A DNA stretch of 64,000 nt. Source: Sphingomonas caseinilytica. Lineage in GTDB: Bacteria; Pseudomonadota; Alphaproteobacteria; Sphingomonadales; Sphingomonadaceae. The translations under genes were made by a program, and so were the position numbers. Below the pieces are notes generated by a model. That model had not been told where the DNA came from. It worked only from the letters and a program-made list of their open reading frames with translations, and ran no database searches. The DNA lies in contig NZ_JAMGBA010000003.1 of the NCBI RefSeq assembly GCF_023516455.1, positions 124,001-188,000 of the forward strand, written 5' to 3'. Within the stretch, counting starts at the first letter, position 1. Each line of letters begins with the position of its first letter. Of this stretch, positions 1-64,000 are shown one piece after another.

Positions 1-861
1 TTTCAGCATCTCGCCCGCCGGACCCGGCGTGACCTTGCCGACCGCGCCCAGATAAGAGCGCGTCAGGTCGTTCGACATGGCCGGGAAGCGATATTCGTCG
101 ATCCGCGTCACCGCCCTGGCAATCTCGTAGATTGCATTGTCGGTGCGCGGCCGAGAGCTATGTCCGCCCTTGTTGGTCGCCGTCAGTTCGAACGTCGCGT
201 AGGTCTTCTCGGCTCCCTGGACGAGGTAGATCATCGGCTTGCCGTCGGGCGCCAGCAGGCCGCCGCCGGCATCGGTGTTGATTGCAAATTCGGCGCCCTT
301 CACCCACGGATGAGCCGCGACCTGGCGGGTCGTCCCGTCCGTCTCGTCCAGCCCCGTCTCCTCGTCCCCGATGAAGGCGAAGACCAGTGTCCGCTTCGGC
401 TTCACGCCCGCCTTTTGCATGCGAAGGATGGTGGACATCAGGGCCACGACGCCGCCCTTGTTGTCGATCGTTCCGCGGCCGTAGAAATAGCCATTCTCTT
501 CGATCAACTTATAGGGATCGCGCTTCCAGTCCTCGGGCCGCGCGTCGACCACGTCCATGTGCGCCGAAAAGAGGATTGGCTTGGCATTGCGGTAGCTGCC
601 GGGCACGCGCACCAGCATGCCGACGGTCTCCGCCTTCGGCAGCTTGACGATGTTGTCGGCCGATATGCCGGCGTCGCGCAGCACGCCTTCGAGATAGGCG
701 ACCATCGGCGGCACTTGCCCCTGCCCCTGAGACGTCCGGAACGTGATGACCTTTTCATAGATCTGCCGCGCCTGGACCTGGTCCGGCCGCTGCTGCGCCA
801 GCACTGGAATGCTGGTCGTGGCGAGTGCAAGTCCGATCGCGACGCGAATGGAACGTGTCAT
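1..861 (-). CDS. M20-family metallopeptidase, C-terminus outside the window
   Basis: The reverse strand reads open from an ATG at 861 to the left edge, so the gene is cut after about 287 residues. It opens with a cleavable signal peptide ending near an Ala-Gln junction (about residues 1-22), so the enzyme should act in the periplasm. M20 zinc-site motifs are visible: SAHMDVVDA at about residue 95, the GRGTIDNKGG stretch at about 125 with the bridging Asp, and GDEETG at about 155 with the catalytic Glu pair. M20 enzymes are di-zinc exopeptidases or dipeptidases. The substrate cannot be told from this fragment; the dimerisation domain begins but the last metal ligand lies outside. Confidence 0.88.
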   Translation of the reverse strand, partial: MTRSIRVAIGLALATTSIPVLAQQRPDQVQARQIYEKVITFRTSQGQGQVPPMVAYLEGVLRDAGISADNIVKLPKAETVGMLVRVPGSYRNAKPILFSAHMDVVDARPEDWKRDPYKLIEENGYFYGRGTIDNKGGVVALMSTILRMQKAGVKPKRTLVFAFIGDEETGLDETDGTTRQVAAHPWVKGAEFAINTDAGGGLLAPDGKPMIYLVQGAEKTYATFELTATNKGGHSSRPRTDNAIYEIARAVTRIDEYRFPAMSNDLTRSYLGAVGKVTPGPAGEMLK

Positions 862-1262
862 GCTTTCCCCCCTGTTATCAGGCGGACGGCTTAGCACAGC
901 GCATCGCGATGTCGATTCTCGGCGGCTGTTGCTTATGCCCGCGTTCCACCCATTGCGGTCATGTGCCCCATGCCCGTCGGCACGGCAGCTTCAGCAAGGT
1001 TAAGACCAATACCCCGATTGGACTCACTAAATCCTGCCTTGGCCATCATTTGGCGTTTCCGAGAAGCCCGGAAGACGAGGCGCCCGGTATTATCGTTAGG
1101 TAACTATGCCCGGTGCTTCTCCCCATGTTAAACTGGGGGGTTCACATCAGTTCAAGTAGGGCATTCGCCAACTACAAGACATGGGGGCAACTTGGGGGAG
1201 GCGCAACAAGCCAAAACCAGCACCGTCCCGTTACCTTGGCGAAATATCGAGGAGGACGTCTG
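862..1262. other. 401-bp intergenic region
   Basis: This gap lies between the divergent M20 and haloperoxidase-like genes, so it should hold both promoters. It carries one copy of the interspersed TTCCACCCATTGCGGTCAT-type repeat (942-963) and a small CCCCA/TGGGG stem around 1122-1139. Open frames run through it, but they lack a ribosome site and recognisable domains, so I call no gene here. Confidence 0.5.
942..963 (+). repeat. Interspersed short repeat, copy 1
   Basis: The core reads TTCCACCCATTGCGGTCAT and matches copies near 4.3, 4.4, 6.5, 12.6 and 13.4 kb with few changes. It sits in non-coding sequence between the M20 gene and the haloperoxidase-like gene. Confidence 0.7.
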
Positions 1263-2717
1263 ATGATGATCTCAAAAGTCGATAGCGCATTCAACTGCTT
1301 CAACTTTCCGAAAACCACAAACAATTCAGACTCTTCTCTGCGAAGAGCGCGCGTGAAGCGGCGGGGTGCCGGGATCTTGTCTATCGCCCTGCTCGCCGCC
1401 GCCTTGCATGCCAGTCCCGCTTACGCGGCGGAGAACGATGCGGTGAGCGTATGGAACGAAAGGGCCGCGGTCACGCTCGTCAACGGAAATACTGCCGCCA
1501 CGCCAGGCCTCATGTTTCCGCCTCCGGTCGCGTTCATTCATCTCGCGATCGTCCAGGCCGCGGTCTACGACGCGGTCAACGCCATCAAGGGCGGGCACTA
1601 TCCCTACCTGGAGGGACTGAAAGCGGCGACGAGCGCGTCCCAGGACGCGGCGGCTTCGACAGCGGCGCATCATGTCCTGATCGGCCTCATCACCCAGGCG
1701 CCGTTGACGACGACGCTGACCTCCCAGGTCAAGGCCGATATCAAAGCTCGCCTCGATACACAGTACGCCGCCTCGCTGGCCGAGATCCCGGCAGGCCAGG
1801 CAAAGGTCAAAGGCATTGAAGTCGGAGCTGCTGCGGCGTCGGCGATGCTGGCCAATCGTTTGAATGACGGCCGCTTCGGCGCGGCCGGCTTTCCGGTCGG
1901 GTCGGCCCCCGGTGAATGGCGCCCCATAAGTGCGGCTCCCGCGGCAAACGATCCGAATGGATGGGTGCGCAACGTGCGGCCGTTCGCTTTGCCGAGCTCG
2001 CATTATTTCCACACGTCAGGGCCGCCTCTCCCACTGTCAGGTGCCCAATATGCGACCGAGTTCAATGAGGTGAAGTCGTTGGGCCGGGCCACCGGATCTA
2101 CGCGGACGGCTGCTCAGACCGAGCTGGCGAACTTTACTGGCGCGCACCCTGTTCCCATGCTGTACGCGGCCATGCGCCAGGTGGCGACCTCGAAGGGGCT
2201 GACCATCAGTGAACAGGCGCGGTTCCACGCCATGACCAGCATGAGCGCGGCGGACAGCCTGATCAATTGCTGGGCAGAAAAGGCCCATTGGGGCTTCTGG
2301 CGACCGACGACTGCGATTCAGCTCGCCGCCGACGACGGCAACGATGCGACCGCGGCCGATCCAGACTGGACTTCACTTCTGGCCTTGCCGCCGTACCCTG
2401 ACGAACCGTCGGGTGCCAACTGCGTCTTCAGCGGGTTCATGCACGCCGCCAAGGCGTTCTTCGGCAGCGACACAGCGGAATTCGATATCGTGAGCACCGG
2501 TCCCGCCGGGACGGTGGGTTTGGGATCGACGCGGCATTACAGCCGCTTCACCGATGTCATCCCCGACATCATCGAGGCGCGGATCTACGGCGGCCTTCAC
2601 TTCCGCACGGCCGACGTAAACGGCGCCGATCTCGGGCGCAGGGTCGCGGCATATGTAGATGCGAACGTCTTCAACTGCGGCCCGCCGGGCCAGTGCAAGC
2701 AGGAAAGGCGCAAGTAA
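1263..2717 (+). CDS. Vanadium haloperoxidase/PAP2-like secreted protein with altered acid-base site
   Basis: The protein has 484 residues. The ATG at 1263 is chosen because an AGGAGGA ribosome site lies just upstream; the open frame extends further, but the earlier part looks non-coding. A basic stretch and hydrophobic segment ending SPAYAA (about residues 20-50) is a signal peptide, so the product is probably periplasmic. The body resembles vanadium-dependent haloperoxidases and type-2 phosphatidic acid phosphatases: a Lys...RP element (KAHWGFWRP, about 340-348), PSG at about 382, and ARIYGGLHFR at about 440-449. The usual PSGH acid-base His is replaced: this protein reads PSGAN. It may therefore lack haloperoxidase activity, or be a related phosphatase-like protein. 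Confidence 0.8.
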   Translation: MMISKVDSAFNCFNFPKTTNNSDSSLRRARVKRRGAGILSIALLAAALHASPAYAAENDAVSVWNERAAVTLVNGNTAATPGLMFPPPVAFIHLAIVQAAVYDAVNAIKGGHYPYLEGLKAATSASQDAAASTAAHHVLIGLITQAPLTTTLTSQVKADIKARLDTQYAASLAEIPAGQAKVKGIEVGAAAASAMLANRLNDGRFGAAGFPVGSAPGEWRPISAAPAANDPNGWVRNVRPFALPSSHYFHTSGPPLPLSGAQYATEFNEVKSLGRATGSTRTAAQTELANFTGAHPVPMLYAAMRQVATSKGLTISEQARFHAMTSMSAADSLINCWAEKAHWGFWRPTTAIQLAADDGNDATAADPDWTSLLALPPYPDEPSGANCVFSGFMHAAKAFFGSDTAEFDIVSTGPAGTVGLGSTRHYSRFTDVIPDIIEARIYGGLHFRTADVNGADLGRRVAAYVDANVFNCGPPGQCKQERRK

Positions 2718-2757
2718 CGCCGGCGTAGACGCTCGACCTTCGGGAGGTGCCAGCCTG

Positions 2758-3153
2758 ATGCGAACCTTATGGATCGGATGGATGGCGTTTGGCCTCGCGG
2801 TCGGTGTTACTGTTGTCCCCGCGTCACTTGCTCGGGATCCGCAAGTTCTGGATCATGGCAAGCTCGCGGGGACCGGCGTTCAAGTAGAAGAACCCCAGAC
2901 ACATGGTGAATTGTCTGGCGGGCTGAGTTCAGAGGCCCGGACGCATATGGGCGTCTCCATTGTTGCACCGATAGGCAAGGTTGGAGTGGGCTCTGCATCC
3001 GTGGAGGGCGAGCCCACCTATGTACGCCGGACAAAAGCCAGTGAGGGCATATCTGTGGTGGAAGTCTCCACTACGCCTTTCATGCCCGTTTTGGCCTCCA
3101 ACGAAGCAGTCGCCAAAATGATCGCCAGACCGGATCAGCCGGCGGGTTGGTAG
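2758..3153 (+). CDS. Hypothetical exported protein
   Basis: This 131-residue protein starts at an ATG preceded by GGGAGGT. The first 28 residues are hydrophobic with an Ala-Ser-Leu-Ala end, typical of a signal peptide. The rest is Gly/Ser/Val-rich, has no Cys and shows no domain I recognise. It starts 40 bp after the haloperoxidase-like gene on the same strand and may be cotranscribed with it. A longer in-frame start at 2659 would overlap that gene and is less likely. Confidence 0.45.
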   Translation: MRTLWIGWMAFGLAVGVTVVPASLARDPQVLDHGKLAGTGVQVEEPQTHGELSGGLSSEARTHMGVSIVAPIGKVGVGSASVEGEPTYVRRTKASEGISVVEVSTTPFMPVLASNEAVAKMIARPDQPAGW

Positions 3154-3258
3154 GCCCAACAGATCCGAGCACCGGCTCAGTTTACTTTGCGCAGACAGGC
3201 TGAGTGGTGGCGGGCGCATGCGTCCTCGCAAGATCCTCCGATTCCGAACGCAGGTCTA

Positions 3259-3287
3259 ATGGCTGCTTTCGACCCAAAGCAGACATT
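3259..3287 (+). repeat. Interspersed short repeat, copy 2 (diverged)
   Basis: The core is GCTTTCGACCCAAAGCAGACATT. It keeps the TTTC(G/C)ACCCA...CATT frame of the other copies but has AAAGCAGA in place of TTGCGGT. It lies in the 167-bp gap between two convergent small genes. Confidence 0.6.
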
Positions 3288-3320
3288 AGATTCTGCGCCT
3301 GCGATAGCCACCGTCTAGGA

Positions 3321-3560
3321 TCAATAGACGATTTTGAACGCCGCCGCGAACGGCAACGTAAAGACGGGACGACCCTGCTCATCTTCGACTTCGATTCGAT
3401 GTCGGAGGTGTACTTCGCCGCGTTCGGTTATCTGGTCCGCAGCGAACTCCCGCGCCGCTCGGACGGCGGCTTCGCGCGCGATGGTCACGCTGGCGAGGTC
3501 CTGACCGTCCTCATCATGAGCGACCGCATCGCTATACACATGAAAGAAATATCGGGACAC
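3321..3560 (-). CDS. Small DUF6894-like protein
   Basis: The gene encodes 79 residues from a GTG start. The sequence runs YFFHVYSD, then DEDGQDL, an Ala/Arg-rich helix and a final IEVEDEQGRPVFTLPF. This is the pattern of the small DUF6894 proteins common in Rhizobiales and sphingomonads; their function is unknown. It lies between a repeat copy and the hsp20 terminator, on the same strand as hsp20 but downstream of its terminator, so it probably has its own promoter. Confidence 0.72.
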   Translation of the reverse strand: MSRYFFHVYSDAVAHDEDGQDLASVTIAREAAVRAAREFAADQITERGEVHLRHRIEVEDEQGRPVFTLPFAAAFKIVY

Positions 3561-3611
3561 GATGTGCGATACCTCTTGGCTCGTTTTCGACCTCTGCGGG
3601 CAGCGACAAGG

Positions 3612-3642
3612 AAAAAGGCCCCGGGGGCAGCGCCCCGGGACC
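3612..3642 (-). terminator. Rho-independent terminator of hsp20
   Basis: On the reverse strand a GC-rich stem (GGTCCCGGGGC... pairing with ...CCCCGGGGCC, 3617-3642) is followed by a T run (3612-3616). It begins a few bases after the hsp20 stop codon. Confidence 0.8.
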
Positions 3643-3649
3643 TTCAGAC

Positions 3650-4153
3650 TCAGGCATTCTCAGGCTCAGCGTCGACGGTCTGCTCGGAGGCGGGCTTCTC
3701 CCCACCGCCAATCGCCGAACGCTGTCTGCCAATGTCAATCTTTCGCGGCTTCATCGCTTCCGGAATCTCGCGCACTAGGTCGATGGCGAGCAACCCTTCC
3801 TTGAGGTCAGCGCCGCGCACCTGGATATGGTCCGCTAGCGCAAATTTGCGCTCAAACGAGCGATTGGCGATTCCGCGATATATGTAATCCGAGCCGTGCT
3901 GCTCGGACTCGTCGGTCTTCTTGCCGGACACGATCAGAACATTCTGTTGGGCTGTGATGTCGATCTCATCGTTTTTGAAACCCGCCACCGCCAACTCAAT
4001 GCGATAGTCATTATCGCCAAGCTTGATCAGATCGAACGGGGGATAACTTTCCTGCTGGCCCTGACCCAAGGAGTTGTTCTCGAGCATGTCGAACAGCCGG
4101 TCGAAGCCCACGGTGGAGCGCCGGAAGGGCGCAAAGTCGAAAGCACTACGCAT
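3650..4153 (-). CDS. Small heat-shock protein, Hsp20/alpha-crystallin family (IbpA-like)
   Basis: The protein has 167 residues. The N-terminus (FDFAPFRRSTVGFDRLFDML) is of the IbpA/HspA class. An alpha-crystallin domain follows at about 35-135, with ELAVAGFKNDEIDIT, VLIVSGKK and the FALADHIQVRGADLKEGLLAIDL strand region. The tail is longer than usual and ends acidic. Such proteins are ATP-independent holdases that keep unfolding proteins soluble in the cytoplasm. The gene is monocistronic: its terminator follows at once and a heat-shock promoter and thermometer precede it, both described separately. Confidence 0.95.
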   Translation of the reverse strand: MRSAFDFAPFRRSTVGFDRLFDMLENNSLGQGQQESYPPFDLIKLGDNDYRIELAVAGFKNDEIDITAQQNVLIVSGKKTDESEQHGSDYIYRGIANRSFERKFALADHIQVRGADLKEGLLAIDLVREIPEAMKPRKIDIGRQRSAIGGGEKPASEQTVDAEPENA

Positions 4154-4243
4154 GTATTATCCTCCTCTTGATGAGCAAGGCGGAAGGATGGGCCGTCGAA
4201 CGGCCTCAACCGTCCCGTCACCGGACCCATGAGGCTTCCGGCG
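4154..4243 (-). promoter_or_regulatory. ROSE-like RNA thermometer in the hsp20 5' UTR
   Basis: On the reverse strand the roughly 90-nt leader ends with the UUGCU element (4174-4178) just upstream of the AGGAGGA Shine-Dalgarno (4160-4166) and the ATG at 4153. In ROSE elements the U(U/C)GCU box pairs with the SD around a bulged G. A further hairpin, GGCCGT-TCG-ACGGCC, lies at 4187-4201. The composition and position fit ROSE thermometers of alphaproteobacterial small heat-shock genes, which mask the SD at low temperature. The fold was read by eye, not computed. Confidence 0.72.
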
Positions 4244-4249
4244 GCGATG

Positions 4250-4277
4250 ATCTGGGATAATAGTTTCTGATTTCAAG
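4250..4277 (-). promoter_or_regulatory. Sigma-32 (RpoH) heat-shock promoter of hsp20
   Basis: The reverse strand reads CTTGAAA (4277-4271), a 13-bp spacer, then TCCCAGAT (4257-4250). The RpoH consensus is CTTGAAA - 13 to 17 bp - CCCCATnT. Transcription would start near 4243 and give the thermometer leader. Confidence 0.68.
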
Positions 4278-4300
4278 AGTGGATTCCGGCTGCCAATCAA

Positions 4301-4330
4301 GTGTCCGCTTTCCACCCATTTCGGTCATAA
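4301..4330 (+). repeat. Interspersed short repeat, copy 3
   Basis: The core is CGCTTTCCACCCATTTCGGTCAT. It is followed 15 bp further on by the hairpin at 4338-4363, the same arrangement as at 12.6 kb. Confidence 0.7.
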
Positions 4331-4337
4331 GCACGTA

Positions 4338-4363
4338 TGTTACGCCCCCGTAATCTTGGGGCG
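4338..4363 (+). other. Leader hairpin, copy A
   Basis: TGTTACGCCCC, a GTAATCTT loop region and GGGGCG form a stem-loop with arms at 4343-4348 and 4358-4363. The same element recurs at 12641-12669 with a compensatory base-pair change: C-G here where the other copy has T-A. It lies just before a decayed gene start at 4369. Confidence 0.6.
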
Positions 4364-4368
4364 CAATC

Positions 4369-4404
4369 ATGCATATCGGCCTGTCCAATCCGCTGCACCG
4401 TTTT
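4369..4404 (+). pseudogene. Truncated remnant of a paralog of the 246-aa membrane protein
   Basis: The twelve codons after this ATG give MHIGLSNPLHRF. The intact gene at 12678 begins MKVDLPRPLHGW, so M, L, P, L and H align without gaps. The upstream hairpin and repeat align too. Homology ends where another repeat copy begins (4396), so the rest of the gene seems to have been lost. The match is short and could be partly chance; the shared upstream element makes it more credible. Confidence 0.4.
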
Positions 4405-4447
4405 CACCCATTGCAGTCATGTCCGCATTCCACCCATTGCGCTAATA
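4396..4447 (+). repeat. Two tandem interspersed repeats, copies 4 and 5
   Basis: Two copies lie end to end: TTTTCACCCATTGCAGTCATG (core 4401-4421) and ATTCCACCCATTGCGCTAAT (core 4427-4446). Together with copy 3 this gap holds three copies within 150 bp. The rest of the gap, up to the transpeptidase gene at 4606, shows nothing else I can name. Confidence 0.65.
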
Positions 4448-4605
4448 ATGAAGCGGCCATCTGGTCATAGGAACGTAACTGCCAACCTGCCGCCCTCTCC
4501 TAAGTCTCCATCCATGACTTTCCCTATGGGGACGGCGTTCTCACCACGCTAAAACGCAACCGCAGCCGGGGGCCTGTTCGGGAGCAAATTGCCTGAACGA
4601 GACAA

Positions 4606-5310
4606 TTGGTGAAACGGCTGATTAAATTGAGTTTTCTGGCGTGCGTCGCCGCCTCGGCTTCCGCAAACCCTGTGACACACCAGAAGCTATCAGTCATGGA
4701 AAGTGCGGCTCAGCTTGGTCCTGGGCAATTTGTCTGGGAGCCGAAGGCCGCATCGACCGGCCCCCTATTCCTGGTCATCGATCTGACCAGGCAGCTCGCC
4801 TTGCTCTATCGCGGCGGCGTCCCCATTGCCGCCTCGACAATTTCGAGCGGCAGTGAAGGACGCGAGACCCCGACCGGCGAGTTCTCAATCCTGGAAAAGA
4901 AGGTCGTGCATCGGTCGCGCACGTATGACGATGCGCCGATGCCCTACATGCAAAGGCTCACCGCGAAAGGCGTCGCAATGCATGCCGGCAATTTACCTGG
5001 ATACCCGGCGTCTCATGGCTGTATTCGGCTGCCCCCCGCTTTTGCCAAGCTGCTCTACGGCGTCACCGAGCTCGGCACGCCGGTCATGATCACCGACGCC
5101 GAGAAAGAACGAAGGGCCGCCGAGCAAGAGCAAATGGAAGCCGAATACCAGCGCGCCATCGAAGAAATTGCCCAACGGAAGGCTTGGCTACAGGCGGACG
5201 CTGAACGGGCAAAAGCTGAATTTGACAGCGCGATGGCCGCGCACGAGGAGACTTTGCGGCAGCACAACGCGAAGGTGGCGAAGTACAAGTCGGAAATTGC
5301 ATCGAAATAA
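4606..5310 (+). CDS. L,D-transpeptidase (YkuD) with C-terminal coiled coil
   Basis: The gene encodes 234 residues from a TTG start (the next codon, GTG, is an alternative). A signal peptide spans about residues 1-21. The YkuD domain covers about 45-165: LFLVIDLTRQLALLYRGG, MHAG at about 123 and SHGCIRLP with catalytic Cys139. These enzymes make 3-3 cross-links in peptidoglycan or attach proteins to it, in the periplasm. The last 65 residues are a charged Glu/Lys/Ala helix that should form a coiled coil, an uncommon appendage that could bind a partner or the wall. Repeat copies flank the gene on both sides. Confidence 0.9.
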   Translation: MVKRLIKLSFLACVAASASANPVTHQKLSVMESAAQLGPGQFVWEPKAASTGPLFLVIDLTRQLALLYRGGVPIAASTISSGSEGRETPTGEFSILEKKVVHRSRTYDDAPMPYMQRLTAKGVAMHAGNLPGYPASHGCIRLPPAFAKLLYGVTELGTPVMITDAEKERRAAEQEQMEAEYQRAIEEIAQRKAWLQADAERAKAEFDSAMAAHEETLRQHNAKVAKYKSEIASK

Positions 5311-5318
5311 GTCCTGAG

Positions 5319-5347
5319 ACCGCTTTCCACCCAAACCGGTCATTAGG
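5319..5347 (+). repeat. Interspersed short repeat, copy 6
   Basis: The core is CGCTTTCCACCCAAACCGGTCATTA, immediately downstream of the L,D-transpeptidase gene. Confidence 0.65.
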
Positions 5348-5484
5348 ATGGCGGCCGCTTCCGTTCGCCAACTAGGGTCAATCCGGATTTAACGGCGCGC
5401 CGCCTGCGAATATGGATTACACGAATGCAAGAGCGACTCTGTCGCGCGTTGGCAGTAGGTCGCTAGTCCGCCCTGGAGGCGCCG

Positions 5485-6288
5485 ATGCCGTTTGCCGCTG
5501 CGCTTCGCAAATCGCTGGAAGATCGCGACAGCGATGTTTCCGCGGAGTTGAGGCGTGGGGACAGTCTGGAGGACGTCCTTAACCGCCATCTGATGACCGT
5601 CGAGCAACTGGGCGGGGACGATGCGTTTACCTGCATCCTCCTGCTCAGCCCCGACGGCAAACGACTTTCCTACGGTGCCGCTCCGACCGTTCCGGCCTCC
5701 TATTGCCGCGCCAGTAAAAGCATTGAGATCGGCCCATATGCCGGCTCTTGCGGAGCAGCGGCTTACTACGGCCGCCCAATCTACTCGACCGACATTGCGA
5801 CCGATCCGGTATGGGGGAACTATCGCGCCCTCGCCTTGCAGCATGGATACCGGTCATGCTGGTCCACGCCTATCCGGAACTCGAATGGCGAAATCATCGG
5901 CACCTTTGCCATCCTCCATCGATCGACAGGCATGCCGACCCGCGAAGAGATTGATGCCATCGACCTCATTACCGGGCATGTCGCGGATGCCATCATGCGT
6001 TCTCGCGATCCCCAGTTCCTGGCGAAACGCGGTGCGGAGCGAATGGCCAGGGCGCCGCTGCTCAGGCTCGTGTCCGACAATCTGGCCTACAATGATCCGG
6101 CCAATCGGCTAAGGGCAATCGCCGAGAAGCTCCAGGCAAAGGCGGTCGAGCTCGATGGCTATGCTGATCGATCGGATCCCGACCTCCTGGTCCAGGATTT
6201 GAAAGACGCCGCCGAACTCAGCCGTAAGCTTGCTGCCGCCATCATCGCGCAGATCGACTTCATCAGCTCCGGAAGGCGCATCCCGTGA
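5485..6288 (+). CDS. GAF-domain sensory protein
   Basis: The protein has 267 residues; the ATG is preceded by CTGGAGG. After a short helical start, a GAF domain spans about 25-165, with YGAAPTVPASYC, GPYAGSCGAAAYYGRPIYSTDI and the closing NSNGEIIGTFAILHR strand. This is the GAF subtype found in hybrid sensor kinases. The remaining 100 residues are helical with no kinase or output domain, so the signal is probably passed by protein contact. The stop overlaps the start of the next small gene (GTGA). The GAF-HWE kinase gene follows 135 bp after that gene. Confidence 0.82.
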   Translation: MPFAAALRKSLEDRDSDVSAELRRGDSLEDVLNRHLMTVEQLGGDDAFTCILLLSPDGKRLSYGAAPTVPASYCRASKSIEIGPYAGSCGAAAYYGRPIYSTDIATDPVWGNYRALALQHGYRSCWSTPIRNSNGEIIGTFAILHRSTGMPTREEIDAIDLITGHVADAIMRSRDPQFLAKRGAERMARAPLLRLVSDNLAYNDPANRLRAIAEKLQAKAVELDGYADRSDPDLLVQDLKDAAELSRKLAAAIIAQIDFISSGRRIP

Positions 6289-6473
6289 GTTCCGCGTCGG
6301 ATATACGAGCCTTGATCCGCCACGATGCTCGCACGGTCGAGATCGAAATGCTGGCCGACGACTTCCTCGCCTTCGTCGATGCGTTCGAAGTCACGCTATC
6401 CGATGGCGCCGTTCCACCTGAATTCGCCGAGCGCCTGGCCAATCTGCACCAACGTGCCGACCGGCTGATTTGA
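6285..6473 (+). CDS. 62-aa acidic protein coupled to the GAF gene
   Basis: This short frame begins at a GTG that overlaps the GAF gene's TGA by four bases, which favours translational coupling. The protein is acidic and helical (DARTVEIEMLADDFLAFVDAFE...), with no membrane segment and no domain I recognise. The tight overlap and normal codon use suggest it is real. It may modulate the GAF protein; that is inference from position only. Confidence 0.6.
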   Translation: MSSASDIRALIRHDARTVEIEMLADDFLAFVDAFEVTLSDGAVPPEFAERLANLHQRADRLI

Positions 6474-6482
6474 CCTCAAGCC

Positions 6483-6512
6483 AATGTCAGCCTTCCACCC
6501 ATTGCAGTGATC
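6483..6512 (+). repeat. Interspersed short repeat, copy 7
   Basis: The core is GCCTTCCACCCATTGCAGTGAT. It lies in the gap between the small GAF-coupled gene and the HWE kinase. Confidence 0.65.
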
Positions 6513-6607
6513 TGATTTGAAATCGGAACTGCTTGGAAGTTCAGGAATTTAGGGCGTGGGGGGTAGGACATAACGATCCTGCTCGATCCTGAGAGGCGGA
6601 GTTCGCA

Positions 6608-8326
6608 ATGTCCCAGTCCACGCCGAACGTCATGGCACTGGCTTCCAGTCAAGCAGCCGACCTGTCCGATGCGCATACGGATATCGAGTTGCTGCACGCG
6701 ATCAGCGTCGAATTGATCGGCGAGCAGGATCGCGTCCAATTATACGGCAAGATCGTTGATGCTGCGGTCGCAATCTGTGGGTCGCAATTTGGTACGATGC
6801 AGCTGCTATGTCCGCCTGGAGATCCGTCGGGACATGGCGGTGAACTCTCCCTTTTGGCCTACCGCGGATTGCCAAGCGAGGCCGTGGAATTCTGGCAATG
6901 GGTGCCACCGGCCGCCCACAGCAGCTGTACGGCAGCGCTCAAGGCGGGCGGCCGCGCGATCATTCCGGATTTCGAGGAATGGGACGAGATCGCCGGCACC
7001 GAAGACCTTCTTGCCTTCAGGCGAACCGGAATACGCTCGGCGCAAACGACGCCGCTGAGGTCACGTGGAGGCAAGTTGCTTGGCATGATCTCGACGCACT
7101 GGAGCGAGCCCCATAACCCGTCCGAACGCGATTTGCGGCTGCTCGACATCCTTGCGCGGCAAGCGGCCGATCTCCTCGAACGCACGATCGCGGAGGAGGA
7201 GTTGCGCGATCGTGAGCAGGAGCTCGATCGCACCTGCGCGGCTCTGCGCGAAAGCGAAGGGCTGCAAAAGCTGCTCGCCGGTGAACTTAGCCACCGCGTC
7301 AAGAACATGCTTGCCACGGTCCAGGCCATCGCCACGCAGACTCTGCGCCATTGCGAGAAGCCAGGCGACTTCGTGACCAGCTTCAGCGGCCGCATCCAAT
7401 CGATGTCGCGCGTCCACTCCCAGCTTAGCGCCAACGATTGGCAAGGCGCTCAGCTCAGCGAGATCATCTCGGACCAGATGAACCTCGGGCCTGCGGATGA
7501 AACAAGAATCTGCGCCTCGGGGCCGGCTGTCCTCGTCGAAGCCAATGTCGTGCCGACGATTGCCATGATGATGCACGAACTGGGGACCAACTCGCTCAAA
7601 TACGGCGCGCTGTCCAAGCCCGATGGCAAGGTCGACATCTGTTGGACGGTAAGCGGCGACGCGCTGCGCTTGCGCTGGATTGAGCAGGGCGGGCCTCCGG
7701 TGAAGGCACCGGTCCGCCGCGGTTTCGGTACCGCATTGATCGAGCGAAGCGCAGGCGGCGTTGGCGGGAAGGCGGAAATGCTGCTCAAGGCCGACGGCAT
7801 CGAATGGGAACTGTTGCTGCCGCTGCCCACGGAAGCGCCGCGGCATCCCATGCCCAATCCGCTTTCCAATGATCGCGCGACCGGAGCATTGCAAGTTGCG
7901 GATTCCGACGCAGGTCCGGATGCCCAACCGCTTAGGGGCAAGCGGTTGCTGGTGATCGAAGATGAGCCGCTCGTCGCAATGGAAATGGCCACGCAGCTTT
8001 CGCTCGCAGGTGCGGACATCATTGGCCAGGCCGGGAATACCTCGTCCGCATTGCAATTGATCGCAGAAGAGCGCTTCGATGCGGCATTGCTTGACGCAAA
8101 TCTGGGTGGCCACGCAGTCGACGAGATCGCCGCATGCCTCACCCGCAACAACATCCCCTTCGCCTTTGTCAGTGGTTATGGCCGGGAGTCGCTTCCCAAG
8201 TCGTTCGCCAACGCTGAACTGATGTCAAAGCCCTTTGATCCTGACAGGCTATTGACCGTCGCGTGTGGGCTTGTTGATCGAAACGTGGAGGCTTTGAGGC
8301 CGAGAGGGGATGTCGCCAATCGCTAG
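6608..8326 (+). CDS. GAF - HWE histidine kinase - receiver hybrid protein
   Basis: The 572-residue cytoplasmic hybrid has three parts. A GAF domain covers about 20-185. An HWE-family kinase core follows: the phospho-acceptor box ELSHRVKNML (His229), the N box MMHELGTNSLKYG at about 320, the W-x-E-x-GGPP element at about 357 and the RRGFGTALIERS G2 box at about 375. A receiver domain spans about 445-560, with IEDEP, the phospho-acceptor Asp in LLDANLGG (about 496) and a SKP loop Lys. HWE kinases of alphaproteobacteria often feed the general stress response (PhyR-NepR-EcfG). No output domain is present, so the receiver may act as a phosphate sink or relay. Confidence 0.93.
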   Translation: MSQSTPNVMALASSQAADLSDAHTDIELLHAISVELIGEQDRVQLYGKIVDAAVAICGSQFGTMQLLCPPGDPSGHGGELSLLAYRGLPSEAVEFWQWVPPAAHSSCTAALKAGGRAIIPDFEEWDEIAGTEDLLAFRRTGIRSAQTTPLRSRGGKLLGMISTHWSEPHNPSERDLRLLDILARQAADLLERTIAEEELRDREQELDRTCAALRESEGLQKLLAGELSHRVKNMLATVQAIATQTLRHCEKPGDFVTSFSGRIQSMSRVHSQLSANDWQGAQLSEIISDQMNLGPADETRICASGPAVLVEANVVPTIAMMMHELGTNSLKYGALSKPDGKVDICWTVSGDALRLRWIEQGGPPVKAPVRRGFGTALIERSAGGVGGKAEMLLKADGIEWELLLPLPTEAPRHPMPNPLSNDRATGALQVADSDAGPDAQPLRGKRLLVIEDEPLVAMEMATQLSLAGADIIGQAGNTSSALQLIAEERFDAALLDANLGGHAVDEIAACLTRNNIPFAFVSGYGRESLPKSFANAELMSKPFDPDRLLTVACGLVDRNVEALRPRGDVANR

Positions 8327-8421
8327 TTGCCGAACCGATTGCCGCAACCAACTTCGCATCATTACGCGAGTGTCGCCATTAACGTTCGCCCGGCATGACC
8401 GCTTCCGCACCGGCCAAAGAG

Positions 8422-8452
8422 AAAGCCCGCCCATGCGTGCTGGGCGGGCTTT
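8422..8452 (+). terminator. Rho-independent terminator after the HWE kinase
   Basis: A perfect 12-bp stem (AAAGCCCGCCCA / TGGGCGGGCTTT) with a 7-nt loop and a short T tail lies 95 bp past the kinase stop. The A/T ends make it usable from both strands. With the next terminator it separates the two convergent units; the rest of the 8327-8636 gap holds nothing else I can name. Confidence 0.75.
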
Positions 8453-8528
8453 CGCGAAGGCTCGGTCCTCCGCGTTCAATTAACTGGCAGAAAATTGTTT
8501 CGTTCCTGCGGCGTGCGCGGAAAATTCG

Positions 8529-8569
8529 AAAAAACGGGGCCGGCCTCCGGCTGCAATGGAGACCGGCCC
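8529..8569 (-). terminator. Rho-independent terminator of the OsmC/diiron operon
   Basis: On the reverse strand GGGCCGG (8569-8563) pairs with CCGGCCC (8543-8537), followed by CG and a run of six T (8534-8529). It lies about 70 bp after the OsmC stop. Confidence 0.75.
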
Positions 8570-8636
8570 TGTGTCAGCGGGCGGCCGCTGCGAGGTGGGG
8601 TGGGGAGAGGTTTCCTCGAACGGCCGCGGTTCCCGC

Positions 8637-9206
8637 TTACTCCTTTCCGATTTCCAGCTTCGCGTCGATCCGGATCGCGCGGGCGAGGTTGTCGAAATTG
8701 GGTGAGGTCGCCTGCACTTCGGCATGGATTTCGGCGAACTGCTCGGGCGTTCCCTCGCCAGCGATCCGGACGACATATTCGATGCCCGGATAGCCTGGCG
8801 GCACCGTGTCGCTGAGCGCGAAGAAACCGCGCAGGTCGAGCGTGCCCTTGGTCTCGATTTCCAGCCGGTCGAGGCGGATTCCGCGCTTCGCCGCGCCGGC
8901 GACATAGCCGACCGTCATGCAGGCGTTGAGCGCCGCCATCAGCAGCTCCTGCGGGTTCGGCGCCTCGTTGCTGCCGAGGATTTCTTCCGGCTCGTCGGCC
9001 AGGATGACATGGTCGCGCGCGACCTTGTCGCCATTGCCCATGGTGATCGGGCCGGGGCGGCTTTCGCTTCGGAACTGGCCGGTCCACCGGGTGGTGACTT
9101 CGAAGCCGAGGTTCGGATTGACCGCGGCCTCCTCGACCAGTTCCGTCAGCTTGCCCAGGTCAATGTCGTTGATAATGGTCTTTTGAATGGGGCTTAACAT
9201 ATTCAT
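8637..9206 (-). CDS. OsmC-family protein with a single cysteine
   Basis: This 189-residue protein is last in the three-gene operon and starts 18 bp after the diiron gene. The OsmC/Ohr fold is recognisable from NPQELLMAALNACMTVGYVAGA (about 83-104), the RLEIETKGTLDLRGFFALS strand and the C-terminal helix. Classical OsmC/Ohr enzymes reduce organic peroxides with two Cys. Here only the Cys in ALNACMT remains; the region where the partner CP motif is expected reads SPNFDNLARA. A thiol peroxidase cycle therefore looks unlikely and another role, such as binding a hydrophobic ligand, is possible. Confidence 0.85.
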   Translation of the reverse strand: MNMLSPIQKTIINDIDLGKLTELVEEAAVNPNLGFEVTTRWTGQFRSESRPGPITMGNGDKVARDHVILADEPEEILGSNEAPNPQELLMAALNACMTVGYVAGAAKRGIRLDRLEIETKGTLDLRGFFALSDTVPPGYPGIEYVVRIAGEGTPEQFAEIHAEVQATSPNFDNLARAIRIDAKLEIGKE

Positions 9207-9224
9207 TCTCCTTGGGATTTTTAA

Positions 9225-10139
9225 TCAGCAGAAGCTCGGCGCGATCGTGTCGATGCGCAGCAGCTGTGCCGGTGAGATCGCGCCGATCGTCTCGCGGAAC
9301 TTCGCGTGGCGAAGACCGGAGCCGAGGTAGGTGAAGCGGAGCGCGCGGCGCTGCTGCTCCAGCAGCTCGTTGCGTTCCTTCTCCGGGAGCCGGCGCTTCA
9401 TCTTGCGCTCCAGCGCCTCGAGGTTGAACTGCGCCTGCTGCTTGAGGCCAGTGTCGAGGAAGGCTCCGATTTCCAGGAACCCGTCGACGGCCTCCTTGAA
9501 CTGCTGCTGGCTCATGTCCTTGGCGATGTCGTGGACCATCAGCGTGTCGAGCTTCGCATGCTGCGCCTCTTCCATCCAATGGCAGCGGAGCAGGTTGACG
9601 AACGAGCCTTCCAGCCGCGTATCGCCGCGAACGCTGTCCACATAGTGACTCTGCGTCATCCACTCGATCATCAGGATGGTGATCGCGACGCTCATCGGAT
9701 TATGGGCCAGCACGACCTTGGCCACCGCATCGGGCGGGCCGATCATCTCGCACTCCTGGCCGAAGCCCTCGGTGAAGGTCTCCTGGAAGCGCTTGAACAG
9801 CTGGATGTGCTTCGCCTCTTCCGCGGCGAACTGCATCATCGCTCGAACGCGATGATCGTCCGCATCGGGCAAGCTCGGCCGGATATGGTCCATCAGGAAG
9901 GGGAGGATGAACTCCTCGACCAGCCCGAAGATGCTCAGATAGTCATGAGCCCGGATATGGTTGAGCGTCAGCTTCTCCTCATCGGACAGCATGTCGAGGC
10001 CTGCGGTCTGGGCGAGGCTTTCCGGCATGAACGGCCGCGTGAAGTCGAACTCCGCACCGGGGCTGATGACTTCGTCAATCTGCCACGCGGCGCGGTTCGA
10101 TGCGGCGAGGATCGCCGGATATTTGAAATCGTGAAACAT
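9225..10139 (-). CDS. Ferritin-like diiron protein (AurF-like)
   Basis: The gene encodes 304 residues from the ATG at 10139, which has AGGAG 12 bp upstream. Two EExxH iron motifs are visible, EEAKH at about residue 116 and EEAQH at about 190. Further acidic or His residues sit in the other two helices (LVEEFILPF, about 74; IEWMTQSHY, about 156), the layout of a ferritin-fold di-iron carboxylate site. Families with this layout include AurF-type N-oxygenases, and the protein is probably an oxidase or oxygenase. The natural substrate is unknown. It lies between the 36-aa membrane-protein gene and the OsmC gene and should be controlled by the divergent SARP-like regulator. Confidence 0.75.
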   Translation of the reverse strand: MFHDFKYPAILAASNRAAWQIDEVISPGAEFDFTRPFMPESLAQTAGLDMLSDEEKLTLNHIRAHDYLSIFGLVEEFILPFLMDHIRPSLPDADDHRVRAMMQFAAEEAKHIQLFKRFQETFTEGFGQECEMIGPPDAVAKVVLAHNPMSVAITILMIEWMTQSHYVDSVRGDTRLEGSFVNLLRCHWMEEAQHAKLDTLMVHDIAKDMSQQQFKEAVDGFLEIGAFLDTGLKQQAQFNLEALERKMKRRLPEKERNELLEQQRRALRFTYLGSGLRHAKFRETIGAISPAQLLRIDTIAPSFC

Positions 10140-10155
10140 CGTGGGGGTGAGCTCC

Positions 10156-10266
10156 TTACGCGGTGAGGACGGGCAAGAGCGCTGCCCCAAGCGACAGGCT
10201 TGCGAAGACTAGAGCCAGCGCGCCACCTGCGCAGGCCACTCCGCTTTCTTCCAACTTCGAAAACAT
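10156..10266 (-). CDS. 36-aa predicted membrane protein leading the diiron operon
   Basis: Reading the reverse strand from the ATG at 10266 gives a 36-residue protein ending TAA at 10156. A perfect AAGGAG ribosome site lies 7 bp upstream. After a short charged head (MFSKLEESG) the rest is one hydrophobic Ala/Gly/Leu helix long enough to span the membrane. The stop is 16 bp from the diiron start. Strong RBS, position and a clear membrane segment support a real gene. I recognise no family; it could anchor or regulate the diiron protein. Confidence 0.68.
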   Translation of the reverse strand: MFSKLEESGVACAGGALALVFASLSLGAALLPVLTA

Positions 10267-10326
10267 GTGTTGCTCCTTTTTCGTGGACGATTGGTTCGTC
10301 CGCTGAAGGCCTTCTGCCCGGCCATG

Positions 10327-10389
10327 GTTGGAGCAAGCGTTGGAAAAAGCGTTGGAAACGACTCTCTCAACCGCTTAGGGGCGTTTCCA
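10327..10389. promoter_or_regulatory. Tandem 12-bp direct repeats and inverted repeat, probable SARP operator
   Basis: GTTGGA occurs at 10327, 10339 and 10351 with an exact 12-bp period; the units are GTTGGAGCAAGC, GTTGGAAAAAGC and GTTGGAAACGAC. The last unit also forms an 8-bp inverted repeat with CGTTTCCA at 10382-10389. SARP-type winged-helix regulators bind tandem direct repeats of about this period. The site lies between the divergent operon (starting at 10266) and the SARP-like gene (10408). Confidence 0.62.
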
Positions 10390-10407
10390 CGTTTGCGGGG
10401 GTTGGCG

Positions 10408-11979
10408 ATGGAATTGCGCCTGCTTGGGCCGATGGCGGTGATCGATGACGGGAAGGCCCTGCCCCTCCCCGCCAGCCGCAAGACTCGCGCCCTGCTCGGC
10501 TATCTCGCCGCCGAAGGAAAGCCGGTCCGCCGCGACCGCCTCTGCCACCTGTTCTGGGAAATCCCCGACGATCCCAAGGGCGCGCTGCGCTGGAGCCTCA
10601 GCAAGCTTCGCGGCGTCGTCGGCGATGCGATCGTCGCCGACCGCGAAACGGTCGCGCTCGATCCGTCAAAGCTCGCCATCGACTTCTCCGACCTCACCGG
10701 CGCCGCCGCCGATTTCACCGCCGCTCCTACCGAACGGATGCAGTCCATCTGCGCCGCCGCCACCGGTTCGTTCATGGAGGAACTGGACCTCCCCAATTGC
10801 GACGATTTCAACGCCTGGCGCATCGCCGTCGCGGAAGACGCCCGCGTCGCGCTCGGCCGGCTCTGCGCTGAGCTCGTCACCCGCGACCTCCCGCCCGAGC
10901 AGCTGCTCCCCCACGTCCGCGCCTGGGTCGAACGCAGCCCCTACGATCCCGAACCGGCCGAATGCCTCTGCAACCTGCTCGTCGCCGCCGACCGCGAGGA
11001 GGAAGCTGAGCAGCAGCGCGCACTCGCTATCCGCCGCCTCGCCGACGCCGGCATCCCGGCCTCTGCAGCGCTTCGCGACAGCCCGGCCATCCCGCTATCG
11101 GCGGAGCCCGAAACTTCAGCCGAAGCCGCTGAACCAGCCGCCTCGCTGCGCCAGGAAATCCAGTTCTGCACGGCCAGCGACGGCACCAGCCTTGCCTATT
11201 CCGTCACCGGTGAAGGCCCGCCGCTCGTAAAGTCCGCCAACTGGCTCAACCATCTGGAACATGACCTGCACAGCCCGATCTGGAGCCACTGGATCAGGGC
11301 CCTGACCGCGATCCGATCCGTCTGGCGCTACGACGAACGCGGCAACGGCCTTTCCGACTGGCATGCGCCGCTGAACTTCGAAGCCTTCGTCGACGATCTC
11401 GAAAGCGTGGTTGACGCCGCCGGCCTCGACCGCTTCGACCTCCTCGGCATCAGCCAGGGCGCCGCCGTCGCCATCGCCTATGCCGTCCGCCATCCCGAGC
11501 GCGTGCGGAAAATGCACCTGTGGGGCGGCTACGCCCTCGGCTGGGCCCATCGCGGCGACCCGGCGGAGATCGAGCGGCGCGAGGCGATGCTCGACCTCAC
11601 CCGACACGGCTGGGCGCTCGACAACCCCGCCTACCGCCAGCTCTTCACCTCCCTCTACCTCCCCGAAGGCAGCCAGGAGCAGGAGGATTATTTCAACGAG
11701 ATGCAGCGCGTCACGACCTCAGCCGAAAACGCCGTCGCCCTCCAGCGCGTCTTCGCCGACATCGACGTCACCGGCCTGCTCGGAAAGGTCACCACCCCCA
11801 CCCTCGTCGGCCACTCAACCCGCGACGCCGTAGTCCCCTTCTCCACGGGTCGAGCCCTGGCCGCCAGGATCCCCGGCGCGAGGTTCATCGCCATCGAAAG
11901 CCCCAACCACCTGCTTCTGGAAAGTGATCCCGGCTGGCGAAAATATGCACGGATCGTCGAGGAGTTTCTGGAGAGTTGA
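10408..11979 (+). CDS. SARP-like winged-helix regulator fused to an alpha/beta hydrolase
   Basis: The 523-residue start at 10408 places the direct repeats outside the gene; an in-frame ATG upstream would make the repeats coding. Residues 1-90 (LRLLGPMAVIDDGKALPLPASRK...) are an OmpR-type winged helix, and about 95-215 a BTAD-like helical repeat region. After a Pro/Ala linker comes an alpha/beta hydrolase (about 255-520) with an intact-looking triad: nucleophile Ser in GISQGA, Asp in STRDAVVP and His in SPNHLLL. The hydrolase may be a ligand sensor that also cleaves its inducer. The probable targets are its own gene and the divergent diiron operon. Confidence 0.85.
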   Translation: MELRLLGPMAVIDDGKALPLPASRKTRALLGYLAAEGKPVRRDRLCHLFWEIPDDPKGALRWSLSKLRGVVGDAIVADRETVALDPSKLAIDFSDLTGAAADFTAAPTERMQSICAAATGSFMEELDLPNCDDFNAWRIAVAEDARVALGRLCAELVTRDLPPEQLLPHVRAWVERSPYDPEPAECLCNLLVAADREEEAEQQRALAIRRLADAGIPASAALRDSPAIPLSAEPETSAEAAEPAASLRQEIQFCTASDGTSLAYSVTGEGPPLVKSANWLNHLEHDLHSPIWSHWIRALTAIRSVWRYDERGNGLSDWHAPLNFEAFVDDLESVVDAAGLDRFDLLGISQGAAVAIAYAVRHPERVRKMHLWGGYALGWAHRGDPAEIERREAMLDLTRHGWALDNPAYRQLFTSLYLPEGSQEQEDYFNEMQRVTTSAENAVALQRVFADIDVTGLLGKVTTPTLVGHSTRDAVVPFSTGRALAARIPGARFIAIESPNHLLLESDPGWRKYARIVEEFLES

Positions 11980-11996
11980 GGCGCCGGCCTGGCTTA

Positions 11997-12026
11997 TGAC
12001 CGCTTTCCACCCCAACCGGCCACAGC
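11997..12026 (+). repeat. Interspersed short repeat, copy 8 (diverged)
   Basis: The core is CGCTTTCCACCCCAACCGGCCA, closest to the copy at 5319. It lies between convergent genes. Confidence 0.55.
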
Positions 12027-12057
12027 AAACCCATTGGTCATGGCAGGACTTTGGGGG

Positions 12058-12549
12058 CTAGGAATTGGCGTGAACAACGACATTGAAGCCTTCGGCCGAC
12101 GTTGGTGGCACAACATAGCTGTTGAACAATTCGAAATCGGCCTCGCTGACCTGATACTCATGAGCGCCAGCCGCGTTTCGCTCCGCCAGGCGTGACCTGC
12201 AGACCTCGTCGGGAACGTCGAGGACGTGCAATATGTGTTCCGCATCCGCGCGCTCGGCCACTGATCTGACCCAGGCTCGCGACGCTGGCGTGTTCGCCTG
12301 AAAGTCCAGCACGATGTTGAGTCCAGTTCGGAGAAGTTTCTCCAGGTGTGGCCCGATGGCTGCGCGCAGACGTGTCGCGACGCGAACATAATCGTCGATC
12401 GTCACGACCTCTCCGGGATAAAGGCGCGACAGCAGTTGGTCTTCACTTATCAAAATGGTCTGCGGGGCATTGGCAAGCGATGCGGCCAGCGAAGATTTGC
12501 CCGAAGCAATTTTACCGCAAAATGCATGCAGCATGCCTGATCCAGCCAT
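12058..12549 (-). CDS. Small P-loop kinase-like ATPase (AAA_33/zeta-toxin-like)
   Basis: This 163-residue protein starts at an ATG with GGGGAG eight bases upstream. A Walker A motif is at the N-terminus (GKIASGKSS, residues 12-20). A DFQ Walker-B-like strand (LNIVLDFQANTP) and an Arg-rich lid (CRSRLAERN) follow. The size and layout match small nucleotide or small-molecule kinases of the AAA_33 group. Zeta toxins and antibiotic phosphotransferases belong to the same fold, but there is no antitoxin gene next to it. The substrate is unknown. Repeat copies lie on both sides. Confidence 0.75.
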   Translation of the reverse strand: MAGSGMLHAFCGKIASGKSSLAASLANAPQTILISEDQLLSRLYPGEVVTIDDYVRVATRLRAAIGPHLEKLLRTGLNIVLDFQANTPASRAWVRSVAERADAEHILHVLDVPDEVCRSRLAERNAAGAHEYQVSEADFELFNSYVVPPTSAEGFNVVVHANS

Positions 12550-12604
12550 GCAGATACTCCCCTCGCTTCGATTGAAATCTAGCAGCCCTCGGAGGATGGC
12601 GAAA

Positions 12605-12633
12605 CGACCGCTTTCGACCCATTGCGGTCATTA
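12605..12633 (+). repeat. Interspersed short repeat, copy 9
   Basis: The core is CGCTTTCGACCCATTGCGGTCATTA. It is followed 15 bp further on (GGTCAT to TGTTACG) by the leader hairpin, exactly as at 4.3 kb. Confidence 0.7.
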
Positions 12634-12640
12634 GGTCTTC

Positions 12641-12669
12641 TGTTACGCTCCCGTAATCTCGGGGGAGCG
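12641..12669 (+). other. Leader hairpin, copy B
   Basis: TGTTACGCTCCC, a GTAATCTCGG loop and GGGAGCG form a 7-bp perfect stem (12646-12652 with 12663-12669), nine bases before the ATG at 12678. The fourth pair is T-A here and C-G in copy A (4343-4363), so pairing is kept while sequence changes. There is no T run, so it is not a plain terminator. It may be a translational control element or a protein site. Confidence 0.6.
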
Positions 12670-12677
12670 TTCGTCGC

Positions 12678-13418
12678 ATGAAAGTAGATTTGCCTAGGCC
12701 ACTGCACGGCTGGCGCAAGTTCGCGGGCGAGGTGGGCATAATTGTCCTCGGCGTACTATTGGCATTGGGTGCGGAGCAGTTGGCTCAAACCGTGCACATT
12801 CGCAGCGACACGGCCGAAGCATTCGAGGCAGTAAAGTCCGAACTCGCGCTTTCCGCAGGAGTGTATGAGGAGCGGGTCGCGCAGCAGCCCTGTTTGGACC
12901 AACGACTAAAGCAACTTGGTCTGGTTGTTTCAGCTGCACGACAAAGCCACAGCTTGCCTGATGTAGGTTGGATAGGAGGGGGACCTGCGATCCGGCCGAT
13001 TCAGTCGGTTGCTTGGTCGAGTGCAATGTCCGGCGGACTAGTGGAAAGATTTCCGAAGTTGGAGCGTGACCGGATGCGGCTCCACTATTCACAGTCAGAG
13101 AACTTCCACTCGGACGTCGATGATGAGAGGGTAATGTGGGCAACCCTGCGAATACTTCAGCACCAGCCCGGTCCCATTGACGGTGCGCTGCTCGCCGAGG
13201 CCGCAAGCACGCTGGAACGCCTGCGATACCGAAGTTGGCTAAACGGTGTGAATGCGGATCAACTCATGGCGGACATGAAGTCTATCGGGATCGGGACTAA
13301 CTATTACATGCTTGCCGACGACGACGAAAAAATTGATCGGACTGTCATGCTTGAGAAAATCCGAGCCTCCGTGATTTGCAGGCCGCTATTGGTGGATGGC
13401 AAGGCTCTGGCAGTCTGA
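12678..13418 (+). CDS. Membrane-anchored protein of unknown function
   Basis: The protein has 246 residues. The head MKVDLPRPLHGWRKFAGEV is followed by one membrane helix (IIVLGVLLALGAEQLA, about 20-36). The rest is a soluble, mainly helical domain of about 200 residues that I cannot assign. The N-terminal pattern W-R-K-F-x-x-E-V plus one helix is shared with many uncharacterised sphingomonad proteins. The repeat-plus-hairpin leader before it is shared with a decayed copy at 4.4 kb, so this belongs to a family duplicated in the genome. Confidence 0.7.
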   Translation: MKVDLPRPLHGWRKFAGEVGIIVLGVLLALGAEQLAQTVHIRSDTAEAFEAVKSELALSAGVYEERVAQQPCLDQRLKQLGLVVSAARQSHSLPDVGWIGGGPAIRPIQSVAWSSAMSGGLVERFPKLERDRMRLHYSQSENFHSDVDDERVMWATLRILQHQPGPIDGALLAEAASTLERLRYRSWLNGVNADQLMADMKSIGIGTNYYMLADDDEKIDRTVMLEKIRASVICRPLLVDGKALAV

Positions 13419-13437
13419 CGTCACGCGAGGTCTGGCG

Positions 13438-13464
13438 GCAGCTTTCCACCCATTGCCGTCATTG
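13438..13464 (+). repeat. Interspersed short repeat, copy 10
   Basis: The core is AGCTTTCCACCCATTGCCGTCATT. It lies 20 bp after the unknown membrane-protein gene, so that gene has a copy on each side. Confidence 0.68.
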
Positions 13465-13558
13465 CAAGCCTGGCCCAACCCAACTCCGCCAGCTAAATCG
13501 CCCGTTCAGCCAATCTGTGCGAAAGCCGTCCGGACGCGGTGGAAGGAGCCCGTTTGCA

Positions 13559-13930
13559 ATGGTCGCCAAAATCCTGCCCATCCTGTCGGCTCTAGGCTTG
13601 GCCACCCTTCCCGCCGTGGCCGCCGGAGAGACCCTCGACGCCCCCAAGCAGGATAGCCTCACGCAGGGCCGTCCCGATACCGGCGGCGGCTCCTATGGCG
13701 ACCAGAATCGCGGTGGTTCTCGCGGCTTCTACGGTTATCCCAGCCACCGCAGCATCGACGGCCGCGGCACCACCGCTTTGAACCGCAAATTCTCCCCCAC
13801 CGACCCTGGCACTTCGCCCTACAGCCGCCAAACTCACGGATCGGCTTATTACGGCCGCGATTATGGCGCGCCCTATTTCGGCGGCGGATACTATGACGAC
13901 GGGGTGTATTATCGGGAGCGGCGCGACTAA
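13559..13930 (+). CDS. Gly/Tyr-rich exported protein
   Basis: The ATG at 13559 follows GGAAGGA and begins a signal peptide ending PAVAAG (residues 1-22); the in-frame extension upstream runs through the repeat and is not convincing. The mature part of about 100 residues is low-complexity, rich in Gly, Tyr, Ser, Arg and Asp (GGGSYGDQNRGG, YFGGGYYDDG). It should be disordered in the periplasm or outside the cell. No family is recognised. It converges on the ATP-grasp gene 16 bp away. Confidence 0.66.
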   Translation: MVAKILPILSALGLATLPAVAAGETLDAPKQDSLTQGRPDTGGGSYGDQNRGGSRGFYGYPSHRSIDGRGTTALNRKFSPTDPGTSPYSRQTHGSAYYGRDYGAPYFGGGYYDDGVYYRERRD

Positions 13931-13946
13931 CCCGCTCCGCACGCCT

Positions 13947-14990
13947 CTAAAGTATCGCCAGATGCCGGTTATCGAAGCTCTGAGGGTTTTGCTCCGCGAT
14001 CGTCACCTTGCGCTCGATCGCGTCCAGGATCGGCTCGCTGAAATCGACGCCGGCCAGCCGTGAGCAGCTGCCCAAATTGCCGGGCGAGAAGACGTTCACC
14101 TCCAAAATCTTGTCGCCGACGATGTCGATGCCGACCAGGAACATGCCGTCCGCGACCAGCTTCGGGCGAATAAGCTCGGCGACGCGAAGCTCCGTCTCGC
14201 CGATCTCCACCGCCTCGGCCTTGCCGCCCGCGTGGATGTTGGATCGGATGTCGTCGGCCGACGCGACCCGGCGCAGCGCGGCATATTTGCCGCCGATCTG
14301 AAGCGGCTTTCCGTTCATCAGGAAGAAGCGGATGTCGCCCTTCTTCGCCGCCGGGACATAGGCCTGCGCGATGATGTAACCGTCGCGCCCGATCGCCTCG
14401 ATGATCTGGTTGAGATTGTCCTTGGACTTGGCGTCCAGCTTGAACACGCCCGAACCGCCCGATCCCTGCAACGGCTTCAGGATGATGTTGCCGCGATGCT
14501 CCTTGGCGAAGGCCTTGATGTCGGCCGCATGCTTGCTGATCAGCGTCTCGGCCCGCGCCTCGCTTGGAAAGCTCTGGAAATAAAGCTTGTTGATCGCCCG
14601 GCCGAGGCTGTCGGGATCGTTGAGGACGATCGTCCCGCGCTTCACCGCTTCCCGCCCGAACAGGATCCCTGCCTCCATCGCCCATGGCGTTTCCGCATCG
14701 ATCGACGGGTCGTTGCGCAGCATCAGCACGTCGATCTCGGCCATGTCGATCGGCTCGGCCTTGACCCGGGCGGACTTCAGCGTTTCGAAGAAATCTTCGC
14801 GATCCTTATATTTGCGCTTCGGCATACGCCGCGCATGGACCCATAGCGAGTCATCCGAACGCAGCGCGAAATCGCTCGGCGTCACATAGCAGACCTGGTG
14901 ACCACGAATGGCCGCCTGATGGGCCAGCACGGTGGTCGTATAGCCGGCATGTTCCCGCTCAAGGTCGTTGATGAAGAAAGCGATTTGCAA
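13947..14990 (-). CDS. Glutathione-synthetase-like ATP-grasp ligase
   Basis: The protein has 347 residues. The TTG start lies three bases after the stop of the upstream gene, so translation is probably coupled. The layout is that of GshB: NDPDSLGRAINKLY (124-137), the ATP-grasp loop LKPLQGSGGSG (171-181), lid region and metal-binding ILEVNVFSPG (295-304, Glu297 and Asn299). Such enzymes join a carboxylate to an amine with ATP through an acyl-phosphate. Real GshB is slightly shorter and is not found with these partners. The linked metallopeptidase suggests a peptide or protein tail as substrate, which is inference. Confidence 0.88.
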   Translation of the reverse strand: MQIAFFINDLEREHAGYTTTVLAHQAAIRGHQVCYVTPSDFALRSDDSLWVHARRMPKRKYKDREDFFETLKSARVKAEPIDMAEIDVLMLRNDPSIDAETPWAMEAGILFGREAVKRGTIVLNDPDSLGRAINKLYFQSFPSEARAETLISKHAADIKAFAKEHRGNIILKPLQGSGGSGVFKLDAKSKDNLNQIIEAIGRDGYIIAQAYVPAAKKGDIRFFLMNGKPLQIGGKYAALRRVASADDIRSNIHAGGKAEAVEIGETELRVAELIRPKLVADGMFLVGIDIVGDKILEVNVFSPGNLGSCSRLAGVDFSEPILDAIERKVTIAEQNPQSFDNRHLAIL

Positions 14991-14993
14991 GCG

Positions 14994-16856
14994 TCATGCT
15001 CCCGTCGTGATTGCCGCCAAACCCTTTGCGCCGCGCAGCGCCGCTACCCGTTCCTCGACGGCGTCATTGTCGAGGAACAAGGGAATGAACCGAGGCGCCT
15101 GAACGAGCCCGCGCTGCAACAGTTCCTCGATCGCCGGTACGTGCGCGACCGCGATCTTGCCCAGCCAGAAGGGCGCCAGCGAGGCGCCGCGCTCGACGAT
15201 TTCCATCACCGCCTTGAACCCCTGCAGATAGATGGCGTCCTTCGCGAGCCCGCCCGAACGGAACACCCGCGCGGCGATCCCGAACGCGCCCTGAGAGGAG
15301 AAACCATGATCGCGGTGAAGCAGCCGATGGGTATCGATGAAGGTTGCCCCCCGCTGCATCGCATCCACCGCGACCACCCGCCCCGCCAGCAGGCGCAGCC
15401 GCGTCCGCGTCAGGCCCCCGCTCGCCCACTCCGCGAACACGCCAAGGCCTTCCTGCACCCCCTCATATCCGGCGAGCCCCGACCGGAAGATGGTGAGGCC
15501 CTGTGTCTTGCCGTTGAAATAGGTCAGCAGATGGACGCCGACTTCATGCGCCAGAAGCGCGTCCAGCCGCCGCCGCGGCATCACCGTATCGGCGCCGATG
15601 AGCAGCTTCCGCCCCGACACCAGCAGGCCCGCGACATCCTCCCGGACCTGCACGTCCGGCGTGAAATCGGGATGCTGTTCACGGTATCGCGCCGCCAGCT
15701 CCCCGGCCGCCTCGGCAATCTCCGGCGCGTTGACGGTGGGGCCGCGCGGCGGATCCTTTGCCGACGATCCCAATATGGCCTTTGCATCCGCCAACAGCGG
15801 ATCGTCGACCATCCCGTAAAGGAACATGGACGCGGGCCGGAAGGCGGGCGTGTTGCGGGTCGCCAGCATCGTCAGCTGCGCATCCAGCTCATGCCTTTTC
15901 TCGCCCAGCAACCGCTCCAGCAACGGATCCTCCAGCGCCCGGAAATCGATCGCGTACAGCTCGCGCTTGGCAAGGTCGGGATCGACCGTCAGCGGCCGAT
16001 AATGGAAGTGCGGCGGTTGCTGCTCATGGCCCGCCGCGAACCGGGCATAGGCCTTGGCCGTGTCGATCGGGGAGATGGACAGCAGGAAGTCGAAGCTCCG
16101 CGCCACCCGGTCCAGCTTCTTGTCGGCCTTCAGCGCCGCAGCGAGATAGGCGCTCCGACCCAGCGAGCGGTAATGCTTCGGAACCTCGGTCTTGCCGTCA
16201 TCCATGAAGGCGCAGGCCGCGCGGAGCAGGGAATCGCCGATCCCCACCGATATGTCGTGGGCGATCGCCGGATACTCCCCGCCCTCCTTGCGCCGGTGGA
16301 TCTGCGGCACGCGCAGCGACATACGCTCGACGCCCTCGATGCGATTCAGAAGCTTGTTGAACGGACCGGGAAGCAAAGCTTCGAACGGCACCCGTTCGAC
16401 CTTGCAGTCGCGAAGGTCGATCTCGATGTCGCGCAGATCCTCCTCCAGCGCCGCGGCCGCCCTTCCGACATCGCCCTCGTCCCCCGCGCCGACCTGGGCG
16501 ACGAACGGCGGCAGCTCCTGGGACCCTTCGCGATGAAACTCGACCGGCTGGTCGGCCAGGGTGACCACCAGCAGCCGCCCTTCCCGTTCGACCGCGGCCG
16601 ATGCCACCGCCTCCAGTGCCGACAGTGCAACCGCATCGTCGCCGGGCGACCACAGCAGATAGGCCGGGCTGTCGACCGCGATCCGCCGCGCCAGGCTGGT
16701 TTCCGGATCGTCCGTCCGGTGCAGGATCAGGAACGGCAGCCAGCGGTCCAGGTGCACCCGCCCACTCTCGCCGACAGCCTGCCGAAGCGCACCCGTGCTC
16801 GCATATTCCGGCTTGAACCCCGGCGGCGCCTCCTTGAGGTCGGGCAGCGCGCTCAT
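14994..16856 (-). CDS. DUF1704/QEGLA-motif protein, HExxxH metallopeptidase-like
   Basis: This 620-residue protein belongs to the family annotated as flavohemoglobin expression-modulating QEGLA motif protein. Its metal site is plain: AHEVGVH (HExxxH, 437-442), then GVQEGLG with Glu469 as likely third ligand; the name motif reads QEGLG here. To my knowledge DUF1704 also forms the catalytic domain of the animal tubulin detyrosinase MATCAP, a carboxypeptidase with HExxxH. The N-terminal 270 residues resemble an N-formylglutamate-amidohydrolase-like region (PVEFHREGSQELP...). The ATG overlaps the upstream stop by four bases. No flavohemoglobin gene is nearby. Confidence 0.87.
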   Translation of the reverse strand: MSALPDLKEAPPGFKPEYASTGALRQAVGESGRVHLDRWLPFLILHRTDDPETSLARRIAVDSPAYLLWSPGDDAVALSALEAVASAAVEREGRLLVVTLADQPVEFHREGSQELPPFVAQVGAGDEGDVGRAAAALEEDLRDIEIDLRDCKVERVPFEALLPGPFNKLLNRIEGVERMSLRVPQIHRRKEGGEYPAIAHDISVGIGDSLLRAACAFMDDGKTEVPKHYRSLGRSAYLAAALKADKKLDRVARSFDFLLSISPIDTAKAYARFAAGHEQQPPHFHYRPLTVDPDLAKRELYAIDFRALEDPLLERLLGEKRHELDAQLTMLATRNTPAFRPASMFLYGMVDDPLLADAKAILGSSAKDPPRGPTVNAPEIAEAAGELAARYREQHPDFTPDVQVREDVAGLLVSGRKLLIGADTVMPRRRLDALLAHEVGVHLLTYFNGKTQGLTIFRSGLAGYEGVQEGLGVFAEWASGGLTRTRLRLLAGRVVAVDAMQRGATFIDTHRLLHRDHGFSSQGAFGIAARVFRSGGLAKDAIYLQGFKAVMEIVERGASLAPFWLGKIAVAHVPAIEELLQRGLVQAPRFIPLFLDNDAVEERVAALRGAKGLAAITTGA

Positions 16857-17647
16857 CCCAGCAGGCCTCGCGCCTTGTCGGCGGTAAAAGCGATGAACCG
16901 CCGCATCGCCTCAAGCTCCGCCGGATCGGGCTCGCCGCTCCACTCGTCCATGAAGAATTTCTTGAATTCCAGCGCGATCGCGCAGCCGCGCCCGGGGTAT
17001 CGTTCGTGCACGAACCGCGTTTGCTCGCCCTTGCCCTGGAAGGCGATATTCTCGCGGACGTCGAGCGTCCGGCCGTTGAAGTCGAACCCGGCCATCGCCT
17101 CCATCAGCGGATCGAGCAGGAACGCCCACTCCTCGCGCGGCATCGAAAATGTGCCGATATTGATATCGGGCGCATCTTTCGGCGGCGTCGCTTCGGTGTC
17201 TGGCCCGTCGCGGCGATGGTTGTAGCTGTGCACATCGATCAGCACGAAGCGCCCATGCGTCGACGCGACATCGTCCAGCAGGCCCGCGAGCATCCGGTAG
17301 TAAGCGGCGTGGATCGCCAGCGACCGGTCGGCAAGACCCGCGGGAAGCGGCTGGTGCCATACCTCAAGGCCCCAACTCTGCTCCGCCGTTTCATAAACGG
17401 CCTCGACCGGGCCGCGATTAAGGTCGAATTCGAACCGCGACCGGTGGACGACGACATGGGTCGGCACATCCAGGATTGCCTGCCCCGTGAACGGATCCTC
17501 TTCGCGAAGCCGCTCGGCATCGCTTAGGCTCATCGCCGCCGCGACTTCGGGCCGAAGCCCGTGCCCGTCGTGGATCGCTGTCGCCACGATCGGCCCGCCG
17601 CCACGCTGCACCGTCCACCACGGGCCAAGGTCGCTATGCTCGCTCAT
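16853..17647 (-). CDS. N-formylglutamate amidohydrolase-family protein
   Basis: This 264-residue protein is first in the three-gene unit. FGase-family metal motifs are visible: HDGHG at about 26 and IDVHSYNHRRD at about 132, plus RSRFEFDLNRG at about 69. The family is best known from histidine breakdown (HutG), but no hut gene is near. Here it is locked by a 4-bp overlap to the metallopeptidase-like gene. It may remove an N-terminal acyl or acylglutamyl group in the same pathway; the exact substrate is open. No ribosome site or promoter stands out in the 107-bp gap upstream. Confidence 0.86.
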   Translation of the reverse strand: MSEHSDLGPWWTVQRGGGPIVATAIHDGHGLRPEVAAAMSLSDAERLREEDPFTGQAILDVPTHVVVHRSRFEFDLNRGPVEAVYETAEQSWGLEVWHQPLPAGLADRSLAIHAAYYRMLAGLLDDVASTHGRFVLIDVHSYNHRRDGPDTEATPPKDAPDINIGTFSMPREEWAFLLDPLMEAMAGFDFNGRTLDVRENIAFQGKGEQTRFVHERYPGRGCAIALEFKKFFMDEWSGEPDPAELEAMRRFIAFTADKARGLLG

Positions 17648-17754
17648 CGGATGACTAAGCGTTTCGGACGCGGTTCGGTTTCCTCACAAGCTGCCGAGCG
17701 CAGCGCGGCAATTGCCCAGCAATCGCAAGCAGCGCGTGGTGACAGCGAGTGCCG

Positions 17755-18240
17755 CTACTCCGTCCGCTTCACCGATGACGTCTGCTGTGCATGGTAGTTG
17801 GCGGAAATCTGCACCTTCACCTGCTCGTACAGTCGCGCGGGGATTGCACCATATAGCAGCGTGTCGGAGCCCTTTGCCGCCCGAATGTCGGGCCCGGGCC
17901 AGATGAACTGATTGACCTCCGTCGTTATTATCCAGCTTCGTCCATCATCCAGGCCCAGGTGACGCTTGACCGCTTGGGGCACCTCGACGCCCCCGAAGGC
18001 CGGAGGCGCTGAGTGCGTTAAGGGTGCAACAATCAGGCGAGTGAAATCGCCTTCGACGATTCTCGCCAACACCACCACAACCGGACGATCTTTCACCCCT
18101 TCTTCCCGACCCTCGGCCGCCTCCCGCGCCCAGAGATAGGAATAACAGATGACGTCACCCGGTTCGGGAATCGTCCATGAGATTGTCGAGCGACTTTGAT
18201 CGCTCGGAAGGTTCGGCGGTCCGGATGGCTTCGATGGCAT
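17755..18240 (-). CDS. PemK/MazF-like toxin candidate
   Basis: The protein has up to 161 residues. PGDVICYSYLW, then GVKDRPVVVVL and RLIVAPLTHS followed by WIITTEVNQF form the order of strands seen in PemK/MazF-like growth inhibitors (GDI..., K.RP..V, ...PLT). These are usually mRNA endonucleases. The only good ATG (18240) lies 86 bp inside the antitoxin gene, so the first 25 residues overlap it; a non-standard later start near the antitoxin stop is possible. The pairing with a Phd-like gene supports the call. Sequence similarity is modest, so the activity is not certain. Confidence 0.62.
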   Translation of the reverse strand: MPSKPSGPPNLPSDQSRSTISWTIPEPGDVICYSYLWAREAAEGREEGVKDRPVVVVLARIVEGDFTRLIVAPLTHSAPPAFGGVEVPQAVKRHLGLDDGRSWIITTEVNQFIWPGPDIRAAKGSDTLLYGAIPARLYEQVKVQISANYHAQQTSSVKRTE

Positions 18241-18436
18241 TCTCGTCGAGGTCCTTTACCGACAGAACCTGGCGATCACGGCGAAGGAGTCGCTCATATT
18301 CTTTAAGCGAGAGCATCACGACGCGGGTGACGCCGTGTCGCTGGATACCGACCGGATGAAGCATCGCCTCATCGGTATAATATCCAAACTTGCCCGCAAC
18401 CTCCTTGGCCGGGACCGCCAATAGCGGTTCTGTCAC
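18155..18436 (-). CDS. Phd/YefM-like antitoxin
   Basis: The gene encodes 93 residues from a GTG start with GAGGAG seven bases upstream. Residues 5-55 (AKEVAGKFGYYTDEAML, PVGIQRHGVTRVVMLSLKEYERLLRRD) match the Phd/YefM fold, which binds DNA at the operator and folds over the toxin with its C-terminus. The acidic tail is typical for the toxin-binding part. It is the upstream gene of the pair, the normal order for autoregulated toxin-antitoxin operons. Confidence 0.72.
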   Translation of the reverse strand: MTEPLLAVPAKEVAGKFGYYTDEAMLHPVGIQRHGVTRVVMLSLKEYERLLRRDRQVLSVKDLDENAIEAIRTAEPSERSKSLDNLMDDSRTG

Positions 18437-18627
18437 ATTGGTCTCCTCGACTCCGCTGCTGCCGGAATAGGCAGCCTCCGTGCGCGGACGAAGTCGCTAA
18501 AAGCCGGATAAGACTGATTTTCCGAATAGTCAAGATTTATAGCGAGTTTCTGGCTCTCCGATCTATCGGTCACGCGGCTGGCGCCCCCCATCCCATTTGT
18601 TATGAAGCACCGACAACCTCGTGACGG

Positions 18628-19161
18628 GTGGCGGCAATCGGCAGCGAACCAGATTCCAGTCTCATCGCCGCCGCTGCCGCCGGCGATCGCGACGCGTTCG
18701 CCGCGCTGCTCGAACGCCATTACGACCGCATCCACGGCCTCGCCTGGCAGCTCACGGGATCGCGCGCCGACGCCGACGACATCGCCCAGGACGTCTGCTG
18801 CGCGTTGGTCGAGAAGATCGGCAGCTATCGCGGGGACGCCAAGTTCACCACCTGGCTCTACGGCATCACCTTTAACGCCTGCAGCGACTGGCGCCGCCGT
18901 CGCCGCAGCTTCGGTGTCTTCAGCGAGAAGCTCGCCGTCCTCGTCGGCCTCGCGGAAAAGCCCGACGGCCGCGATCTCTACGATGCCGTCTGGATCAAGA
19001 GCGCCATCGCCCGCCTGAAGCCCGCGCTTCGCGACACCGTCGTCCTCGTCGCGGGTCAGCAGCTGACCCATGCCGAGGCCGCCGAAATCCTCGGCATCGC
19101 CGAAGCCACGGTGGCCTGGAGAATGCACGAAGTCCGCCGCATCCTGTCTTCCGAAAAATAA
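18628..19161 (+). CDS. ECF-type RNA polymerase sigma factor
   Basis: This 177-residue protein is read from a GTG. Sigma region 2 lies at about 20-90 ([31 protein letters not shown], then [19 protein letters not shown]) and region 4 at about 120-172 ([38 protein letters not shown]). No region 3 is present, as expected for group 4 sigma factors. The VWA lipoprotein and Pro-rich membrane protein follow on the same strand. A third gene with one membrane helix is a candidate anti-sigma factor. The 190 bp before the gene show no promoter I can name with confidence. Confidence 0.92.
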
Positions 19162-19241
19162 TCTTCAAAGGAAATCCCCCGCTCCCGCGTCCCAGTAATC
19201 GGGCAGGCACTTTTGCCGCCCACTCAAAAGGGAGGTTTCAA

Positions 19242-20969
19242 ATGGGGAGCCAGCATCGTCTCATCAGCGTCGCTCTCGCCGGCCTGCTCCTCGCGTCTTG
19301 CGCGGGGCGGTCGATTGACGAACAGGCGGCAGCACCGCCCACGGACGTTATTGCAGAACCGGCGGAAGCGGAATCCGCCGCCGACAGCATCGTCGTCACC
19401 GGCCAGATTGCCATCGGAAAGGCCCGCCAGGAAAACCGCGCCAAGGCCGCCCCGGCGCCAATGATGTCGCCCTACGCGCCGCCGCCACCGCCGCCGCCCG
19501 TGATGGACGCGAGCATGTGGCCGCCCGCCTACAAGGATGTCGGCCGCGACAAGTTCGACAAGTTCGTCGAGAACAGCTTCAAGATCGTCCGCGAAGCCCC
19601 GGTCTCGACCTTCTCGATCGACGTCGACACCGCTTCCTACAGCTGGGTCCGCGCCTCGCTCAATCAGAATGTCCTGCCGCAACCGGCCGCCGTCCGGACG
19701 GAGGAGATGATCAACTATTTCCATTACGACTATGCCCCGCCGGCGACCACGGCCCAGCCGTTCGGAACCAACGTCGCCGTCTTCCCAAGTCCCTGGGCGC
19801 AGGGCCGCAAGCTCGTCCGCATCGGCATCAAGGGCTATGAGGTCGCCCGCGCCACAAGGCCGCGCGCCAACCTCGTCTTCCTGATCGACACCTCCGGCTC
19901 CATGAACTCGCCGGACAAGCTGCCACTGGTGCAGAAGTCGCTGACCATGCTGCTCGATGAGCTGGACGCGCGCGACACCGTCGCCATCGTCACCTACGCG
20001 GGCAGCGCCGGGACCGCACTCGCTCCCACGCCGGCAAACCAGAAGGCCAAGATCCGCGCGGTCATCGACCAGCTCGGCGCCGGCGGAAGCACAGCCGGCG
20101 CGGAGGGCATCCGCCAGGCCTACAGCCTCGCCGAAGCCAATCTCGACCCCAATGGCGTCAACCGCGTCATCCTGGCCACCGACGGCGACTTCAACGTCGG
20201 AATCACCAACCAGGAGGAGCTGAAGGGCTATATCGAGCGCGAGCGCGGCAAGGGCGTCTTCCTCTCCGTCCTCGGCTTCGGCATGGGCAATTACAATGAC
20301 GCGCTGATGCAGGCGCTGGCCCAGAACGGCAACGGCACCGCCGCCTACATCGACACGGCGCAGGAGGCCCGCAAGACCCTGGTCGAGGAGGCCGGTTCGA
20401 CCCTCTTCCCGATCGCCAAGGACGTGAAGATCCAGGTCGAGTTCAACCCTGCCACCGTCGCCGAATATCGGCTGATCGGCTACGAGACCCGCGCCCTCAA
20501 CCGCGACGACTTCGACAATGACAAGGTCGACGCGGGCGACGTCGGCTCCGGCCAGTCGGTCACCGCCCTCTATGAGGTGGTGCCGGTCGGCGGCCCGACC
20601 ACCATGGGAAGCTCGCGCTACGGTGCAAAACCCGCCGTAACCGCCCGCTCGGCCGAGCTCGGCTTCGTCAAGATCCGCTACAAGCTGCCCAAGTCCGACA
20701 CCAGCCGGCTGATCACCACCCCGATCGATAGCCGCGCCGCCTTCGCCAGCTTCGATGCCGCTCCGCGCGACGCCCGCTTCGCCACAGCGGTCGCTGGCTT
20801 CGCCGAGCTGCTTCGCGGCGGGCGCTACAACGGGTCGCTGACCTATGACGATGTGGTGCGGATCGCCAACGCGGCGCGCGGGCCGGACGAATATGGCTAT
20901 CGTTCGGAATTCGTGCAGCTGGTGCGCGCTGCCAAGGGTGCGAAGTCGCTGGCGGCGCTGGAACGCTAG
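19242..20969 (+). CDS. VWA-domain lipoprotein with a TonB-box-like motif
   Basis: The protein has 575 residues; the ATG follows GGGAGG. The lipobox LLLASC gives a lipidated Cys20. A Pro-rich linker follows and contains ADSIVVTGQ (about 47-55), resembling a TonB box (DTxxVT) of outer-membrane receptors. A VWA N-terminal region lies at about 90-200 (FSIDVDTASYSWVRASLN). The VWA core at about 208-390 has a full MIDAS (FLIDTSGSM with Asp216, GGSTAGAEG, ATDGD), and a YfbK-like C-terminal domain follows. VWA domains bind partners through a metal. The sigma-factor gene lies 80 bp upstream, suggesting one regulon. Confidence 0.9.
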   Translation: MGSQHRLISVALAGLLLASCAGRSIDEQAAAPPTDVIAEPAEAESAADSIVVTGQIAIGKARQENRAKAAPAPMMSPYAPPPPPPPVMDASMWPPAYKDVGRDKFDKFVENSFKIVREAPVSTFSIDVDTASYSWVRASLNQNVLPQPAAVRTEEMINYFHYDYAPPATTAQPFGTNVAVFPSPWAQGRKLVRIGIKGYEVARATRPRANLVFLIDTSGSMNSPDKLPLVQKSLTMLLDELDARDTVAIVTYAGSAGTALAPTPANQKAKIRAVIDQLGAGGSTAGAEGIRQAYSLAEANLDPNGVNRVILATDGDFNVGITNQEELKGYIERERGKGVFLSVLGFGMGNYNDALMQALAQNGNGTAAYIDTAQEARKTLVEEAGSTLFPIAKDVKIQVEFNPATVAEYRLIGYETRALNRDDFDNDKVDAGDVGSGQSVTALYEVVPVGGPTTMGSSRYGAKPAVTARSAELGFVKIRYKLPKSDTSRLITTPIDSRAAFASFDAAPRDARFATAVAGFAELLRGGRYNGSLTYDDVVRIANAARGPDEYGYRSEFVQLVRAAKGAKSLAALER

Positions 20970-20977
20970 CGATTTCG

Positions 20978-21020
20978 GGCCGCCGGGGCCGAATGCCCCC
21001 TGACCCCGGCTCCGGCGGCC
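20978..21020 (+). other. Large inverted repeat between VWA and membrane-protein genes
   Basis: GGCCGCCGG (20978-20986) pairs with CCGGCGGCC (21012-21020), and a GGGGCC...GCCCC stem nests inside. There is no T run. It may stabilise or attenuate the transcript between the two genes. Confidence 0.5.
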
Positions 21021-21096
21021 GCCCGAATAAGCGCTTACCAATGATGTTATAGTCGCTATGAGTTTGGCGACGCGACCTTACGAAGGAACTTAGGGC

Positions 21097-22116
21097 TTGG
21101 GACAGGAAAGCGACGATATCGTCTCGCTGCCGGCCCCGCCGCCGCCCAATCCCGCCGCGCGCCGCATCGCCATCGACACGGCGATGCGCAAGTTCGATGG
21201 CATCGAGGAACCCGCCAAGCCCCGCACCCGCCCGGGCATTTTCGGTTGGGCCGCCACCCACCGCCGCGCCACCGGCGGCCTCGTCACCGCCGCGCTGATC
21301 GCCGTCGTCGGCATCCCGGCCATGCAGATCGCGATCCGCAACCAGCCGCAGGAAGTTGCATCGGAACGGGCCGAGCCCAGCCTCCCGACGGCCAACGTCC
21401 AGTCAATTGATAGCAACCCCGCGCCAGACGCCGCCGCCCTCCCGGCCGAACCAGCCCCGGAACCACCGGCGACGTCAGTCCCGCTCGCCCGCAACGAACC
21501 CATCGCCGCGCCCGAAGAAGCCCGCGCCCTCGCCAAGCAGGAACAGCCCGGCTTCACGGATGCCCGCCCGGAGCAAAAAGCCAGAGTCGCCACCACCGCG
21601 CCACTGCTAAGCGCGCGCCCGGCTTCGCCAATGGCCTCGGTCGCGCCGGCACCACCCCCGCCAGCACCACCTCCACCCCCACCGCCGCCTCCACTGGCAC
21701 CGATGGCGGAACGGGAGGCGGCCGACGCAGTCGCCGCACAGTCCGAGAACATTGTCGTCACCGGAACGCTTGCTCGGCGGCAGAATATGAAGTCCGCAGC
21801 GCCCGTCGCGGAGGTCACGGCGCAAGAGGCCTACGATGATTTCAACGACAAGCTGCAATCGGCCTTCCAGGCCAACAATAGCGCCGCCATCCTCCGTCTA
21901 ATCGGCTTTCCCCTGAAGGTGGATTTCAACGGAGATGTCCGCACCTACCGAACCCGAAGCGAAGTAGAACGAGACTACGACCGCATCTTCACTATCGAGG
22001 TGCGGCAGTCAGTTCTCAACGGTCAGCCAGGCCGCCACCTGACCTTCGCGCCCCAGTGCCCCCGCACCGCTTGCCCGCCGGAAGCCACCGTCAGAATTAG
22101 AGCGGTGAGGCCTTAA
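21097..22116 (+). CDS. Pro-rich single-pass membrane protein, candidate anti-sigma factor
   Basis: The 339-residue frame starts at a TTG with GAAGGA upstream. About 55 cytoplasmic residues precede a membrane helix (about 56-75, GGLVTAALIAVVGIPAMQIA). Then come some 140 residues of Pro/Ala-rich linker, including a PPPPP run, a SENIVVTG motif (about 214-221) like the one in the upstream lipoprotein, and a small folded C-terminal domain. Third place after an ECF sigma gene plus one membrane helix suggest an anti-sigma or envelope-sensing role. The N-terminus lacks the zinc HxxxCxxC motif of ZAS anti-sigma factors, so this is only a guess. Confidence 0.68.
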   Translation: MGQESDDIVSLPAPPPPNPAARRIAIDTAMRKFDGIEEPAKPRTRPGIFGWAATHRRATGGLVTAALIAVVGIPAMQIAIRNQPQEVASERAEPSLPTANVQSIDSNPAPDAAALPAEPAPEPPATSVPLARNEPIAAPEEARALAKQEQPGFTDARPEQKARVATTAPLLSARPASPMASVAPAPPPPAPPPPPPPPPLAPMAEREAADAVAAQSENIVVTGTLARRQNMKSAAPVAEVTAQEAYDDFNDKLQSAFQANNSAAILRLIGFPLKVDFNGDVRTYRTRSEVERDYDRIFTIEVRQSVLNGQPGRHLTFAPQCPRTACPPEATVRIRAVRP

Positions 22117-22160
22117 GCCAGCGCAAGCCAACTTCGCGCCGACACCCTTCCCCTCCCCTC

Positions 22161-22381
22161 GTCATCCCGGACTTGATCCGGGATCTGCCTTCTTATCCTG
22201 CTAAACCACAAAGAGGTCGAGTGGCCGTCACGAACTAAATTCGTGACGTCGGTCGGGCGAAGCTAGCTTGAAGGCTCCGGCCGGCGCGCCGGTCGGAATG
22301 CTAGCTGAGGGTGGCCTGCGGCCACCCGCCGTCCGTGGCTCCGCCTCTCTACGCGCTGGCTTCCGAATGCTCACGCATTCG
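22161..22381. repeat. Cluster of five palindromic repeats
   Basis: Five separate inverted repeats follow one another: ATCCCGGA/TCCGGGAT (22164-22184), GTCACGAA/TTCGTGAC (22227-22247), AGCTAGC/GCTAGCT (22261-22306) enclosing the palindrome CCGGCGCGCCGG (22281-22292), GGGTGGCC/GGCCACCC (22309-22327) and CGAATGC/GCATTCG (22364-22381). The first resembles a dispersed palindrome I associate with other alphaproteobacteria. This fills most of the 289-bp gap between the convergent membrane-protein and folE genes. Confidence 0.72.
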
Positions 22382-22405
22382 CTCGCCTGCGCTCGGACGC
22401 TCGGC

Positions 22406-23029
22406 CTAATACCCCATCAGCGCCAAAACCTCTTTCCGGCTCCGGTCATCTTCGCGAAAAACACCCATAATCCGCGACGTGGTCATCATCACGCCCGGCG
22501 TCTGGACGCCCCGGGCGGTCATGCAGGCGTGGCTGGCTTCGATCACCACCGCGACGCCCTTGGGCTGAAGATGCTCGCAGATGCAGTCGGCGACCTGCGC
22601 GGTCAGCCGTTCCTGAACCTGCAGCCGCCTCGCATAGCCGTGAAGAACGCGGGCCAACTTGCTGATTCCAACCACTTTATCGCGCGGTAGATAGGCGATC
22701 GACGCTTTGCCGATGATCGGCGCCATATGATGCTCGCAGTGTGACTGGAACGGGATGTCCTTCAGCAGGACGATCTCGTCATAGCCGCCAACCTCATGGA
22801 AGGTCCGCGACAGGTGATGCGCCGGGTCTTCGGAATAGCCCCGGGCATATTCGCGCCAGGCCCGCGCCACCCGCTTCGGCGTATCCAATAGGCCTTCGCG
22901 GTCCGGATCGTCGCCGGCCCAGCGGATCAGCGTCTTGACCGCTTCCTCGACCTCGCTCGGCACCGCGACCTTGGGCGCGCTGCTGACCAGGTCGCCGTCC
23001 TCGGGGCTGCATTCCCTGCCCTGGCTCAT
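22406..23029 (-). CDS. folE: GTP cyclohydrolase I
   Basis: The protein has 207 residues. It converts GTP to 7,8-dihydroneopterin triphosphate, the first step of folate synthesis. Visible are [10 protein letters not shown], the zinc-site [10 protein letters not shown] (Cys and His ligands, about 97-106), [22 protein letters not shown] and the C-terminal [11 protein letters not shown] (third ligand Cys). The length is typical. It is last in a three-gene unit and its ATG overlaps the flavoprotein stop by four bases. Confidence 0.97.
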
Positions 23030-24360
23030 CGCTTCAATTCCTCGGCTATGTCGTCCGCCACGGTCGCCACCTGCCCCCTGATATCAGGGACGGCGGTGAT
23101 TTCCCAAAAGCGGCCCTTGGTCAGCGGCCCCAGCGCCCAGGCCCGCTTTGCACCCGCGATCCGCGACCGGCCATCTACGTCCAGGCCCAGGTCGAGCGAA
23201 TCCGGCCGCGCGTGGCCGCCGTCGAACAGGCTGTTAAGCAACGGATCGTCGCTTTCTGAAATGGCGCCCAGCGGCCCGGTGCAGTTCACGGCGAGGCAGA
23301 AGTTCACCGACTTGGCATTCTCCATCCCGCGCCGCTGGATCGCGACCGCAAGCTGGCCTTTCTCCTCGCGCATCGCCTTGACCCGGGCCGCGACGATATG
23401 GAGCCGCCCTTCCTGCACCAGCTGCTTGATGCGGCCGGCGACTTCCGGCGCGATCCGGTGGCGGTGGACGTCCCACCATGGCCGGGCATGGCGCAGGAAG
23501 CGTAGGCGATCGGCATCGGTCAGCGCCTGCCAGATCTGGTGCGTATAGGGCCGGATGCTGTCGACCGCGGCGCGCCAGCCGACCCGCGCGCTCTGGCTCC
23601 GCAGCCATTCCCACAATGCTTTAAGCGATCCTTGCGGGACTTCCTCGATCCTGACCGGCGCCGGATTGTGCTCGGCATGGGCGCGCGGAGCGAGGCCCCG
23701 CCGAGACAGGGCGCAGATCTGGCCGCGGTGCCCGGCTTCGTCCAGGCTCAGCACCACGTCGATCATGGTGAGACCGGTCCCGATCAGCAGGACGTCGCTG
23801 TTGAGGGCCGCCGCCCGTTCGACCGCCTTCCGCCCCTCATCGCTCCACGGGTCGTTGACGAACAGCTGCTCGGAAATTCCGGTCGCCGCTTCCGGCGGAT
23901 CGGGCGCCTGATTGCCGTGGGCGACGACCAGCGCCTTGGCGTTGAGCTCCGTCCCATCGCCCAGCGCGACCGTCCAGCCGCCGCCAGCGCGCGGCCCGGC
24001 CGACTGCGCATCAGCCCGGACGACCGTCACCAGCCCGCTATCCTCCGCTTCCTGCAGGATCCCGCTCAGATATTCGCCATAGCGGCGCCGGGGCACGAAA
24101 TCGCCCGGCTGATAACCCTCGCCCTCGACCGTCTTGGCGAAATGTTCTGGCTCGTCGGCCCAGGCGCCCATCTTCGCCGCGACGACGTTTAGCAAATGCG
24201 CATCTTCCGGCGTCGAGTATGCGGTGCCACGCCCTTCCCGGCCGCTCCGCTCGACTAAGGTTGCCCGGATGCCGCGACGTGCCAGCTCAGCCGCCAGCAT
24301 CGTTCCGGAAAAGCCGCCGCCGACGATGATTACGCCGGTGTCACCCGTCACAGGGCTCAA
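23026..24360 (-). CDS. FAD/NAD(P)-binding oxidoreductase-like protein
   Basis: This 444-residue protein has an N-terminal dinucleotide fold [22 protein letters not shown] (about 9-29) and the start [18 protein letters not shown] central NAD-binding-like stretch, [21 protein letters not shown], lies at about 195, and a [18 protein letters not shown] element near the end. The pattern is that of the FAD-NAD(P)-binding group related to HpnW- and lysine N6-hydroxylase-like flavoproteins. The substrate is unknown. It is translationally coupled to both neighbours by 4-bp overlaps, so its product may act with folE in pterin metabolism, or simply share its promoter. Confidence 0.82.
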
Positions 24361-24602
24361 ATCTCATAGTCCGGCCAAGCGTTCGGGTTGGCCGCGCCGG
24401 CCTTCCGCTTCACCATATGATCGTGAAGGCTCATCACCGTCTTTCCGGCGGTTTCGGTGAAGAGGGCCGGGATGACCGCATGGACCATGCAGGCAATGCC
24501 CGCTCCCACCATCCGGGCGCCGATGACGATTGCTCCAACGCCATGCTCCCACCAGCTCATACCCAGCGACTTGGGGTGATCCTGGAACAGTTGCGCGAGC
24601 AT
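24357..24602 (-). CDS. Small DUF6356-like membrane protein
   Basis: The gene encodes 81 residues from the ATG at 24602, preceded by GAGAGGG. The motif HPKSLGMSWWEH near the N-terminus, followed by one membrane helix (GVGAIVIGARMVGAGIACMVHAVIPALF), is the pattern of DUF6356 proteins of sphingomonads, whose function is unknown. It is the first gene of the folE operon and overlaps the flavoprotein gene by four bases. An earlier in-frame start at 24620 is possible. Confidence 0.75.
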   Translation of the reverse strand: MLAQLFQDHPKSLGMSWWEHGVGAIVIGARMVGAGIACMVHAVIPALFTETAGKTVMSLHDHMVKRKAGAANPNAWPDYEI

Positions 24603-24627
24603 TTTTCCCTCTCTTTTCAAAAACTTC

Positions 24628-24704
24628 TGGTGGCCCCGACAGGACTCGAACCTGTGACCTTCGGTTTAGGAAACCGCTGCTCTATCCTGCTGAGCTACGG
24701 AGCC
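24628..24704 (-). tRNA. tRNA-Arg (anticodon CCU)
   Basis: The reverse strand gives a complete cloverleaf: acceptor GGCTCCG pairing with CGGGGCC (one T-G pair), D-arm GCTCAGC with the AGAGC end, anticodon loop TTCCTAA with anticodon CCT, and T-arm with GGTTCGAGTCC. The CCA end is encoded. It reads AGG codons. It lies directly upstream of the folE operon in the same direction. Confidence 0.97.
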
Positions 24705-24740
24705 ATCCCACTTGCCCCTTAGGAAAGCTGCCGGGCTTAA

Positions 24741-25571
24741 TCAATTCGCCACTGGCGCTATCGGCCGGCGATGCTGGTGAACCGGGATCCGCGACCTGAC
24801 GTCGGCGATGCGCGTCAGGTCCAGTTCGGCGAAGGCCAGGCCCGGCTCACCGTCCATCTCAAGGATCAGTTCGCCCCACGGGTCGGCAACCAGCGAATGG
24901 CCATAGGTCTCGCGGCCATCCTCATGCCGCCCGGCCTGGGCCGCCGCGACGATGAACAGCTCGGCCTCGATCGCCCGGGCCCGCATCAGCACTTGCCAAT
25001 GCGCTTTGCCGGTCGGGACGGTGAACGCCGCCGGCACCGAGATGACGTCGGCGCCTGCCTCGCTCAGCCGCTGGAACAGTTCCGGAAAGCGGAGGTCGTA
25101 GCAAATGGTGAGGCCCAGCTTTCCGACCGGCGTGCCGGGGACGATCACGGCCGACTTGCCTGCATCATACATCGCCGACTCTCGCCAGCTTTCGCCGGTG
25201 GGCAGGTCGACGTCGAACAGGTGGATCTTGTCGTACCGTGCGCGGATCTCGCCCTGGCCATCGATCACGAACCCCCGGTTGACCAGCTTTCCGCCTTCTC
25301 CCTTGAGGGCCAGCGATCCGAGGTGCACCCAGATGCCGTGCCTCGCCGCCGCTTCCCGAACGGCGGCCAGCACCAGATCCTCTGCCTCGGGCTTCGCCTT
25401 GCCCAGCGCCCGTTCCCGATCACGGTCGAGCATTCCCGACATCTCCGGGGTGAACAGCATTTGCGCCCCGCCGGCGGCGGCATCGCTTACGGCTGACACG
25501 AGGCGCTCCGCATTGGCCGCGGGGTCGATGCCGCTCTGGGCCTGGAACAGCGCGATCCGCGTCGCCGTCAT
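24741..25571 (-). CDS. Carbon-nitrogen hydrolase, nitrilase superfamily (Nit-like)
   Basis: This 276-residue enzyme starts at the ATG at 25571, overlapping the glutaredoxin stop by four bases. The Glu-Lys-Cys triad is visible: LFTPEMSG (about 43), RYDKIHLFD (about 113) and LTICYDLRFPE (about 151). The sequence is of the Nit1/Nit2 branch. Those enzymes hydrolyse deaminated glutathione and related omega-amides, a repair of metabolic side products. The link to a glutaredoxin gene fits a glutathione-related role. Confidence 0.92.
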   Translation of the reverse strand: MTATRIALFQAQSGIDPAANAERLVSAVSDAAAGGAQMLFTPEMSGMLDRDRERALGKAKPEAEDLVLAAVREAAARHGIWVHLGSLALKGEGGKLVNRGFVIDGQGEIRARYDKIHLFDVDLPTGESWRESAMYDAGKSAVIVPGTPVGKLGLTICYDLRFPELFQRLSEAGADVISVPAAFTVPTGKAHWQVLMRARAIEAELFIVAAAQAGRHEDGRETYGHSLVADPWGELILEMDGEPGLAFAELDLTRIADVRSRIPVHQHRRPIAPVAN

Positions 25572-25825
25572 GCGGCCAGCAACTCGTCCAGCTTGCCCTG
25601 CTGCTCCAGCCACATCAGGTCGTCGCAGCCGCCGACATGACGGCCGTCGATGAAGATTTGCGGTACGGTCATTCGTCCTCCGGCCCGCTCGACCATTTCC
25701 GCCTTCTTGGCTCCGCCGAAGTCCACCGCGATTTCCTGGAACTTCACTTTCTTCATTTCGAGCAGCCGTTTCGCACGCGTGCAAAAGCCGCAGGTCATTT
25801 TCGTATAGATTTCAACTTGGGCCAA
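25568..25825 (-). CDS. grxC: Glutaredoxin 3-like
   Basis: The protein has 85 residues, the usual size for a class I glutaredoxin. The redox site reads TCGFC (Cys12, Cys15) rather than CPYC. TVPQIFIDGRHVGGCDDL, with the cis-Pro and GG-D glutathione site, is intact. It reduces disulfides and mixed glutathione disulfides in the cytoplasm. It sits between comF (33 bp) and the Nit-like gene (4-bp overlap). Confidence 0.95.
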   Translation of the reverse strand: MAQVEIYTKMTCGFCTRAKRLLEMKKVKFQEIAVDFGGAKKAEMVERAGGRMTVPQIFIDGRHVGGCDDLMWLEQQGKLDELLAA

Positions 25826-25858
25826 CGCGGCCTCCTCACGTCCCGATTCGTCAATGGC

Positions 25859-26605
25859 TTAACGCATCAGCTGCGATGGGCGAACCACCCTTGCCCAACA
25901 AATCAGCTCGACGCGGACAGCACCGGCCTTTCGCAGCACCTTTGCGCAAGCCTCGGCCGTGCTTCCGCTGGTCAGCACGTCGTCGATCAGGATGACCGTC
26001 TTTCCGGCCAGCTCGCTACCGTCACCTACCTGAAACGCGCCGGCGACCGCCTTGCGCCGCTGACTGTGGCTCATGCCTTTGAGCGGTTTGGTCCGCTTGA
26101 TCCGCCGAAGCGCGTTGTTCGGCGTCGGCATGCGCCAGATCCGCCCAAGCTCCCGAGCGACCAGCGTGGACTGGTTGAACCCCCTGCTCCAGATGCGCCA
26201 GCGATGAAGCGGCACCGGGATGAGCAACGCCTCGTCATCCCACGCGCCCTTCAGCGGGGCCATATAGCGCGCCATCGTCCGCGCCAGTCCAACCTTTCGG
26301 CCATATTTTAGGTTAAGCGCGATAGCGCGCGGCAACTCGTCATAGGCCACCGCGGCGCGAATTCGGTGCAGGTGCGGCGGATCGGCAAGGCAACGGCCAC
26401 AAGTGTCGGCTTCGGTCGCCAGAAGCGGCAGCCCACAACGCTCGCATCCCTCGCTCCCCAGCCACTCCATCCTGTTCCAGCAGGGCGGGCAAAAGGCACC
26501 CGCCTCCTCAATCACCTCGCCGCAGCCCGCGCAGCGCGGCGGAAGCGCATAATCGACCACCGCGCGGCCAAGCGAGCGAAGCGGATCAATCAGCGAACTT
26601 GCCAT
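25859..26605 (-). CDS. comF: ComF-family phosphoribosyltransferase-like protein
   Basis: The protein has 248 residues from the ATG at 26605; another ATG at 26638 adds 11 residues. The N-terminus has four CxxC knuckles (RCAGCGE, FCPPCW, GCERCGLP, TCGRC), probably zinc-binding. A phosphoribosyltransferase fold follows, with VPLHRWRIWSRGFNQS and the PRPP loop VILIDDVLTSGSTAEAC (about 205-221). ComF proteins help DNA uptake in naturally competent bacteria but are widespread where competence is unknown. It is divergent from the methyltransferase gene. Confidence 0.92.
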   Translation of the reverse strand: MASSLIDPLRSLGRAVVDYALPPRCAGCGEVIEEAGAFCPPCWNRMEWLGSEGCERCGLPLLATEADTCGRCLADPPHLHRIRAAVAYDELPRAIALNLKYGRKVGLARTMARYMAPLKGAWDDEALLIPVPLHRWRIWSRGFNQSTLVARELGRIWRMPTPNNALRRIKRTKPLKGMSHSQRRKAVAGAFQVGDGSELAGKTVILIDDVLTSGSTAEACAKVLRKAGAVRVELICWARVVRPSQLMR

Positions 26606-26648
26606 AACCCACTTGTTGCCGCGGATGACCCGACGCACAAGCGCCGGC

Positions 26649-27419
26649 GTGACTCGTGACCTGTTCGATCGCCACCTCCGGGCCGTGCGCCGCGACCGCG
26701 CCGCTCATCTGGGCCCGGAACTGTTCCTCTATGACCGCGCGTTCGACGACTGCCTCGAGCGGCTCCGTGACATAGCACGCCCGTTTGAAAGGGCGCTGCT
26801 GATCGGTTGCCCCTCACCCAAGTGGCCAGAACCCCTGCGACAGATGGTCGGGGATATCGACGTGGTGGACCCGGGATTGCGCTTTGCCGGGACAGCCAAT
26901 GGCAGGCAGGTTGAGGAGGATCGCTTCGACTTCGGCGAGGAGCGCTACGACCTCTGCATTGCGATCGGTACGCTGGATTCCGTCAATGACCTGCCGCTCG
27001 CACTCCAGCTGATCCGCCGAGCAATGCGTAGCGACGCACCCTTCATCGGCGCGATGGCGGGCGGCAATAGCCTCGCAACGCTGCGGGCCGGCCTGATCGA
27101 AGCCGGTCGCGCGGCCGGCCGCATCGTCGGTCGCGCCCATCCACGCATCGACGCCTCCTCGCTCGCCCAGCTGCTAGCCACGGCAGGTTTCAACATGCCC
27201 GTCGTCGACATCGACCGCGTGACGCTCCGCTACAATAGCCTTGGTGACCTAATCCGCGACTTGCGTGCCATGGGCGCAACCTCCGTCCTGGCCGAACGCC
27301 CGCCCATCTTCACGAAATCGGAAGCTATTCACCTGCAAAATGCATTTACCGGAGCAGGCGAAGATGGCCGGACCGAGGAAATCGTGGAAATCCTCCATTT
27401 TCTGGCCTGGAGCCAATAA
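26649..27419 (+). CDS. SAM-dependent methyltransferase-like protein (BioC/NDUFAF5-like)
   Basis: The 256-residue protein starts at a GTG giving TRDLFDRHLRAVRRDRAA, a typical opening of the BioC/NDUFAF5 group. Motif I is degenerate: RALLIGCPSPKW in place of the glycine loop, which may weaken SAM binding. DLCIAIGTLDSVNDLPLAL is the motif IV/V region, and the RRAMRSDAPFIGAMAGGNSLATLR stretch matches the family. NDUFAF5 hydroxylates an arginine of complex I and BioC methylates malonyl-ACP. No biotin gene is nearby, so the first role is the better fit. Confidence 0.8.
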   Translation: MTRDLFDRHLRAVRRDRAAHLGPELFLYDRAFDDCLERLRDIARPFERALLIGCPSPKWPEPLRQMVGDIDVVDPGLRFAGTANGRQVEEDRFDFGEERYDLCIAIGTLDSVNDLPLALQLIRRAMRSDAPFIGAMAGGNSLATLRAGLIEAGRAAGRIVGRAHPRIDASSLAQLLATAGFNMPVVDIDRVTLRYNSLGDLIRDLRAMGATSVLAERPPIFTKSEAIHLQNAFTGAGEDGRTEEIVEILHFLAWSQ

Positions 27420-27515
27420 TCGAGGCAAGCGGCGAATTAACCTCGTTACGCCAATGAATCCTTAATCAAATTCGCGGTAAGAGGGCACAGTGGACCAGGA
27501 CCAGAGGAGGGTGGC

Positions 27516-27701
27516 GTGTTTGCTATCCGAAGGATGCGTCGACTGCGCTCGGACAAGCGCGGCGCGACAGCAATTGAATATGGGTTGATCGCGGCCTTGA
27601 TCGCCGTTGCCATCATCAGCAGCTTGCAGAAGCTCGGCGGTGGCGCGAATGGCATGTGGGGCCAGCTGGACTCAGATCTCGAAGACGCGATGCAGCAATA
27701 A
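27516..27701 (+). CDS. Flp/Fap-type IVb pilin
   Basis: The protein has 61 residues from a GTG with GAGGAGGG six bases upstream. The pattern KRGATAIEYGLIAALIAVAIIS (about 14-35) is the classic Flp signature: prepilin cleavage after Gly, then Glu at position +5 (here after ATAI) in a hydrophobic helix. Flp pilins form adhesive pili assembled by the Tad machinery. No tad/cpa gene is in the window, so this is an orphan pilin that may use a system encoded elsewhere. The gene ends exactly where the convergent M48 gene ends. Confidence 0.93.
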   Translation: MFAIRRMRRLRSDKRGATAIEYGLIAALIAVAIISSLQKLGGGANGMWGQLDSDLEDAMQQ

Positions 27702-29189
27702 TCAGCTCGTTCTTCGCGGCCCGTATACCACCAGCTTGACCTTCTGGCCCGGCACCAACGGGCTATTGGCATCGATGCCGTTGATCGCAAGGAACCGATC
27801 AAGCTGGAAATCGCGATAGGCCATCCGACTTGCCAACCGTTGGATGGTATCGCCCCTCTGCACCGTCACAACATTGATGACTTTCGGCTTGATCGCCGCA
27901 GCCTCGGCAGCCGAAATCTTGCGAACCGAGTTGAACATCGATGCGAAGGGCTGACCTCCGGTTCCGGCGCGCGTCAGGGTCACGAAGTGATAAATGGTGT
28001 CCGGACTCCACTGATAGGCAATGACCCCAACATCGATCGCACCTGATTGGCTGTTCGCGCGGGCCGTGACGTAGCTTGCGGGGATGCCATTGACGGTCGT
28101 CCGCTGGATCTGCCCCATCTGGAGCTGTGTCTTGCCTCCGGTAAGCTCTTGGAGAACCTCGTAAATATAATTGTCGATGTTCCCGCTGTAGCGCCCGCCC
28201 GAAAACTGGGACTGGCCGCCCGAGCCCTGGATGCTCACTTCCCGGGTACCGTTCTGCATCAGATAGCCGGTCGGCACGGTGAACTGCATGCCAAGGTCAG
28301 GATGGGTGAAGGTCCGGCCGTCGATCACGCCCTGAGCCGGATCATCGTCGACCATCGCGCCGTTGAGCTGGGCCAGATAGGCATCGCGGTTGCGCAATCC
28401 CTGCCCGGCGCGGCCGGTTTGCCGCGCAAGCTGGCTCGCCTGCGCCATCCGGTTTTCGCTTAAGGGATGGGTGCTCGCCCACTCCGGTGTCGATCGGCTG
28501 CGATCGCCCTGGAGCCGTGCTTCAAGCGCGGACGATCTGGTCAGCTGGCCGAGCATCGTCGCGCTGGCATTGGGGTCGTATCCTGCCGCCGTAAGATAGC
28601 GGATGCCCAGCTGATCGGCCTGATACTCCTGGTCGCGGCTGAAGCTCAGCAACCGCATCTTGGAGAATTGCTGGGCGCCTTGCGAAATCAGGCCGCCGAA
28701 AGCGTTGTTGCCGACGACGGCGCCAAGCACCGAACCAAGCACTCCCCATACGGCGCTGCTTTGCTGTGCCGACTTGCGCTGCTTGTGATGGTTTGCGGCG
28801 ATATGGCCGGTTTCATGCCCGACGACGAACGCCAGTTCGGCTTCGTCGTTGATGATGCCCATCAGCTGCCGGGTCAGGTAAACATAGCCGCCCGGTACCG
28901 CGAACGCATTCTCAACGGCGCTGTTGAGCGTCGTGAAGTGATAGACCTGTCCGGCATTGGCAGTGCCCGAAAATGCCGCGACCCGCCGGCCTACGCCTTC
29001 GACATAGGCGGCGCGCGGACCGGTCAAGGCGCCGCCGAATTCCTCCACGATCTCCGGATGCTGGCGGGCAGCTTCCTGGATGTCTCGCTGGTTGAGATAA
29101 TTTGGCTGCTGCGGCTGGGCCTCAGCCGTCGAAAGGGCCGACAAGGCCAGCACCGAGGTCGCTGCGACCAAGAAAAGCGGCATACGCAT
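27702..29189 (-). CDS. Exported M48 zinc metalloprotease with a LysM domain
   Basis: The protein has 495 residues from the ATG at 29189, chosen for its GGAG site. A signal peptide covers about 1-25. The M48 protease has VVGHETGHIAANHH (zinc HExxH, about 128-141) and the distal Glu in QEYQADQLG (about 194). A middle domain is of BepA-like proteases. A C-terminal LysM-like module (TVQRGDTIQRLASRM, about 440-490) would bind peptidoglycan. Such enzymes do quality control of outer-membrane assembly in the periplasm. The stop abuts the Flp pilin stop. Confidence 0.93.
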   Translation of the reverse strand: MRMPLFLVAATSVLALSALSTAEAQPQQPNYLNQRDIQEAARQHPEIVEEFGGALTGPRAAYVEGVGRRVAAFSGTANAGQVYHFTTLNSAVENAFAVPGGYVYLTRQLMGIINDEAELAFVVGHETGHIAANHHKQRKSAQQSSAVWGVLGSVLGAVVGNNAFGGLISQGAQQFSKMRLLSFSRDQEYQADQLGIRYLTAAGYDPNASATMLGQLTRSSALEARLQGDRSRSTPEWASTHPLSENRMAQASQLARQTGRAGQGLRNRDAYLAQLNGAMVDDDPAQGVIDGRTFTHPDLGMQFTVPTGYLMQNGTREVSIQGSGGQSQFSGGRYSGNIDNYIYEVLQELTGGKTQLQMGQIQRTTVNGIPASYVTARANSQSGAIDVGVIAYQWSPDTIYHFVTLTRAGTGGQPFASMFNSVRKISAAEAAAIKPKVINVVTVQRGDTIQRLASRMAYRDFQLDRFLAINGIDANSPLVPGQKVKLVVYGPRRTS

Positions 29190-29274
29190 AACCAACTCCA
29201 TCGCTGATTCCGGTTTTCGCCAGAATGAACGGCAGCCGCAATTGGTTGGTTCCGTAACGATTGATCCGCTGGCG

Positions 29275-30216
29275 CTAGCCGATGGCCAGGAACTTCGCCC
29301 TGCGTTGTTCGAGCAGTTGGGCCCGATCGAGCTTCGCCAGCCCATCCAGTTCCTCGAGGATGGCAGCCTTCAAATTGCCGATCGCTTCCTCCGGAGCGCG
29401 GTGCGCGCCGCCCAGCGGCTCATCCACGACCCGGTCGACGACACCAAGCGCCCTGAGGTCCCCCGCCGTAACGCGCATAGCCTCCGCCGCGTCGGCGGCC
29501 TTGTCGGCAGTGCGCCAAAGAATGGAGGCGCAGCCTTCCGGCGAAATCACCGAATAGACGGCGTGTTCGAACATCAGGACGCGATTGGCCGCCGCGATCG
29601 CCACCGCTCCGCCCGAGCCGCCCTCACCGACCACCGCCGCGATCATCGGGACGCCAAGCGCAAGGCATTGCTCGGTCGACCGGGCGATTGCCTCGGCCTG
29701 GCCTCGCTCTTCCGCCTGCACGCCGGGAAAGGCGCCGGACGTATCGACCAGCGAGATGACGGGAAGTCCGAAACGGTCGGCCAGCTGCATCAGGCGGATG
29801 GCTTTGCGATATCCTTCCGGCTTGGCCATGCCGAAATTATGCTTGAGGCGAGTGGCGGTATCGTCGCCCTTCTCATGGCCGATCAGCAGGACTCGGCGGC
29901 CTTCGATCCGCGCCAGCCCGCCAATGATCGCCGGATCGTCGGCAAAGGCCCGATCCCCGGCAAGCGGCATGAAGTCGTCGGCAATTCCGGCCACATAATG
30001 CTTGAAGTGCGGGCGCTCGGGATGCCGGGCGACCTGAGTCTTCTGCCAGGGGGTCAGCTTGGAATAGGTTTCCTTGAGCAGCTTTTCTGCCTTGGCCTCG
30101 ATCTTCGCGACCTCCGGCTCAATGTCGATGTCGCCCGCGGTCGCGGTCTCGCGGAGCTCAATGATCCGCTGGTCGAGCGCGGCAATCGGCTTTTCAAAAT
30201 CGAGGTACGTCAGCAT
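29275..30216 (-). CDS. accA: Acetyl-CoA carboxylase carboxyltransferase subunit alpha
   Basis: This 313-residue subunit pairs with AccD to carboxylate acetyl-CoA in fatty-acid synthesis. [14 protein letters not shown] opens the protein; the core [27 protein letters not shown] (about 156-182) and [19 protein letters not shown] (about 203-221) form the crotonase-fold active site. The length is standard. It lies 33 bp after xerD and is probably the last gene of the operon that begins with the 45-aa membrane protein. Confidence 0.98.
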
Positions 30217-30249
30217 TGCGGCGCGGCGTAAGCGGCGGCGAACCCTACG

Positions 30250-31146
30250 TCAACGCCGGGGCGCATGATGCCCGCTCGCCAGCGGGTGACGGCTGTTGAC
30301 CAGCTCGACGAGCCGGGCCGAGTCGACATGGGTGTAAATTTGCGTCGTGGCGATATCGGCATGGCCGAGCAGCGACTGGAGTACCCTGAGGTCCGCTCCC
30401 CCCGCCAGAAGATGGGTCGCGAAGGCGTGCCGCAACACGTGGGGGCTGACGCGATCCGGTGAAATTCCGGCCAGCGCGGCCATGCTCCGGACGAGCTGGA
30501 ACAGGCGCACCCGGCTGAGATGGGACTTTCCGCTTGGAAAGAGCCACGGGCTCTCTGCCGGGACGTTCGGAAGCCACTTCTGCACGGCCTCGGTGGCGCG
30601 CTCCGAAACCGGGACAAGTCGCTCCTTGTCGCCTTTGCCGCGAAGCATCAGGAACGGCTGGCCGGATCGAACCGCGCGTTTGGGCAGCGAAACCAGCTCT
30701 GTCGCGCGGAGACCGGAGCCGTACAGCAGCTCCAGTAACGCCAGGTTGCGAAGCGCCAGCGGCTGATCGCTTGCCGCCCGCTCTTCCACGGCGGCGAACA
30801 TCGCTTCAACTTCATGAGTGTCGAGGATGCGGGGAAGCGGCCTCTGCAGCTTCGGGCGCGGAAGCGACGACGAAGGGTCGTCTATCCTGATACCCTCGTC
30901 GAACAGGAACCCATAAAAGCGCCGGAGCGCCGCCGACCTCCTGGCGACCGAGGAAGACGCCAGTTCGACCCAGGCCTCGCCCAGCTTCCCGAGTTCGGCA
31001 TTGCCCGCATGTTCCAATGAGCCGACGATTTCCGCCGTCGCTTCAAGGTCCCGGCGATAGGCGAGCAGCGTATTTCGAGACGCCCCCACCTCGGCCGCCA
31101 TCATCTCGCAGAAGCGGTCGACCAACGCGGCGTCGGCAGGCGTCAC
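30250..31146 (-). CDS. xerD: Site-specific tyrosine recombinase XerD
   Basis: The protein has 298 residues from a GTG. The N-terminal SAM-like domain spans about 5-90; the catalytic domain carries the Arg in GLRATELV (about 153), HVLRHAFATHLL (His and Arg, about 250) and LLGHADIATTQIYTH (His and catalytic Tyr, about 275). With XerC it resolves chromosome dimers at dif. No dif-like or phage context is seen, so this is the chromosomal resolvase. Its GTG overlaps the stop of the upstream gene by four bases. Confidence 0.95.
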   Translation of the reverse strand: MTPADAALVDRFCEMMAAEVGASRNTLLAYRRDLEATAEIVGSLEHAGNAELGKLGEAWVELASSSVARRSAALRRFYGFLFDEGIRIDDPSSSLPRPKLQRPLPRILDTHEVEAMFAAVEERAASDQPLALRNLALLELLYGSGLRATELVSLPKRAVRSGQPFLMLRGKGDKERLVPVSERATEAVQKWLPNVPAESPWLFPSGKSHLSRVRLFQLVRSMAALAGISPDRVSPHVLRHAFATHLLAGGADLRVLQSLLGHADIATTQIYTHVDSARLVELVNSRHPLASGHHAPRR

Positions 31147-32951
31147 GTCCTTGCCAGCGCCTCGGCGAGGATCATCCGGGCGAGATACTCCTGCCCGGTC
31201 CGGCGAAGCGCCGTGACCGCATGGTAGAGGTAAACGCCGCGAATATTGGAAATGTCGGTACCCTGGAGCGCGCTGGCCGTCAGAAGGATGACGGATCCGG
31301 TCTGCCGCCGCCGCATCGCGCCGTCGATCATCTCGGTCCAGCCGGTCTTCCCGCCAAGGCCCAGCTTATACTTGCGGTTCAGTTGCCCCGCCGCATCTCC
31401 GTCGATCCGGCCGAGACCCGCCAAGCCAGCGACGAGAATCGCGGTGCGCAGGGAATTCTCGCTTTCGTCCCGGTCGGCGAATTCCTCGATCCGGCTGACA
31501 TCGATCCCCGGAGTCCTGCCGTCGGGCGCGCCGACCGCCAGCATCCCCCAGACCGCATCGGCGGGCTCGTCGTCCATATCGCCGACAGCCCCGCTCCACC
31601 GCGCCGCTTCCCGATCGAATCCCCCTGCGAACAGCGAGGCGACGATATCGGGCGCATCCGATTGCAGGTCGGCATTCGCCGGGACCCGCCGGGCGGCACG
31701 CGACAGCAGGACCTGTGTTGCCAGCCGGTCCCTGGGCGATTGCGAATTGCCCCAGATGGTTCGCATCGCCGACAGGCGCGCATCCAGGTCCGCTCCGACA
31801 TAGGCAAGCCGGAGCTGCCAGGCATCGGTTCCGCCCAAGGCGTCCGGATCGGTGGCGTCGAAGGCCGCCGTATAAAGGTCGAGGAGAGACTGGCCCGACA
31901 GCACTCCGAGGGCAGCCGCGGTGCGAGCCATCGGCAGTTTTTGGGTCGCGGAGAACATCGGCGACCGGGCGAGCCAGGCCTGGGTCTGGATGCTCGCGGA
32001 ATTGATCAGCCGCTCGGGCGGCATCATCCCTGTTGCCGTTGCAAGGCCGAAGCGCCAGCTGTTGAGATCTTCGACCGGATCCCATTCGATCGTGACCGCA
32101 CGCGACGTTTCCGCCGCCGCTCCGACCACCTTGTCGGCAAGCGCGACATCGATCGCGCTGAGCCGTCCGCGACGGCGCGCCGCCTCGATATCGGCTGCGG
32201 CCCGTTCGGACTCGCCAGCCAGGGAGGCGCAAATGGCGGTGACCAGCGGGGCGACACGCGGTTCGACCTTGGAAAGGCCCGGCTCGATCGGGCACATGGC
32301 CGCGGGATCGCTGTTCGCGAGCGCCGATTGCAATGCCATCTGCCGCATTTTCGGCGTGAACTGGTCGGTGTCGACGCTGGCAACCAGCAAGCGCCCTGCA
32401 TCCGCTTCCCCCATCCGGAGGAGCAACCACGATCGCTCCGCGGCCCAGTCGGCCGGATGGACGTCGAGCGGCCCGGGCGCCTTGGCCAGCAGCAGGTTGC
32501 GAAGGCCGATATGCGACCATCGCGACGCCAGCGGCGTATCCATCCGCCGCATCAATATTTGCAGCGACTTGCCGCTCGCCGCGCCCCAGGGGCGATAGCC
32601 GAACCCGGACGCAACCGGGTCCAGGGTTCCTGCAAGCCTTGGATCGCGCCTCGCGCCGGCCGGATATTCGACCTGCGGCACGGGCTCGCGCTGCGTCATC
32701 TCTTCCAACGCTTCGACAAGATCGACGATCTCGACCGCACCGCTCTCCGATGGCTGCTGCGACTGCGGCTGCTGGGATGGAGGCTGAACCCTTGGCTGGA
32801 CCTCGTTGGTCTGGGCCTGTGGGGTCGGCGCGGGCTGGTTAAAGTCCGGCGGAAGAAGCGATTCCGGCCGATCCTGTGCGACCACCGGCAATGCCAGCAC
32901 GGCGGCTAGCGCCGCGCTTCCGATCAGCCATTTTTTAGTTCGCGGCAGCAT
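31143..32951 (-). CDS. Conserved exported protein of unknown function
   Basis: The protein has 602 residues. A signal peptide (about 1-25, ending VVAQD) is followed by a Gln/Pro-rich linker (about 35-70). The rest is an Ala-rich helical array without Cys clusters or enzyme motifs, suggesting an alpha-solenoid scaffold in the periplasm. I recognise no Pfam-level domain. The gene overlaps the 45-aa gene by 17 bp upstream and xerD by 4 bp downstream, so its expression is tied to chromosome-resolution and lipid genes. The role is open. Confidence 0.8.
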   Translation of the reverse strand: MLPRTKKWLIGSAALAAVLALPVVAQDRPESLLPPDFNQPAPTPQAQTNEVQPRVQPPSQQPQSQQPSESGAVEIVDLVEALEEMTQREPVPQVEYPAGARRDPRLAGTLDPVASGFGYRPWGAASGKSLQILMRRMDTPLASRWSHIGLRNLLLAKAPGPLDVHPADWAAERSWLLLRMGEADAGRLLVASVDTDQFTPKMRQMALQSALANSDPAAMCPIEPGLSKVEPRVAPLVTAICASLAGESERAAADIEAARRRGRLSAIDVALADKVVGAAAETSRAVTIEWDPVEDLNSWRFGLATATGMMPPERLINSASIQTQAWLARSPMFSATQKLPMARTAAALGVLSGQSLLDLYTAAFDATDPDALGGTDAWQLRLAYVGADLDARLSAMRTIWGNSQSPRDRLATQVLLSRAARRVPANADLQSDAPDIVASLFAGGFDREAARWSGAVGDMDDEPADAVWGMLAVGAPDGRTPGIDVSRIEEFADRDESENSLRTAILVAGLAGLGRIDGDAAGQLNRKYKLGLGGKTGWTEMIDGAMRRRQTGSVILLTASALQGTDISNIRGVYLYHAVTALRRTGQEYLARMILAEALART

Positions 32952-33072
32952 TGGCAGTGACGTCGGACTCGATTGTTTGGACAGGCACTTCGTCGGCGCT
33001 CTTGGAAAGGAAATAAACGCCCGCCACCAGCAGAAGGATCACCAAAATCAGGAAAATCAGGCCTCGGGGCAT
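32935..33072 (-). CDS. 45-aa membrane protein heading the xerD-accA operon
   Basis: The ATG at 33072 has GGAG seven bases upstream. The protein is one membrane helix (LIFLILVILLLVAGVYFLSK) with a short acidic tail. Its stop lies 17 bp inside the next gene. A longer in-frame start (33150) would begin without an obvious ribosome site. It is divergent from aroK, with 95 bp between them. No family recognised beyond small sphingomonad membrane proteins. Confidence 0.75.
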   Translation of the reverse strand: MPRGLIFLILVILLLVAGVYFLSKSADEVPVQTIESDVTANAAAN

Positions 33073-33167
33073 GGTTACTCCGCTTACGCTTCGAAAGAAT
33101 GGATAAAGGCTTTTGCCCGACCTTGAGGCTCTATGTATAGCCCCGCGCAAAGGGAAACCGCGACAAA

Positions 33168-33707
33168 GTGCAAAAGCTGACCGAAATTCTCGACCGGCCG
33201 ATCGTTCTTGTCGGCTTGATGGGCGCGGGCAAGTCCACCGTTGGACGCCGACTGGCGAGACGGCTCGGCCTTCCCTTCGTCGACAGCGACGTCGCGATCG
33301 AGGAAGCGGCGGGATCGTCGACCGCCGAATTGTTCGAGCGATATGGCGAACGCGACTTCCGCGACGGCGAGCGCCGGCTGGTTGCCCGTCTGGTCGACGG
33401 GACGGTCAGGGTGATCGCGACCGGAGGCGGCGCCTTCATCGATCCCAGGACCCGCGAATTATTGAACGAGCGGGCAATTACCGTCTGGCTCGACGCCTCC
33501 ATCGAGGTATTGGCGGAGCGGACAGGGCGGCGGAACAACCGCCCACTGCTGCAAAAAGGGAATCGCGCCGAGACTCTCTCTCGCCTGTCCGAAGAGCGTC
33601 AGCCGATGTACCAGGAAGCGCAAATCCATATTCGCAGCGGCGACGGCGCCCATGGCGACGTTGTCGAGGCGATCGTCGCCGCCCTCCAAGACCATCTTGC
33701 GCAATGA
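33168..33707 (+). CDS. aroK: Shikimate kinase
   Basis: The gene encodes 179 residues from a GTG. Walker A is GLMGAGKSTVG (about 16-26); DSDVAIEE binds shikimate, and the GGGAF motif (about 86-90) and the RPLL lid (about 125) are typical. The enzyme phosphorylates shikimate in aromatic amino-acid synthesis. Its stop overlaps the aroB start (ATGA), so the two are coupled. Confidence 0.97.
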   Translation: MQKLTEILDRPIVLVGLMGAGKSTVGRRLARRLGLPFVDSDVAIEEAAGSSTAELFERYGERDFRDGERRLVARLVDGTVRVIATGGGAFIDPRTRELLNERAITVWLDASIEVLAERTGRRNNRPLLQKGNRAETLSRLSEERQPMYQEAQIHIRSGDGAHGDVVEAIVAALQDHLAQ

Positions 33708-34780
33708 CCGTCATCGCGATCGATACGCCGGCGCATCGCTATGACGTGATCGTCGGGTCGGTCGAGGCCGGCCTTGACCGAATCCGCGATCTGTCTCGCG
33801 GAGCCCAACCGATAATGGTCAGCGACGTTCGGGTCTTTGCGCTCCATGGATCAAAGGTCGCGGAAGCGCTTGGTGCGGACCCGATTCTGGTGCCCGAAGG
33901 CGAAGCGGCCAAGAGTTGGGAGCAGCTGCACATATTGCTCGCCGCGCTGGCGGAACGCGGAGCTTCCCGAACCACGCCAATCATTGCGCTTGGGGGCGGA
34001 AGCGTCGGCGACCTGGCGGGGCTTGCGGCCTCCTTGTTCAAACGCGGATGCCCGATCGTCCATGTCCCGACCACCCTCCTCGCCCAGGCGGACAGCGCGG
34101 TCGGGGGCAAGACCGCTATCGATGCGTTCGGCGAGAAGAACCTGGTCGGCACCTTCCACCAGCCTTCGCTCGTGCTCGCCGATCCCGCCTATCTCGACAC
34201 GCTGGACGAGCGCCAGCTTCGCGCCGGCTATGCCGAGGTGGTCAAATATGGCCTGATCGACGATCCAGCCTTTTTCGCCTGGTGCGAAGCCAACGGCCGC
34301 GGCCTCCTCGCCGGCCATCCCGATCTTCGCCAGCACGCCATCACGACGGCGATTCAGGCCAAGGCCCGGATCATTTCAGGGGACCTCGAGGATCGTTCGG
34401 GCAAGCGCGCGCTTCTCAACCTGGGTCACAGCTTCGGCCACGCCATCGAGGCGGAGACCGGCCTCGGGACTGTCCTGCATGGCGAGGCAGTTGCGCTCGG
34501 CATGGCCCTCGCCTTTCGCTTCTCTGCGGAAGCAGGCCTATGTCCGGCGGCCGATGCAGAGAAGGTCGTTGCCCATCTTGGAAATGCCGGCCTGCCGACA
34601 AAGCTGTCGGAGGTCGGACTGGCCAGCAAGGGCGGCCGCCTTACCGGCTGGATGGCCCGCGACAAGAAGAACAAGCCGGGCCGGATAGCGCTTGTGCTGG
34701 CACATGGCATTGGCCGGGCCTTCCTCGAGCCTTCGGTCGATACTCGCCGCCTTGCTCAGTTCCTCGACGCCGCGCCCTGA
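33704..34780 (+). CDS. aroB: 3-dehydroquinate synthase
   Basis: The protein has 358 residues. The ATG at 33704 overlaps the aroK stop. GGGSVGDLAGLAASLFKRG (NAD-binding, about 96-114), VPTTLLAQADSAVGGKTAID and the zinc ligands in LNLGHSFGHAIE and VLHGEAVALGM are all present. It forms dehydroquinate from DAHP. The last 25 bp overlap the end of the convergent kef gene. Confidence 0.97.
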   Translation: MTVIAIDTPAHRYDVIVGSVEAGLDRIRDLSRGAQPIMVSDVRVFALHGSKVAEALGADPILVPEGEAAKSWEQLHILLAALAERGASRTTPIIALGGGSVGDLAGLAASLFKRGCPIVHVPTTLLAQADSAVGGKTAIDAFGEKNLVGTFHQPSLVLADPAYLDTLDERQLRAGYAEVVKYGLIDDPAFFAWCEANGRGLLAGHPDLRQHAITTAIQAKARIISGDLEDRSGKRALLNLGHSFGHAIEAETGLGTVLHGEAVALGMALAFRFSAEAGLCPAADAEKVVAHLGNAGLPTKLSEVGLASKGGRLTGWMARDKKNKPGRIALVLAHGIGRAFLEPSVDTRRLAQFLDAAP

Positions 34781-36564
34781 TCCTCATCGGGAAGCGAACG
34801 ATCGGGGCCGAACGACCGTTCGATCCCGGCGCGAAGGTCGCCGGTTTCGCTCTGCCGTTCCAGGCGCTCGCAATCGCGCAACCGATATTCGAAGTCGACG
34901 CGGTCGATCTCTTCCTGGTCGATGCCGACAATCTCGAGCGCGGCGCGGCCCATCTTCACCGCGCTTTCGAACAATTCGCGCTGGGCGAAGGCAACGTCCA
35001 GCCCGTCGAACTTCATCAAATGCACCCGGTCGAAGGCGCGGATCATGACCGCAGCTTGGGGGAATGCCTCCAGCACACGCCGGATCGCGTCGGGGGTTAG
35101 CCCGCCATCCGCATTGTCGTTGCAGAAGAGGATCGCCTTGGCGGTCTCCGCACCGGCCAGCCGCAGCAGGTCGAGCCGCATCCCGTCGCCATAATAGACC
35201 TTGGTCTGGAAGCGCCCGGCGACCTCGATCATCTCCGCATCGGTGTCGATCAAGGTGACGCCGATCCGCTTCGCCATCAGCATTTGCGCTGCTGTCTGCC
35301 CGAAACGGCCATAGCCAACGACGATGACGCTGGTCTCGGGCGAGTTTTCGGGGCCGTCCAGCCCTTCGGTACTGGCCGCCTCGCGCCGTTCGAGCCAATC
35401 GGTCAGCCGCATCAGGAACGGCGTCGCCGCCATCGACAGGGTCACGACCGCGCCGAACAAAGATGCGGCCTCGGGCAGGATGATCTGCGCCGCCGCCGCC
35501 TGCCCGAACAGCACGAAGCCGAATTCGCCCGCCTGGCTGAGCAGCAGCCCCAGCCTGACGCTCCTCGGCCAGCTATTCCCGAATGTCCGCGCCAGCCCCG
35601 CGATGATCAGGCCCTTGATGGCGATCAGCGCCGCCGCGATTCCAAGGACGAACAATGGCCGTTCGGCAATCGTGCCCAGGTCGAGCAGCATTCCGACCGA
35701 CAGGAAGAAGAGGCCCAGCAGGATCGATCGGAACGGCTCGACGTCGCTCTCAATCTCGTGCCGGTAGGGCGATTCCGCCAGCATCACGCCGGCAACGAAA
35801 GCGCCCAGCGCCACCGACAGCCCAAGCTCGTGCATCAGCGCGGCCGACCCGATTACGGCGAACAGCCCGGCGACGATGAACAGTTCGCGTTCACCCATGC
35901 GCCCGATCAGCCGGAACAGCGGAGTCAGCACCCAATGCCCCACCGCGACCAGTCCGCCGACCGCCAGCACCGTGTAGAGCGCCAACGTCCAGCCGGCCGG
36001 GTCGCTGGGATTGGGCGCCACCCGCGACAGTGCGGCGATGATGGTGATCATCGGAACGATCGCCAGGTCCTGGAACAACAGGATCGAAAAGGCCCGTTCG
36101 CCCTGCGGCGTATTCAGCTCATTGTCCGCCCGAAGCATCGGCAGCACCTGCGCGGTCGACGAGAGCGCCAGCGGCAGCCCGATCGCCAGCGCCGCCGGTG
36201 GCGTGACGCCAAGCGCAAGGTGGATGAACAGGCTGAGCGCAATGCCGCACAGCACGACCTGGGCCAGGCCAAGTCCGAAGATGTCCTTCCGCAATCGCCA
36301 AAGCCGCTGTGGCTGCAGTTCCAGGCCGACGATGAATAGCAGCAGCGCGATCCCGATCTCGGAGATGCTGGCCAGATCCTCGGGATCTTGCACCAGCCCG
36401 AGCAAATGCGGACCGATCAGCGCCCCGCCGACGATATAGCCAAGGGTCGCGCCAAGCTTCAGCTTGCGGAACAGCAGGACGAAGAACAGCGCCGTCCCAA
36501 GCATGATCGCGCCGCTCTCGAGGATGAAGCTGGTCGTCTCGACAGCGTGCGTTTCGACCGTCAT
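34756..36564 (-). CDS. CPA2-family K+/H+ antiporter with TrkA-N domain (KefB-like)
   Basis: This 602-residue inner-membrane protein has about 12-13 helices in residues 15-385 and a cytoplasmic Rossmann RCK/TrkA-N domain (VIVVGYGRFGQTAAQML, about 415). The membrane part has the family's SSTAQVLPML and FQDLAIVPM motifs. KefB/C efflux systems exchange K+ for H+ and protect against electrophiles under glutathione control. The C-terminal 60 residues are charged. It is the last gene of the cvpA-cysS-NifU-like-kef chain (4-bp overlap) and converges on aroB. Confidence 0.93.
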   Translation of the reverse strand: MTVETHAVETTSFILESGAIMLGTALFFVLLFRKLKLGATLGYIVGGALIGPHLLGLVQDPEDLASISEIGIALLLFIVGLELQPQRLWRLRKDIFGLGLAQVVLCGIALSLFIHLALGVTPPAALAIGLPLALSSTAQVLPMLRADNELNTPQGERAFSILLFQDLAIVPMITIIAALSRVAPNPSDPAGWTLALYTVLAVGGLVAVGHWVLTPLFRLIGRMGERELFIVAGLFAVIGSAALMHELGLSVALGAFVAGVMLAESPYRHEIESDVEPFRSILLGLFFLSVGMLLDLGTIAERPLFVLGIAAALIAIKGLIIAGLARTFGNSWPRSVRLGLLLSQAGEFGFVLFGQAAAAQIILPEAASLFGAVVTLSMAATPFLMRLTDWLERREAASTEGLDGPENSPETSVIVVGYGRFGQTAAQMLMAKRIGVTLIDTDAEMIEVAGRFQTKVYYGDGMRLDLLRLAGAETAKAILFCNDNADGGLTPDAIRRVLEAFPQAAVMIRAFDRVHLMKFDGLDVAFAQRELFESAVKMGRAALEIVGIDQEEIDRVDFEYRLRDCERLERQSETGDLRAGIERSFGPDRSLPDEDQGAASRN

Positions 36565-36980
36565 CGCGCCGCCTCGATCGCCGCGACCAGGGTCCGGAAG
36601 GGCAAGAGGATCGCCCCATGCCTGCCCTTCTTCGATCGCGCGGGCGCCAAGGCCTCAAGGCCGGGCCAGCTGGTCGGCGCGTCGCCGCCGGCCAGCCAGG
36701 CCTCCAGCTCCTTCAGCGCCGTCGCAGCTTCTTCCGAGCTCCGCCCCATCGCATGGCCGCCCATCAATGCGGCGGTCGCCTGCCCGAAGGCACAGGCCTC
36801 GACCGCCTGACGCAGCCGTACGATGCGATCCGCCCAGTCCAGCTCCACCGCCATCCGCATCCGGCTTCCGCACGTCGGCGAACGCAGCTCGATCGCGCCT
36901 TCCAGTTCCTCGAACGGCTCAAGATAAGGGATCGACGCCGCGAGGCGCAGTATTTCACGGGTATAGAGCGGCTCGGTCAT
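36561..36980 (-). CDS. NifU/IscU-like iron-sulfur scaffold-type protein
   Basis: The protein has 139 residues from the ATG at 36980, which overlaps the cysS stop. Two Cys of the U-type scaffold are present, SPTCGSRM (about 36) and EACAFGQA (about 62). The third expected Cys, in the KxHC(S/A)xL helix, is replaced: the segment reads [10 protein letters not shown]. In many alphaproteobacteria such variants are annotated as iron-sulfur cluster assembly scaffold proteins. Without the third Cys, cluster assembly may need another ligand or partner. It sits between cysS and a kef gene. Confidence 0.72.
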
Positions 36981-38287
36981 TCCCTGCGCCATGTGGTGCC
37001 CGACGGCCCGTCTTCCAACAGGATACCCTCGGCCTTCAGCTCGTCCCGGATCCGGTCGGCTTCGGCAAAGTCGCGATTCTTCTTCGCGTCGGCCCTCGCC
37101 GCGATCCTTGCTTCGATATCGCCGCTGTCGCCCGCTCCCTGGAACCACTCCTCCGGCGACATAGTGAGCAGGCCAAGCAACTGTGCCGAAGCCTTCAAGC
37201 TCGCGGGATCGTCGATCGCCGTCAGGCGCGACAGGGCAAGCGGCGTATTGAGATCATCCGCAAGTGCATCGACGAACGCCGGATCGACGTCGCCCAGCTC
37301 CGCATCTCCAGCCGCGCGGTACAGCCGATCGAGCGTCGCCTTGCTCTGCGCGATCAACTGCTCGGTCCAGGGCAACGGCTGGCGATAATGCGCGGATAAA
37401 AGGGCCAGCCGCAGCGTCTCTCCCTTGTGCCCCTCCGCCAGCAGTTCGTTCGGCGTGATGACATTGCCGAGGCTCTTCGACATCTTCTCCGCGCCCATGT
37501 CGACGAAGCCGTTGTGAACCCAGAAGCGCGCCAGCGGCAGCCCGCCATGCGCGCAGCGGCTCTGAGCAATCTCATTCTCATGGTGCGGGAAGATGAGGTC
37601 GAGCCCGCCGCCATGAATGTCGATCGTCTCGCCGAGATGCGCCCGGATCATCGCCGAACATTCGATGTGCCAGCCCGGCCGCCCACGGCCCCAAGGGCTG
37701 TCCCAGCCGACCACGCCCTCATCGCTCGGCTTCCACAGAACGAAGTCGGCCGGGTCCCGCTTGTAGGGCGCCACTTCGACCCGCGCCCCGGCGATCATCT
37801 GCTCGCGGTCGCGGCGACTGAGTGCTCCGTAATCCGGGTCGCTTGGAACCGAGAACAGCACATGGCCTTCCGCCTCATAGGCGAAACCCTTGGCGATCAA
37901 TTCCCCGATCAGTGCGATCATCGCCGGGATTTCCTGGGTCGCATGCGGCGCGATGTCGGGCGGCCGCACACCCAGCGCGCCCATATCCTCCAGGTAGAAG
38001 CGCTCGTACCGCTCGGTGATCACCGACGGATCGACGCCCTCTTCCTTGGCGGAATTGATGATCTTGTCGTCGACGTCGGTAACGTTGCGCGCATAGACCA
38101 GACTCTGCTCGCCGAATTCGTGCCTGATTAGCCGCGACAACGTGTCGAACACCACCGCCGGGCGCGCATTGCCGATGTGGGCGCGGCCGTAGACGGTGGG
38201 TCCGCACACATACATGGTGATCCGCTGCTTATTGAGCGGCACGAACGGCCGTTTCTCACGCGCCATCGTGTCGTACAGGCGGATCAC
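36977..38287 (-). CDS. cysS: Cysteine-tRNA ligase
   Basis: This 436-residue class I synthetase has the HIGN signature ([10 protein letters not shown], about 35) and KMSKS ([10 protein letters not shown], about 268). The zinc site includes the Cys near VCGPTVYG, the Cys in WHIECSAM and [10 protein letters not shown]. The size is on the short side but typical for alphaproteobacteria. The enzyme charges tRNA-Cys. It overlaps cvpA upstream and the NifU-like gene downstream by four bases each. Confidence 0.98.
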
Positions 38288-38793
38288 GCCTCATCTCCTT
38301 CATTCCGCCGGGTCTCGACCCAATCGACAACTGCTCTGCCGGTCGCGTTCAGCAGCGAATAGGTCCGCGATTCCGTCATCCACTCCGGTCGGTCGGCCTC
38401 GCCGCCGTAGATCATGTCGGTAGCAAGGTTCGCCAGCAGGAAGAACAAGGTCGCCCCGGCAAGGCCCTTCACCATCCCGAACCCGCCGCCGAGCAGCCGG
38501 TCTACCGGTCCAAGCACCGACCGCCGCGCCTTTCCTCCGACCGCCCGCGCGATCAGTTTCACGCCGATATAAGCCGGCAGGAACAGCAGGGCGAAGGCCA
38601 GCACGCTCGCCCCCGCTTCGGTCCCGACCGGCTCGATCAGCTTCCCTTGCAACGGCGTATGGAACAGCTTCAGCGCCGCGATCCCCGCGACCCACGCCGC
38701 GAGCGCCAGCACCTCATGCACGAACCCCCGGACGAAACCGACCAATGCGGCGCCGCCGAGAAGCAGGATCACGAAGATATCAAGCGCAGTCAT
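38284..38793 (-). CDS. cvpA: CvpA-family membrane protein
   Basis: The protein has 169 residues from the ATG at 38793. Four membrane helices follow the [23 protein letters not shown] start, with the Gly/Arg pattern of CvpA. It is linked to colicin V production in E. coli; elsewhere the family's role is unclear. The next gene, cysS, overlaps by four bases. In related genomes cvpA usually follows radA directly. Here an inserted J-domain gene on the other strand separates them. Confidence 0.9.
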
Positions 38794-38861
38794 ATCCGCC
38801 CCGGCTAGCCGGGGACTTTGGGAAGCGCCACCCTCATTGTGAAGGAGGTCAGCGCACAGCC

Positions 38862-38885
38862 TCACCTTCCACCATTGCAGATAAT
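38862..38885 (+). repeat. Interspersed short repeat, degraded copy
   Basis: CACCTTCCACCATTGCAGATAAT keeps TTCCACC-ATTGCAG but lacks one C and the end of the core. It is the only copy seen outside the first 14 kb, and it lies beside the inserted J-domain gene. Confidence 0.45.
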
Positions 38886-38996
38886 GCAAAGTTAAGCGAC
38901 GGTAGCATTCCGCAACCGGGGGGAAGCGGGTGTTCGCTGCCGGCCGTCGCCGTGGCGCTGTTCATGCGTCCGAACATCTATGGGACAATAATATAA

Positions 38997-39593
38997 ATGA
39001 CTGCCGGGGAAATATTCGTCGATTATTACGGTATTCTGCAGGTCAGCCCAAATTGCGACGCAAAGCTGCTGGAATCCGCCTATCATCATCTCGCCAAGAG
39101 ATATCATCCCGACCATTCGACTACTTCCGACGTCGCGAAATTCGGCCAGGTCGTCGAAGCTTATGGCATATTGCGTGACCCGGAAAAGCGCGCGGAATAT
39201 GATCTACTCCATGCGGAGCATTGCGATGGAGAGCCGCGCGACTTTCCTTCGACCAGCGAAGACGGGATCGAAGAAACCTCCGCTCTCGACGATGCTGACG
39301 ATCATGCAAGGATCTTGATGTACCTATATCGCCGAAGAAGAGAGGATGCGCGTGACGCCGGCGTCGTCGGATTTTATCTTCAGGACATGTTGCAATGCTC
39401 GCACGAGCATTTCGAGTTCCACAAATGGTATCTGAAGGAAAAAGGCTATATCGTTCTGACCGAACAGGGGACGCTGGCGATCACCATCCAGGGCGTCGAT
39501 CATGTGATCTCCATTTCTCGCAGCTCGAAGGCGGAAAAATTGCTCCTTTCGCAATCAAGCGCCCCGCCGGACAGCATGGTCGACGGCAAGTAA
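38997..39593 (+). CDS. J-domain protein with a C-terminal winged-helix-like region
   Basis: The protein has 198 residues. The J domain spans about 8-72 with the HPD motif in KRYHPDHST (about 35-43), so it should stimulate an Hsp70. It lacks the Gly/Phe and zinc regions of DnaJ. Residues 130-190 (EFHKWYLKEKGYIVLTEQGTLAITIQGVDHVI) look like a small winged helix that could bind DNA or a protein. The gene is on the other strand from radA and cvpA, has visibly lower GC than both, and a degraded repeat lies just upstream, so it was probably inserted. Confidence 0.78.
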   Translation: MTAGEIFVDYYGILQVSPNCDAKLLESAYHHLAKRYHPDHSTTSDVAKFGQVVEAYGILRDPEKRAEYDLLHAEHCDGEPRDFPSTSEDGIEETSALDDADDHARILMYLYRRRREDARDAGVVGFYLQDMLQCSHEHFEFHKWYLKEKGYIVLTEQGTLAITIQGVDHVISISRSSKAEKLLLSQSSAPPDSMVDGK

Positions 39594-39621
39594 GGCGTTG
39601 CGGGTAACCGGTTTCAAGCAA

Positions 39622-40986
39622 TCAACGGCCAAGAATCTGGTCGACCAGCTCCTTCAGCTTACCGAACCGGCTGAGCGAGATGCCGCCCGCCCCTTCCGTA
39701 CCGGCCGGTACCCAGGCACGGTCGAAGCCCAGCTTGTTCGATTCCTTGAGCCTTAGTCCTGCGTGCGCAACCGGGCGAACCTCGCCGGACAGCGCGATTT
39801 CGCCCATCACCACCGCCTCCTGCGGCACGGGCCGCTCCGACAGCGCCGACACCAGCGCGGCAGCAACCGCCAAGTCCGCCGCCGGATCGCTCAGGCGATA
39901 GCCGCCCGCGACGTTCAGATAGACTTCCGCCGTCGCGAAGCTGATCCCGCAGCGTGCTTCCAGGACCGCCAGGACCATCGCCAGCCGCCCTCCGTCCCAC
40001 CCAACCGCGGCCCGCCGAGGCGTCGCGCCGCTCGCCAGCCGCACGACCAGCGCCTGGATTTCGACCAGCACCGGCCGCGTTCCTTCAAGCGCCGGGAACA
40101 CGCTCGTCCCGCTGACCGGCTCGCCGCGCTGCGTCAGGAATAGCGCAGACGGGTTGGGCACCTCGACCAGCCCGCCGCCCTCCATCGCGAACACGCCGAT
40201 CTCATCTGTACCGCCGAACCGGTTCTTGGCCGCGCGAAGAATCCGGTACTGGTGGCTGCGCTCGCCTTCGAAGCCGAGCACCGTGTCCACCATATGCTCG
40301 AGCACGCGTGGCCCCGCGATTGTCCCGTCCTTGGTGACATGGCCGACCAGCACCACGGCAGTGCCCCTGTCCTTCGCAAAGCGCACCAGCTCCTGCGCCG
40401 ACGCCCGGACCTGGCTTACCGTACCGGGCGCGCCTTCGATCAGGTCACTGTGCATCGTCTGGATGGAGTCAATGACGAGCAATGCGGGCGGCTCGCCCTG
40501 GCTGACCGTGGTCAATATGTCGCGGACCGACGTTGCCGCGGCCAGCCGGACCGGCGCCCTACCCAGGCCCAGGCGGATGGCCCTCAGCCTGACCTGGTCG
40601 GCGGCCTCTTCCCCTGAAACATAGACCACCTCTCGGCCCGACGCCGCCAGCTTCGCCGCGACTTGCAGCAGCAGGGTCGACTTGCCGATTCCGGGATCGC
40701 CGCCCAGCAGCATCGCCGATCCGGGCACGATCCCGCCGCCGATGGCGCGGTCGAATTCGGCAATCCCCGTCCGCATCCGATCCGGCAAGGCGACGACTGC
40801 GTCCAGCCCGACCAACTCAACCGCCCGGCCGCCGCTGCTCAGATCATGCTTGGCGGAAAAAACCGTAACGCCGGATGCTTCCTGCACCAGCGTGTTCCAT
40901 TCGGCGCAGTCGGGGCACTGCCCCTGCCAGCGGTGCTGCTCGGACCCGCAGGCCTGGCAAACATAACGGGTCTTGAGCTTGGCCAT
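39622..40986 (-). CDS. radA: DNA repair protein RadA
   Basis: The protein has 454 residues. The N-terminal zinc finger (CQACG...CPDC, about 10-27) is followed by the RecA-like core with Walker A GGDPGIGKSTLLL (about 95) and the family's KNRFG motif (about 257). A Lon-like C-terminal domain completes it. RadA is a helicase that drives branch migration in recombination repair. A GAAC-N7-GAAC box lies 17 bp upstream of the ATG, suggesting LexA control. Confidence 0.97.
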   Translation of the reverse strand: MAKLKTRYVCQACGSEQHRWQGQCPDCAEWNTLVQEASGVTVFSAKHDLSSGGRAVELVGLDAVVALPDRMRTGIAEFDRAIGGGIVPGSAMLLGGDPGIGKSTLLLQVAAKLAASGREVVYVSGEEAADQVRLRAIRLGLGRAPVRLAAATSVRDILTTVSQGEPPALLVIDSIQTMHSDLIEGAPGTVSQVRASAQELVRFAKDRGTAVVLVGHVTKDGTIAGPRVLEHMVDTVLGFEGERSHQYRILRAAKNRFGGTDEIGVFAMEGGGLVEVPNPSALFLTQRGEPVSGTSVFPALEGTRPVLVEIQALVVRLASGATPRRAAVGWDGGRLAMVLAVLEARCGISFATAEVYLNVAGGYRLSDPAADLAVAAALVSALSERPVPQEAVVMGEIALSGEVRPVAHAGLRLKESNKLGFDRAWVPAGTEGAGGISLSRFGKLKELVDQILGR

Positions 40987-41002
40987 GCCATCAAACGTAT
41001 TG

Positions 41003-41017
41003 GAACAAAATAGGAAC
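41003..41017 (-). promoter_or_regulatory. Alphaproteobacterial LexA (SOS) box before radA
   Basis: The sequence is GAAC-AAAATAG-GAAC, an exact match to the alphaproteobacterial LexA site GAAC-N7-GAAC (GTTC-N7-GTTC on the other strand). It lies 17-31 bp upstream of the radA start, where LexA would cover the promoter. Confidence 0.7.
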
Positions 41018-41135
41018 TACAAGCCATTTTGGACCAGGTAACGAAACCCCTGTCCTACGCGGCTCGCATTGGCTAGGCAGCAGCCATGCCGGCGCACCGT
41101 CCTACCGTCCGATCCTCCGAAACCATAAAGTCACT

Positions 41136-41180
41136 AAGGTCGCACGAAATGGCGCCCGACCTTGAGACTTTTGCGACCTT
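41136..41180. promoter_or_regulatory. Inverted repeat before the MFS gene
   Basis: AAGGTCGC (41136-41143) and GCGACCTT (41173-41180) form an 8-bp inverted repeat with 29 bp between them, ending six bases before the MFS start codon. It could be an operator or a leader hairpin; no regulator gene is nearby. Confidence 0.4.
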
Positions 41181-41186
41181 AAGCCC

Positions 41187-42464
41187 GTGCCGTTGATCCC
41201 CGAACCGCTCCGCATACCCGACTTCCGAGCCTTCTGGCTGGCGCGGCTGACGACGACGATCGGCCAGATGGCGATGGTCATCGTCATCGGCTGGCAGGTT
41301 TATGACATCGCCCGCGAAACCATGGATATCCGCGAAGCCGCATTCCAGCTTGGGTTGATCGGTTTGGTCCAGTTCGTACCGCTCTTCGTCCTGACACCGA
41401 TCAGCGGATGGACGGCGGATCGCCTCGACCGGCGGCACGTCGCCCGGGCAGTAATCTTGCTCGAACTCCTCTGCGCGCTCATCCTGTTCGCGGCCACCTT
41501 TGGCGGCTTTATCAGCCTTCCGATCCTGTTCGGGGTCGCTGCCCTTCTCGGCGTGGCCCGCGCCTTCGCCGGTCCGGCGCTTGGGGCCATGGCGCCCAAC
41601 CTGGTTCCACGAGAGATTCTCCCAAACGCCATCGCGCTGAGCTCCACCGCCTGGCAATCAGGAGCAATCATCGGGCCCGCGCTCGGCGGCATTCTTTACG
41701 ACGTCACTCCCCACCTGCCCTACGCGCTCAGCGCGGCTCTGTTCACCTTCTCGGCGATCTGCCTCTTCACCATCGGCCCGCTCCCGCGCACCGCGCTGAA
41801 GCCCGGCAGCCCGCTGCGCCAGATGCTCGACGGCCTCTCCTATGTCCGCCGCAATCGCCTCGTCCTCGGCGCGATCACGCTCGACCTGTTCGCAGTGCTG
41901 CTTGGCGGCGTCACCGCAATGCTGCCGCTCTATGCACGCGACATCCTGCAGGTCGGAGCTGACGGGCTCGGCCCGCTCCGCGCTGCACCGGCGGTCGGCG
42001 CCACCCTGACGGCGCTGTTCTTCTCCGTTCGCCCGCTGAAAACCAATGTCGGTGTGAAGATGCTGGCCGCCGTCGTTGTGTTCGGCGCCGCCACCGCCGT
42101 GTTCGGTTTCTCACGATCCTACTTATTGTCGCTAGCGATGCTGGCACTGCTTGGCGGTGCGGACATGTTCTCGGTCTACATTCGGCAATCGCTGATCCAG
42201 TTGCACACGCCAGACGAAATGCGCGGACGGGTTGCCGCCGCGTCGACGCTCGCAATCTCGGCCTCCAATGAGCTGGGCGAAACGCGCAGCGGCTTTTCCG
42301 CCGCCCTGCTTGGACCAGTAGCCGCGACGGTCGCGGGCGGGATCGCGGCCATCGGCGTCACCCTGCTGTGGGCGCTCCTTTTCCCCGAACTTCGCCGCGC
42401 CAAGACATTCGAACTGGCTGAAGAGCCGCCGCCCCAGGACGCGGTCATCGCCAGCGGCGTCTGA
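41187..42464 (+). CDS. MFS transporter, EntS-like
   Basis: The protein has 425 residues from a GTG. Twelve membrane helices are visible, with SGWTADRLDRRHVAR (loop 2-3, about 73-87) as the MFS motif A and DEMRGRVAA at about 335. The family resemblance is to the MFS_3/EntS branch, whose best-known member exports enterobactin. No siderophore genes are near, so the substrate is unknown. It reads away from radA and is followed by cysK after a 60-bp gap. Confidence 0.88.
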   Translation: MPLIPEPLRIPDFRAFWLARLTTTIGQMAMVIVIGWQVYDIARETMDIREAAFQLGLIGLVQFVPLFVLTPISGWTADRLDRRHVARAVILLELLCALILFAATFGGFISLPILFGVAALLGVARAFAGPALGAMAPNLVPREILPNAIALSSTAWQSGAIIGPALGGILYDVTPHLPYALSAALFTFSAICLFTIGPLPRTALKPGSPLRQMLDGLSYVRRNRLVLGAITLDLFAVLLGGVTAMLPLYARDILQVGADGLGPLRAAPAVGATLTALFFSVRPLKTNVGVKMLAAVVVFGAATAVFGFSRSYLLSLAMLALLGGADMFSVYIRQSLIQLHTPDEMRGRVAAASTLAISASNELGETRSGFSAALLGPVAATVAGGIAAIGVTLLWALLFPELRRAKTFELAEEPPPQDAVIASGV

Positions 42465-42524
42465 CCTTGTATCGCTTCTCTCAACCCTGATTTAGAGCCG
42501 CATTGCCGCAAAGGAGATCCTTTC

Positions 42525-43454
42525 ATGAAGGCCGCCAACATCCTCGAGACGATCGGCAACACCCCGCATATCCGCCTGAACCGCCTGTTCGACGGCAAGG
42601 CCGAAGTCTGGATCAAGTCGGAACGGTCGAACCCGGCCGCATCGATCAAGGACCGCATCGCCCTGTCGATGGTCGAGGATGCCGAACGCAGCGGCAAGCT
42701 GAAACCCGGCGGCGTGATCGTCGAGCCGACCAGCGGCAACACCGGCATCGGCCTGGCCATGGTCGCGGCAGTGAAGGGCTACCGCCTGGTCCTGGTCATG
42801 CCCGACAGCATGTCGATCGAGCGCCGCCGCTTGATGCTTGCCTATGGCGCGGAGTTCGATCTTACGCCCCGCGAAAAAGGCATGAAGGGCGCCATCGCCC
42901 GGGCCGAAGAAATCATCGCCGCCACGCCCGGTTCGTGGATGCCGCAGCAGTTCGACAACCCGGCCAATATCGACGTCCATGTGCGCACCACGGCGCAGGA
43001 AATCCTGGCCGACTTCGCGGACCAGCCTTTCGACGCGCTGATCACCGGTGTCGGAACTGGCGGCCACATCACCGGCTGCGCAAGGGTTCTCAAACAAGCT
43101 TGGCCGTCTCTGAAGGTCTTCGCGGTCGAGCCGACCTTGTCGCCCGTCATTTCCGGCGGCCAGCCCTCGCCGCACCCGATCCAGGGCATTGGCGCCGGGT
43201 TTATTCCAGTGAACCTCGATGTATCCGTGCTGGACGGAGTCATCCAGGTCGCGCCGGAAGATGCCAAGGAAATGGCTCGGCGGGCGGCGCGGGAGGAAGG
43301 GCTGCTGGTCGGCATCTCGTCCGGCGCGACCCTGGCCGCAATCGCCCAGAAGGCTCCGGAACTGGGCGGAAATCCGCGGATCCTCGGATTCAATTATGAC
43401 ACGGGCGAGCGCTATCTCTCGGTCCCCGATTTCCTGCCCGAAGAACAGAGTTAA
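42525..43454 (+). CDS. cysK: Cysteine synthase (O-acetylserine sulfhydrylase A type)
   Basis: The protein has 309 residues; AAGGAG precedes the ATG. The PLP Lys lies in SIKDRIAL (about 40), the substrate loop is [10 protein letters not shown] (about 68), the phosphate-binding loop [10 protein letters not shown] (about 177) and SSGATLAA near the end. It makes cysteine from O-acetylserine and sulfide. cysE, which supplies O-acetylserine, is 12 kb away in the same window. Confidence 0.96.
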
Positions 43455-43534
43455 GTTACTGACAATCACGTCGATTTGACGTTGCGTTAATCCTTTCGCG
43501 TTAACCCCAGACACTTGAGGGAGTGTATTAGGGG

Positions 43535-46228
43535 ATGCGCAGGGCTCGGTTCGCCGTTTCCGACGGCGACGAATTGAATGAGCGGGCTTCGGTCCAGGAC
43601 GCTCTGACATTTGATCTCAGGGCGCCGGATTCGTCCGACGACGACAATCTGGCGGCGCAGCGCGTCGCCATGTTCGAGCTCGCGCCCTTGCTTCTCGGCG
43701 CCACCCATCTCGTCTGGGGACTGGCCTGTTTCCTCGTTCACCCAATGTCGATTTTCGCGCCGCTCGAGTGCAACCCGCTCGTTCCGCTGCTGGCGGTCGG
43801 TGCGGTCGATGCGGCGGCCTATCTTGGTTTGAAGTATCGGCGCAGGCTGGGCCTCTCACCAAGGGCGATCTCCAGCGGATTATGTGGATATATTGGCGTC
43901 AGCGGCGCCCTGTGGCTGGCCTATGGCCTTACCCTCGCCTGCACTCTGGGCGCCTCAAGCATCGGCTTCATTGCCCTTTCGTTCGGGGCCGGCCTGGGCG
44001 CGGCGACGATTGTCTCCATTTCCTCTCCCCCGGTTGCAATCACCAATGCTCTGGTAGCGATCACCGGCTCATTGGCTGTCTCCGATCGTCCCGAAGTACT
44101 TGCTGGCATCGGCTTCCTGGCAATCATCAACGTTGCCTACAGCGTCGCTGGTGCCAGGACCGTGATGACGAATGCCCGGGCGCGGCTTCGCCTTGAAGCA
44201 CAGGCTCGCAAGGCGCTCCAGTTCGTCGACGAATTCGAGAACAGCGGCCGGGGCTGGTTCTGGGAAACCAACAACCTCGGCACGCTCTCCTACGTGTCGC
44301 AGCAGCTGGCCGACGACTTCAAGTGCAACCCCGAGGAATTGCTCGGCCGCCAGTTCACCGATCTGCTTTCGGTTGATTCCGGATCGGCCGACAGCTTGCG
44401 CGAGGAACGCACGCTAGGCTTCCACCTCTCGGCGCGCTTCCCGTTCAGCGACGTGATCGTCCGCGCGGCGTCCGACGACGACATTCACTGGTCGCTCTCG
44501 GGCAATCCGCTGTTCGACGAGCGCGGGCGCTTCCTCGGCTTTCGCGGCATCGGTACCGACCTGACGGAGCAGCGCCGCACCGAACAGGAAGTCGCACGGC
44601 TTGCCCGGTTCGACTCCCTTACCGGCCTCCCGAACCGCGCGCTGATGCGGCAGACGCTCGACGAGGCGCTCCGTAACGCGACCAACCGTCGCAAGGGCTG
44701 CTCTCTGTTCCTGATCGACCTCGATCGATTCAAGAACGTCAATGACACGCTTGGCCATCCGATCGGCGATGCACTGTTGCGCCAGGTCGCCGACCGATTG
44801 AAGTCGGTCATGGGTGACCATGGCCAGGTTGGCCGCCTTGGCGGCGACGAGTTCAAGGCCGTTCTTCCCGGCACGGTTGAAACCGGCCTGCTCGAAAGCC
44901 TTGCGCGGACCCTCATCGACCATGTTTCGCGGCCCTACATCATCGAAGGCCATCGCGTGGTGATCGGCGCATCGGTCGGCATCGCCATCGGCGATCCGGG
45001 CAAGAGCTGCGCCGACAGCATGATCCGCAATTCCGACCTGGCACTGTACGCTGCGAAAGCGGCCGGCCGCGGCAAGCATTGCTTCTACGAACCGTCGATG
45101 CACAGCGAGGCCGCTGACCGTCAGCTGCTGGAAAATGACCTTCGGCAGGCCCTGGATCGTGGGGAAATGTGGGTTGCGTTCCAACCGATCGTGCGGGTCG
45201 CCAGCGAGGAAATCTCGGGCTTCGAATGCCTGGTTCGTTGGAACCATCAAACCCGCGGACCGATCTCTCCCGACAAATTCATCCCGCTTGCAGAAGAATG
45301 TGGGATGATCGGACGCATTGGCGAGTTCGTCCTCCAGGCGGCCATCGCGGAGGCCGCCGGTTGGCCAGACAATGTGCGCATCGCTGTCAACCTGTCGCCG
45401 ATCCAGTTCAACGACCCCAACATCGTTGATGCTGTCGCAGCTCTCCTCGCAGAGCATGACTTCGAGCCGGCCAGGCTGGAGCTTGAAATCACGGAAGGCG
45501 TGTTCCTCGCCGACAGCGACGCGACCGACGGTACCTTCGCAAGGTTGAAGTCGCTGGGCGTACGGCTTGCCCTCGACGATTTCGGAACCGGCTATTCCTC
45601 GCTCGGCTATTTGAAGAAGGCACCGTTCGACAAGATCAAGATCGACCAGAGCTTCGTTCGCGGTGCGGCTTCCACGACGAAGCGCAACGGAGCCATCATC
45701 CGCGCCATCGTCTCGCTCGCCGAGAGCCTCGACATGGACACCACCGCAGAGGGCGTCGAGACCCATGACGATCTCTACCTGATCCGCGAACTGGGCGTCA
45801 GCCAGGTTCAGGGCTACATCTTCGGCAAACCCATGAAAGCCGAAGAAGCGCGTGAACTGGCCAACAGCTCGCGCGTCGAGGCCGAAGGGTTCCAGTGCAT
45901 CCGCGAGCCACGCCATCGCCTGATGCGGCGCGCCATCGCGGCAGTGAATGGCGTCACAACCGAGATCCGGCTGCGCAACATTTCGGCCATGGGGGCCTTG
46001 GTCGAATGTGATGAACCTGTGGCGCCGGGCCAGACCCTGACGATCGACATCGTCGGCGTCGGCCCGGTCGTGGGTGCCGTGCGCTGGTCACATGCCGGCA
46101 AATTCGGCGTTCAATTCACGGAAACATTCGATCTCGGCCGGCTCGCTGCCAAGCGGCAGAAAGCGAACGAGGTGACCATGCTGCAGCCTTGGTACGTCGG
46201 TTCGGACCGCGACAAGGCCACAGGCTAA
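43535..46228 (+). CDS. Membrane PAS-GGDEF-EAL-PilZ cyclic-di-GMP protein
   Basis: This 897-residue protein has about six membrane helices (about 45-210), a PAS domain (about 230-350), a GGDEF domain (about 355-515) with an intact RLGGDEF at about 434, and an EAL domain (about 530-775) with GFECLVRWNH (ECL for EAL), the DDFGTGYSS loop and the KIDQSF strand. A PilZ domain closes it (about 790-880; RHRLMRR and NISAMGA). The I-site RxxD upstream of GGDEF is missing, so product inhibition may be absent. It should both sense and turn over c-di-GMP. Confidence 0.93.
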   Translation: MRRARFAVSDGDELNERASVQDALTFDLRAPDSSDDDNLAAQRVAMFELAPLLLGATHLVWGLACFLVHPMSIFAPLECNPLVPLLAVGAVDAAAYLGLKYRRRLGLSPRAISSGLCGYIGVSGALWLAYGLTLACTLGASSIGFIALSFGAGLGAATIVSISSPPVAITNALVAITGSLAVSDRPEVLAGIGFLAIINVAYSVAGARTVMTNARARLRLEAQARKALQFVDEFENSGRGWFWETNNLGTLSYVSQQLADDFKCNPEELLGRQFTDLLSVDSGSADSLREERTLGFHLSARFPFSDVIVRAASDDDIHWSLSGNPLFDERGRFLGFRGIGTDLTEQRRTEQEVARLARFDSLTGLPNRALMRQTLDEALRNATNRRKGCSLFLIDLDRFKNVNDTLGHPIGDALLRQVADRLKSVMGDHGQVGRLGGDEFKAVLPGTVETGLLESLARTLIDHVSRPYIIEGHRVVIGASVGIAIGDPGKSCADSMIRNSDLALYAAKAAGRGKHCFYEPSMHSEAADRQLLENDLRQALDRGEMWVAFQPIVRVASEEISGFECLVRWNHQTRGPISPDKFIPLAEECGMIGRIGEFVLQAAIAEAAGWPDNVRIAVNLSPIQFNDPNIVDAVAALLAEHDFEPARLELEITEGVFLADSDATDGTFARLKSLGVRLALDDFGTGYSSLGYLKKAPFDKIKIDQSFVRGAASTTKRNGAIIRAIVSLAESLDMDTTAEGVETHDDLYLIRELGVSQVQGYIFGKPMKAEEARELANSSRVEAEGFQCIREPRHRLMRRAIAAVNGVTTEIRLRNISAMGALVECDEPVAPGQTLTIDIVGVGPVVGAVRWSHAGKFGVQFTETFDLGRLAAKRQKANEVTMLQPWYVGSDRDKATG

Positions 46229-46232
46229 CAGA

Positions 46233-48029
46233 TCAGAACGCTTCGACCGGTAGTGCCATCACGCTGTTGGCACCGGCTTCCACCTTCCGGCGCAGGGCTC
46301 CAGCCGTCACCAGCTCCCGATCCGCGAAGAAGCTTGCCGTCAGCAGCTTGGCTTCGTGGAACGCCTTGTCCTCATTGGGCTGGTCCTTAAGCTTCTCCGA
46401 TGCGCCCGCCATCTTGAGCCACATCCAGCCGAGGCTGACGAGCCCCATCAGCTGCATATACGCATAGGCTCCGGCCCCGGCATTGTTGGGATCGGCCATA
46501 CCGTTCTGGGCCATCCACATGGTCGCCGCCTGCAGATGTTGGAGCGCTTTTTCAAGCTGATCGGCGATGCCGGCCGGATCGCCGGAAGCCTTGGCTTCGG
46601 CGATGTCGCTACCGACGGCCTCGAAGTAGGCCCGGATCGCACGTCCGCCATCCTTGCCAAGCTTGCGCCCGACCAGGTCCATCGCCTGGACCCCGTTGGT
46701 CCCTTCATAGATTTGCGCAATCCGGGCATCGCGGACGAACTGCTCCACGCCCCATTCCCGAATATAGCCGTGGCCTCCGAAAACCTGCTGCGCGTTGACC
46801 GCGGTCTCGAACCCGCGATCGGTCAGATATCCCTTGATCACCGGAGTCATCACCGAGATGAGGTCATCGGCAGCCAGCCGCTCCTCTTCGGTCTGGGCCT
46901 TGCGACTGAGATCGACCTGAAGCGCGCCCCAAAGGATCAGCGCGCGGGCCGCTTCGTTGAAGGCCTTCGCCTCCATCAGCATCCGGCGGACATCGGGGTG
47001 AACGAATAGATTGTCGGCCTTGGCCTCGGGGTCGCGATCCTCTGGCTTCAGCGCCCGGCCCTGACGGCGATCCTTCGCGTAGGCGACGGCGTTCTGATAA
47101 GCGACCTCGCCTTGCGCCAAGCCCTGCAGGCCGACGCCAAGCCGCGCCGCGTTCATCATGATGAACATGGCGGCCAGGCCCTTTTCCGCTTCGCCGACAA
47201 GCCAGCCCGTTGCCCCGTCATAATTGAGCACGCAGGTCGAATTGCCGTGGATGCCCATCTTGTGCTCGATCGAGCCGCAGGTGACGCCGTTGCGCTCGCC
47301 TAGCGACCCATCCTCGTTGACCAGGAACTTCGGCACCACGAACAAGGAAATGCCCTTCACATTGTCCGGCGCTCCAGCGATCTTGGCCAGCACCAGGTGA
47401 ATGATGTTCTCCGACAGGTCATGCTCGCCCGACGAGATGAAGATCTTCGTGCCGCTGATCGAATAGCTGCCGTCAGGATTGGGATCCGCTTTGCTCTTCA
47501 GGAGGCCAAGGTCGGTACCGCAATGCGGTTCGGTCAGGTTCATCGTGCCGGTCCACTTCCCGGCGACCATGTTGGGTACGTATTTCGCCTTGATCTCGTC
47601 CGATCCCTTCACCAGCAGCGAGGCGATCGCGCCCTGTGTCAGGCCATTGTACATTTCGAAGCTGTGATTGGCCGATCCGAGATATTCGGCGATCGCGGTC
47701 GCAACGACCGAAGGAAGCCCCTGCCCGCCATATTCCTGCGGTGCATGCAGCGTCGTCCAGCCGCCGGCGACAAATTGGTCCCAGGCTTCCTTGAAGCCCG
47801 GAGGAGTTGTCACCGACCCGTCGTCGAGGCGCTTGCAGCCTTCCTCGTCGCCGACACGGTTCAGCGGTGCCAGCACTTCCTCGCAGAAGCGGCCTCCCTC
47901 CGTCAGAATTGCTTCGACCAGGTCGGGCGTCGCATCCGCGAAGCCGGGCAAGTTCGAAAAATTCTGGATGCCGACGATATGGTCGAGGACGTATTTCGTG
48001 TCGCGAATGGGTGCGGAATAGACGGGCAT
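46233..48029 (-). CDS. Acyl-CoA dehydrogenase (FadE/DmdC-like, 598 aa)
   Basis: The protein has 598 residues, the long bacterial form. The FAD/substrate motif [19 protein letters not shown] is at about 165, and the catalytic Glu is expected in [14 protein letters not shown] (about 436). Such flavoenzymes make trans-2-enoyl-CoA in fatty-acid or related acyl-CoA breakdown and pass electrons to ETF; DmdC acts on methylmercaptopropionyl-CoA. The chain-length preference cannot be read. It follows the MerR gene by 5 bp. Confidence 0.95.
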
Positions 48030-48034
48030 CGCAG

Positions 48035-48433
48035 CTATTTCCCTTGTGTAGATTGATCGGCGGTCTGGGACTTCACCAGCGTTATGAAGCCTTCCAGTTC
48101 CTTGATGGTCGCATCTATGTCGACGCGTTGTTGCTTGAGCTTGTCGACCTGGCCCTGGCAGCGCTCGATCGTCTTCAGGCGCTGCGTCCGACGATTGTCG
48201 CCGATGTCATAAAGGTCGAGCAGTTCCTTGATGTCGGAAAGGCTGAGGCCAACTCGCTTGCCTCTCAGGATCCAGGCCAGCCTGGCGCGGTCCCGTTCGG
48301 TATAGAGCCGCTGCGTGCCGCGCCGTTCGGGCGCGATCAGCGCTTCATCTTCGTAGAACCTGAGGGCGCGCGCCGTGACGGAGAATTCGTCGCACAGCTC
48401 GCCAATCGAATAATGCGTCTTGTGCTGAAGCAT
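48035..48433 (-). CDS. MerR-family regulator of the acyl-CoA dehydrogenase gene
   Basis: The protein has 132 residues. The winged helix-turn-helix (about 8-75: [31 protein letters not shown]) is followed by a long coiled helix (about 80-125). There are no Cys, so no metal or redox sensing of the MerR/SoxR kind. It resembles the MerR-type regulators of acyl-CoA breakdown (LiuR-like). A perfect 7-bp palindrome upstream is the expected operator, so it should regulate itself and the dehydrogenase. Confidence 0.93.
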
Positions 48434-48446
48434 GCAGCAGTCACTA

Positions 48447-48464
48447 CTTTACGTTTCCGTAAAG
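48447..48464 (-). promoter_or_regulatory. Palindromic operator for the MerR-acyl-CoA dehydrogenase operon
   Basis: CTTTACG-TTTC-CGTAAAG is a perfect inverted repeat 14 bp before the MerR start codon. MerR-family operators are dyads of this size within the promoter spacer. Confidence 0.65.
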
Positions 48465-48485
48465 GTCAATTGCAATGTCGGGCGC

Positions 48486-48896
48486 TCAACATAGTGGATC
48501 GCCGGCCAAATCGGCCACCTGGCCGCCGGCATCGGACCGGTTGAATGTCTTGCCGGCCATCGCCGCGCCCGGCCCGCAATAATATGAACATGCCGCCGGC
48601 ACATCGCCGATCCGGACCGCGTTGCCATCGATAGCCAGCGGGATGCGGCAGTCGCCTTCCCCCCGGGGGACCAACGCTATTGCTCCGTTCGCGGCATCGA
48701 TCTTGCCGCCGGCAGAGCAATTCACATCACCGTCGGCATAGACGATCAGGCCTCCACGATAATTGCCGGGCTCTCCCGCGATGCAAAGCCGGTCGCGGCC
48801 CTCCCCTGCGAAGGTGCCGGTGGCAATTGACGGAGCTGGCTCCTGCCCCTGCGAGCAGGCGGCGAGCAGCATGAACCAAGGGAGGATGGATCGCAT
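48486..48896 (-). CDS. Putative lipoprotein
   Basis: The protein has 136 residues from the ATG at 48896. The start (MRSILPWFMLLAACSQGQ) is a lipoprotein signal with the lipobox LAAC. The mature part contains six Cys, probably forming disulfides in the periplasm. No domain I recognise. The region ends near the MerR promoter, and the gene is divergent from purF. Confidence 0.75.
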   Translation of the reverse strand: MRSILPWFMLLAACSQGQEPAPSIATGTFAGEGRDRLCIAGEPGNYRGGLIVYADGDVNCSAGGKIDAANGAIALVPRGEGDCRIPLAIDGNAVRIGDVPAACSYYCGPGAAMAGKTFNRSDAGGQVADLAGDPLC

Positions 48897-48993
48897 GACG
48901 CTACCTTGCTTCAGCTTTGAGCAAGGCGAAAGGCGACAAATGCGCGCCGCGCCACTATATGCGCCCAAACCCTTGGGGATTCGCACGAAAATC

Positions 48994-50442
48994 ATGCTGA
49001 CCACCAACCCGTTCGACGACGATAAACTCCGCGAAGAATGCGGAATCTTCGGAATCTGGGGCGCGGACACCGCCTCCAGCTTCGTAGCGCTTGGCCTTCA
49101 CGCCTTGCAGCATCGTGGCCAGGAAGCCGCCGGCATCGTCAGCTTTGACGGCACCAACTATCACGCTCATCGCGCAATGGGGCATGTCGCCGGTAACTTC
49201 GACCGCGACGACATCATCCGAAAGCTGTCCGGCCCGGTCGGCATCGGCCATGTGCGCTATTCGACGACAGGCGAGACCGCGCTTCGCAACGTCCAGCCAC
49301 TGTTCGCCGACTTGGCAGAGGGGGGCTTTGCGGTCGCCCACAACGGCAATCTGTCGAATGCCATGACCTTAAGGGCAGCGCTTATCCGTCGCGGTTCGAT
49401 CTTCCAGTCGACCAGCGATACCGAGGTGATCATCCACCTCGTGGCGACGTCCAGCTATTCGACCCCGCTCGACCGTCTGACGGACGCGCTGAGCCAGGTC
49501 GAGGGCGCCTATTCCCTGCTTTGCCTGACGCCGGAAGGCCTTGTGGCCTGCCGCGATCCGCTGGGCATTCGCCCGCTGGTCATGGGTAAGCTTGGCGAAG
49601 CGACGTTCTTCGCATCGGAAACGGTCGCGCTTGACGTGATCGGCGCAAGCTACCTTCGCGATGTCGAGCCGGGCGAATTGATCATCGTCAACGAAACCGG
49701 CGTTCGCAGCTTCCGGCCGTTCGCCGCGGCGAAGGCCCGACCTTGCATCTTCGAGCATGTCTATTTCTCGCGGCCTGACAGCATCATCGAAGGCACTTCG
49801 GTCTACGAAGTACGCAAGAATATCGGTGCAGAACTGTCTCGTGAGTCTCCGATTGAGGCCGACTATGTGGTTCCGGTTCCAGACTCTGGAGTCCCAGCCG
49901 CTTTGGGCTTCAGCCAGGAATCCGGGATTCCGTTCGAGCTCGGGATCATCCGTTCCCACTATGTTGGACGGACGTTCATCCAGCCGAGCCAGGATGTCCG
50001 CCACCTTGGCGTGAAGTTGAAGCACAATGCCAACCGGGCGCTCATCGAAGGCAAGCGCATCGTGCTCGTCGACGACAGCATCGTGCGCGGCACGACGTCG
50101 GTGAAGATCGTGCAGATGATGCGCGATGCCGGTGCGAAGGAGGTGCACATGCGCATTGCCTCGCCGCCGACCAAATTCAGCTGCTTCTATGGCGTCGATA
50201 CGCCCGAGCGTTCAAAGCTCATTGCCAGCCAGATGAATGTCGAAGAGATGGCGCGCTACATCAATGCGGACAGCCTGGCCTTCATCTCCATCGACGGGCT
50301 CTACCGCGCCTTGGGCGACCAGCGCGACGCCACCACGCCGCAGCGTTGCGACGCCTGTTTCACCGGCAACTATCCGACGACGCTGACCGACTGCGACAAG
50401 GACGGCAAGCTCAAGAAGCTTTCTCTCGTCGCCAGTCGCTAA
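48994..50442 (+). CDS. purF: Amidophosphoribosyltransferase
   Basis: The protein has 482 residues. A 15-residue propeptide precedes the catalytic Cys16 in REECGIFGIW, cleaved in active enzymes. The Ntn glutaminase domain and the PRTase domain with VLVDDSIVRGTTS (about 352-364) are complete. Cys residues in KFSCFYG and RCDACFTGN indicate the iron-sulfur form. It commits PRPP to purine synthesis. The SDR gene follows by 10 bp. Confidence 0.98.
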   Translation: MLTTNPFDDDKLREECGIFGIWGADTASSFVALGLHALQHRGQEAAGIVSFDGTNYHAHRAMGHVAGNFDRDDIIRKLSGPVGIGHVRYSTTGETALRNVQPLFADLAEGGFAVAHNGNLSNAMTLRAALIRRGSIFQSTSDTEVIIHLVATSSYSTPLDRLTDALSQVEGAYSLLCLTPEGLVACRDPLGIRPLVMGKLGEATFFASETVALDVIGASYLRDVEPGELIIVNETGVRSFRPFAAAKARPCIFEHVYFSRPDSIIEGTSVYEVRKNIGAELSRESPIEADYVVPVPDSGVPAALGFSQESGIPFELGIIRSHYVGRTFIQPSQDVRHLGVKLKHNANRALIEGKRIVLVDDSIVRGTTSVKIVQMMRDAGAKEVHMRIASPPTKFSCFYGVDTPERSKLIASQMNVEEMARYINADSLAFISIDGLYRALGDQRDATTPQRCDACFTGNYPTTLTDCDKDGKLKKLSLVASR

Positions 50443-50452
50443 AGGGGATTCC

Positions 50453-51169
50453 ATGACCGACACGAAGCCGTTCGAAGGCAAGCTCGCGCTTGTCACCGGA
50501 GCAAGCCGCGGTATCGGCGCCGCGACCGCGGAAGCGCTTGCCGATGCTGGTGCGCATGTCATCCTGACTGCGCGAGGTGCAACAGCACTGGAACAGGTCG
50601 AGGAAAGAATTCATGCGGCCGGCGGCAGCGCCACGATCGCGCCGATGGATCTCAACGATTCCGAGAATATCCAGAAGCTTGCACAGGCGGTCGCCGAACG
50701 CTGGGGCAGTCTCGACATATTGGTGCTGAACGCCGCCATGCTTGGGTCATTGTCACCAGTCGAGCATCTCGACGCCAAGGAGCTGGAAAAGGTCTTCAAG
50801 CTCAACGTCCTTGCCAACCAGGCAATGATCGCAGCCTTCGATCCGCTCCTTCGCCGGGCGGAAAAGGCCGACGTGATCGGCGTGACCTCTTCGGTGGGCG
50901 GTGAGCCCCGCGCCTTTTGGGGCGGTTATGGAGCGTCGAAGGCAGCGTTCGACACGCTGCTAGGGGCTTATGCCGATGAAACGGAATATGCCGGAAAGCT
51001 GCGGGTCCAGATCGTCGATCCGGGTGCGACGCGCACCAGGATGCGCCAACTCGCATTCCCGGGTGAAGAGCCGGCAAGCCTGAAACCCCCGGAGGTCGTC
51101 GCCGCGGCGATCGTCGAGAGTCTGTCTGGCGACGCGGAAACGGGCAGCCGCCTTCGGGTGGATGGCTAG
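50453..51169 (+). CDS. Short-chain dehydrogenase/reductase
   Basis: The protein has 238 residues. The NAD(P)-binding TGASRGIG motif (about 15-22), NAA (about 93) and the catalytic pair in GYGASKAAF (Tyr and Lys, about 161) mark a classical SDR. The substrate is unknown. It lies 10 bp after purF and is probably cotranscribed with it, a conserved pairing in sphingomonads as far as I recall. It converges with the cyclopropane synthase gene, the two stops overlapping by four bases. Confidence 0.92.
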   Translation: MTDTKPFEGKLALVTGASRGIGAATAEALADAGAHVILTARGATALEQVEERIHAAGGSATIAPMDLNDSENIQKLAQAVAERWGSLDILVLNAAMLGSLSPVEHLDAKELEKVFKLNVLANQAMIAAFDPLLRRAEKADVIGVTSSVGGEPRAFWGGYGASKAAFDTLLGAYADETEYAGKLRVQIVDPGATRTRMRQLAFPGEEPASLKPPEVVAAAIVESLSGDAETGSRLRVDG

Positions 51170-52410
51170 GCTTTCGCCATCGTTACCTGGGCGACGTCAA
51201 TTCCGGCGCCCCGGAAACCGCCTTCGCAATACATCAGGTAATAGCGCCACAGGTTGTGGAACAGGTCGCTGAAGCCGCTTAGTCGGCCTTCGAGCACGGC
51301 CATGTCATATCGCTCGCGCCATTGCTGCAGCGTCTCGGCATAGTCGAGCCCGAAGCCGTCTCGATCCTCCCAACCGAGGCCGCGCTCCTTTGCCAGCGTC
51401 CTGAACCGGGGCTCGTCAATCAGCATGCCGCCGGGGAAAATATAGGCCTGGATGAAGTCCGCATTGCGCGAATAGCTATCGAACAGTTCGTGCCGAATGC
51501 TGATGAACTGCAACGCTGCACGCCCGCACGGCTTCAGGTTGGACGCGATGCAATCGAGATAGGCGGGCCACCAGCGTTCGCCTACCGCCTCGACCATCTC
51601 GACCGAGGCGACCGCATCGAATTGTTCGCGAATCTCCCGATAATCCTGCAGCCGGATCTCGATCAGATCCGATAATTCCGATGCGGCAATCTTTTCTTCA
51701 GCCCAACTTTTCTGCTCTGCAGACAAGGTCAGGCCAACAACCCTTACGCCCCTTTTGGCGGCTTCGATTGCCAGCGTTCCCCAGCCAGATCCAATTTCGA
51801 GCAGGCGATCGCCCGGCTTCAAATTGAGCCGATCCAGCAGCATCCTGATCTTTCGAAGCTGGGCGCGTTCAAGCGTGTCGCCGGCCGCAAATCGCGCCGA
51901 CGAATAGGTCATGCTGGGGTCCAGCCACTCCGCGTAAAAGTCGTTCCCCAAATCGTAGTGCGCGGCGATATTCTCCTTCGCCTGGCCAATCCGGTTGTCG
52001 CGCAGCCGGTGCGCCAAGGCATTGATCCACCGCCGCGCACCCTTGGCGCGCGCGATCTCGCCCAGCGATCTACCGTTCCTCATGAACAGCTCGAACAGGG
52101 GAACCGGGTCGGGCGAACTCCACTCGCCCGCCGCCCATGCCCTGTACCAGCCGACGGATCCGGACGTGACCAGTCGGACGAGCGCGATCCAGCTGTGGAC
52201 AGCAACGATTGCGACCGGGCCTGGACGATGAAAGCCGATCCGACGCTCGCTGCCGTCAGGCAGTGATGCCTCGATCCCGCCAGTCTCGAGCCGTTCATGC
52301 AAGTGGTCGAGGACGCGCTTGAACGCGGGGGCAGCTATACTGCCGATTATCCCTGCGCCGGTCGCAAAGCCCCGGTCGGCATGGATCAGATGTTCGCCGC
52401 GAGTAGCCAT
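51166..52410 (-). CDS. Cyclopropane-fatty-acyl-phospholipid synthase family methyltransferase
   Basis: The protein has 414 residues from the ATG at 52410; earlier in-frame starts (52434, 52494) exist but lack good ribosome sites. The SAM motif RLLEIGSGWGTLAIEAAKRG (about 190) and the family stretches ENIAAHYDLGNDFY (about 130), SVEMVEAVGERWWP and YIFPGGMLI are present. CFA synthases methylate unsaturated membrane lipids, an acid and stationary-phase protection. The N-terminal half is long, as in the alphaproteobacterial branch. Confidence 0.92.
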   Translation of the reverse strand: MATRGEHLIHADRGFATGAGIIGSIAAPAFKRVLDHLHERLETGGIEASLPDGSERRIGFHRPGPVAIVAVHSWIALVRLVTSGSVGWYRAWAAGEWSSPDPVPLFELFMRNGRSLGEIARAKGARRWINALAHRLRDNRIGQAKENIAAHYDLGNDFYAEWLDPSMTYSSARFAAGDTLERAQLRKIRMLLDRLNLKPGDRLLEIGSGWGTLAIEAAKRGVRVVGLTLSAEQKSWAEEKIAASELSDLIEIRLQDYREIREQFDAVASVEMVEAVGERWWPAYLDCIASNLKPCGRAALQFISIRHELFDSYSRNADFIQAYIFPGGMLIDEPRFRTLAKERGLGWEDRDGFGLDYAETLQQWRERYDMAVLEGRLSGFSDLFHNLWRYYLMYCEGGFRGAGIDVAQVTMAKA

Positions 52411-52583
52411 CGGCAGACCTATCGACGCGTCCATTCTGGATGGCAAGCGCCCGCTCTGGCACTCCACGTCCAACGGTTCACCGTAAATCGGCATGGTAAC
52501 GGTTATAGACGGCTGGTCATTTCCGCCGCCGTCGACAAGGTGACGCAACGACCCGCGATGCGGCGCGAAAAGGGGATGTCTAA

Positions 52584-52880
52584 ATGCGTAAAATTGTTCT
52601 GGCCGTGGCAACCGCAAGCCTGGCCGTTCCGCTCTTTCCAGCGTTCAGTCAGGCGGAAGGTCACGCCTACAATGGGCGCATCTGGCAGGATTCTCATGGC
52701 CGCTACCGTTGCAAGCGGCCTGACGGTACCGTTGGACTCATTATCGGCGGTGCCGGCGGCGCTTTGATCGGTCGCGCCATCGACACCAAGGGCGAACGTG
52801 CAACCGGGACCATCATCGGTGCGGCGGCCGGAGCCTTGGTCGGCCGCAAGATCGATCGCAGCCGCGTGAAGTGCAAATAG
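52584..52880 (+). CDS. Glycine-zipper exported protein
   Basis: The protein has 98 residues. A signal peptide (about 1-24) is followed by a short domain with two Cys and a Gly-rich segment, LIIGGAGGALIGRAIDTKG...GTIIGAAAGALVGRKID, the glycine-zipper 2TM pattern of SlyB/RcnB-like envelope proteins. It is divergent from the CFA synthase gene. A terminator-like stem follows. Confidence 0.88.
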   Translation: MRKIVLAVATASLAVPLFPAFSQAEGHAYNGRIWQDSHGRYRCKRPDGTVGLIIGGAGGALIGRAIDTKGERATGTIIGAAAGALVGRKIDRSRVKCK

Positions 52881-52900
52881 CAATTCGAATTCCGAGCTAG

Positions 52901-52939
52901 GCCGGCGTCCCCCCTTCACCCCCCTGAATGGACGCCGGC
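52901..52939 (+). terminator. Terminator-like hairpin after the glycine-zipper gene
   Basis: A perfect 10-bp stem, GCCGGCGTCC (52901-52910) with GGACGCCGGC (52930-52939). There is no T run, so it may only weaken or process the transcript. Confidence 0.6.
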
Positions 52940-53022
52940 CACCCCATCTTGCTTCCCGTAACGCTGTATTGACACAATAATACACCTGTGCGACCTTAGG
53001 GGCATCAGGGAGGATATTGTCG

Positions 53023-54129
53023 ATGTACAGCCAGAACGATCTCGACGAAGCGGTAGCCGCCGGCGCAATGAGCGCCGAGGCAGCCGCATCGCTCCGCAAC
53101 TTTGTCGACCTACAGCGGCGCTCACCTGCCGTTGATGAAGAAAATTTCCGGCTCATTACCGGTTTCAACGACATCTTTGTTTCGATCGCTGCTGCGATCC
53201 TGTTGTTTGCCGTGGGCTTCATCGGTCAGTGGATCGGCATGCGCACGGGCCTGATTATTGAATCGGACGGTCCCTCCCCGATCGCACCCGCGCTGGTCGC
53301 AGCGACCAGCTGGGGCCTTGCACTCTTCTTCACCGCCAAGCGACGCATGGCGCTGCCGTCGATCCTGCTGTTGCTGACCTTCGTGTTCGGCGTGCTCGCT
53401 ACCGCCGGATTCGCCTTGGTGATGGGAACCGGCCCGGCTCTCGATGACAATCCGCAACTAGGCGGCGTGATCGGTGCCATTTCGGCTGCCATCGCTGCGT
53501 CCGCTGCCTGGCTTCACTGGAAGCGCTTCCGTGTTCCCATCACGGTCGCCGCTGGGGCCGCCTCGGTTGCTGGTATCGTCCTTGCACTGCTGGTGGCGGC
53601 GCTGGGACAGACTGCCGAGCAGTCGCAGAACTTGATACTTGGCTTTGTGCTGTTCCTCGGGATCGGCATGTTCCTGTTCGCAATGTGGTGGGACGGATCG
53701 GACAGGGCCCGCCTTACCCGCCGCGCCGACGTAGCCTTCTGGCTCCACCTGCTTGCGGCACCGATGATCGTCCACCCGATCTTCACGCTGCTCGGGCTCA
53801 ACAATAATACTGCGACGGTCAGCGAGGGCTTTATCGCCGTCCTGCTCTATGTCGTGCTGGGCCTGACCGCGCTCGCCGTCGATCGCCGTGCGTTGCTCGT
53901 CTCCGCGCTGGCCTATGTGCTCTATGCGCTGAACGCATTGTTCCGGGAATTTGGGGCAGTCGAGCTCAACGTTGCTCTGACTGCGCTTGTGATCGGGTCG
54001 GCACTGCTGATGCTTTCGGCCTTCTGGACCCAGGCACGCGCCCTCGTGGTGGGCCCGTTGCCGGAAAGCCTTCAGGAGCGGCTACCGCTGGTCAATCGGC
54101 CGTCGGCTAATCCCGCACAAGCCGCATAA
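53023..54129 (+). CDS. Polytopic membrane protein of unknown function
   Basis: The protein has 368 residues from the ATG at 53023, which has AGGGAGGA upstream; a TTG two codons earlier is possible. About 45 cytoplasmic residues (MYSQNDLDEAVAAGAMSAEAAASL) precede 9-10 hydrophobic helices. The N-terminal pattern resembles DUF2157-like membrane proteins, whose function is unknown. The end overlaps the convergent DUF2794 gene by 23 bp. Confidence 0.8.
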   Translation: MYSQNDLDEAVAAGAMSAEAAASLRNFVDLQRRSPAVDEENFRLITGFNDIFVSIAAAILLFAVGFIGQWIGMRTGLIIESDGPSPIAPALVAATSWGLALFFTAKRRMALPSILLLLTFVFGVLATAGFALVMGTGPALDDNPQLGGVIGAISAAIAASAAWLHWKRFRVPITVAAGAASVAGIVLALLVAALGQTAEQSQNLILGFVLFLGIGMFLFAMWWDGSDRARLTRRADVAFWLHLLAAPMIVHPIFTLLGLNNNTATVSEGFIAVLLYVVLGLTALAVDRRALLVSALAYVLYALNALFREFGAVELNVALTALVIGSALLMLSAFWTQARALVVGPLPESLQERLPLVNRPSANPAQAA

Positions 54130-54445
54130 GGCGGCGCTCAAGCGGGGCCAGGACACCGTGGAGTTCATGGCCCCGCTTCACGACCATTCCATGCTGTGAA
54201 ACCAGGGCAAACGCCCCCTGCTTCAACTGGAGCTGGGGGCGTTTCTCTATCCGCACGTCCGGCTGCTCGGCGGTGCGCCGGAATGCCGCGAAGACCGCGA
54301 CATCGGCGTCGAACCAAAGGCCATAGTCGCGCCAATGGCCAGCCGCGACCATTCGCCCATATAGGTCGAGGATGCGTTGCAGTTCGGCTCGATCGAATGT
54401 CGCGACAGCTCGCCGGTCCCGCGGATGCGGAAACGGCGTGATCAC
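54107..54445 (-). CDS. DUF2794 family protein
   Basis: The protein has 112 residues from a GTG two bases after the cysE stop. The family signature FDRAELQRILDLYGRMVAAGHWRDYGLWFD (about 17-46) is clear, and the conserved FAAFRRTAEQPDVRIEKRPQL follows. The function is unknown. It is conserved in alphaproteobacteria. Coupling to cysE is indicated by the 2-bp spacing. Confidence 0.88.
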   Translation of the reverse strand: MITPFPHPRDRRAVATFDRAELQRILDLYGRMVAAGHWRDYGLWFDADVAVFAAFRRTAEQPDVRIEKRPQLQLKQGAFALVSQHGMVVKRGHELHGVLAPLERRLMRLVRD

Positions 54446-54447
54446 GC

Positions 54448-55134
54448 TCAAGCGCTTTTGACCTTTGGCTTTGGCTGGCTTCGCGCACGAAGCTCTGCCA
54501 CTTCCCTGCGCAGCGCGTCTATTTCTTCCTCCAGCTCGACCAAACGAGCGCGCGCCGGGTCGCAATCTTCGCCGCAGGGCGTTCCATAAGGAACGAAGCC
54601 GGGGCTATAGTGGACCGTGTCGACCGGTACCGGCTTGGCCGGAATCCCGACCACCGTGCTTTGCGGGACGACGTCCTTCGTCACCACGGAATTGGCGCCC
54701 ACCTTCGCGCCCTCCCCCACTTCGATAGGGCCAAGGACCTGAGCACCGGAGCCGATCACGACACCATTGCAAAGCGTCGGGTGCCGCTTGCCGCCCACAC
54801 CGGTGGAAGGATTGGTCCCGCCCAGCGTCACGTTCTGGTAGATGGTGACGTCGTCCCCGATCTCGGCCGTTTCGCCAATAACGGTGAAGCCGTGGTCGAT
54901 GAAGAAGCGCTCGCCGATCTTGGCGCCCGGATGGATGTCAATCGCGGTGATCGCGCGCGAGAAATGATTCACGAGCCGTGCGAGGAAATATAGCTGCCCG
55001 CCATACAGCCAGTGGGCTACGCGGTGGAGGCCAAGCGCCCAAACGCCAGGATAGATCAATATTTCCCAGCGCGACCGCGCGGCCGGATCTCTGGCCTTTA
55101 CGGAATCGAGATACTCAACAAGGGTCGAAGCCAA
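54448..55134 (-). CDS. cysE: Serine O-acetyltransferase (EpsC/CysE-like)
   Basis: The protein has 228 residues. The left-handed beta-helix of hexapeptide repeats runs from about 65 to 165 ([60 protein letters not shown]). The active-site His in HPGAKIG and DHGF are in place. The N-terminal helical domain is short, as in the EpsC branch. A Glu/Arg-rich C-terminal helix closes it. It supplies O-acetylserine to cysK. Confidence 0.95.
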
Positions 55135-55280
55135 TCGTGGCGTCCTTCTGCTTTTCGCCCCTAATTTAAGCGTTCAGGCCCGTAATGAAAAGGCGAATGG
55201 CCCTTTCCATGCGCCGGGCAGTGTTGCTCCCCCGCATCAACTCGGGCAGTTAATGTCTATCAACAGGGTGGAGAACGGGC

Positions 55281-56045
55281 ATTCCCACGGAACTGCTGGC
55301 CGATCCGGCCGTCCTCGTGACCTTCATCCTGATCGGCTTCGCCGCCCAGTTGATTGACGGCGCACTCGGCATGGCCTTCGGCCTGATCTCGAGCACGCTC
55401 CTCATCGCCACCGGCGTCCCGCCCGCGGCGGCCTCAGCTGGCGTCCATACGGCCGAAACCTTTACGACCGCCGTTTCTGGCATCAGCCACGTTGCGCATC
55501 GCAACGTCGACTGGAAACTGTTCTTCCGGATCGTCATCCCGGGCGTACTGGGAGGCGTAACGGGCGCTTACTTATTGACCCAGATACATGCGGACGTCGC
55601 GAAGCCCTTCGTCCTGACCTATCTGACGGTGCTTGGCGCCTACCTTCTCTACCGCGGTGTGATGCACAAGCATACGGAGAAGGCCCCGAAGGTAGTGGCG
55701 CCTCTTGGCCTTGCCGGCGGATTCCTGGATGCGGCTGGCGGCGGCGGCTGGGGCCCGATCGTAACCTCCAACCTGCTCGTTCAGGGCAGCAACCCCCGCA
55801 AGACGATCGGAACCGTCAACACTGCGGAATTCTTCCTGACCGTGACAATCTCGGCTACATTCATTGCGACGCTCGGCTGGGCTGCCTTCACGACTGCGAC
55901 ACTTGGCCTTCTGATTGGCGGGGTCGCCGCCGCGCCGTTCGGCGCCTGGATCGCCAAAAGGGTCAATGCAGACCTGCTGTTGACCTTCGTCGGCTCGGTC
56001 CTGACGATCACAAGCGCCTACGGACTATATCGAGCCCTCAGCTAG
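55281..56045 (+). CDS. TauE/SafE-family permease, possible ATT start
   Basis: The protein has 254 residues if begun at the ATT at 55281 (IPTELLADPAVLVTFILIGF), which has GGTGGAG about seven bases upstream; the first standard start, GTG 55317, has no ribosome site and would cut into the first helix. Eight membrane helices are visible, with repeated Gly-rich GGFLDAAGGGGWGPIVT loops. TauE/SafE proteins move sulfite, sulfonates or related anions. A sequence error at the ATT is possible. It stands alone between cysE and ahpD. Confidence 0.85.
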   Translation: MPTELLADPAVLVTFILIGFAAQLIDGALGMAFGLISSTLLIATGVPPAAASAGVHTAETFTTAVSGISHVAHRNVDWKLFFRIVIPGVLGGVTGAYLLTQIHADVAKPFVLTYLTVLGAYLLYRGVMHKHTEKAPKVVAPLGLAGGFLDAAGGGGWGPIVTSNLLVQGSNPRKTIGTVNTAEFFLTVTISATFIATLGWAAFTTATLGLLIGGVAAAPFGAWIAKRVNADLLLTFVGSVLTITSAYGLYRALS

Positions 56046-56052
56046 TACGCGC

Positions 56053-56574
56053 CTAAAGCGTGGCGTGAACCGTCGCCACCGCCTTTAGTACGGCGGCAAT
56101 TCGGACCGCCGACTGAATCGCTTCGGGCTTCACGCCATGCTGCTTCAACAGCTTTTCATGACTGTCGATGCACATCCCGCACCCATTCATCGCCGAGACG
56201 GCCAGACTGAACAGTTCGAAATCGTCCTTCGCAATTCCGGGCGATCCGATGAAGTTCATCCGGAGCTTGGCCGGCATGGTCGCATATTCGGGGTTCGAAG
56301 CCAGGTGGACGAAGCGATAATAGACATTGTTCATCGCCATCACGGCAGCTGCGCCGCGCGCCGCATTGGCCGCCTCCGCGCTCAGCTTGCCGTCAACCTC
56401 GGCTTCGGCGGCAGCCACCAGGGGCCGATGGCCCGTTCCATGGGCGCAAGCGAGCAGCAGTCCATATTTGCGTTGATCGCCGAGTAGTTGATCGGACAGG
56501 ATAGAGCTGAGGTTCAGCCTCAAGTCCTTGGCGTAATCGGGCAACGTGTCGGCAAAATCCTTGAGGCCATGCAT
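56053..56574 (-). CDS. ahpD: AhpD-like alkylhydroperoxidase
   Basis: The protein has 173 residues. The CxxC/His site MNGCGMCIDSHE (Cys132, Cys135, His139) is the AhpD signature. AhpD reduces AhpC, coupling it to lipoyl cofactors, in bacteria lacking AhpF. It lies 138 bp downstream of ahpC on the same strand, with a strong hairpin between, so it may be made at a lower level. Confidence 0.95.
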   Translation of the reverse strand: MHGLKDFADTLPDYAKDLRLNLSSILSDQLLGDQRKYGLLLACAHGTGHRPLVAAAEAEVDGKLSAEAANAARGAAAVMAMNNVYYRFVHLASNPEYATMPAKLRMNFIGSPGIAKDDFELFSLAVSAMNGCGMCIDSHEKLLKQHGVKPEAIQSAVRIAAVLKAVATVHATL

Positions 56575-56603
56575 GGGCCATCCTCCAGCGGGCTGGATCG
56601 GTT

Positions 56604-56669
56604 CAATCGATCGATTTGGGAAAGAATTGGCGGCGGGGGCATAATTTAGGGGAGAATACCCCCGCCGCC
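56604..56669 (-). other. Strong hairpin and palindrome between ahpC and ahpD
   Basis: GGCGGCGGGGG (56629-56639) and CCCCCGCCGCC (56659-56669) form a perfect 11-bp stem with a 19-nt loop. Next to it, AATCGATCGATT (56604-56615) is a perfect 12-bp palindrome just before ahpD. The stem may be a partial terminator or an mRNA stabiliser that sets the ahpC/ahpD ratio. Confidence 0.6.
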
Positions 56670-56711
56670 TCTGCTGCTCGCGTCGCGTTAGCAGCAGGAT
56701 TCGTTGGCCGG

Positions 56712-57254
56712 TTAGGCCGCTGGCCTCAATACTTCTTCGCCATCATTCCAGTTGCAAGGGCAAAGCTCGTCCGTCTGCAACGCGTCAAGAACGCGAAGCG
56801 TTTCGGCCGGGTTCCGGCCTACGTTGAGTCCGTTGACGGCGACATGCTGGATCACATTGTCCGGATCGATGATGAAGGTCGCGCGATAGGCGACACCTTC
56901 GTCCGGCGCGATGATGCCCAGCGCATCAGCCAGTTCCTTCTTGTTGTCGGCGATCCACGGGAAGTCCGCCTCGGCCAGCTGCTCGTCCGACTTCCGCCAG
57001 GCGAAGTGCACATGGGCGGTGTCGGTCGAAGCGCCGATCAGGTCGGCATCGCGATCGGCGAAGTCCTGCTTCAGTTCGCCGTAGCCAACGATCTCGGTCG
57101 GGCAGACGAAGGTGAAGTCCTTCGGCCAGTAGAACAGGATTTTCCAACGTCCTCCGGTGTTGCCCAGGTCGAGAGTCTCGCCGGCAGGCAAGGCAGCGGT
57201 GCCCTGCTGAACAGGAACGGTAAGTGCGGGAAGCTTGTCCCCAACGGTCAGCAT
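56712..57254 (-). CDS. ahpC: Alkyl hydroperoxide reductase C (peroxiredoxin)
   Basis: The protein has 180 residues from the ATG at 57254. The peroxidatic Cys51 lies in FTFVCPTE, and the C-terminal LCPCNW holds the resolving Cys (about 165-167). It detoxifies hydrogen peroxide and organic hydroperoxides. It is divergent from oxyR, with 113 bp between starts, the usual arrangement for OxyR control. Confidence 0.96.
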   Translation of the reverse strand: MLTVGDKLPALTVPVQQGTAALPAGETLDLGNTGGRWKILFYWPKDFTFVCPTEIVGYGELKQDFADRDADLIGASTDTAHVHFAWRKSDEQLAEADFPWIADNKKELADALGIIAPDEGVAYRATFIIDPDNVIQHVAVNGLNVGRNPAETLRVLDALQTDELCPCNWNDGEEVLRPAA

Positions 57255-57367
57255 AATTTCTCCAGTTATTTGTGTTGCGGTGCACAATGACTGAGGCCGC
57301 AGGTAGAGTGCTGGCTTCAATCGTTCAAGTGCATTATAACGAGCACAGTGATTGGAATTTTCGATAA

Positions 57368-58294
57368 ATGATCGTCCACCTTCCGACCATCAAGCAACTG
57401 CAATATTTGGTCGCCCTCCGCCGCTTCGGGCACTTCGGCAAAGCTGCTGAGGCAAGTTTCGTCACGCAGTCCACCCTATCCGCGGGGCTGCGTGAGCTGG
57501 AGGCTTTGCTGGGCATCACATTGGTTGAGCGGACCCGACGACTGGTCCGGTTCACCGCTCTGGGCGAAAAGATTGCCGACAAGGCGATCCTGGTGCTTCG
57601 AGAAGCCGAAGAACTCGCGGAGCTCGCGCGGGCCGAAGGCAAGCCGCTGCACGGCGAGCTGCGCATGGGTGTAATTCCAACCATTGCCCCCTTCCTTCTC
57701 CCAGCGATGTTGCCACGGCTTCGAACCCAATGGCCCTCGCTGAAGCTCTACCTGCGCGAAGAGACCAGTCAGGCGGCCTGCGAAGCGCTTCACCGGGGCC
57801 AACTCGATTGCGTCCTTCTGGCGCTCCCGTTCGGCTGTGGCGACGTGGATCATGCGCCACTGTTCGAAGATCGTCTTTATGTCGCTTATCCGCACGGAGA
57901 GGCGCCGAGCGATCAAATGATCGATGTCGATACGATCGACGAAAATCGTCTTCTGCTGCTTGAGGATGGCCACTGCCTGAAGGATCATGCCCTGTCGGCA
58001 TGCAACCGACCCGAGCTTCGGGCCAATGCGGCGATGATGGGTACTTCGCTTCATACGCTTGTGCAGATGGTCGACAACGGGCTTGGGCTGACCTTCATTC
58101 CTGCCATGGCGATCGAGGCCGGAATCCTTGAGGGAACAGGCGTCGATGCCAAGCCATTGCGGTCGGATCACGGCTTCCGCCGCATCGCGCTGATCTGGCG
58201 ACGTTCGAGCCCACGCGAGAATGAGTTCCAGTTGCTCGCGGACAGCCTTCGCGAGATCGTGCGCGAACTCGTCCCCGCGAGCTCGACCAACTAA
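57368..58294 (+). CDS. oxyR: Hydrogen-peroxide sensing LysR regulator OxyR
   Basis: The protein has 308 residues. The LysR helix-turn-helix spans about 9-65 (AAEASFVTQSTLSAGLRELEALLGITLVERT). In the sensor domain Cys203 and Cys212 (DGHCLKDHALSAC) have the same nine-residue spacing as the disulfide of E. coli OxyR, so redox sensing is well supported. Likely targets are the divergent ahpC-ahpD and the convergent katG. Confidence 0.95.
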   Translation: MIVHLPTIKQLQYLVALRRFGHFGKAAEASFVTQSTLSAGLRELEALLGITLVERTRRLVRFTALGEKIADKAILVLREAEELAELARAEGKPLHGELRMGVIPTIAPFLLPAMLPRLRTQWPSLKLYLREETSQAACEALHRGQLDCVLLALPFGCGDVDHAPLFEDRLYVAYPHGEAPSDQMIDVDTIDENRLLLLEDGHCLKDHALSACNRPELRANAAMMGTSLHTLVQMVDNGLGLTFIPAMAIEAGILEGTGVDAKPLRSDHGFRRIALIWRRSSPRENEFQLLADSLREIVRELVPASSTN

Positions 58295-58299
58295 GAGCC

Positions 58300-58330
58300 C
58301 ACCGCGGCACCAGAGGCCGATGCCGCGGCG
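58300..58330. terminator. Inverted repeat between convergent oxyR and katG
   Basis: CCGCGGCA (58302-58309) and TGCCGCGG (58321-58328) form an 8-bp stem with an 11-nt loop. It lies between two converging stops, so it may end both transcripts; there is no T run. Confidence 0.55.
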
Positions 58331-58344
58331 GATCTAAGCCCTAC

Positions 58345-60609
<2,265 letters not shown>

Positions 60610-60709
60610 CTAGGCCGCGAGTTGAACGGGCGGAAACGAGATAAGTTCGTCAGAGAAAGTTGGAAAATCGATCAGTGGCGACCGCACAGCGACATGCCGG
60701 GCGAAATGC

Positions 60710-61276
60710 TCAATCCATGTGCTTCAGGCCGATCCGAAGATAGTCATAGCCAGTGACCAGCGTCAGGGCCGCCGCAGCCCACAAGCTGGCCAATCCTACA
60801 TTGTGAACCCACAGTTCGCCCGGGAATGCTCCGCCAAGGATCAATGCGCCGAGTGAGACCAGCTGGAAGGTGGTCTTCCATTTCGCAAGCGCACTGACCG
60901 GCATGCTGACGTTCAGCGGTGCCAGGAATTCGCGAAGACCCGATACGATGATCTCGCGTAGCAAGATGACGAGGGCCGGAATGATGTGCAGCCCGTGGAT
61001 GATCGGCTCGCCTGACATTTTCCGGCTGGCGATCAGCATGACAATGACGGCCGCAACCATGATCTTGTCGGCAATCGGGTCGAGGAACTGGCCGAGCCGC
61101 GAAATCCGCCCCTGCGCGCGCGCCAGATAGCCGTCGAAATAATCGGTGATTCCAACGACGCAGTAGAGGACGAACGTGATCCCGTAATCGATGGGAGTCG
61201 GCCGCCACAGGAGGAACACCAGAATCGGCACCGCCAGGATACGCGACAGCGTCAGCAGGTTTGGCAGCGTCAGCAT
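60710..61276 (-). CDS. pgsA: CDP-diacylglycerol-glycerol-3-phosphate 3-phosphatidyltransferase
   Basis: The protein has 188 residues from the ATG at 61276. The CDP-alcohol phosphotransferase motif DGYLARAQGRISRLGQFLD followed by PIAD (about 54-76) has all conserved Asp, Gly, Ala and Arg positions. Membrane helices flank it. It makes phosphatidylglycerophosphate in the inner membrane. It is divergent from the MFS gene. Confidence 0.95.
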   Translation of the reverse strand: MLTLPNLLTLSRILAVPILVFLLWRPTPIDYGITFVLYCVVGITDYFDGYLARAQGRISRLGQFLDPIADKIMVAAVIVMLIASRKMSGEPIIHGLHIIPALVILLREIIVSGLREFLAPLNVSMPVSALAKWKTTFQLVSLGALILGGAFPGELWVHNVGLASLWAAAALTLVTGYDYLRIGLKHMD

Positions 61277-61373
61277 CAGCCAATTCGCTAGGGCAAACGC
61301 GACGAGTTGCACAGAGTCAAAAAACCGCCGCTTGCGGGCAGTAGCAATAGCGCTATCAGGGGGCGGAAGTACG

Positions 61374-62672
61374 ATGCAGGACAGTGCACACCTATTACGA
61401 ACCCGGCGCTTCCTGCCGATTTTCGTCACTCAGTTCCTGGGCGCCTTCAACGATAATCTGTTCCGCACTGCGATGGTGATGCTTGTGATCTACGGCATCT
61501 ACCAGGACCCTGAACAGGAAGCGACATTCAGCGCCATTGCCGGCGGCCTGTTTATCCTGCCCTTCTTCCTGCTCTCCGCCCTCGCCGGACAGCTCGCGGA
61601 CGAGCGCGACAAGGCGAAGATCGTGCGCATCGTCAAGACGGCCGAAATCCTGATCATGATCGTCGGTGCGGGCGGGTTGCTGCTGCACAATGTCCCGCTG
61701 CTTCTTGCGGCACTGTGCGCCATGGGCGTCCACTCAACCTTCTTCGGTCCGATCAAATACGCGATTCTTCCACAGCATCTCCAATCGGATGAGGTGCTGG
61801 GCGGTACCGGCCTGGTAGAGGCCGGAACCTATATCGGCATCCTCGCCGGGACGTTGCTTGGCGGCGTGCTCGTACTGCAGCGGCCGGACGGCAGCTTCCA
61901 CGCCGAATTCGCAGCCGTCGCGGTTTTGGTCGTGGCGGCGATAGGCCGGGTTTCCGGCCATTTCGTGCCCGCCGCCCCGCCGGCTCCGGATGCACCGCCG
62001 TTCCATTTCGACTGGCACATCATCCGCGCATCTCGAACGCTGGTCAGCAACACGCTGCACATTCCCCGGCTGTTCCTGGCAATCATCGCGATCAGCTTTT
62101 TCTGGGCCATGGGCGCGGTCCTCGCCGCGCAGTTCCCGCCTCTGGTCAAGAATGCCTTGGGTGCTGACCAGACGGTGGCAACGCTCTTCCTCGCCACCTT
62201 CTCGGTTGGGGTCGCAATCGGGTCGGTCGCGGTCAACCGCTTGCTGGGCGGGCAGGTATCCGCACGCTATTCACCCATTTCCGCCCTGCTGATGGGCCTG
62301 TTCGTCCTTGACCTTTATCGACGGGTCAAGGGATGGCCCGCACCTGAAGCCGAGCTTCGGGATCTCCATGCCTTCCTCGCCATGCCCAATAGCTGGATGA
62401 TCGTCGTCGATTTGCTGGGTGTGGCGGTGGCGGGCGGAATGTTCGTCGTGCCGCTCTACGCTTTCCTCACGACCACCGTGCCCAAATCGGAAACCGCACG
62501 GACGATCGCGGCCAACAACATCGTCAATTCCGGTCTGATGGTCGCGGCAACGCTGATTTTGACCGCCGCCGTGCAATTGGGGGTAACCGTGGCCGATAGC
62601 TTGCTGATCGTTGCGGGAGCGACCGTGATCTCGGCCTGGCTGGGCTGGAAACTTCATCTCGCCTGCGATTGA
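61374..62672 (+). CDS. MFS transporter, LplT-like
   Basis: The protein has 432 residues from the ATG at 61374. About 12 membrane helices; the start RRFLPIFVTQFLGAFNDNLFR and the loop AGQLADERDKAKIVRI are typical of the LplT branch, which flips lysophospholipids across the inner membrane. In many genomes LplT is fused to or beside acyltransferase genes; here the neighbour is pgsA, which fits a phospholipid role. Confidence 0.88.
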   Translation: MQDSAHLLRTRRFLPIFVTQFLGAFNDNLFRTAMVMLVIYGIYQDPEQEATFSAIAGGLFILPFFLLSALAGQLADERDKAKIVRIVKTAEILIMIVGAGGLLLHNVPLLLAALCAMGVHSTFFGPIKYAILPQHLQSDEVLGGTGLVEAGTYIGILAGTLLGGVLVLQRPDGSFHAEFAAVAVLVVAAIGRVSGHFVPAAPPAPDAPPFHFDWHIIRASRTLVSNTLHIPRLFLAIIAISFFWAMGAVLAAQFPPLVKNALGADQTVATLFLATFSVGVAIGSVAVNRLLGGQVSARYSPISALLMGLFVLDLYRRVKGWPAPEAELRDLHAFLAMPNSWMIVVDLLGVAVAGGMFVVPLYAFLTTTVPKSETARTIAANNIVNSGLMVAATLILTAAVQLGVTVADSLLIVAGATVISAWLGWKLHLACD

Positions 62673-62688
62673 ACGCCGGCGTCGGCCC

Positions 62689-62853
62689 CTAGGCCAGGAA
62701 AATGGTCGTAAACAGAAACCCGCAGGCGAAGGTCATCGCGAACAATTTGGCATCGCTTAGCAGCGTAGACGGAATTTCGTCCGCTACAGCAGCGGTCGCA
62801 CCGCCCAATTGTCGGACCCGCAAGACACGTTGAAGGCGATCATTAGCTTGCAT
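62689..62853 (-). CDS. 54-aa predicted membrane protein
   Basis: The ATG at 62853 opens 54 codons ending TAG at 62689. The N-terminal half is charged (MQANDRLQRVLRVRQLGG). The C-terminal end is one hydrophobic helix (KLFAMTFACGFLFTTIFLA). A weak AAGAAG lies about eight bases upstream. The stop is 16 bp from the convergent MFS stop. I recognise no family. It is supported by intact length, a membrane helix and position, but not by homology. Confidence 0.5.
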   Translation of the reverse strand: MQANDRLQRVLRVRQLGGATAAVADEIPSTLLSDAKLFAMTFACGFLFTTIFLA

Positions 62854-62943
62854 TGAAGACTTCTTAACGTGATTTTTACCACGTCTTCAACGCCTCTAAA
62901 TCGCGCTGCGATCCACGCGTCCCACGACGGGACATTGGCCTTC

Positions 62944-64000
62944 TTAGCTGGCGGCTTTTCGGTAGATGGGCGGAGCCGCTGAGGGCCCGCTCTTGCGCGA
63001 ACGCAGTAGAGCCGTTGCCTGATCGCCGCTCATTGGTTTGCCGAAATACCAACCCTGCCCGACCGCGCAGCCGATTCCGGCGACCGCGGCGTGCGTGGCG
63101 GCATCCTCGATGCCCTCGACCGTGACTGGAACGCCAATGCCGTCGGCCAGCGTTGCGACCGCGCGAATGATCGCGGAACTTTCCGGATCCTTGGTCAGCG
63201 TCGAAACGAAGCTCCGATCGATCTTGATCACGTCGAACGGCAGCGAGCGAAGGTGCGCCAGCGACGAGAAGCCGGTGCCGAAATCATCTAGCGCCAGCCT
63301 GATACCCTGGTTCTTCAGGCTGGTGACGATCGTTCGTGCCAGATCGATGTCGGCGAACAGCGAACTTTCGGTGATTTCAACCACTAGCCGTTCCGCCGGA
63401 AATCCCGCTTCGGCCAGCAGACGAACAATGCGCTGGGCCAGCCAGCTATCGCTCAGCTGCATCGGGGAAATGTTGACGGACAGCTTGATCGTCGGGTCCC
63501 ACGTGGCTGCTTCGGTCATTGCCGCGAGCATGATCTGCTCCGACAGCCGTCCGATCAGGCCATGCTCTTCCGCCACCGGAATGAAACGATCCGGCCCGAT
63601 CATACCACTGAGCGGGTGATCCCAGCGCGCCAACACTTCGAACCCGACGATTTCGCCTGTCAGCAGTTCGACCTGCGGCTCGTAGTGAGGAAGGAATTGG
63701 CCGTGGTCCAGGCCGTAGCGGATGCCCTGCTCGATCTCGCTATGGACGAGCAGCTCACGTTCCATCCCTTCATCGAACCAGATTGGGCGAGCCGAACGGG
63801 TCGAGCTGGCACGGGTGAGTGCGATGTCGGCCCGCCGAAGCAGGTCTGGAATCTGGGCATCGGACGGTTCAGCGGCAGCGATGCCGAGGAACGCTCCGAT
63901 CTGCACCAGCTTGCCTTCGATTTCCATCGGCCGGGTCACCGCCGCCAGCAGCTCCTCGGCGAGAATCCAGGCGTTCGCCACCTTCGCTCGGGGTGCGGCA
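62944..64000 (-). CDS. GGDEF-EAL protein, N-terminus outside the window
   Basis: The frame is open through the right edge. The part seen ends a GGDEF domain (LLRRADIALTRASSTRSARPIWFDE) and holds a full EAL domain: GFEVLARWDHP (EVL for EAL), SVNISPMQL, VVEITESSLF, DDFGTGFSSLAHLRSLPFDVIKID and VEGIED. The metal and catalytic residues look intact, so it should be an active c-di-GMP phosphodiesterase. The upstream sensory part is not visible. A GTG at 63981 could also start translation, but the open frame upstream argues for a longer gene. Confidence 0.9.
   Translation of the reverse strand, partial: AAPRAKVANAWILAEELLAAVTRPMEIEGKLVQIGAFLGIAAAEPSDAQIPDLLRRADIALTRASSTRSARPIWFDEGMERELLVHSEIEQGIRYGLDHGQFLPHYEPQVELLTGEIVGFEVLARWDHPLSGMIGPDRFIPVAEEHGLIGRLSEQIMLAAMTEAATWDPTIKLSVNISPMQLSDSWLAQRIVRLLAEAGFPAERLVVEITESSLFADIDLARTIVTSLKNQGIRLALDDFGTGFSSLAHLRSLPFDVIKIDRSFVSTLTKDPESSAIIRAVATLADGIGVPVTVEGIEDAATHAAVAGIGCAVGQGWYFGKPMSGDQATALLRSRKSGPSAAPPIYRKAAS

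Follow-up and report, generated by a model that had tools for sequence, protein, structure and literature searches.

Operons that pair ATP-grasp ligases with peptidases were reportedly predicted in a survey by Iyer et al. in 2009, and these operons share with the locus described here the general idea of ATP-grasp ligases encoded alongside unrelated peptidases. To our knowledge, bacteria as a rule lack the tails of alpha/beta-tubulin. The MATCAP/TMCP tubulin metallocarboxypeptidases (KIAA0895L and KIAA0895) are defined by an HExxxH motif and a third metal ligand, a glutamate in an EEG-type motif, and, according to PMC10499314, the human enzymes remove tyrosine, glutamate, and polyglutamate. Among the systems compared here, the nearest tested precedent for ours is the RimK–RimB pair, a polyglutamate writer and eraser for which a hybrid RimB-RimK enzyme also exists (PMC11957791). 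The trio of genes that we describe lies in the window, by which we mean the entire 64,000-nucleotide stretch of Sphingomonas caseinilytica DNA analyzed here. The trio resembles RimK–RimB in combining an ATP-grasp ligase with a peptidase, and the fusions of FGase to MATCAP found among its homologs parallel the hybrid RimB-RimK enzyme. It differs in that its ligase belongs to the GshB subfamily and falls below the cut-offs of both RimK models (TIGR00768, 74.4 vs. 143.4 bits; NF007764, 44.4 vs. 331 bits), and in that its putative eraser is metallocarboxypeptidase-like, whereas RimB is a retropepsin-like protease. Compared with the MATCAP/TMCP enzymes, the bacterial protein has an additional pseudo-FGase domain and is encoded in an operon with a ligase.

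All three genes are on the minus strand. The first gene of the operon encodes an FGase-family (PF05013) metallohydrolase in which the motif residues are present (16853..17647), the second a 620-residue pseudo-FGase–MATCAP protein (TIGR02421/PF08014; 14994..16856; AF2 pLDDT of 88.7), and the third a GshB-like ATP-grasp ligase of the NF009110 subfamily (13947..14990). The stop codon of the FGase gene and the start codon of the MATCAP gene overlap by 4 bp (ATGA, 16853..16856), and a gap of 3 bases (14991-14993) separates the stop of the PF08014 gene from the TTG start of the ligase gene, a start supported by the alignment of residue 1 of the window protein with the ATG starts of its homologs. These junctions agree with the coupling of the three genes proposed in the initial annotation, and the Pfam and NCBIfam scores confirm the families to which it assigned them. 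No obvious signal peptide was seen by eye in the FGase, the PF08014 protein, or the ligase. Elsewhere in the window, an AurF-like (PF11583) protein (9225-10190, minus strand) adjoins an OsmC-like protein (8637-9206, minus strand). A 570-residue protein (10267-11979, plus strand) has a C-terminal half that Pfam assigns to the alpha/beta hydrolases, the only Pfam match, and an N-terminal half that by eye resembles SARP/BTAD-type regulators. A further plus-strand region (18628-22116) encodes an ECF-type sigma factor, then a YfbK-type von Willebrand domain protein, and last a proline-rich open reading frame of 339 residues without a Pfam match.

The second protein of the trio scores 283.8 bits against PF08014 and 342.9 bits against the QEGLA model TIGR02421, above the curated cut-off of 338.65. 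Its residues 258-620 (14997..16085, minus strand) form a catalytic domain with the MATCAP fold, and the HEVGVH (residues 437-442; 15531..15548, minus strand) and QEGL (residues 468-471; 15444..15455, minus strand) motifs that had been noted initially lie in this domain. The two motifs align with HEIGTH and EEGLA of the human sequence, with E469 at the position of the third-ligand glutamate in the EEG motif of human TMCP1. H437, E438, H442, and E469 are invariant in 26 of 26 aligned sequences, and we predict that HEVGVH is the metal-binding and catalytic motif. Both the catalytic fold and the combination of HExxxH with an EEG-type glutamate that characterize MATCAP/TMCP are present, as expected from the suggestion that the HExxxH site belongs to a MATCAP-like fold. 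A profile search (A1) against PDB sequences yielded the MATCAP match, unlike a direct phmmer search with the window protein, which returned nothing at E values up to 1.

The initial annotation overlooked that the N-terminal 225 or so residues of the PF08014 protein make up a separate, degenerate FGase-like domain (residues 29-223; 16188..16772, minus strand), which has lost most of the family's motif residues. We recounted across one alignment the 13 motif residues, some of which we take to be metal-binding, that all 26 FGases share. Six of these residues (H26, R46, D75, N77, R78, and H140) are kept in none of the 26 N-terminal domains, H140 being replaced by tryptophan in 15, although the loss of H26 hinges on the alignment given that 9 of the 26 rows, including that of the window, have a histidine within three columns. 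The others are R71 and K230 (each kept in 1 of 26), E49 (2 of 26), E50 and D138 (each 5 of 26, with D138 replaced by glutamate in 18), E227 (6 of 26), and D51 (14 of 26). On these substitutions the N-terminal domain looks catalytically dead. In the fused FGase–MATCAP proteins of A2 (n = 8), the motif residues are mostly kept; one protein (L039) has lost several and another (L086) has a tyrosine at H140. The separate FGase of the window belongs to the PF05013 superfamily by score (84.7 bits) and by fold, and differs from N-formylglutamate amidohydrolase (PF05013; PDB 2q7s and 2odf) in failing the HutG N-formylglutamate deformylase model TIGR02017 by a wide margin (19.3 bits vs. a cut-off of 278.75). 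Against PDB sequences, direct phmmer with this FGase found nothing at E values up to 1 and its A3 profile gave chance-level matches only. Its fold is carboxypeptidase-like, with N-formylglutamate amidohydrolase and poly-gamma-glutamate hydrolases among its relatives. The result with the curated deformylase model makes the trimming of an acyl group, the role first proposed for this protein, doubtful, and, given the fold, a C-terminal residue is at least as likely to be what the enzyme removes.

The three genes form a module, with counterparts that keep together in at least two phyla of bacteria. The pSymB replicon of the plant symbiont Sinorhizobium meliloti is among the carriers of the trio. 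We read the wide flanks of 53 hand-chosen loci (20 + 20 stretches, two from Sphingobacterium, and 11 plasmid records), 24 of which come from the 53 PF08014 places in the phylum of the window; all tallies omit L057 (no phmmer match) and L085 (broken trio), A7 leaves out L075, which the tree retains, and L088 was added to the loci. Type A loci, which encode the pseudo-FGase–MATCAP protein, have a ligase gene on the same strand within 5 kb in 24 of 25 cases and an FGase gene in 22 of 25, the window excluded; the exceptions are L046, which has neither partner, and L052 and L066, which lack the FGase. Type B loci, in which FGase is fused to MATCAP, have the ligase in 8 of 9 cases (it is absent at L086), and all three type C loci, with three separate genes and a short MATCAP, have both partners. 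An unselected subset gives a similar picture: a ligase is nearby in 11 of 12 genomes, these being every genome with PF08014 among 198 from Bacteroidota. Two short MATCAP forms, of approximately 430 and 390 residues, have no same-strand trio partner within 5 kb (0 of 11 and 0 of 3 loci, respectively), and the profile of the former is further from human MATCAP (E value of 1.6e-4). A quick tree built from 52 catalytic domains places the pseudo-FGase proteins in one group (99, starred) and the 430-residue form in another (100, starred), and does not resolve the fused form as a single group (2 changes). PF08014 occurs in 47 of 398 genomes of the window's phylum and, in separate sets of genomes, in 9 of 385 from its class and 3 of 60 from its order (that of the window counted in these last two). 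The NF009110 ligase is tied to MATCAP in bacteria: it scores above the cut-off at 16 places in 14 of the 398 genomes, and comparison with the coordinates of the PF08014 places shows that 15 of the 16 adjoin a MATCAP gene, while the last cannot be judged because its start and the end of its contig are 48 bases apart (G166). Two Bacteroidota loci (L061 and L062) have two different ATP-grasp ligase genes flanking FGase and MATCAP, all in one direction. Three single cases were also noted: a short MATCAP form with a ligase-like gene on the opposite strand at a distance of 4.9 kb (L077), a decaying trio on a Phyllobacterium plasmid with the FGase and ligase each in two pieces (L085:3-3292), and a fused form with partial loss of FGase motif residues and a RimK-family ligase nearby on the other strand (L039:4745-8980). 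A phage or viral origin was considered and rejected, the matches being one phage record (26.7% identity over 50% of the query) and one partial IMG/VR match (L089).

Clustering of open reading frames of at least 80 residues from 52 loci and the window did not identify a fourth gene common to the types. One cluster is located directly upstream of the ligase at five Bacteroidota loci, and two of its members are SDF-family sodium:dicarboxylate symporters; the flanks are shared, which suggests that this linkage reflects few independent events. A DUF413 cluster is present in three loci (L042, L045, and L086; by Pfam on L042 and by record annotation for L086). We scanned 12 stretches of 300 bases 5' of FGase genes (one from the window, seven from plasmid loci, and four from loci of the same class or order as the window) for the consensus of an EcfG-type general-stress promoter; two stretches matched (L059 and L081), which exceeds the background of approximately 0.025 per stretch in nine of these records, and that of the window did not, so that such a promoter is not a general feature. 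In Photobacterium damselae, according to PMC10308900, A0J47_RS17020 ("GshB") and A0J47_RS17025 (a QEGLA protein), which have consecutive locus tags, are up 38.42-fold and 27.51-fold, respectively, in 1% compared with 3% NaCl. In Photobacterium sp. DA100 (L088), the gene of the ligase overlaps that of the fused FGase–MATCAP protein, which suggests that the P. damselae pair represents these two genes in one operon. In Vibrio vulnificus, VV2_1203 (COG3930) and VV2_1204 ("glutathione synthetase") have adjacent tags and are both listed as clade 2-specific in PMC3091676.

A ligase and two carboxypeptidase-like hydrolases linked across phyla fit an enzyme set that acts at a peptide or protein C-terminus, and we tentatively favor the possibility that the trio is a cytosolic module editing such an end. 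The ligase would use ATP to activate the C-terminal carboxylate and join an amino acid there, the MATCAP domain, as a gluzincin with HExxxH and a glutamate, would take off C-terminal residues singly, and the FGase would take off a further, probably acidic, residue. Probably non-catalytic, the degenerate FGase domain preceding MATCAP may act as a scaffold or pair with the active FGase in a heterodimer. Glutamate is our guess as to the likeliest residue. Of the peptide-tail system envisaged in the initial annotation, the conservation of the genes, the MATCAP fold, and the non-canonical ligase hold up, whereas the acyl-trimming step does not fare well. A more elaborate proposal, in which an ATP-grasp writer, a MATCAP eraser, a second eraser with a carboxypeptidase fold, and its dead copy fused to MATCAP constitute an osmotically responsive tail-editing cycle and the ancestral stock of animal and alveolate MATCAP/TMCP, seems to us rather unlikely as a whole.

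The ligase might instead be a second glutathione synthetase, with the hydrolases degrading glutathione or its conjugates, and "glutathione synthetase" is indeed the database name of NF009110, against which the ligase scores 437.1 bits (cut-off of 408). Its Pfam matches (E values up to 0.001) are to GSH-S_ATP (PF02955, 176.3 bits), RimK, GSH-S_N, and YheCD, with no TTL domain, and it shares the ATP-grasp fold with E. coli GshB (1gsa, 142.1 bits). However, it falls below the equivalog cut-off of the GshB model TIGR01380 (approximately 211.4-211.8 vs. 299.05 bits), it is tied to MATCAP, and a canonical GshB scoring 391.8 bits is encoded elsewhere in the genome (G000:C1:819190-820119), in keeping with the initial view that the ATP-grasp protein is not the ordinary glutathione synthetase of the cell. 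Our search, which covered synthetases of the canonical GshB type, found GshB in 11 of 27 trio genomes, all of them among the 15 from the window's phylum and including that of the window, and in none of the 12 from Bacteroidota; PF04262 and PF04107 are both absent from 10 of the latter. In four of the 15 genomes (G065, G095, G150, and G170) a GCS2 ligase occurs without a canonical GshB, and the trio ligase, as their best GshB-like gene, might make glutathione there. Outside these four genomes the identification with an ordinary glutathione synthetase is disfavored, and as a general account of the trio we regard it as improbable.

Nearly as likely as C-terminal editing is a small-molecule pathway in which the ligase would build a glutathione-like or oligo-glutamyl peptide (an osmolyte, redox, or cofactor-like compound), the hydrolases would trim precursors or recycle the product, and no protein would be modified; we rank it so given that GshB relatives act on small molecules and given the salt response of the Photobacterium "GshB" and QEGLA genes (38.4-fold and 27.5-fold). 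The GSH-S N-terminal domain of the ligase, the fold relatives of the FGase, and the SDF transporter gene adjoining the trio at the five Bacteroidota loci are consistent with such a pathway, but the human relatives of MATCAP work on protein tails (PMC10499314). Nor does any further biosynthetic gene recur beside the trio in the loci that we read. The combination of an ATP-grasp ligase with a metallopeptidase is also the layout of LysX/LysK, and a LysW-like synthesis is thus conceivable in which the ligase would load a carrier and the metallocarboxypeptidase would free the product. We consider this very improbable: the ligase scores 35.3 bits against the LysX model (cut-off of 275.6), and neither a carrier nor a modifying enzyme is recurrent beside the trio among open reading frames of at least 80 residues, a length below which a smaller carrier would escape.

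The literature matches listed by a full-text search, which covered papers outside subscription, include no description of the trio. In public records, the MATCAP gene appears as "flavohemoglobin expression-modulating QEGLA motif protein", the adjoining FGase gene as "N-formylglutamate amidohydrolase", and the ligase gene as "glutathione synthetase" or "synthase"; based on these names the parts are annotated and, as far as we have seen, apparently unexplained. The label "glutathione synthetase" can mislead when applied to the MATCAP-tied ligase subfamily, as with the P. damselae "GshB" adjacent by locus tag to the QEGLA gene, a "GshB" that PMC10308900 discusses as a glutathione synthetase. For a substrate search, useful handles are the occurrence of both fused and separate architectures and the marked induction at low salt. 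If the trio does edit peptide or protein ends, it would be a bacterial counterpart of the enzymes of tubulin tails, and the ancestral job of MATCAP would become testable in simple organisms.
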